Shown here: in pieces, positions 1 through 20,060 of the stretch
How positions within the stretch are numbered: position 1 is the stretch's first letter
Layout of the letters: each line of letters starts with the position of its first letter
IMG/VR virus record: IMGVR_UViG_3300032047_000189
Span: 1 to 20,060 of that record
Reading direction: 5' to 3' (one strand)
Length of the DNA: 20,060 nucleotides
Source of the DNA: a virus
The notes under the pieces: generated by a model
Seen by the model: the letters and a program-made list of their open reading frames with translations, nothing else
Databases searched by the model: none
Told to the model about the DNA's origin: nothing
Program-made: the position numbers and the translations under genes

Positions 1-17
1 CAATTATTCATTAACAC

Positions 18-23
18 AAGGAA
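18..23 (+). promoter_or_regulatory. Ribosome binding site of the major capsid gene
   Basis: AAGGAA lies 6 nt before the capsid ATG at 30. It is one of the few clear Shine-Dalgarno-like sites in the window. Many other genes here start directly at or 2 nt after the preceding stop with no good purine tract. A strong site fits the high expression expected for the capsid protein. Confidence 0.7.
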
Positions 24-29
24 CAACTT

Positions 30-1034
30 ATGGCTAACGCCACAGTTTCACGCCTTGGTCTGGTTAACAATAGTGGTACTGGCTACGACGCCCTTTTCTT
101 AAAGGTTTTTAGTGGCGAGGTTCTGACTGCGTTTTCTGAGAACAATGTGTTCGACGAGAGAATGCAAACTGTAAGAACTATTTCTTCAGGTAAGTCAGCA
201 CAATTTCCAGTCCTAGGTACAGCAACAGCTGCCTATCACACAGTGGGAACTCCACTGGTAGGTGCTAACCAAATCAAGGCAAACGAAAAGATTATCTCTA
301 TTGATGATCTCCTCATATCACAAGCGTTTATAACGGATCTTGAAGAGCTCAAGAATCATTATGACGTTAGAGCGACGTATGCCTCGGAATTAGGAAAGGC
401 TCTTGCTAGACGCTATGACCAGAACGTTGCCAAGGTAATTGCTAATGCTTCAAGAGCATCTTCAACAATTAGTGGCATCGCTGGTGGACTTACTTTAGAA
501 CTTGCTTCTGGTAATACTGCTTCAGCAAACGTTACTGGTGATGAGCTAGCAGCAGCTATCTATGATATCGCTCAAACATTTGATGAGCGCGATATCCCTC
601 CTACAGATAGATTCGTTGTATTGCCTCCAGCCGAATATTACAAATTACCTGAGTCAGCTACTCGTACTATCGATACTGATTTCAACCCAGGTGGTAATGG
701 TTCATTTGCGTCAGGACGTGTTCAACAGATTGCAGGTATGCCTGTGATCATGAGCAACAACATTTCACAGGAGAACAAACCTCCAGGTGGAGCTGATGCT
801 AATGAATTAGGTGGATCTAATAACACCTATGCTGGTGACGACAGTAAGACTATTGGGTTAGTCTTCCATAAGTCAGCAGTTGGTACAGTGAAACTCATGG
901 ACATGACTACTGAAATCAGTGGCTCTGATTATGGGATTATGTACCAAGGAACGCTTATGGTGGCGAAATATGCACTTGGGCATGGAATCCTAAGACCAGA
1001 AGCAGCAGCTGCAATTAAGTTGTCTGCATCTTAA
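30..1034 (+). CDS. Major capsid protein (T7 gp10-like)
   Basis: This 334-aa protein is close in length to T7 gp10A (345 aa) and has the character of the T7-like HK97-fold capsid family. The N-terminal third runs from Gly/Ser-rich sequence into a segment rich in FPVLG- and TPLVG-like strands. Around residues 88-140 is the spine-helix-like stretch with DDLLISQAF and LGKALARRYDQN, typical of podoviral capsid proteins. It builds the icosahedral shell. It is the first gene of the T7-type order 10-11-12 and is followed by a strong hairpin terminator. Its codons use more C- and G-ending forms (AAC, GAC, TTC) than the AT-rich tail genes downstream, consistent with very high expression. I see no slippery site that would make a gp10B-like extension near the stop. 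Confidence 0.95.
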   Translation: MANATVSRLGLVNNSGTGYDALFLKVFSGEVLTAFSENNVFDERMQTVRTISSGKSAQFPVLGTATAAYHTVGTPLVGANQIKANEKIISIDDLLISQAFITDLEELKNHYDVRATYASELGKALARRYDQNVAKVIANASRASSTISGIAGGLTLELASGNTASANVTGDELAAAIYDIAQTFDERDIPPTDRFVVLPPAEYYKLPESATRTIDTDFNPGGNGSFASGRVQQIAGMPVIMSNNISQENKPPGGADANELGGSNNTYAGDDSKTIGLVFHKSAVGTVKLMDMTTEISGSDYGIMYQGTLMVAKYALGHGILRPEAAAAIKLSAS

Positions 1035-1042
1035 ATGCATAT

Positions 1043-1093
1043 GGAGAGTATCAATCTGGGATGGGTTGGTACTCTCCTCTTTTCTTTTAAAAG
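1043..1093 (+). terminator. Intrinsic terminator downstream of the capsid gene
   Basis: GGAGAGTA (1043-1050) pairs perfectly with TACTCTCC (1070-1077). The stem continues inward through TCAATC/GGGTTG (1051-1056 with 1064-1069, two G-T wobbles), giving about 14 bp closed by a 7-nt loop. It is followed by a T-rich run (TCTTTTCTTTT, 1078-1088) that ends in the palindrome CTTTTAAAAG (1084-1093). It begins 8 nt after the capsid stop, the same place as T-phi after T7 gene 10. It probably limits transcription of the tail genes relative to the capsid gene by partial read-through. Confidence 0.88.
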
Positions 1094-1097
1094 ATAA

Positions 1098-1340
1098 ATG
1101 ACAAAAAGTGTCAGCCTATCTTTAGGCCGTGGTGAGAAAAGTAGAAAGGGTGGCCTTACTGCTAAAGGTCGTCGTAAATACAACAAAGCCACAGGTTCTA
1201 ATTTAAAAGCACCACAACCAGGAGGAGGTCCACGCAAGAAATCTTTCTGTGCTCGGATGTTAGGTATTCCAGGGCCAATGAAAAAGCCAAATGGAAAACT
1301 AACAAGAAAAGCTTTAGCCCTTAAACGTTGGAAATGCTAA
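1098..1340 (+). CDS. Small basic Cys-containing phage protein (resembles DUF6321 family)
   Basis: This 80-aa, strongly basic protein begins with an SLSLGRGEKSRKGGLT stretch (residues 6-21) and ends in a Lys/Arg-rich tail closing with RWKC. It has two cysteines (C51 and C80), one in the conserved-looking FCARM motif. From memory, near-identical small proteins (DUF6321-type) sit beside capsid genes in many marine podoviruses and myoviruses, but no function is established. High charge and location between capsid and tail genes suggest a nucleic-acid-binding or minor virion role; that is inference. The start lies just after the terminator palindrome, with only a weak AAAAG purine tract. The overlapping minus-strand reading frame at 1031-1237 is a shadow. 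Confidence 0.82.
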   Translation: MTKSVSLSLGRGEKSRKGGLTAKGRRKYNKATGSNLKAPQPGGGPRKKSFCARMLGIPGPMKKPNGKLTRKALALKRWKC

Positions 1341-1342
1341 CC

Positions 1343-1540
1343 ATGCCTAACAAAACTAATCAGTACGATTCATTAAAACTGAAGAAGCCTTCTAAGAAGA
1401 AAGGTTTATATGCAAACATCCATGCTAAAAGAAAAAGAATTGCTGCTGGTTCTGGTGAGACAATGAGAAAGCCAGGAGCAAAAGGAGCACCTTCTGCTAA
1501 GAACTTTAAAAACGCTGCTAAAACTGCTAAAAAGGGGTAA
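1343..1540 (+). CDS. Small basic conserved phage protein, function unknown
   Basis: This 65-aa, Lys/Ala/Gly-rich protein has the central segment YANIHAKRKRIAAGSGE and a low-complexity basic C-terminus. I chose ATG 1343, two bases after the stop of the preceding gene. A TTG at 1328 in the same frame would overlap that gene by 13 nt and looks unnecessary. From memory, proteins with the NIHAKRKRIAAGSGE signature recur next to the previous gene in marine T7-like phages. No enzymatic motif is visible, and it is likely disordered and nucleic-acid-binding. It may be a virion or packaging-associated protein, which is inferred from context only. Confidence 0.8.
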   Translation: MPNKTNQYDSLKLKKPSKKKGLYANIHAKRKRIAAGSGETMRKPGAKGAPSAKNFKNAAKTAKKG

Positions 1541-1546
1541 ACCAAC

Positions 1547-2158
1547 ATGACAGCAACAACAGAACTAGAAGCAGTAAACACCATGCTTTCAAGCATAGGT
1601 GAATCTCCTATTAACACCTTGTCTAGTAACTCAGCTTACTTAGGTGTTGATGCAAAGATGGCACAAACAATTTTAAGAGAGATTAATAAAGATGTTCAAT
1701 CAGAAGGATGGCACTTCAACACAGAAATAGATTTAACCTTAACAAGAGATGCTTCTAAGCAGATTGCTTTATCTAGTAATACGTTAAGAGTTGACCCTAA
1801 TATTCATGATCACGCTTCAGTTGATGCTGTTCAAATTGGTTTAAAACTATATGACCGTAAAAAACATACATATGAATTTGATGAAGATTTAATTTGTACT
1901 GTTGTTTACTTTAGAACCTTTGATGAAATACCTGAACCTGCTAGACGTTATGTAATGATCAAAGCTGCAAGAATCTTTATTGATCGCATGGTAGGTGATG
2001 ATGGATTAAGAACTTTTACACAACAGGATGAAATAAGAGCAAGATCAATATTAATGGAAACTGATTATTCTAATGCTGACCATAATATTTTAAGAGGTGA
2101 TCCAGCATCTACTACTGTCTTTAATACATACTCACCTGCTAGTGCTTTAATTCGCTAA
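1547..2158 (+). CDS. Tail tubular protein A (T7 gp11-like)
   Basis: This 203-aa protein matches the length of T7 gp11 (196 aa). It has the family's N-terminal pattern ELEAVNTMLSSIGESPINTL, followed by an AQTILREINKDVQSEGWHFN-like helix (residues 38-57), which is characteristic of gp11 adaptors. It forms the ring that joins the portal to the gp12 nozzle. It starts 6 nt after the preceding stop and ends 2 nt before the gp12-like gene at a TAATCATGG junction, so the two are probably translationally coupled. Confidence 0.94.
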   Translation: MTATTELEAVNTMLSSIGESPINTLSSNSAYLGVDAKMAQTILREINKDVQSEGWHFNTEIDLTLTRDASKQIALSSNTLRVDPNIHDHASVDAVQIGLKLYDRKKHTYEFDEDLICTVVYFRTFDEIPEPARRYVMIKAARIFIDRMVGDDGLRTFTQQDEIRARSILMETDYSNADHNILRGDPASTTVFNTYSPASALIR

Positions 2159-2160
2159 TC

Positions 2161-4974
2161 ATGGGTCTTATTACTAAATCTATACCTACTCTTTTAAGAG
2201 GGGTATCACAAGCTTCTGACACACAACAACAACCAGACCATGCTTGGATGCAAGCTAATTTTGTTAGTAGCCCTACAGAAGGATTAAAGAAAAGATCAGG
2301 AGCACAATATGTAGCGACATTACAATCTTCAACGATGGGTAATGTACATATACAAACAATTAATAGAGATGAAACTGAAAGTTATATAGCCGTTTTTGGT
2401 GATCAAACATTAGCTATCTTTAACGCTAAAACTGGAGCAGCTATTGGGTGTGAGATTCCTGATGGTACAAGTTATTTAGACACAACTATAGAAAGAGAAG
2501 AAATAAAAACTGTTAGTATTGCTGACTATACTTTTGTCCTTAATGTAAATAAAACAGTAGCAATGGCTGCTGATGTCAGTACTGGTGCAAACAATGGAGC
2601 ATTAATTTTCTTTAATCAAGTTTCAGATAAAACTTATTACACAATAACTATAAATAATACAATAGCTGTACATGATACAAGTAGCGATAATCCATTAAGC
2701 ACAAATACAGTAGCGACAGGAATAAAAGATAAATTATTAGGTCAAAACGGTAAAAGTCCTGATAGTGGAAGTGCTTTAACAGGTTTTACTATTGTCCAAA
2801 ATGGACCTATTTTATGGATAAAAAAAGACGATAACACTGATTTTGGTATTGATACACATGACACTCAAGGTAATTCACAAATAACATTAGTTAAAAACTC
2901 TATTCAAAATTTTACTGATCTTCCAATTGTTGCTCCTAATAACTTTGTTGTTGAAGTTAAGGGAAGTGATAGTACAAATTTTGATAATCATTACGTTAAA
3001 TTTGTAACCAATAACGGTGGTACTTTTGAACAAGGGCAGTGGGAAGAAACATTAAAACCAGGAATAGAATTTAAATATAATTACTCAACAATGCCTCATG
3101 TTCTGATAAGAAAATCAGATAGTCGTTTTATTTTTGCACAAGCAGATGGAAGTACTTACGCAAATTACATTCATACAGGTACATATACACAAGCAAGTAA
3201 TGTTGTAACTGTTACTTCTACTAATCATGGTTTTTCAACAGGAGATAGTTTAGATTTAAATTTCACTTCTGGTAATGCAGTTGATGGTATTAAAACAATT
3301 ACAGTTACTAATGCAAATACTTTTAATTACACAGTAAGTGATGGAAATGTTAGTACAAATGAAAATGTAATTTTTGGGAGAGCAAATACAGAAACTTTAC
3401 CTAAATGGAGTGATAGAACTGTTGGTGATTTAGATACTGCACCTAATCCTTCTTTTGTTGGTCAGAAATTAAATAACATTTTCTTCTTTAGAAATAGAAT
3501 AGGTTTTCTTGCTGATGATGATGTAGTTCTTTCAAGAGTATCAGACTTCTTTAACTTCTTTCCTGAAACAGTAACTACAATTTTAGATAGTGATCCTATT
3601 GATATAGCAGCTTCTCATACAAAAATTTCTATATTAAAACATGCAATGACAATGGGAGAAGAATTAATACTTTTCTCAGAAAAAGCACAGTTTATATTAA
3701 AAGCATCTGATGATACGTTGACACCTAAGACAGCATATATAGTTGTAGCTACAGAGTTTGATAGTAATACAAAAGCTAATCCTGTCAGTTCTGGTAATAG
3801 TGTTTATTTTTTAACACAAAAAGGAGAGCATTCAGGCGTAAGAGAATATATAAAACAATCAGGAGTTGAAGTAAAAGATGCAAGTGACATAACAATACAT
3901 GTACCTAAATATATACCTAGTAGTGTTTTTAAAATGACTACATCTAGTAGTGAAAATCTTCTTGCATTATTACCTAATAGGCAAGGTGCATTTAGTGGAA
4001 AAGTTTTTAATAATACTTCAACTCAAGAGGAACATAGTGTTTTTATAAATCGTTGGTTATATGGTGAAAACTTTAATAAGGTTTTAAATTCTTGGTTTCA
4101 AATGGATTTATATGTAAGCTATAAAATTCTTAATATAGATTTTATTGGGTCTGATTTATTTCTTGTTGCAGAAAGTGCTACTGAAACAGTTTTATTAAAA
4201 GTACCATTTGAATCTAGATATTTAGAACCTCATGCTAGAACTCATAATGATGATCTTGGTTGTGAATTTCATTTAGATTTTAAAGTAACAGAAGCAACTA
4301 CAGGTGTTTCTATTACTTACGACAGTAATACTAAACTTAGTACTTTTACTTTTCCTTATAAGTTATATGGAACACCTACAATTGTTGGAAGATTTTTAGA
4401 TAATGGATCTTCAGGTAATACAGAAGAAACAAGTACTTATGTAGATAGCAAAGGTAATACAAAGACACTACAAACAGGTGAAACAATTTCAACTTCTACT
4501 ATTGCTAGTAACGATTATGGAACTACTTCAGTAGTAACAGCAACAGGTGACTATAGAAATTCAAAAGTAATCATGGGATATATGTTTACTTCTATATATG
4601 TCTTTTCTAAACAAAAATTAATAGATGAAAAAAACAACGCTCCAATTTTAGGAGGTAGATTTCAACTGCTTAATTTTTATTTAAAGTATGAAAGAACTGC
4701 TGCTTTCGAGACATTTGTTAAACCTTCTATGGGTGAATGGAGTAATTATAAATTTAATCCAAACCTTTTAGGTGTAAATTATTCAAGAGGTTCTATAGGC
4801 TCTGGCTCTCAACCTTTAAATAGATTAAGAACACAAAAAGGAGTTTTTAAATTTCCTGTTATGTCTAAAGCAGATATGACTTATATTGATATTTTTAGCC
4901 GTTCTTTTTTACCAGCACAGTTTCTTAGTGCAGAATATGAAGCAATGTACCATTCAAGATCTAGAAGAATTTAA
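2161..4974 (+). CDS. Tail tubular protein B (T7 gp12-like nozzle protein)
   Basis: This 937-aa protein is longer than T7 gp12 (794 aa). The N-terminus has the family signature of a long Gln-rich opening (VSQASDTQQQPDHAWMQANF, residues 15-34) followed by EGLKKRSG. The middle contains a KLNNIFFFRNRIGFLADD segment and the SRVSDFFNFFPETV stretch typical of gp12 homologues, and the C-terminus ends in a basic SRSRRI. Residues about 338-405 look like an inserted beta-sandwich module (GTYTQASNVVTVTSTNHGF and following), which accounts for part of the extra length. The protein forms the distal tail nozzle and a fibre attachment site. The stop overlaps the next start by one base (TAATG). The gene is very AT-rich. 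Confidence 0.93.
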   Translation: MGLITKSIPTLLRGVSQASDTQQQPDHAWMQANFVSSPTEGLKKRSGAQYVATLQSSTMGNVHIQTINRDETESYIAVFGDQTLAIFNAKTGAAIGCEIPDGTSYLDTTIEREEIKTVSIADYTFVLNVNKTVAMAADVSTGANNGALIFFNQVSDKTYYTITINNTIAVHDTSSDNPLSTNTVATGIKDKLLGQNGKSPDSGSALTGFTIVQNGPILWIKKDDNTDFGIDTHDTQGNSQITLVKNSIQNFTDLPIVAPNNFVVEVKGSDSTNFDNHYVKFVTNNGGTFEQGQWEETLKPGIEFKYNYSTMPHVLIRKSDSRFIFAQADGSTYANYIHTGTYTQASNVVTVTSTNHGFSTGDSLDLNFTSGNAVDGIKTITVTNANTFNYTVSDGNVSTNENVIFGRANTETLPKWSDRTVGDLDTAPNPSFVGQKLNNIFFFRNRIGFLADDDVVLSRVSDFFNFFPETVTTILDSDPIDIAASHTKISILKHAMTMGEELILFSEKAQFILKASDDTLTPKTAYIVVATEFDSNTKANPVSSGNSVYFLTQKGEHSGVREYIKQSGVEVKDASDITIHVPKYIPSSVFKMTTSSSENLLALLPNRQGAFSGKVFNNTSTQEEHSVFINRWLYGENFNKVLNSWFQMDLYVSYKILNIDFIGSDLFLVAESATETVLLKVPFESRYLEPHARTHNDDLGCEFHLDFKVTEATTGVSITYDSNTKLSTFTFPYKLYGTPTIVGRFLDNGSSGNTEETSTYVDSKGNTKTLQTGETISTSTIASNDYGTTSVVTATGDYRNSKVIMGYMFTSIYVFSKQKLIDEKNNAPILGGRFQLLNFYLKYERTAAFETFVKPSMGEWSNYKFNPNLLGVNYSRGSIGSGSQPLNRLRTQKGVFKFPVMSKADMTYIDIFSRSFLPAQFLSAEYEAMYHSRSRRI

Positions 4975-5426
4975 TGGCATATCTAAGAAAATCTAATTTA
5001 TCTGACCTTACTTATGTCTGTAACCATTTAAGAATTTTAGATAAAATAGAAGCTTGGTATCAAACAGGTCAACAACCAGAAGAAGCATTAAGGCTTACTT
5101 ATTTATTTACAGAAAAGAATTTAGCTATTGCTGGTGATGAAGATCAACCAATAGGTTTATGTGGTGTCTGTAGCGATGGAACTATATGGATGGTTGGTAC
5201 AGATGAACTAACAAGTAAAAGAAGTTATAGGGTTGACCTAATTAAAAAAGGAAGGGAATGGGTAGACAGTCTATTGAAAACTTATAACGTCTTATATAAT
5301 TATGTATATGCGGAGAATACTTCTGCTATCAAATGGTTAAAGGCTTTAGGTTTTACTTTTATTAAGTTTCACCCTGAATATGGCCACCTAAAAAAACCGT
5401 TCTATGAGTTTGTGAGGATCGTCTAA
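4974..5426 (+). CDS. gp13-like internal protein with a GNAT fold
   Basis: At 150 aa, this protein lies exactly where T7 places gene 13 (138 aa), a protein needed for incorporation of internal core proteins. The sequence reads as a degenerate GNAT acetyltransferase: a PIGLCGV strand (residues 59-65), a long helix (KKGREWVDSLL, 91-101) and the classic C-terminal element NTSAIKWLKALGFTFI (115-130). The acetyl-CoA pyrophosphate loop (R/Q-x-x-G-x-G/A) is not recognisable, so acetyltransferase activity is doubtful and a structural or assembly role is more likely. It shares one base with the upstream stop and abuts the gp14-like gene. Confidence 0.8.
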   Translation: MAYLRKSNLSDLTYVCNHLRILDKIEAWYQTGQQPEEALRLTYLFTEKNLAIAGDEDQPIGLCGVCSDGTIWMVGTDELTSKRSYRVDLIKKGREWVDSLLKTYNVLYNYVYAENTSAIKWLKALGFTFIKFHPEYGHLKKPFYEFVRIV

Positions 5427-5975
5427 ATGTGTTTTGCTTTACCTGCTTTAGGTGCTGCAGTTGCTCCTTTGTTTTACGGAGCACTAGGCTTAGGTGCTGT
5501 TACTGAAATAGTAGGAGCAAATAGAGCAAATCAACAAGCAGAAATCTTAGGGGGCCAAGCAGCACAAGAAGGAGCATCTGCTAATTTAGCTTTCGCTAGA
5601 GAACAAGAAGGACTTGGAGCTAGACTTAAAGAAGACAGGAAAGCAAACGCACAAGAACAATTAGCTTTAGCTAAGCAAGGATTACAAGCAAAAGGACAAC
5701 TATTAGCTGCTGAAAGATCAGGATTAACACTTGACTTATTGTTAGGTGATGTAGAAAGACAAGAAGGTGAAGCTAAGAGTTTATTAGAACAAACAATGGA
5801 GTCAGCAACTCAACAGTATAGAAGAAATACTTTAGGTCTAACAGCTAAAAGAGATGATCGACTTAATGCAGCTAAAAGTAAACGTAACCAAGCACAAGGA
5901 ATGACAAGAGGACCATTAGACGTTGCTTTAGGTACACTTAGCAGTGGTCTTTCTAGTTACACTTCCTTGGTTTAA
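5427..5975 (+). CDS. Internal virion protein B (T7 gp14-like)
   Basis: This 182-aa protein compares with 196 aa for T7 gp14. It has the typical plan: a hydrophobic N-terminus (residues 3-30, LPALGAAVAPLFYGALGLG) followed by an Ala/Gln/Glu-rich helical region (31-150). gp14 is ejected into the cell and helps form the outer-membrane part of the DNA channel, which suits the hydrophobic segment. The start ATG directly follows the preceding TAA, and the stop overlaps the next start (TAATG), so expression is coupled along 13-14-15. Confidence 0.88.
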   Translation: MCFALPALGAAVAPLFYGALGLGAVTEIVGANRANQQAEILGGQAAQEGASANLAFAREQEGLGARLKEDRKANAQEQLALAKQGLQAKGQLLAAERSGLTLDLLLGDVERQEGEAKSLLEQTMESATQQYRRNTLGLTAKRDDRLNAAKSKRNQAQGMTRGPLDVALGTLSSGLSSYTSLV

Positions 5976-8083
5976 TGACTAACAGTTTTCAACCACAAGC
6001 ACGACCAGTAGATACATTTGTACAACCTGTTAGTGTTGCACCTCCTACTGACTTAGATGTTTTAGCAAGAGCTTTAAAGACTGTTAATCCTGGTATTGAA
6101 GCTTTCTTAGATAACAGATTAGATGAAGCAGTTGAAGATGAAAAAGCAAAAGGAATGGAATTAGCAATAGAAGATTCGGCTAAAGAATTTAAAGGTATTA
6201 CTAAATCAATAAGAAAGAAAGATGGTGATGATGCTGCTAGACAATTAATAGGTGGAAGTATTTTTGCTGATCGTGCTTATCAAAAAACAAAAGCAAATAT
6301 TTTAGGTAATAATGTTGCAAGTAAATTATCAACTAGCTATTCAACTACAAGAATTAATGATAAACCTTTAACAGCTTATTCTTTTGAATCTCCTGAATTT
6401 CAAGGCTGGTTAGAAGAACAAAAAACTCAAGTTGTTGATCAATTAAATGATATTAATCCTACTTATGTTGCTGAATATTTTTTACCAAAATTAGCTGCTG
6501 GCACAAGTTCAATTACTAATAATCATATTACAAAACATAAGGAATATAAATTTGAACAATTAAAATCATTAACAGCCTATCTTGTTCCTCAAGTAGTCAC
6601 TATTCAAGATCCTTTAACAGCTAAAACTCTTATAGAAGCATTTGATACTAGTATTAATGATTTAGGCATAAGTGGTAAGGATTTAGGAGATATAAACAAA
6701 TCAATAGTTAATGCTCTTGCTGATGAAGCGGAAACTGCTGCTCTTGCAGGAGATGAAGAACGTGTAGTACAGATTTTGGATAAAGCAGGTTTATTTCCTT
6801 ATGGACCAAATAGAAACCTTACATTAAAAAACCATCCAGACTTTAAAGGAAAAGAAAATCAAATAACAAGAAGAGCTTCTCAAGTTGCTTATCAAAATCA
6901 AAAGACTAAAGATCTAGAAGAGAAAAGAGCAAAAGATCAAGATGTAGTAGATAGCTTACAAAAATATGCTCAAGCTTTAGAAAATGGTGACGCTAATGCA
7001 AATCAAATCATCGATGATTTAATGCTTAGGCAACCAGATAAAGCATCAAAATTAGCAACAAATCAAATTGCTTTAGATGGTGACACAAGAGAACGTTATG
7101 CAGAATTACTAAAGAGAACTATAGAGAGTGATTTTGATTCAGAAGGAGATGCAGCAACAGCAGCTTTAAATTGGTTTCAAGATTCAAGAACACCTAAGAC
7201 AGCATCAAATGTAAAACTATTTGGTGACTTAATACGTTATGCAAATCAGGTAGGTAATGGGGAATTTACTGAAGTAAATAAATACATCTCAGAATTTAAT
7301 GGTTTAGTAAATTCAAGATTAAGAGCAGGTAAAAGTACATTTAATATTATGGGTCAAGTGACAGGACAAGGAGCAACAATTGAAGGTAAATATAAAAATT
7401 TATTTTCTGATAGTTTTAGACGTTGGAAATTTAGTAATCCAGATGCTAGTCAAGAAGAAATCTTTGATAAATATACTGAACTAAGAGATAAATATGATCA
7501 GCAGTTAGGAGATGAATTAAAGAATCCATTTGGTTTAGATCAAGATGAAGATGATCAAGAAGATGAATCATTAGAAGGAGTACCTGATGTTTCTCCTTTA
7601 GGTGATCAAAGTTCTAATCCAGTAATAGATACACTCAATCAAGTTGTTAATGCTCTTACTGGTACAGGAACAGCAGCAGCTGGAACATTAGATGGAAGAA
7701 GTGTATTAGAAGAAATTGATATTACTCAACCAATAGTTCAACCAAACTTACAAAGATTAGCAATAGAAGGAGGCTTTACACCTGAACAAGCAAGAATTAT
7801 GGCAGCAATTGCTATGGCTGAATCAGGTGGTGTTGCTAGAGCTTTAAATGATGTAGGTGATGACAACTCATTTGGTTTATGGCAAATCAATATGATTGAT
7901 GTTCCTGACTACAAACTAGGAGAAGAACGCAGAGCTAAATTAAACTTAAAAACAAATGATGAACTTTATAACCCTGCTACAAATGTACGAGCAGCTAAGA
8001 TGATTTTTGATGAACAAGGGTTTGAAGCTTGGGGGGCTTATACCAACGGAGACTACAAAGACTTTTTACCCAACACTAATTAA
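5975..8083 (+). CDS. Internal virion protein C (gp15-like) with C-terminal lysozyme-like domain
   Basis: This 702-aa protein has about the length and position of T7 gp15 (747 aa). Residues 1-515 are mostly helical, as expected for the periplasmic channel component. An acidic linker (about 520-536, DQDEDDQEDE) leads to a C-terminal domain (about 590-697) with lysozyme-superfamily/SLT features. These are IAMAESGG with the candidate catalytic Glu616, then FGLWQIN (633-639), then an NPATNVRAAKMIFDEQGFEAW stretch ending in the W/Y pair expected of transglycosylases. This part would cut peptidoglycan during DNA ejection. In T7 that domain is at the N-terminus of gp16, and the gp16-like protein here lacks it. 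The stop is followed by the start of the next gene after TC. Confidence 0.88.
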   Translation: MTNSFQPQARPVDTFVQPVSVAPPTDLDVLARALKTVNPGIEAFLDNRLDEAVEDEKAKGMELAIEDSAKEFKGITKSIRKKDGDDAARQLIGGSIFADRAYQKTKANILGNNVASKLSTSYSTTRINDKPLTAYSFESPEFQGWLEEQKTQVVDQLNDINPTYVAEYFLPKLAAGTSSITNNHITKHKEYKFEQLKSLTAYLVPQVVTIQDPLTAKTLIEAFDTSINDLGISGKDLGDINKSIVNALADEAETAALAGDEERVVQILDKAGLFPYGPNRNLTLKNHPDFKGKENQITRRASQVAYQNQKTKDLEEKRAKDQDVVDSLQKYAQALENGDANANQIIDDLMLRQPDKASKLATNQIALDGDTRERYAELLKRTIESDFDSEGDAATAALNWFQDSRTPKTASNVKLFGDLIRYANQVGNGEFTEVNKYISEFNGLVNSRLRAGKSTFNIMGQVTGQGATIEGKYKNLFSDSFRRWKFSNPDASQEEIFDKYTELRDKYDQQLGDELKNPFGLDQDEDDQEDESLEGVPDVSPLGDQSSNPVIDTLNQVVNALTGTGTAAAGTLDGRSVLEEIDITQPIVQPNLQRLAIEGGFTPEQARIMAAIAMAESGGVARALNDVGDDNSFGLWQINMIDVPDYKLGEERRAKLNLKTNDELYNPATNVRAAKMIFDEQGFEAWGAYTNGDYKDFLPNTN
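7748..8080 (+). other. Lysozyme-like (SLT/transglycosylase) domain region inside the gp15-like gene
   Basis: Codons for about residues 592-701 of the gp15-like protein. The visible order is helix, MAES-GG (Glu616 as likely general acid), GLWQIN and NPATN...AA..I, which is the order seen in SLT-type lysozyme-fold domains. It is marked separately because its place in the virion protein set differs from T7. Confidence 0.8.
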
Positions 8084-8089
8084 TCATGG
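8076..8089 (+). repeat. Stop-start junction repeat, copy 1 (CTAATTAATCATGG)
   Basis: This 14-nt string spans the end of the gp15-like gene and the start of the gp16-like gene. It is identical to 12551-12564 at the gp16/gp17 junction. A shorter version, CTAATCATGG, is at 2155-2164 (gp11/gp12). In all three the stop TAA is separated from ATG by TC, with no obvious Shine-Dalgarno sequence. Confidence 0.6.
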
Positions 8090-11000
8090 TAGATAAAAAT
8101 CCAATAGAGAAAACAGTTGATTTTTACAATCAAAGACAAGAAGCTGGTGATGAATATCGTCAGCAAGCCAAAGAAGCTGGTGACAAAATAAAGCAAACAA
8201 CAGCTAGTAAAGTTCTTAGAGGAGCTATTAGTGGTCCTATAAAAGCTGTTAATGAAGCAGTAGAGTTTGGTGACGATATATATGATTACTTTGCTGGAAA
8301 CCCTTACGACAATAACGATTTAATAGATATAGGAAAACTTGGTCTTGAAGTAGAAGGAGATAAAGAAGATTGGACATACACAGTTCCACAAGCAGTAACA
8401 CAGTTTTTATTGCCTATGGGTTTAGTTAGTGGTGCTACTAGAAAAGCAATAACAAATCCTTGGTCTAGAAACTTACTTGCTGGTGCAGTTACTGATGCAG
8501 TTGTTCAAGATCCATATGAAGAAAATTTATTCAATATGTTGGATAAGGTTCCTTGGTTAGCTTCTCCAGCAACAGAAATATTAAAAGCAAAAACAGAAGA
8601 AGAAATAGGAGTAGCAGAAGCAAGATTAAGACAAACTGCTGGTGGAGCTTTATTAGGGGAAACTGTTACTGGTGTAGCTCTAGGTCTAAAACAATTAAAG
8701 AAAGCACCTAAAGCAGTACAAGAAAGAATATTAAAGAGATTGATGAATGATGAGAATACAAGACTTGTTCATGCAACAAGCGACAATATTGACAACCTTG
8801 GTGATGAAGTAATTCCTGATAAACCAGTATCAGAAACACAACCTATAAAGTTAGATTTAACAACAGATACCAGAGGTAAAGGTGAGTTCTATCATGGTAC
8901 TTCTAAAGAAATTCCTGATGGAAAAGTAACTAGCGTAGAGTCTGGTGAAAACATTTCTGACGGTAATTTACTTGGTAATGGTTTTTATACAACTGATGAT
9001 TTAACAACAGCAGGTAAATATCAAAAGAAAGGAAAGAAACAAGTTTTAAAACCAGACATTCCTTTAGCTCCAGGTATTACAAGAAGACCTGATATGCCTT
9101 ATGGGTTAGACAGCAATTTGTCAAAATCAACAAATGCTACAAGTGACGAATATTCTCAGTTATTAAACCCTGGAATAGAAATTCCTTCTCCTGATCGTTT
9201 AAGAGATTTAGCAAAACAAGCAAGACAATTTCCTATAGATAATCCATATTCAGGTGGTGGAAGAACTAATGTTGATAAATTTAATAAGCTTGCAGATCGT
9301 TTAGATGAATTAGCAGTTAATCCTCCTAAAGCAAAAGAATTTAAACCAGTAGTTTATAAACTTACAGAAAAACAACCAGTTAAATTCTTTGATGCAGATA
9401 ATCAGATTTCTTGGACTGATACAAGTCCTGAAACTAAAACTATAAAAGAAGCACTTGAAGATAGAGATTATGGAGAAGCATTAGATTTTTGGGAAAAAAG
9501 TAAAACAGCTAGTTATGCAGATTTAATTAGTGAGCTTAAAGATGAAGTTGCAAGACTAGATAGACCGATATATGAAGCTACTGAAATTATTGACGACCTT
9601 AATTTTGATTTACAAAAACTAGGTTACGGTGGTTTAACCCATCAAGGAGGAGTTAGGGCAGGTAAAGGTAAACGTCTTCATAAGGTAAATATTTATTGGG
9701 ATGCTGAGAATCAGTTAAACGTAAACAAAGTAGATGTAGGTGGTGGTGGAGCAGTTCCTCCTAGAAAACCTCCTTCTGGTTCATCAGGTGCTGATGTTCC
9801 TCCTGTAGATCCAACTGATCCTAAAGTTCAAACTACCTTTAACCCTAAATTTACTGGTGGTGGTGATCCTGATGTTCAAAAACTAATTCTTGATGCTGCT
9901 GAAGAAAATAAAAGATTAGATGCTGAAGGTCTTTGGCCTCATAAAAGAACCTTTAAAGATATGGTCAATAGTGCTAATGAACTATTACCTAAAGAAGTAA
10001 TAGACCAAGCACGTTTATTTAATGCCAGATATGGAAGAGGTGGAGAAGATGATTTACCTGCAACTCTAATTGCAATAAATCGATTGATGAATAAAAACGC
10101 TACTGCTTTATATAATGTGGCTAAGTCTTGGGATATAGCTTTTTCTGCTGGTAATAAAGAAAGTTTTGCTCAATTAAAAGAAGAATTAATTAGAGAGACA
10201 AAAATACTTGATGGTCTGATTACTCTTAACAAACCACTTAAAACAGTACCTGCTCAAACACTTGCAGCTAATAAAGCTGGTGGTGGTATTGCTAAAACAG
10301 CAGCAACAGTAGAAGACCTTGCATCAAGAACACCAGCAGAAAAAGCTATTGACCAAGCTGTTGATGTCAGAGGTGTAGTAGTTGATGATTCAAAACTAAT
10401 TGAACAAACAGGTTTTTCCTTACAAGAGATTCTTGATCTTGCTGAAAAAGGTGATAAAGCAGCAATGAAGAAACTAAGAGCTATCACCAAGAGATTGCAA
10501 GCTGCTTCTGGTAATCCTGAAGCCTTAAGAAGAATGGCTCAAGAAGGACCAATTATTAAAGGTCTAAGAATAAGTAATGAAATATTTATCAACTCAATTC
10601 TTTCTGGTCCTGAAACTCATGCAGTCAACATTCTTTCTACTGCACTAAATACAATTGCAAGACCAATTGAACAAGTAGCTGGAGCAGCAGTTACTGGTAA
10701 TACTCAAGGAATGATGAGAGGTGCAAAAGAACTTATTTATCTGACTCAATCAATAAGTGATTCATTAAAGATGGCTAAAGCTGCTTTCAGAATTGAAGAT
10801 AATATTATTAACCCTGGAGCAATGATTCAAGATGCTTCTAGGTTTAATGTTCGTATGGATGGAGAAGGAATATTAGCAACTATGATCAATTGGTTTGGAA
10901 CAATACAAAGATTACCTTCTCGCTTCTTATTAGCTGAAGATGAGTTTTTTAAAAGTATGAACTTTAGAGCTTATGTCAAAGCAAGTGCTTGGGAAAATGG

Positions 11001-12558
11001 AGTTAATAAAGGATTAGATGGCAAACAATTAAAGACTTATATTCAAGATCAATTTGATAAGACTATTGGAATTGTGAATGAAGGAAGTATGAAAAATACT
11101 AAGAGTATTGAAATAGCTGAGTTGTATGAAAAGGCACAACAATATGCAGCAGAAACTACTTTTACAGCTGATTTGCCAGCTGGTTCTTTTGGTAAGAAAT
11201 TACAAGGTGTAGCTAGTCATCCAGCAGGAAGAGTTGTTTTTCCCTTTGTAAGAACACCATTAAATATTTTTAAAGCTCAAGTAAGAAGAACACCTGGAGT
11301 TAATTTAATTCTTCAAGAATATAGACAAGCTTTAAAAAGTACTGATCCATCTGTAGCAGCAAGAGCTAGAGGAGAAATGGTTATAGGTGGTGCAGTATGG
11401 AGTGTTGCTGCTGTTACTGCTTATGCAATTAATGATGATTTTTCTGAATTAGCAATTACTGGTGGTGGTCCTTCTGATTACACTCTTTTAAATCAAAAGA
11501 AAGCTACAGGTTGGCAACCTTATAGTTTTAGATTTTTAGTAAAAGGCAAAGATGGTCAACCTGTTATTGGACAAGACGGTAAACCAAAATATAAATATGT
11601 AAGTTTTAAACGTTTAGATCCTTGGTCTTCTTTCTTAATGATGGCTGCTGATGCTACTGCTATTACAGGTCAATTAAATCAACAAGATAGAAATGATTTT
11701 GGTGTTGCTGCTTCTGTTGCTTTAGGAAGAAATATTACTAATAAAACTTATTTGCAAGGTATTACTGAATTATCAGATTTATTACAAAAGCCACATAAGT
11801 TAGAAAGCTGGGTAGCAAGAAGAGCAGCTGCAACAGTTAATCCATTTAGTTCTTTAGGTAGGTCTGGTTCTAAATATGTTGACTCAACAATTATGGATAA
11901 GAGGGTTAGATCAGGTGATGAAGGAATAGTTTTACTTAGAAAATTCCATAATGAATTCGCCGCTACTATTCCTGGTTATGGAGCAGGTATGAAACCTATT
12001 CAAAACTTTATTACTGGTTCTCTTGTTGAATATCCACCTGGTTATGGTCCAGACATAATGAATATTATGAATCCAATAAAAGAAACAGACAGTGTTAATA
12101 ATTTAGTGTTGACAACATTAGATGATATTCAGGCAAAAATAGCACCACCAAAAGATGAATTGTTTGGAGGTGTAAAACTAGATCGTGACCAATATTCTGA
12201 TTTAGTAAATGAAATTGCTTTTACAAAAATAGGTGGAGTAAGAATGGTACATGCTCTCAATAAGACTATAAAACGTAAAGATGTTCAAGCTCTTTTAGCT
12301 ACAGCTAGAGGAGAAAATATTGATACTACTAATCAAGACACATCTGTAGCTGCTCAAGAAGAAGCTAGAAAACAAGCTGAAGACATATTCCGTCAAATTA
12401 TTAATGCTTATAAAAAGCAAGGTAGGGAACAATGGATAAGAAAACCAGAAAATCGTGAGCTTGCATTAAAATACGATGAAGAACTTAATGCTATAAATGA
12501 AGCAAGAAACAACTCAGTACTAGAAAACTTTAAACAACTCCAAGGTTTCTCTAATTAA
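8086..12558 (+). CDS. Large internal virion protein D (gp16-like) with an ADP-ribosyltransferase-like domain
   Basis: This 1490-aa protein is longer than T7 gp16 (1318 aa) and is the largest ejected protein. The N-terminus (1-190) is helical and resembles marine podovirus gp16 homologues. Residues about 266-548 look like an ART domain of the polyvalent-protein type: FYHGT (His270), GNGFYTTDD (Tyr301), AGKY (Tyr312), a VVYKLTEKQPVKFFDAD strand pair, LGYGGL (512-517) and a closing HKVNIYWDAENQLNVNK strand. A Gly/Pro-rich linker follows. The C-terminal half carries the conserved gp16 core (INWFGTIQRLPSRFLLAEDE, then FVRTPLNIFKAQVRRTPG), which is membrane-channel related. The T7-type N-terminal transglycosylase is absent. 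The ART assignment is inference from motifs. Confidence 0.9.
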   Translation: MVDKNPIEKTVDFYNQRQEAGDEYRQQAKEAGDKIKQTTASKVLRGAISGPIKAVNEAVEFGDDIYDYFAGNPYDNNDLIDIGKLGLEVEGDKEDWTYTVPQAVTQFLLPMGLVSGATRKAITNPWSRNLLAGAVTDAVVQDPYEENLFNMLDKVPWLASPATEILKAKTEEEIGVAEARLRQTAGGALLGETVTGVALGLKQLKKAPKAVQERILKRLMNDENTRLVHATSDNIDNLGDEVIPDKPVSETQPIKLDLTTDTRGKGEFYHGTSKEIPDGKVTSVESGENISDGNLLGNGFYTTDDLTTAGKYQKKGKKQVLKPDIPLAPGITRRPDMPYGLDSNLSKSTNATSDEYSQLLNPGIEIPSPDRLRDLAKQARQFPIDNPYSGGGRTNVDKFNKLADRLDELAVNPPKAKEFKPVVYKLTEKQPVKFFDADNQISWTDTSPETKTIKEALEDRDYGEALDFWEKSKTASYADLISELKDEVARLDRPIYEATEIIDDLNFDLQKLGYGGLTHQGGVRAGKGKRLHKVNIYWDAENQLNVNKVDVGGGGAVPPRKPPSGSSGADVPPVDPTDPKVQTTFNPKFTGGGDPDVQKLILDAAEENKRLDAEGLWPHKRTFKDMVNSANELLPKEVIDQARLFNARYGRGGEDDLPATLIAINRLMNKNATALYNVAKSWDIAFSAGNKESFAQLKEELIRETKILDGLITLNKPLKTVPAQTLAANKAGGGIAKTAATVEDLASRTPAEKAIDQAVDVRGVVVDDSKLIEQTGFSLQEILDLAEKGDKAAMKKLRAITKRLQAASGNPEALRRMAQEGPIIKGLRISNEIFINSILSGPETHAVNILSTALNTIARPIEQVAGAAVTGNTQGMMRGAKELIYLTQSISDSLKMAKAAFRIEDNIINPGAMIQDASRFNVRMDGEGILATMINWFGTIQRLPSRFLLAEDEFFKSMNFRAYVKASAWENGVNKGLDGKQLKTYIQDQFDKTIGIVNEGSMKNTKSIEIAELYEKAQQYAAETTFTADLPAGSFGKKLQGVASHPAGRVVFPFVRTPLNIFKAQVRRTPGVNLILQEYRQALKSTDPSVAARARGEMVIGGAVWSVAAVTAYAINDDFSELAITGGGPSDYTLLNQKKATGWQPYSFRFLVKGKDGQPVIGQDGKPKYKYVSFKRLDPWSSFLMMAADATAITGQLNQQDRNDFGVAASVALGRNITNKTYLQGITELSDLLQKPHKLESWVARRAAATVNPFSSLGRSGSKYVDSTIMDKRVRSGDEGIVLLRKFHNEFAATIPGYGAGMKPIQNFITGSLVEYPPGYGPDIMNIMNPIKETDSVNNLVLTTLDDIQAKIAPPKDELFGGVKLDRDQYSDLVNEIAFTKIGGVRMVHALNKTIKRKDVQALLATARGENIDTTNQDTSVAAQEEARKQAEDIFRQIINAYKKQGREQWIRKPENRELALKYDEELNAINEARNNSVLENFKQLQGFSN
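8881..9732 (+). other. Putative ADP-ribosyltransferase-fold domain inside the gp16-like gene
   Basis: Codons for residues 266-549. The motif series is Y-H-G-T (269-272), G-F-Y-T-T-D-D (299-305), A-x-x-Y (309-312), then L-G-Y-G-G-L (512-517), with a final strand-turn-strand. This follows the order of ART/PARP-like domains found in phage polyvalent and head proteins. The usual acidic third-motif residue is not evident, so activity cannot be asserted. Confidence 0.55.
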
Positions 12559-12564
12559 TCATGG
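12551..12564 (+). repeat. Stop-start junction repeat, copy 2 (CTAATTAATCATGG)
   Basis: Identical to 8076-8089. It spans the gp16 stop and the tail-fibre start with the same TC spacer. Confidence 0.6.
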
Positions 12565-15500
12565 CTACTAACACTGCTGCATCTTTTACCAGTCACACTG
12601 GCAATAATACTGCTGGTCCCTTCTCTATCTCTTTCAGTTACCTTTCTGAAGATGAGATAGATGTAACTGTTGATGGTGTCTTAAAAACTAAAACTACCCA
12701 TTACACCTTTCCATCAGCTACTACAATTTCCTTTACTTCAGGGAATCATCCGGCTAATAGTGCTGCAATTAAGTTCCAAAGAGATACAAATATAAGTGCT
12801 AAAAAAGTAGATTTTGTAGATGGGGCAATCTTAACTGAATCTGATCTTGATACAAATACTGAGCATTTATTATTTGGCTTACAAGAAGTTCTTAATCATG
12901 TAGATACAAAAGAATTTACTTCTGCTCAAATTCAAGATGGAACAATAGTTAATGCTGATATTAATGCAAGTGCTGCTATAGCTGGTACGAAGATATCACC
13001 TAACTTTGGATCTCAAAATATAGTTACATCTGGAACTGTAGATGGTAGAGATGTTTCAGCAGATGGAAGTAAATTAGATGGAATAGATACAGGTGCTAAA
13101 GATGATCAAACAGCAGCTGAAATAAGAACATTAGTTGAAAGTGCTAGCGACTCAAATGTATTTACTGATGCTGATCACACAAAACTAAACGGAATAGATA
13201 CAGGAGCTAAGGATGATCAAACTGCAAGTGAAATCAAAACACTATTACAATCTGACAAATTAACTGCTAGTGAAATAGCAAACGGGACAATTACTTCTAC
13301 TCAAATAGCAACAGGCGCATTAGATGGGAGATATTACACAGAAACAGAATCTGATGCTAAATACTTCAATATAAGTACAGGTGACACTATTAAAGATGGT
13401 GATGCCTTCCCAGATAACGACACAACAATTGCTACAACAGCAGCAATAAATGACAGGATTATTGATTTAGTTGATGATGTTGGTGGTTTTGTACCAATAG
13501 CAAATGAAACATCATTCCCTGCTGCTAACCCTGATGTAAATAATGGAACAGGAACATTAGTTAGTGTCAAAGCATTTGCTTCTTCTCATACTCCTTCTGG
13601 TGGAAGTGTCACTATTGCAAACGGTGCAGGTTCAGGTAATACAGTAACTATCACAGGATGTGGTTCAACAGTATTAGCTGCTGGTTTTGGTGGAATCCTT
13701 GAAACAACTTCAACTCTTCATACATATACTTTCCATCGTCTTACTCCTAAAGCAACAGAAGTAACAACAGTTGCAGGTATATCAGCCAATATCACAACAG
13801 TTGCAGGTATTTCAGCAAACGTAACGACAGTTGCTGGAAGCAATTCTAACGTCACAACAGTTGCTACCAATATTACTAATGTCAATAATGTTGGTGGTTC
13901 AATTGCAAACGTAAATACTGTTGCGACAAATTTAAGTAGTGTTAATGATTTTGCTGCTAGATATCGTGTAGCAAGTAGTGATCCTACTTCTAGTTTAGAT
14001 GTTGGTGATCTTGTATTTAATTCTTCATCTAATGAATTACGTATCTATAACGGTAGTGCTTGGCAAGCTGGTGTAACAGCAACTGGAAACCTAGTTTCTA
14101 AGTCAGGTGATCAGATGACAGGTAACTTAACCTTCTCTGGTAGTCAAACTGTAGATGGAAGGGACGTATCAGTTGATGGTACTAAGTTAGATGGTATAGC
14201 CACTAGTGCTAATAATTATTCAATAGCAACTGATCTATTAGATGAAGATAACTTTGCTACAAATAGTGCAACTAAAGTAGCAAGTCAACAATCAATCAAA
14301 GCATATGTAGATGCTAGTGGCTTATCTCTAATTGATGAAGATAACTTTGCAAGTAATAGTGCTACACAACCTCCTAGTCAACAATCAGTTAAAGCATATG
14401 TAGATACAGCAGATGCACTAAAAGCGAATTTAGGAGGAGCTACATTTACAGGAAATATTGTTTTAGGAGATAACGTAAAAGCTCAGTTTGGGACGGGGAA
14501 TGACGCTGAAATATATTTTGATACATCTAATCTTTATATAAAAGAAACTACAGGTTCTGGAGATATATACATTGAGTCTGACGATATATATCTAAGAAAT
14601 AATGGTGGTACTGAAATTATGGCATCGTTTAAATCTGGCGCAGAAGTAGAACTTTATCATAACGGTTCTTTACAGTGTAAAACTGCTTCATACGGATTAG
14701 ATTTTGCTGATAACAAACGAGCTGATTTTGGTAGTAGTAGTGATTTACTTATTTATCATGATGGAACCCATTCTTACTTTGACAACAATACAGGTCACTT
14801 AGTCTTTAGAACTAATGTAGCTTCAGATGTTGGTAGCAATATCTATTTACAACCACATGACAATGAAGATGGTATTGTCATTATCCATGACGGAGCCGTA
14901 GAACTCTATTACGACGGCAGTAAGAAGTTTGAGACGACGAGTGGTGGAATAAAAGTAATAGGTAATGATGGAGTCACTATTGAAGGTGTGCAAGATAATT
15001 CCGCTGATTTATTTTTCCACGCAGATGGTGGAGACGATAATGCAGATAAATGGTATGCAGGTGCATATGCTGATGGTACTTTCCATATACTTAATTATGC
15101 CAGTGGTAGTTGGGAAGAGAGTATAAAAGCATCTGGTAACGGCTCAGTAGAACTCTATTACGACAACGTTAAGAAGTTCTTCACGACGAGTAGTGGAATA
15201 CAAGTAACAGGACTTGCTTCTTCAGGTAATATTGTTTTAGGAGATAATGTTAAATCCTTATGGGGAGATGGGGAAGATCTCCAGATCTTTCATGATGGAT
15301 CTAATTCTAGAATCGAAGATGCTGGTACGGGACGTTTATTTATAAGTAGTGATTTAACTCAGTTCTTAAATGCTGCAAAAGATGAAACAACAGCCGAGTT
15401 TATAGAAAACGGTGCATGTCAACTCTATTACGACAACAGTAAGAAGTTTGAGACAACAAGCGCAGGCGTTACGGTAACTGGAACGGTATCAGACAGCAAA

Positions 15501-15803
15501 GGCAACCTGCGTTCTATACCTCAAAATACTCAAGGCTCTGCTTACGAATTGTTAGCAGCAGATGCAGGTAAACATATTCTTGCAAGTGGAAATATTACAT
15601 GGGTTGATAGTAGACATGCTGCTGGTGATGCCATAACAATTGTCAATAATACGGCTGGAGATATAACGATTACAAAAGGAACAACGATGTATAACACAGC
15701 CGATGGCAACAATGCGAACCGCACTCTAGCAACAAGAGGAATGGCTACTATTCTATGGGCTTCAGGTACAGTTGCTTACATCTCAGGTGCAGGGTTGAGC
15801 TAA
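12561..15803 (+). CDS. Tail fibre protein (T7 gp17-like N-terminus, repeat-built shaft)
   Basis: This 1080-aa protein is roughly double T7 gp17 (553 aa). Residues 1-150 are the T7 tail-fibre N-terminal domain that docks on the tail. They open with the TNTAASFTSHTGNNTAGPF stretch (residues 3-21) and include VDFVDGAILTESDLDTN near residues 89-105. The shaft carries VDGRDVS-DG-KLDGI repeats, six 10-residue VTTVAGISAN-type repeats (401-460), and IDEDNFA-NSAT-QQS-KAYVD repeats. It also has a run of modules of about 84-90 residues ending in ELYYDNSKKFETTS-G (from residues 696, 780, 863 and 953). The C-terminal ~100 residues (LLAADAGKHILASG to the end) form a beta-rich cap common in cyanophage fibres, as I recall. 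It binds the host receptor. Near-identical internal nucleotide repeats suggest module gain and loss by recombination. Confidence 0.92.
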   Translation: MATNTAASFTSHTGNNTAGPFSISFSYLSEDEIDVTVDGVLKTKTTHYTFPSATTISFTSGNHPANSAAIKFQRDTNISAKKVDFVDGAILTESDLDTNTEHLLFGLQEVLNHVDTKEFTSAQIQDGTIVNADINASAAIAGTKISPNFGSQNIVTSGTVDGRDVSADGSKLDGIDTGAKDDQTAAEIRTLVESASDSNVFTDADHTKLNGIDTGAKDDQTASEIKTLLQSDKLTASEIANGTITSTQIATGALDGRYYTETESDAKYFNISTGDTIKDGDAFPDNDTTIATTAAINDRIIDLVDDVGGFVPIANETSFPAANPDVNNGTGTLVSVKAFASSHTPSGGSVTIANGAGSGNTVTITGCGSTVLAAGFGGILETTSTLHTYTFHRLTPKATEVTTVAGISANITTVAGISANVTTVAGSNSNVTTVATNITNVNNVGGSIANVNTVATNLSSVNDFAARYRVASSDPTSSLDVGDLVFNSSSNELRIYNGSAWQAGVTATGNLVSKSGDQMTGNLTFSGSQTVDGRDVSVDGTKLDGIATSANNYSIATDLLDEDNFATNSATKVASQQSIKAYVDASGLSLIDEDNFASNSATQPPSQQSVKAYVDTADALKANLGGATFTGNIVLGDNVKAQFGTGNDAEIYFDTSNLYIKETTGSGDIYIESDDIYLRNNGGTEIMASFKSGAEVELYHNGSLQCKTASYGLDFADNKRADFGSSSDLLIYHDGTHSYFDNNTGHLVFRTNVASDVGSNIYLQPHDNEDGIVIIHDGAVELYYDGSKKFETTSGGIKVIGNDGVTIEGVQDNSADLFFHADGGDDNADKWYAGAYADGTFHILNYASGSWEESIKASGNGSVELYYDNVKKFFTTSSGIQVTGLASSGNIVLGDNVKSLWGDGEDLQIFHDGSNSRIEDAGTGRLFISSDLTQFLNAAKDETTAEFIENGACQLYYDNSKKFETTSAGVTVTGTVSDSKGNLRSIPQNTQGSAYELLAADAGKHILASGNITWVDSRHAAGDAITIVNNTAGDITITKGTTMYNTADGNNANRTLATRGMATILWASGTVAYISGAGLS
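13761..13940 (+). repeat. Six tandem 30-nt units coding decapeptide repeats in the fibre
   Basis: Six contiguous 30-nt units encode VTTVAGISAN, ITTVAGISAN, VTTVAGSNSN, VTTVATNITN, VNNVGGSIAN and VNTVATNLSS. V or I holds position 1, V position 4, and N or S the last position. The strict 10-residue period with hydrophobics at 1 and 4 implies a regular trimeric shaft segment. The units are clearly related at the DNA level (ACAACAGTTGCAGGTAT recurs). Confidence 0.85.
14646..15470 (+). repeat. Imperfect direct repeats of the fibre shaft module
   Basis: About 50-nt near-identical segments occur at 14901-14950, 15150-15199 and 15420-15469 (GAACTCTATTACGAC...AAGAAGTT). A more diverged copy starts at 14646. 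A second pair, starting GGAAATATTGTTTTAGGAG at 14451 and repeated at 15225, is of about 30 nt. Protein spacing of the modules is 84, 83 and 90 residues. DNA identity higher than needed for protein similarity points to recent duplication or recombination. Confidence 0.85.
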
Positions 15804-15843
15804 ATATGTACCTACTAACTAACACACAACACAAAAATTAATT

Positions 15844-16743
15844 ATGAGCCCTATTCAACAAATGTTCTTAGGTGCGGGGGCTGTTGCAGAAGCTGATCCA
15901 GGTCAACAAGTTTTATCTGTTGGTGCTGGAAATTGGACTGTTCCCGCTGGTGTATTTTCTATTTCTGTTGTTGCAGTAGGTGGAGGCGGTTACGGCGGTG
16001 AGTATTTAGGAGGTGGAGGTGGAGCCCTTGCATATAGGAATAATGTATCGGTAACACCAGGACAAACTTGTGCTTATACCGTAGGCAGAGGGGGAAATAG
16101 TACTAGCGGTCAAACTAACGGGGTAACTTCAACAATGACATTTAACGCAGGTACAGGTTCTCAAGTAGTTGTTACTGCAGATAATGGTGATGGTTATGGA
16201 AATGTAACTGATCTTAGTGGCTCAGGTTATGGAGACGGAAACATAGACGGCGATGTTCATGCTGGTGGTACGTTTATTTCTAATACTCATGGAGACGGTG
16301 GAGGCTCAGGGGGTAATTCCGATGTCTCAGGAGGCTATGACGGCGGTAACGGAAGAATGACAGGTGCAGGAGGCGCAGGGGGATATTCAGGTAACGGGGG
16401 TGACGGTGGCGAAACCGATAGTATGTTTGAGTACGATACTGGTAATGCTGGTTCTGGCGGCGGGGGCGGCGGGGGTGGCTCAGGTTGGGATATTGGAGGT
16501 GACGGGGGTGGAGTTGGGATTTTAGGAAGTGGATCAAACGGATCTGGCGGCTCAGGTGGATCTCTCGGAGTTAATGGCAGCAATGGTAGCCCTGGTTCAG
16601 GGGGATCAGGTCGAACTTATGGCGGTGGCGGTCGTGCGGGTGAATCAGCAAGTGATCGTAATGACGGCGGGGCTGGTTCAATTAGAATTATGTGGCCAGG
16701 TAATGCAAGACAATTTCCTTCTACTCGTACAGCAGATGAGTAA
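15844..16743 (+). CDS. Glycine-rich adhesin-like / receptor-binding protein
   Basis: This 299-aa protein has three parts. Residues 1-90 form a glycine-rich beta domain: MFLGAGAV, then NWTVPAGVFSISVVAVGGGG, then GGGGALAYRNNVSVTPGQ. Residues about 125-280 are extremely rich in Gly and Ser (GGGGGGGGSG, GSGGSGGSLG), suggesting a polyglycine-II type sandwich as in S16/T4-like gp38 adhesins. The short C-terminus, SIRIMWPGNARQFPSTRTADE minus its last residue or two, is a recurrent end in marine phage glycine-rich proteins, as I recall. Local GC is high because of GGC/GGG/GGT codons. It sits 40 nt behind the fibre and most likely acts as a tip or receptor-binding accessory. No clear Shine-Dalgarno sequence precedes it. 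Minus-strand Pro-rich frames across it are artefacts. Confidence 0.82.
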   Translation: MSPIQQMFLGAGAVAEADPGQQVLSVGAGNWTVPAGVFSISVVAVGGGGYGGEYLGGGGGALAYRNNVSVTPGQTCAYTVGRGGNSTSGQTNGVTSTMTFNAGTGSQVVVTADNGDGYGNVTDLSGSGYGDGNIDGDVHAGGTFISNTHGDGGGSGGNSDVSGGYDGGNGRMTGAGGAGGYSGNGGDGGETDSMFEYDTGNAGSGGGGGGGGSGWDIGGDGGGVGILGSGSNGSGGSGGSLGVNGSNGSPGSGGSGRTYGGGGRAGESASDRNDGGAGSIRIMWPGNARQFPSTRTADE

Positions 16744-16776
16744 AATTTATTTATCTACTTTTTATTAGAAATTATT

Positions 16777-16974
16777 ATGAACACACCTCAAGAAGAACTA
16801 AACGAATGTCAATCTAGATTTGATTCAAACCTTGCTAAAGCTCAACAACTAGAACAGCAAATAACACAACTTCAATCAGAACTTAAAAAACTACAACAGC
16901 CTCTTATAGAAGATCAAGGAGCTATAAAAGCGCTTAAAAAATGTGTTGAAACTACTGTTGAGCAAATAGCTTAA
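16777..16974 (+). CDS. Small coiled-coil protein, function unknown
   Basis: This 65-aa protein is rich in Gln, Glu, Lys and Leu. Residues 15-45 (AKAQQLEQQITQLQSELKKL and onward) show a leucine/isoleucine heptad pattern typical of a coiled coil. There are two cysteines, one in NECQS near the N-terminus and one in LKKCVE near the C-terminus. There is no signal peptide or membrane segment. The upstream 33 nt are A/T-rich without a clear Shine-Dalgarno sequence. It lies between two probable virion genes, so a small virion or chaperone role is possible, but no function can be assigned. Confidence 0.7.
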   Translation: MNTPQEELNECQSRFDSNLAKAQQLEQQITQLQSELKKLQQPLIEDQGAIKALKKCVETTVEQIA

Positions 16975-16975
16975 C

Positions 16976-17001
16976 TTTAAACTAAACTCATAATTAAAAG
17001 G
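16976..17001 (+). promoter_or_regulatory. Leader repeat with ribosome binding site, copy 1
   Basis: TTTAAACTAAACT followed 3 nt later by AATTAAAAGG. It matches 17362-17387 at 23 of 26 positions. The AAAAGG end is a good Shine-Dalgarno site 8 nt before ATG 17010. The conserved TTTAAACTAAACT half is more than a ribosome binding site needs, so it may also be a promoter or processing element, or simply a remnant of gene duplication. Confidence 0.65.
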
Positions 17002-17009
17002 TTTAGATC

Positions 17010-17342
17010 ATGTCTTTAACTTGGATTGTTCATTGTGTTGATAAGGTAAACACAGAAGGCGACCTTAATGATGTTTGTAAAAAAATTGGATGGGTAGCAA
17101 TGAAAAAGCATCAATCAAACAATCAAAATGCATTTAAAACAGGTGTTACAACTTTAAATAGTGCTAATAGTGATAGCTATACGGCATTTAGTGATTTAAC
17201 AGAAAGTCAATGTATTACATGGGTGAAAAATATTTTAGGAACCTCGGAGGTTACAGCTATTGAGAATGAAATTAGCGCTTCTCTAACTGAGCAAGATAAT
17301 GGAACAGTTACAAGATTAAATAGAAATTTTCCGTGGAAATAG
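17010..17342 (+). CDS. Conserved small phage protein, paralogue 1
   Basis: This 110-aa protein opens with a beta-strand (LTWIVHCVDKV) and contains a YTAFSDLTESQCITWVKNILG motif (residues 56-76). It then has an acidic helix with E-x-x-I and ends in FPWK. The next gene encodes a protein of the same length and plan (S/T-W-x-V at the start, YDSLNESTVLGWVKTKL in the middle, final PW), so the two are tandem paralogues. From memory, this family (possibly what is now called DUF7936) is widespread near tail-fibre genes in marine cyanophages and is of unknown function. A virion role is plausible from context only. It is preceded by the shared leader repeat. Confidence 0.82.
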   Translation: MSLTWIVHCVDKVNTEGDLNDVCKKIGWVAMKKHQSNNQNAFKTGVTTLNSANSDSYTAFSDLTESQCITWVKNILGTSEVTAIENEISASLTEQDNGTVTRLNRNFPWK

Positions 17343-17361
17343 AAAAAACAACATTTATTTG

Positions 17362-17387
17362 TTTAAACTAAACTACAAATTAAAAGG
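17362..17387 (+). promoter_or_regulatory. Leader repeat with ribosome binding site, copy 2
   Basis: TTTAAACTAAACT plus AATTAAAAGG, near-identical to 16976-17001. AAAAGGA is 7 nt before ATG 17396. Confidence 0.65.
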
Positions 17388-17395
17388 ACAAACCT

Positions 17396-17725
17396 ATGGC
17401 TATTACTTCTACATGGGAAGTGAACACACTTGAAAGATCTTTATCAGATGGCTTTGTTAATAAAGTGATCTATAGGGTAAAAGGGCTTGATGATGGAACA
17501 GAAAAAACCAGAGCTACTGGTGAAGTGAATTTTATTAAGCCATCTTCTCTTCCTTCTGATTTCGTTGCTTATGACAGCCTTAATGAATCAACAGTATTAG
17601 GTTGGGTAAAAACTAAATTAGATGCTGATAATCCTGGTACTGTTGCTGGTGTTGAAACAAATTTAACAACTGAAATAGGAGTTATTAATACACCAGTTAC
17701 AGGAACAGGTAAGCCTTGGTCTTAG
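17396..17725 (+). CDS. Conserved small phage protein, paralogue 2
   Basis: This 109-aa protein is a paralogue of the preceding gene. It begins with a STWEVNTLERSLSDG strand pair, has the shared Y-x-x-L-x-E-S-x-x-x-x-W-V-K motif (residues 58-71) and an acidic VAGVETNLTTEIG helix, and ends in GKPWS. Overall identity between the two is low outside these motifs, so the duplication is old or the copies came separately, although their leaders stay close. No enzymatic residues are apparent. It is the last gene before an intrinsic terminator and so closes the main structural block. Confidence 0.82.
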   Translation: MAITSTWEVNTLERSLSDGFVNKVIYRVKGLDDGTEKTRATGEVNFIKPSSLPSDFVAYDSLNESTVLGWVKTKLDADNPGTVAGVETNLTTEIGVINTPVTGTGKPWS

Positions 17726-17762
17726 TTAATAGGCTTCATAATGTGGCTTATTAAACTTTTTT
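17726..17762 (+). terminator. Intrinsic terminator at the end of the structural block
   Basis: TAATAGGC (17727-17734) pairs with GGCTTATTA (17745-17753) as an 8-bp stem with one G-T wobble. The loop is about 10 nt, and TTTTTT follows at 17757-17762. It begins directly after the stop of the second paralogue and separates it from the right-end cassette. Confidence 0.7.
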
Positions 17763-17768
17763 GAATAT

Positions 17769-17776
17769 TATAAATA
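17769..17776 (+). promoter_or_regulatory. TATAAATA, T4-late-like promoter motif (or -10-like element)
   Basis: TATAAATA is the T4 late promoter core, also described as NATAAATA in T4-like cyanophages. It lies 7 nt after the terminator T-run and 17 nt before the first gene of the right-end cassette. In AT-rich DNA this octamer also appears by chance (for example inside the gp16-like gene near 11589), so the call rests on position. It could equally serve as a sigma70-type -10. Confidence 0.45.
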
Positions 17777-17793
17777 CAGCCCAGTAATTTTTT

Positions 17794-17991
17794 ATGGTTA
17801 AAATCCTAACCTATGTCAATACTGCTGTTCTTTTAATAGCAGTTGGTGGAGGAAGTTTTGTTTACATGAAAAGAGCTGAATTTGTAAATGACATGATCTT
17901 TACAGTACAAGATCAATTGATTAAAAACATTCAAAGTCAAATACAAATTCCTTCTATTCCTAATACAACAGGACCAGTTTTTAACAGATGA
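17794..17991 (+). CDS. Small single-span membrane protein, function unknown
   Basis: This 65-aa protein has one N-terminal transmembrane segment (about residues 5-24, LTYVNTAVLLIAVGGGSFVY), followed by KR and an amphipathic helix (VNDMIFTVQDQLIKNIQSQI, 31-50) and a Pro-rich tail (IPSIPNTTGP). The stop overlaps the next start (ATGA, 4 nt), so the two are coupled. From memory it resembles the first gene of a conserved cyanomyovirus gene group. Size and topology also allow a holin- or spanin-like role, which cannot be decided here. No Shine-Dalgarno site is visible, and the leader is T-rich. Confidence 0.75.
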   Translation: MVKILTYVNTAVLLIAVGGGSFVYMKRAEFVNDMIFTVQDQLIKNIQSQIQIPSIPNTTGPVFNR

Positions 17992-18542
17992 TCCAATTTA
18001 AATCATTTAATGGCCTAACTTCTCTTGTGTTAGGTGGAGGTTTGATTGCCTCTAATTTTATGGCTTTAAGTATGCTATCTCAGAAAAATGGCATACCTAA
18101 TATTGCTAACCTTCCAAATACTCCTTATTCCAGCTTCTCTATTAGAAGTAATAAAACTGCTGATGGTGCAGAAGAATGGACAATGGCTCAAAGACAACAT
18201 GATCCAAAAACAATGCTGTCTTATGAAGATTCAGAACAACCTACTTTTAATGGCAAGGTAAAGAAAAAGTATGTGCATAAAGAATCTGTAGCTCAGTTTG
18301 CTGTTTACCCTCAAGGCTCAGATGGAAAATTAACAGCAAAACAAATTGAATGTATAGAGAAACAAGCTCAAGGTAGAAGTAATGGAATGATGATTGCAGA
18401 TGCTGGTTCAGTTCAAGTAACACCAGCTCTTGCAGGGGTTCCTATTGTAGGACCAGTATTAGCAGGAATATTCTTTGGTCAAGCTAGAAAGCAAGTAGGA
18501 AATGCAGCTAGTGATCTTGCTGGTCAATGGAATGACTGCTAA
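17988..18542 (+). CDS. Two-span membrane-associated protein, function unknown
   Basis: This 184-aa protein has an N-terminal hydrophobic segment (about 8-30, LTSLVLGGGLIASNFMALSM). A polar middle region follows with an EEWTMAQRQHDPKTM motif. Then comes KLTAKQIECIEKQAQG (114-129), a Gly/Ala/Pro hydrophobic segment (about 145-164, TPALAGVPIVGPVLAGIFFG) and a C-terminal NDC. Only two cysteines are present (C122 and C184). I recall cyanomyovirus proteins with the same K-L-x-x-x-Q-I-x-C-I motif, glycine-rich hydrophobic segment and terminal SDC/NDC. Function is unknown. It overlaps the upstream gene by 4 nt and its stop is directly followed by the next ATG (TAAATG). Confidence 0.78.
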   Translation: MIQFKSFNGLTSLVLGGGLIASNFMALSMLSQKNGIPNIANLPNTPYSSFSIRSNKTADGAEEWTMAQRQHDPKTMLSYEDSEQPTFNGKVKKKYVHKESVAQFAVYPQGSDGKLTAKQIECIEKQAQGRSNGMMIADAGSVQVTPALAGVPIVGPVLAGIFFGQARKQVGNAASDLAGQWNDC

Positions 18543-19358
18543 ATGGAAATAGAAGATATTTCTGTTAGGGAGATACCTGAAGCTTCGATAGATACAACAA
18601 TAATTGCTACACCTAAAGCTGTATTACCTAACAACATAGGCTTTCCAGTTATTCAAATGCCTGGCTGTGTAAGGGCTAGGACGTTAAAAAATAAGAATTT
18701 AGTAACGTCGGACCCTAAAGGAAATTTTTATGTCTGCGACGGGAACGTACCAACACTTGAAAGCATGGCTGTTGATTGGGACGGGCTATCTGCTGTTGGA
18801 CCTGTAAAAGAAGAAACAGAAATAGTTGCTCCTATTCCAAAGTTAAAAGGGAACGAGAGAAAGAAAGTGAAAGAAAAGGATGGCAAAGATAACGAGAAGG
18901 GAGATACCGATATAGGGCAACAAGATTTTAAGATTCCAGATGTTGATGGAGAGTTTATTGCAGATGTACTTCCTTGTCCTGCCTTAGACACACTTGCTAA
19001 AACTCCTGTTGGTTCGTTAGGTAAAGGCGGCCTTGCAAGAATTAAAGGATGGAAAAGAGATGTGCTTACAGGTAAATGTGAAACAGTATGGGAAGGATTA
19101 AGTCCACTAGAGATTGCAGGGAATTACGCTCCACAGCCTACGGTTCTTGTAAATACATCTGCTATTGCTATTACGTCAGTTGTTGGTGTAACTGTTATTG
19201 GTCAGCCGATAGCAAAGTTTTTCCAAAAACAATTAAAAGGTCAAGTTAAAAGTTTTTCTAAGAAGATAACTAAAAAGTTATTAGCTATTCGGGGGAAGAA
19301 GCCTCCTGTAAAGTCCCTTTCTGAAAGGAAAAAGGAGCAGAGGGATTCTCGGAAATAG
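18543..19358 (+). CDS. Membrane-anchored Cys-containing protein, function unknown
   Basis: This 271-aa protein begins with an N-terminal soluble part containing FPVIQMPGCVRAR (C42) and DPKGNFYVCDG (C65). A highly charged Lys/Glu linker (102-127) follows. The second soluble part contains LPCPAL (C145) and TGKCETVW (C179). One transmembrane segment (about 200-221, TVLVNTSAIAITSVVGVTVIG) precedes a strongly basic amphipathic C-terminus (FFQKQLKGQVKSFSKKITKK, 226-245). Four cysteines before the membrane span and a basic tail after it suggest an N-out, C-in topology; this is inference. The MPGCV and DPKG-xx-xx-CD motifs match, from memory, a cyanomyovirus family of unknown function. The last 74 nt overlap the convergent minus-strand gene. 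Confidence 0.78.
   Translation: MEIEDISVREIPEASIDTTIIATPKAVLPNNIGFPVIQMPGCVRARTLKNKNLVTSDPKGNFYVCDGNVPTLESMAVDWDGLSAVGPVKEETEIVAPIPKLKGNERKKVKEKDGKDNEKGDTDIGQQDFKIPDVDGEFIADVLPCPALDTLAKTPVGSLGKGGLARIKGWKRDVLTGKCETVWEGLSPLEIAGNYAPQPTVLVNTSAIAITSVVGVTVIGQPIAKFFQKQLKGQVKSFSKKITKKLLAIRGKKPPVKSLSERKKEQRDSRK
19285..19358. other. Tail-to-tail overlap of two convergent genes
   Basis: The + strand gene ends at 19358 and the minus-strand gene ends at 19285, so 74 nt code on both strands. The shared DNA encodes the basic Lys/Arg-rich end of the + protein and the Ser/Pro-rich end of the minus protein. No bidirectional terminator is visible; CCTTTCTGAAAGG at 19316-19328 lacks a T-run. Confidence 0.75.
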
Positions 19359-19842
19359 AGTGTTTATGATCTGGCAGTGTATTAGGAGGATTTACTAAAC
19401 GGACATCCTCACAGACAACATAACTAGGACTGTCTTTTGCATAGACAACACCAAGTTTTAACTGCTCTGCACATACTTTTAAACGTCCCAAAGAATAATC
19501 TAACTTCTTAGCTTTATACGCTTGTTCTAAATACTTAATACGGGTATTCATTGCAGCTACGCAGTTATTTGTCATGCGTCGATCTAGTGGTACTGCCACG
19601 GTTGCCGTTATGCCATAGTTAAAACTTAAGTTATTTTTAGCTTGTCCAGTCCGAACGGGTTTGGTGAACAGGATTCCCCCAGGATTAGTTAAGTTTCCAT
19701 CTGCATCTGTACTGTCGTCGTACACATTCTCAAGGTAGGTTGGCTCAAATGGATCTTTCCAAGTATTGACTTTGGAAATAAAAGGATTAATTGTAAGAGT
19801 TGTTCCACTGCAGCGGATTCCATCACCTACTTCTTGAAACAT
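19285..19842 (-). CDS. Probably secreted Cys-containing protein, function unknown (true start upstream)
   Basis: This is the only substantial minus-strand gene. From the first ATG (19842) it gives 185 aa: GDGIRCSG, NPFISKVNTWKDPFEP, a DDSTDADGNLTNPGGILF acidic turn (possible cation binding), and a Cys-flanked helical pair (NNCVAAMNTRIKYLEQAYK through LKVCAEQLKLG). These are followed by VVCEDVRLVNPPNTLPDHKHS. Four cysteines suit an extracytoplasmic protein. The frame stays open upstream to the window edge and reads as a signal peptide (FYCGIGICLYSITFSQPVFA, cleavage before NSTT), followed by SPSATSQGSVINQGIQV. From memory these residues belong to the mature cyanomyovirus homologue, so the ATG given is probably internal. 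No ATG, GTG or TTG exists in frame between it and the edge. Confidence 0.78.
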   Translation of the reverse strand: MFQEVGDGIRCSGTTLTINPFISKVNTWKDPFEPTYLENVYDDSTDADGNLTNPGGILFTKPVRTGQAKNNLSFNYGITATVAVPLDRRMTNNCVAAMNTRIKYLEQAYKAKKLDYSLGRLKVCAEQLKLGVVYAKDSPSYVVCEDVRLVNPPNTLPDHKHSISENPSAPFSFQKGTLQEASSPE

Positions 19843-19989
19843 AAAGCTACCACTTTGAACCTGAATACCTTGGTTAATTACACTGCCTTGTGATGTTGCA
19901 GATGGAGAAGCTATTGTTGTTGAGTTTGCAAAGACTGGTTGACTAAATGTTATTGAGTAAAGACAGATACCGATTCCACAATAGAATCT
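19843..19989 (-). other. 5' coding extension with signal-peptide-like sequence, no canonical start
   Basis: In the frame of the minus-strand gene, codons from 19989 down to 19843 read NRFYCGIGICLYSITFSQPVFA / NSTTIASPSATSQG and onward. An Arg then a hydrophobic core then an A-x-A-like VFA cleavage site are visible. No standard start codon occurs between here and the window end, and the region overlaps the 3' end of another minus-strand frame. Confidence 0.55.
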
Positions 19990-20060
19990 GTTGTAGTGGT
20001 TCGGTTTATTGTTGTTACATTTTGGAGTCCAGGTTGGGCTAGACTTTCTGTAAAGGAAAA
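19950..20060 (-). CDS. 3' end of a second minus-strand gene (runs off the window)
   Basis: Thirty-six residues are visible, from FSFTESLAQPGLQNVTTINR through TTTTDSIVESVSVFTQ to the stop at 19950-19952. The Ser/Thr-rich text resembles the C-termini of signal-peptide-bearing beta-rich proteins that I recall from cyanomyoviruses, which often contain an F-S-F-T/S-E-S motif. It would be transcribed ahead of the 19285-19842 gene. It overlaps the apparent signal-peptide region of that gene in a different frame, so at least one of the two readings needs an unusual start. It is partial and function is unknown. Confidence 0.5.
   Translation of the reverse strand, partial: FSFTESLAQPGLQNVTTINRTTTTDSIVESVSVFTQ

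What the first reader, a model, noticed from the sequence alone, without database searches (positions are those of the whole stretch)
8881..9732. ADP-ribosyltransferase-like domain in an ejected virion protein
Residues 266-549 of the gp16-like protein show Y-H-G-T, G-F-Y-T-T-D-D, A-x-x-Y and L-G-Y-G-G-L in ART order with a closing beta-hairpin. T7 gp16 has no such domain. gp16 enters the cell with the DNA, so this would be a delivered effector, comparable in concept to T4 Alt, that could modify a host target in the first minutes of infection. The acidic catalytic residue is not clear.
Basis: partly seen in the sequence, partly recalled or inferred. Interest (0 to 1): 0.72.

Follow-up and report, generated by a model that had tools for sequence, protein, structure and literature searches.

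The report
Swappable ADP-ribosyltransferase domain in phage ejection protein
A marine virus of bacteria carries, inside the protein it ejects into its host together with its DNA, a domain with the fold of NAD-using protein-modifying enzymes; close relatives gain, lose or exchange this domain like an interchangeable payload, which suggests a weapon used in the first minutes of infection, although its chemistry is untested and this copy lacks the usual acidic catalytic residue.

Summary
Window 8881-9732 is residues 266-549 of a 1490-aa T7-gp16-like ejection protein, and the motifs named are there in order (0 of 20,000 shuffles). The ART reading is supported for the fold, not shown for activity. 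AlphaFold of a close relative's domain (pLDDT 92.8, 63-row alignment) matches ART structures: best the pre-ejectosome of cyanophage A4 (Z 12.8), then tankyrase, diphtheria toxin, Arr. In 87 related domains His270 and Tyr301 are invariant. The third position is Gln in 75, Asp or Glu in 2, Lys in the window, with an invariant His beside it. The domain is an exchangeable cassette: 31 homologues lack it, presence or absence changes at least 12 times on the backbone tree, the window's nearest backbone neighbour has a different, Glu-bearing ART in the same slot, and ART domains are more alike than the proteins around them (dS 0.11 versus 0.77). Likely a virion-delivered ADP-ribosyltransferase payload of a new H-Y-Q subfamily near DUF3990/ART-PolyVal. 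Activity, target and cell compartment are inferred. Virion-packaged ARTs were already predicted (polyvalent proteins, T4 Alt), so this is a new variant of a known kind.

The parts
8086..12558 (+). T7-gp16-like internal virion (ejection) protein, 1490 aa
   Evidence: C-terminal part matches phrog_6651 internal virion protein, E 3e-51; lies between an SLT-domain internal protein and the tail fibre
8821..9831 (+). Variable slot (residues 246-582) between shared flanks DEVIPD and TTFNPKF; empty (short linker only) in 31 close homologues
   Evidence: alignment of homologues, DNA of ART+/ART- pairs, backbone tree
8854..9753 (+). ADP-ribosyltransferase-fold domain, residues 257-556
   Evidence: 87-member family, AF2 model of the 48%-identical L054 domain pLDDT 92.8, fold matches
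8893..8895 (+). His270, first ART motif residue (YHG), invariant 87/87
   Evidence: codon
8986..8988 (+). Tyr301, second ART motif residue (GFYTT), invariant 87/87
   Evidence: codon
9055..9342 (+). About 96-aa helical insert present only in the long form of the domain
   Evidence: alignment A1; helices in the first AF2 model, mostly pLDDT 55-80
9679..9681 (+). His532 on the strand that carries the third catalytic position, invariant 87/87
9682..9684 (+). Lys533, most likely third catalytic position (Gln in 75, Lys 6, Thr 3, Ser 1, Asp 1, Glu 1 of 87 domains)
9754..9831 (+). Proline-rich linker (VPPRKPPSGSSGADVPP...) that joins the cassette to the gp16 core
   Evidence: sequence; shared by cassettes of L006, L010, L054
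5975..8083 (+). Neighbouring internal virion protein with C-terminal lytic transglycosylase (SLT) domain, the activity that T7 keeps on gp16 itself
   Evidence: PF18896 7.9e-14 at residues 594-686

Best explanation
Residues 257-556 form an ADP-ribosyltransferase-fold payload domain of a previously unnamed subfamily (H-Y-Q type, near DUF3990 and ART-PolyVal), inserted as an exchangeable cassette between the N-terminal region and the core of a gp16-like ejection protein. Packaged in the virion core and ejected with the DNA, it most likely uses host NAD+ to modify a host (or immunity) molecule in the first minutes of infection. Shown: fold by homology model, conserved H and Y, cassette behaviour, purifying selection. 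Inferred: ejection (from T7 gp16), access to NAD+, catalysis, target. The window copy has Lys where most relatives have Gln, so its own activity is less certain than that of the family.
For: AF2 on the L054 domain (48% identical) gives pLDDT 92.8, pTM 0.88. PDB matches: 9k3a_B cyanophage A4 pre-ejectosome, Foldseek E 2.6e-5, Z 12.8 over 177 residues, then tankyrase 2 Z 8.0, diphtheria toxin 7.6, cholix, ExoA, Arr about 7; RES and ParT ART toxins rank high in Foldseek. BFVD returns proteins named ART-PolyVal-like, E down to 5.7e-7. Profile links: DUF3990 in 39 of 63 members, best 8.8e-7; ART-PolyVal best 2.1e-4; hhalign to canonical ART-PolyVal E 1.6e-6 over the H..Y half; PARP16 is the only natural ART hit by sequence in the PDB, E 0.23, aligned on H and Y. 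H270, Y301 and H532 invariant in 87 domains. Cassette: 31 homologues without it, at least 12 changes on the backbone tree; nearest neighbour L006 has a canonical-type ART with Glu in the same slot; dS 0.11 in the ART versus 0.77 in the core for window/L069. ART dN/dS 0.16-0.42. A 3028-aa polyvalent protein carries this ART, a canonical ART-PolyVal (60 bits) and LPD22.
Against: No Glu or Asp at the catalytic position in almost all members; Lys in the window. The fold model is of a relative, not of the window domain, whose own model failed (pLDDT 54). No library matches the domain above its curated threshold. In T7 the N-terminal part of gp16 stays in the NAD-poor periplasm (PMC8954989), so the compartment of this domain is not known. 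No biochemical data.
Confidence: 0.62

Rival explanations
1. Pseudo-enzyme or sensor: an ART fold that binds NAD+, ADP-ribose or a cyclic ADP-ribose immune signal but transfers nothing, for example a delivered sponge against NAD-based defence.
For: Third catalytic position is Gln, Lys, Thr or Ser in 85 of 87 members; Lys arose several times while the domain stayed under purifying selection (L001/L008 dN/dS 0.16).
Against: H and Y, which position NAD+ in ARTs, are invariant; the DUF3990 member seen here has the same Gln, and H-Y-[EDQ] is a recognised active-site profile (PMC9503650); L249 has Glu and L240 Asp at the same column.
Confidence: 0.25
2. Structural or regulatory module of the DNA-translocation machine with no host target.
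For: It lies inside an ejection protein; the solved relative is part of an ordered pre-ejectosome.
Against: Homologues with nearly the same backbone exist without it and the slot is exchanged faster than its surroundings; the same domain also occurs at the C terminus of proteins without a recognised gp16 core (L086, L092).
Confidence: 0.08
3. Chance resemblance; the fold is not an ART.
For: Window-only Pfam score is below threshold.
Against: High-confidence fold match, 87-member conservation and motif statistics.
Confidence: 0.03

Closest known systems
ART-PolyVal (PF18760), ARTs of polyvalent proteins (Iyer et al. 2017, PMC5512222)
   Same: ART fold, H in strand 1 and Y in strand 2, large virion-borne multidomain proteins, predicted delivery with the DNA; co-occurs with this ART in L094
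   Different: Score below the family cut-off; third residue Gln/Lys, not Glu/Asp; extra conserved HQGG...GKRLHQV loop and helical region; carrier is a T7-type gp16, not an N4 vRNAP or conjugation protein
DUF3990 (PF13151)
   Same: Best profile match over most of the domain (L054 residues 18-158 on profile 3-118, 27.9 bits); a Gln at the end strand (NQYVF) in the member seen here
   Different: Below the 32.2-bit cut-off; the member seen here is a stand-alone 165-aa protein
ART-like domain of the cyanophage A4 (Anabaena phage A-4L) ejection protein ORF27, PDB 9k3a
   Same: Best fold match, Z 12.8; YHGT and GSGTYFS motifs near residue 1425; also in an internal protein of a podovirus ejection machine
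   Different: 20% identity, located near the C terminus of a 1717-aa protein, end strand DTTLVINP without Glu; whether its authors named it an ART could not be read here
T4 Alt
   Same: Concept: ART packaged in the head and injected
   Different: R-S-E clade and separate protein; no sequence relation found here
T7 gp16
   Same: C-terminal core, gene order
   Different: No ART; its transglycosylase sits on gp16, here on the preceding protein

Membership tests
ADP-ribosyltransferase superfamily (H-Y-[EDQ] clade) | ART split-sheet fold | tested here: met
   AF2 model of the 48%-identical L054 domain; PDB and BFVD matches are ARTs. The model of the window sequence itself failed
ADP-ribosyltransferase superfamily (H-Y-[EDQ] clade) | His in strand 1 and Tyr in strand 2 | tested here: met
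   H270 and Y301 invariant in 87 domains, on model strands E18-22 and E45-48
ADP-ribosyltransferase superfamily (H-Y-[EDQ] clade) | Glu, Asp or Gln as third residue | tested here: not met
   Window has Lys533 (or Val534 in a register shifted by one); the family has Gln/Asp/Glu at 533 in 77 of 87
ADP-ribosyltransferase superfamily (H-Y-[EDQ] clade) | NAD+ binding and transfer | not testable with these tools
   needs biochemistry
Pfam ART-PolyVal PF18760 | Score at or above the curated cut-off of 31.2 bits | tested here: not met
   17.2 bits for the window
Pfam DUF3990 PF13151 | Score at or above the curated cut-off of 32.2 bits | tested here: not met
   12.2 bits for the window, 27.9 for L054
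T7 gp16-like internal virion protein | gp16-type C-terminal core and place after the other internal proteins | tested here: met
   phrog_6651 3e-51; tblastn to internal virion protein D of marine podoviruses
T7 gp16-like internal virion protein | N-terminal lytic transglycosylase | tested here: not met
   No such Pfam match in P0001; SLT_3 is on P0002
T4 Alt/VIP2 (R-S-E) ARTs | Arg in strand 1, Ser in strand 2, Glu at the end | tested here: not met
   His and Tyr at these places
Polyvalent proteins | Several unrelated effector domains in one virion-delivered polypeptide | tested here: inconclusive
   The window protein has one recognised effector domain; a relative (L094) has LPD22 and two ARTs; delivery is inferred

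The most novel reading that the evidence does not exclude
T7-type podoviruses of marine bacteria use the gp16 ejection protein as a loading dock: a fast-exchanging slot that carries ARTs of different subfamilies, including an active ART subfamily in which the acidic catalytic residue is replaced (Gln or Lys, perhaps with the invariant neighbouring His taking part), so that each phage lineage delivers its own NAD-dependent anti-defence or takeover enzyme through the DNA channel.
Probability: 0.3. Interest if true: 0.78.

Novelty: new variant of a known kind. Interest (0 to 1): 0.56.

Why it matters
Virion-delivered ARTs were predicted mostly for contractile-tailed phages and N4-like podoviruses. 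Here a T7-type ejection protein carries one as an accessory cassette that comes and goes between near-identical proteins, which points to selection by hosts and gives natural with/without pairs. It also marks an unannotated ART subfamily with an unusual active site, whose closest solved structure lies inside a cyanophage pre-ejectosome.

Tried and rejected
First AF2 run on the window domain with 22 closely related rows gave no usable core; a deeper 63-row alignment led by L054 solved it. tblastn of the domain in 50,697 annotated phage genomes found nothing, so no isolate with this subfamily is known here. Sequence searches against the PDB gave only helical-design noise and weak PARP16; 9k3a was found by fold alone. 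Canonical ART-PolyVal alignment A5 was too diverse for a collection scan. Profile alignment of the C-terminal half against canonical ARTs was not reliable, so the register of the third catalytic residue (533 or 534) stays open. The idea that His532 is the third catalytic residue (H-Y-H) was considered because it is invariant; it is not preferred because Glu, Asp and Gln all occur at 533 and a DUF3990 member has Gln there. No paper naming an ART in a T7-like ejection protein was found; the A4 structure paper (Hou et al. 2025, cited in PMC12810830) is not held.

Full report
The observation. ORF 8086-12558 encodes a 1490-aa protein whose C-terminal part is the gp16-type internal virion protein (phrog_6651, E 3e-51). 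It follows a nozzle protein (PF25675) and an internal protein that ends in a lytic transglycosylase domain, and precedes a T7-type tail fibre. A pattern written for this order occurred in 0 of 20,000 shuffles. On its own the window scores only weakly with ART-PolyVal (17.2 bits, cut-off 31.2), so the case rests on relatives and structure.

The family. Four scans of viral contigs and one of genomes yielded 87 distinct domains, 66 of them under 90% identical. His270, Gly271, Gly297, Gly299, Tyr301, His532, Val534 and Ile536 are invariant in all 87. Position 533 is Gln in 75, Lys in 6 including the window, Thr in 3, Ser, Asp and Glu in one each. The window's nearest ART relative, L069, has Gln there. 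Members match DUF3990 (39 of 63, best 8.8e-7) and ART-PolyVal (best 2.1e-4), always below curated cut-offs where scores were seen; hhalign against canonical ART-PolyVal gives E 1.6e-6 over the half that holds H and Y.

The fold. The first AF2 job on the window domain failed (pLDDT 54). With 63 diverse rows and the 48%-identical L054 domain as target the model has pLDDT 92.8 and pTM 0.88. Foldseek and VIA-align place a chain of the cyanophage A4 pre-ejectosome first (E 2.6e-5, Z 12.8, 177 residues); below it come RES toxin, Arr, ParT, tankyrase, PARP1, diphtheria toxin, cholix and ExoA, all ARTs. Apart from the A4 hit, Z values are 8 or less, in the range where unrelated folds can score, but the VIA list is uniformly ART. 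BFVD returns several proteins named ART-PolyVal-like. In the A-4L genome the likely matching protein is ORF27, 1717 aa, with YHGT and GSGTYFS near residue 1425, within the aligned chain range 939-1605; Pfam names nothing there at its threshold. The closest solved relative is therefore itself part of a podovirus ejection machine.

A cassette. Homologues of the window protein share flanks on both sides of residues 246-582. On the backbone tree set, 31 lack the domain and keep only a short linker, 18 including the window carry this ART in long or short form, and L006, the nearest backbone neighbour (85% identical), carries a different ART with the usual Glu in the same place. On a tree of the core (929 columns) presence and absence change at least 12 times, 10 forced by strongly supported branches, not far from the 15.4 expected if labels were random. 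Two long-branch rows (L051, L054) are placed unsurely. In pairs with and without the domain the DNA flanking the slot is up to 96-98% identical. ART domains are closer than their carriers: dS 0.11 versus 0.77 for the window and L069, 0.05 versus 0.61 for L001 and L004. dN/dS within the ART is 0.16-0.42, so the domain is maintained, in the pair L001/L008 (L008 has Lys at 533) too. Because two of six search peptides lay in the ART, its frequency is biased; among loci that hold a non-ART peptide 13 have this ART, 1 the canonical one and 31 none.

Other carriers. Of 66 complete proteins with this ART, 54 have a gp16-like core. The rest include C-terminal placements (L086, L092), and there is a fusion to a portal-profile region (L113) and a 3028-aa polyvalent protein with LPD22, a canonical ART-PolyVal (60 bits) and this ART (L094).

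How it probably works. T7 gp16 is ejected and is modelled to span periplasm, inner membrane and cytoplasm, with the C-terminal part in the cytoplasm (PMC8954989). By inference this protein enters the cell before or with the DNA and brings the ART along. ARTs in virion proteins are thought to modify host proteins early (PMC5512222, PMC9503650). Frequent exchange fits an arms-race payload rather than a structural part. Unknown are the compartment (the ART precedes the core, and the N-terminal part of T7 gp16 is periplasmic), the target, and whether Lys533 still permits catalysis. PARP16 is an active mono-ART with Tyr in this place (own knowledge), so lack of Glu does not settle it. The register of the third residue (533 or 534) is not settled either.

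Host. The nozzle protein is closest to that of Prochlorococcus phage P-SCSP2 (48%), so a picocyanobacterial host is likely but not shown. Verdict: ART fold confirmed by homology, activity inferred, new subfamily and new carrier of a known kind of virion-delivered effector.

Noticed in passing
window 4974-5426: A 150-aa ORF between nozzle and internal proteins looks by eye like a GNAT-type acetyltransferase; not tested.
   Followed up: no
L007 and L060 near the ART; L006 7773-8050: An additional ~100-aa domain (LTKxxLSxLTxxKxxNxLKxxFD...LPxGEY...SREKLFKRIL) sits next to the ART in several relatives, before or after it; Pfam gives nothing above threshold.
   Followed up: partly
L094 609-9692: 3028-aa polyvalent protein with LPD22, a canonical ART-PolyVal and the new ART in one chain.
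   Followed up: partly
L259 20116-25269 (-), Anabaena phage A-4L ORF27: Ejection protein of a solved pre-ejectosome appears to carry an ART-like domain that Pfam and NCBIfam do not name.
   Followed up: partly
PQ492659.1 (L133): Limnohabitans phage DC33 is filed under Inoviridae although it is 39 kb with podovirus-like large internal proteins; probably a taxonomy error.
   Followed up: no
L006 5920-11342: The gp16-like gene is split over different frames with a long additional stretch between; assembly error or real break not decided.
   Followed up: partly
window 15844-16743: Very glycine-rich 299-aa ORF after the tail fibre gene, possibly a receptor-binding or adhesin-like tip.
   Followed up: no

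Follow-up and report, generated by a model that had tools for sequence, protein, structure and literature searches.

Which function could be served by a group of membrane and exported proteins encoded at the end of the structural genes of a T7-like phage? The window, which is the whole stretch of DNA analysed here, is a 20,060-base IMG/VR virus fragment with T7-like structural genes, as recognized from its sequence and by profile scan, and it is a T7-like case of a cassette that was described from T4-like cyanophages in 2010. A sequence-only reading had tentatively assigned these genes to one envelope-directed function, such as superinfection exclusion, lysis timing or envelope modification. 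From the data assembled here, we infer that the cassette may be a cyanophage-specific late module for envelope breaching (lysis or egress) common to unrelated lineages, a reading to which we give just short of an even chance. A large share of ocean carbon is moved when phages lyse Prochlorococcus and Synechococcus. The spread of the cassette across lineages, its link with DUF6450, the overlap of gene D with gene E, and the late-promoter and endolysin patterns appear to be new, none having been found described in a literature search of incomplete coverage.

Gene layout and the start of gene D

At the window end, the plus-strand genes A, B and C converge with the minus-strand genes D and E (Table 1). 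According to the ORF calls, A and B overlap by 4 nt and B and C abut, while C and D share 74 nt at their convergent 3' ends. Three coupled genes facing two on the opposite strand is the arrangement that the sequence-only reading had described, and the motifs it had quoted are present: MPGCV and DPKG...VCD in C, KLTAKQIECI and a C-terminal NDC in B, and GDGIRCSG and PPNTLPDHKH in D. The terminator it had placed ahead of the cassette fared less well: a hairpin with a T-run does exist after position 17,725, but it is weak (-9.7 kcal/mol, z -1.97 by folding) and is absent from the list of a consensus terminator scan.

Table 1. Cassette genes and the preceding hairpin in the window
Feature	Position	Strand	Basis
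Possible weak terminator (hairpin and T6), between tail block and gene A	17726..17768	+	Folding
Gene A, 65 aa	17794..17991	+	ORF; weak match to phrog_568
Gene B, 184 aa	17988..18542	+	ORF; phrog_605; syn9 gp163 family
Gene C, 271 aa	18543..19358	+	ORF; phrog_570; syn9 gp164 family
Gene D, 5' end past the window, stop 19285-19287	19285..20060	-	phrog_848; syn9 gp165 family
Gene E, 3' end only (last 36 codons, ending IVESVSVFTQ), stop 19950-19952	19950..20060	-	phrog_650/DUF6322

Hydropathy revealed hydrophobic membrane segments in A, B, C and in DUF6450 (gene G), a membrane protein with two hydrophobic helices which is encoded outside the window. Gene A has a single N-terminal membrane segment and a short hydrophilic tail. 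Gene B combines an N-terminal membrane segment with a second, Gly/Ala-rich hydrophobic stretch (144-162), Cys122 and a C-terminal Cys184, and gene C has, besides its Cys motifs, a hydrophobic segment (201-219) and after it a strongly basic C-terminus, with +9 over the final 30 residues. Homology was searched by tblastn against 50,697 phage records, which gave no match with gene A, and a profile search gave a weak one with phrog_568 (E 0.0026), a family labeled "plasmid stability". The position of gene A is kept in the relatives L015, L049 and L068. Its sequence lends no support to the phrog_568 label.

D, E and F, the last being a paralogue of E found outside the window in relatives only, possess Sec-type N-terminal export signals. 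E is an exported Thr/Ser-rich protein which overlaps D in another frame (a full-length relative is located at L015:7447-7893), while D contains four invariant Cys. The HxH of D was considered as an M23-type zinc site and rejected, as it is missing from the D proteins of T7-like phages.

In the window, the frame of D is open to the end and its signal-peptide core is located where gene E ends. Among relatives, D is in the -1 frame of E at 165 of 168 loci. Across 40 dissimilar representatives, synonymous resampling predicted about 132 D-frame stops in the last 60 codons of E and only 18 were seen, whereas beyond codon -60 their number is as expected and no stop depletion is seen in the +1 frame of E. 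Most representatives have an ATG or GTG at -54 to -63, with fallback starts at -45 and -36, and an A precedes the conserved Trp codon in 30 of 35 cases (14.8 expected, p 1e-7). Synonymous variation of E is lower in the overlap (0.34 vs 0.49), and no amino-acid conservation was detected in the D frame across it. Since stop depletion is limited to the last 60 codons of E, and given the start-codon and base pattern and the reduced variation, D most likely starts inside E, with some 55 residues of a basic, loosely constrained leader ahead of the signal-peptide core. We infer from these relatives that in the window the start of D lies past the end, which corrects the sequence-only reading. In T7-like cyanophages the start of D is mostly annotated too late, and the overlapping frames correct many gene annotations.

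Two other interpretations of the overlap were rejected. A programmed -1 frameshift producing an E-D fusion near the stop of E would not require stop depletion over its last 60 codons; no slippery heptamer was seen at the end of E, and the ATG evidence, namely the A before the conserved Trp, fits initiation. Similarly, the apparent D/E fusion of P-RSM6, a 382-aa annotated frame, proved to be a longer overlap only, with E in the other frame.

A linked cassette in unrelated cyanophage lineages

In the tblastn search, D matched 444 records, C 386 and B 210, with identities mostly between 25 and 40%, a homology well beyond chance. The matches came exclusively from cyanophage or marine/uncultured records and, among those listed, all named hosts were Synechococcus or Prochlorococcus. 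The proposed resemblance to a gene group of T4-like cyanomyoviruses was borne out, as homologues of B, C and D occur in matching order and orientation in syn9 and Sf-CH8. In syn9, gp163 and gp164 are followed by gp165 and gp166 on the opposite strand, and gp162-167 comprise linked homologues of A, B and C (plus) and of D, E and F (minus), all five genes of the window having counterparts there. The layouts of Sf-CH8, P-RSM6 and P-TIM68 agree with that of syn9 apart from local insertions. Such a cluster has been reported in T4-like cyanophages: Sullivan et al. (2010; PMC3037559) describe five hypothetical proteins (T4-GCs 218, 219, 234, 235 and 237) "clustered for functional reasons" together with a "plasmid stability" gene, S-PM2 being the one T4-like phage that lacks the cluster.

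Gene D was also found in many cultured T7-like cyanophages, including P-SSP7, P-GSP1, NATL2A-133, NATL1A-7, 9515-10a, P-SSP2, P-SSP3 and P-SSP10, as well as SS120-1, S-TIP37, S-RIP1, S-RIP2, KBS-P-1A, S-SBP1 and the P-SCSP phages. Those examined have the order C-DUF6450-E-D directly before TerS, and in P-SSP7, NATL2A-133 and KBS-P-1A this set is located between tail fibre and TerS. The statement that none of the genes belongs to the T7 late set holds for coliphage T7 itself. It fails for T7-like cyanophages, as C, DUF6450, E and D are found in many of them. Beyond these groups, DUF6450-F-E-D faces C and A in the siphovirus P-HS2, and in the non-T4 myovirus S-TIM5 gene C is opposed to D, E and F, DUF6450 lying apart from them. 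A lack of homologues in T4-like cyanophages, or their scattering, would have spoken against a common cassette; homologues are abundant and the genes are linked.

Seven family profiles were run over 169 loci chosen by the presence of D, so that the counts describe linkage and not prevalence: A, B and C face D, E, F and (G) with small permutations, at 134 of 139 loci C converges on D within 1.5 kb, and in 136 of 136 cases D has an E/F gene upstream. This confirmed that a linked set crosses phage families, here T4-like, T7-like, S-TIM5 and P-HS2. The core consists of C, DUF6450, E and D, with A, B and F as accessories; in L015, a complete relative of the window phage, the minus operon reads DUF6450, F, E, then D. 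Among 19 cyanophages (T4-like, T7-like, S-TIM5 and P-HS2), 13 have both D and DUF6450 and the other 6 have neither.

This distribution bears on three alternatives. The first, suggested in 2010, is that the genes are mobile cargo moved by the "plasmid stability" gene, which their variable position among T4-like phages and their occurrence in four lineages would suit. However, the protein in question is a 65-87-aa membrane protein without a mobility domain, and the minimal T7-like sets lack it. A function is also indicated by strong purifying selection (pN/pS 0.09) and by the near-universal retention of the genes, and we consider this proposal highly improbable.

Sec-exported cyanobacterial proteins can reach the thylakoid lumen, and the exported proteins might there, or in the periplasm, sustain photosynthesis or nutrient uptake during infection. 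The restriction of the cassette to cyanophages and the conserved Cys of D are in line with such a role in host physiology. A scan of bacterial genomes nevertheless gave only phage-like or contaminating contigs, several of them in misassigned bins. A host origin of the cassette was rejected on these grounds, and the lack of a host homologue differs from what is typical of auxiliary metabolic genes. One core architecture is moreover kept across phages with very different metabolic gene sets, and we regard this role as improbable.

The third alternative, accessory virion proteins for decoration, a DNA-ejection channel or the tail tip, touches on the structure models. The model of D is moderate (pLDDT 69.7, pTM 0.40), with four strands followed by a 43-residue helix, and that of E (pLDDT 80.1, pTM 0.45) has two antiparallel strands of 23-24 residues. 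Fold searches gave no significant match for E or for D, whose listed rows were common arrangements, and a PDB sequence search with both gave nothing credible; these moderate to weak models were counted against a lysis function. Recurrent non-significant matches of the E model to ring or pore proteins (lysenin, aerolysin, anthrax PA, FliF) and to phage tail proteins (Foldseek E 0.06 or worse, VIA Z <=4.2) may be taken as a hint only. Its weak fold similarity to a phage upper-tail protein (Foldseek E 0.0097), together with the vicinity of tail genes in T7-like phages, would agree with a virion role. Against it, the Sec-type signal peptides of D, E and F would not be expected in virion parts, the T4-like set sits among replication genes near regA and hsp20, and the P-TIM68 record labels other proteins, not those of the cassette, as confirmed by proteomics. 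The cassette genes are not named in the available parts of the P-SCSP1u and P-SSP7 virion papers. We regard a virion role, too, as improbable.

Genome slot, timing and a possible role in lysis

In the T7 gene order, the holin gene occupies the slot between tail fibre and small terminase. In T7-like cyanophages, this slot is taken by the cassette, while P60, which has no cassette, carries there an endolysin (phrog_181, E 2.8e-31). DUF6450 has the dimensions of a holin, being small with two hydrophobic segments (holins have one to four membrane helices). Timing is indicated by the motif CTAAATA: of 54 loci with T4-like layout, 20 have it upstream of the minus operon, in most cases 30-39 nt ahead of the start, compared with a frequency of 1.6% in random windows. 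The minus (D) operon of T4-like cyanophages has a T4-type late promoter, the cyanophage late promoter being NATAAATA (PMC2984593).

Endolysins show a partly complementary distribution. Stand-alone GH24, DPBB/RlpA or phrog_181 proteins were found in 4 of 6 cassette-less phages but in none of the 13 named phages with a cassette (p 0.004, phylogeny ignored), the hydrolase-bearing ones being S-PM2, S-CBS2, S-CBP3 and P60; in S-PM2, GH24, RlpA and an apparent lipoprotein are clustered. P-SS2 has an annotated lysozyme, the GH24 match of Sf-CH8, in a 627-aa frame, is probably a tail lysozyme, and M15 and amidase families were found in neither group. Strict exclusion was rejected: 200-250-aa GH24 proteins occur in 4 of 20 cassette-bearing IMG/VR contigs, none from the T7-like group of the window, and once these are counted p becomes 0.01, phylogeny again ignored. 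These contigs were counted against a lysis function, as was Syn5, which has no cassette and in which the scans found no hydrolase. The pattern fits a cassette supplying the holin and outer-membrane steps, making a recognizable endolysin less necessary.

It has been reported that 20 Prochlorococcus and Synechococcus phages have no identifiable spanin, and that outer-membrane or C-terminally anchored proteins might serve instead (PMC6139136). D/E and C would fit this description, and the cassette would accordingly fill the spanin gap. The cassette-less S-PM2, P60 and Syn5 are also among these spanin-less phages (PMC6139136), an observation entered on the opposite side. So was the profile search: the cassette genes matched no known holin, spanin or hydrolase profile, and A-G contained no peptidoglycan hydrolase domain in Pfam, PHROGs or NCBIfam. 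A lipobox is likewise missing, A, E and F having no Cys and those of B, C and D not being at the signal cleavage site.

Membrane and exported proteins could also alter the host surface or periplasm and block injection by further phages. Such superinfection exclusion or envelope modification would agree with the envelope localization and with conservation in competing phage families on shared hosts, and the T4 r genes (superinfection/lysis inhibition) are missing from cyanomyoviruses. Exclusion genes are, however, usually early, whereas a late promoter precedes the D operon; they also tend to be sporadic, in contrast to the near-universal cassette, and exclusion predicts neither the holin-slot position nor the endolysin swap of P60. 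The evidence leans toward lysis or egress, and we consider exclusion unlikely.

Collectively, the lysis/egress reading draws on the holin-slot position with the P60 endolysin in the same slot, the co-inheritance of D and DUF6450, the partial exclusion with endolysins and the S-PM2 cluster, the CTAAATA promoter and the absence of known spanins. The envelope-directed function first proposed is supported by signal peptides, membrane segments, slot, promoter and partial endolysin exclusion, with lysis or egress now favored over exclusion. DUF6450 would be a holin-like timer or permeabilizer of the inner membrane, with A, B and C as inner-membrane partners. The beta-rich exported D and E/F may assemble as rings or ribbons in the periplasm or outer membrane and, in place of spanins, disrupt or bridge the latter, while peptidoglycan might be cut by an unrecognized enzyme, or by GH24 where present. 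In its full form, an unrecognized pathway in at least four unrelated cyanophage lineages, with holin-like DUF6450, partners A/B/C and secreted beta-ribbon D/E/F opening the outer membrane without spanins, in many phages without a recognizable endolysin, this scheme is rather doubtful. This set of inner-membrane and exported proteins, near-universal in cyanophages and confined to them, shared by four unrelated lineages and mostly absent where ordinary endolysins occur, nonetheless provides a concrete candidate for envelope breaching.

Comparison with known systems

The closest known system is the T4-like cluster of Sullivan et al. (2010; PMC3037559), which has homologues of A, B, C, D and E/F in the same convergent order. 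It differs in that the cassette of the window is in a T7-like genome and that close relatives have DUF6450 in the minus operon; the 2010 description gave neither a function nor membership of T7-like phages or siphoviruses. The T7-like genes labeled gp165 (NATL2A-133, 9515-10a) and PSSP7_042-045 of P-SSP7 belong to sets placed ahead of TerS in which homologues of C, DUF6450, E and D follow one another in this sequence, but unlike the window these are on a single strand, lack A, B and F and have a shorter C.

Although homology to any holin family is not detectable, DUF6450 resembles the class II holins and the holin of T7 gene 17.5 in its small size, its two hydrophobic helices and its slot between tail fibre and terminase. 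Compared with the Rz/Rz1 two-component spanins, the cassette lacks a lipobox protein and any sequence similarity, its proteins are larger and its components more numerous, and the frame is -1. Like them, it pairs an inner-membrane with an exported partner and contains a gene, D in E, that starts inside another in a different frame, a likeness of architecture only and not of homology. Rz/Rz1 spanins act at the outer membrane, and the cassette would be expected to do likewise.

Genes ahead of the cassette and near terminase

In the window, a coiled-coil gene and 110-aa genes lie immediately ahead of the cassette of linked cyanophage envelope genes. Since the siphovirus P-HS2 possesses counterparts of these genes in the same order, the block common to both phages may extend 5' past gene A. 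Close to terminase, T7-like cyanophages recurrently encode a small protein bearing an N-terminal membrane helix and a coiled coil, which is present both with and without the cassette and whose family, in Syn5 (gp47) and P60 (gp38), is phrog_12220.

Coordinates of features in the window and compared loci
Feature	Source	Position
Small helix/coiled-coil protein	L015 (complete relative)	6089-6268
Small helix/coiled-coil protein	L175	6393-6653
Small helix/coiled-coil protein	L188	6062-6325
Pre-cassette genes	window	16777-17725
Counterparts	P-HS2 (L169)	9366-10239
D	P-SSP7 (L170)	7034
D	NATL2A-133 (L171)	7163
D	S-TIP37 (L172)	6154
D	S-TIM5 (L189)	8648-9223
Internal virion protein	window	5975-8083
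RlpA/DPBB gene	S-CBP3 (L187; 28.2-28.6 kb)	6203-6582
GH24/RlpA-like/lipobox cluster	S-PM2 (L178; 116.2-118.2 kb)	18211-20229

Annotation and origin of related loci

The start of the exported protein D has been annotated too late in P-SSP7, NATL2A-133, S-TIP37 and S-TIM5, with loss of its signal peptide, and the DUF6450 gene present in S-TIP37 lacks annotation. Cyanophage-like contigs (L088-L093) were found within bins of Bacteroidetes, Gammaproteobacteria and one archaeon, as well as in the isolate assembly of Nonlabens xiamenensis (a 188-kb contig); these are probably contamination.

Hydrolase genes with and without the cassette

The cassette-bearing contigs L192-L195 encode stand-alone GH24 (lysozyme family) proteins of 200-250 aa, three of whose genes adjoin that of a conserved 127-aa protein, with an HNH gene nearby. 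The window encodes a 702-aa internal virion protein whose C-terminal region, judged by eye, looks like a lytic transglycosylase domain. In the cassette-less T7-like cyanophage S-CBP3, an unannotated RlpA/DPBB gene is flanked by hli and psbA. S-PM2, also cassette-less, has a candidate lysis cluster of the conventional type, which groups a GH24 lysozyme (5'-truncated in the annotation) with two other proteins, one RlpA-like and one carrying an apparent lipobox (LSSC).
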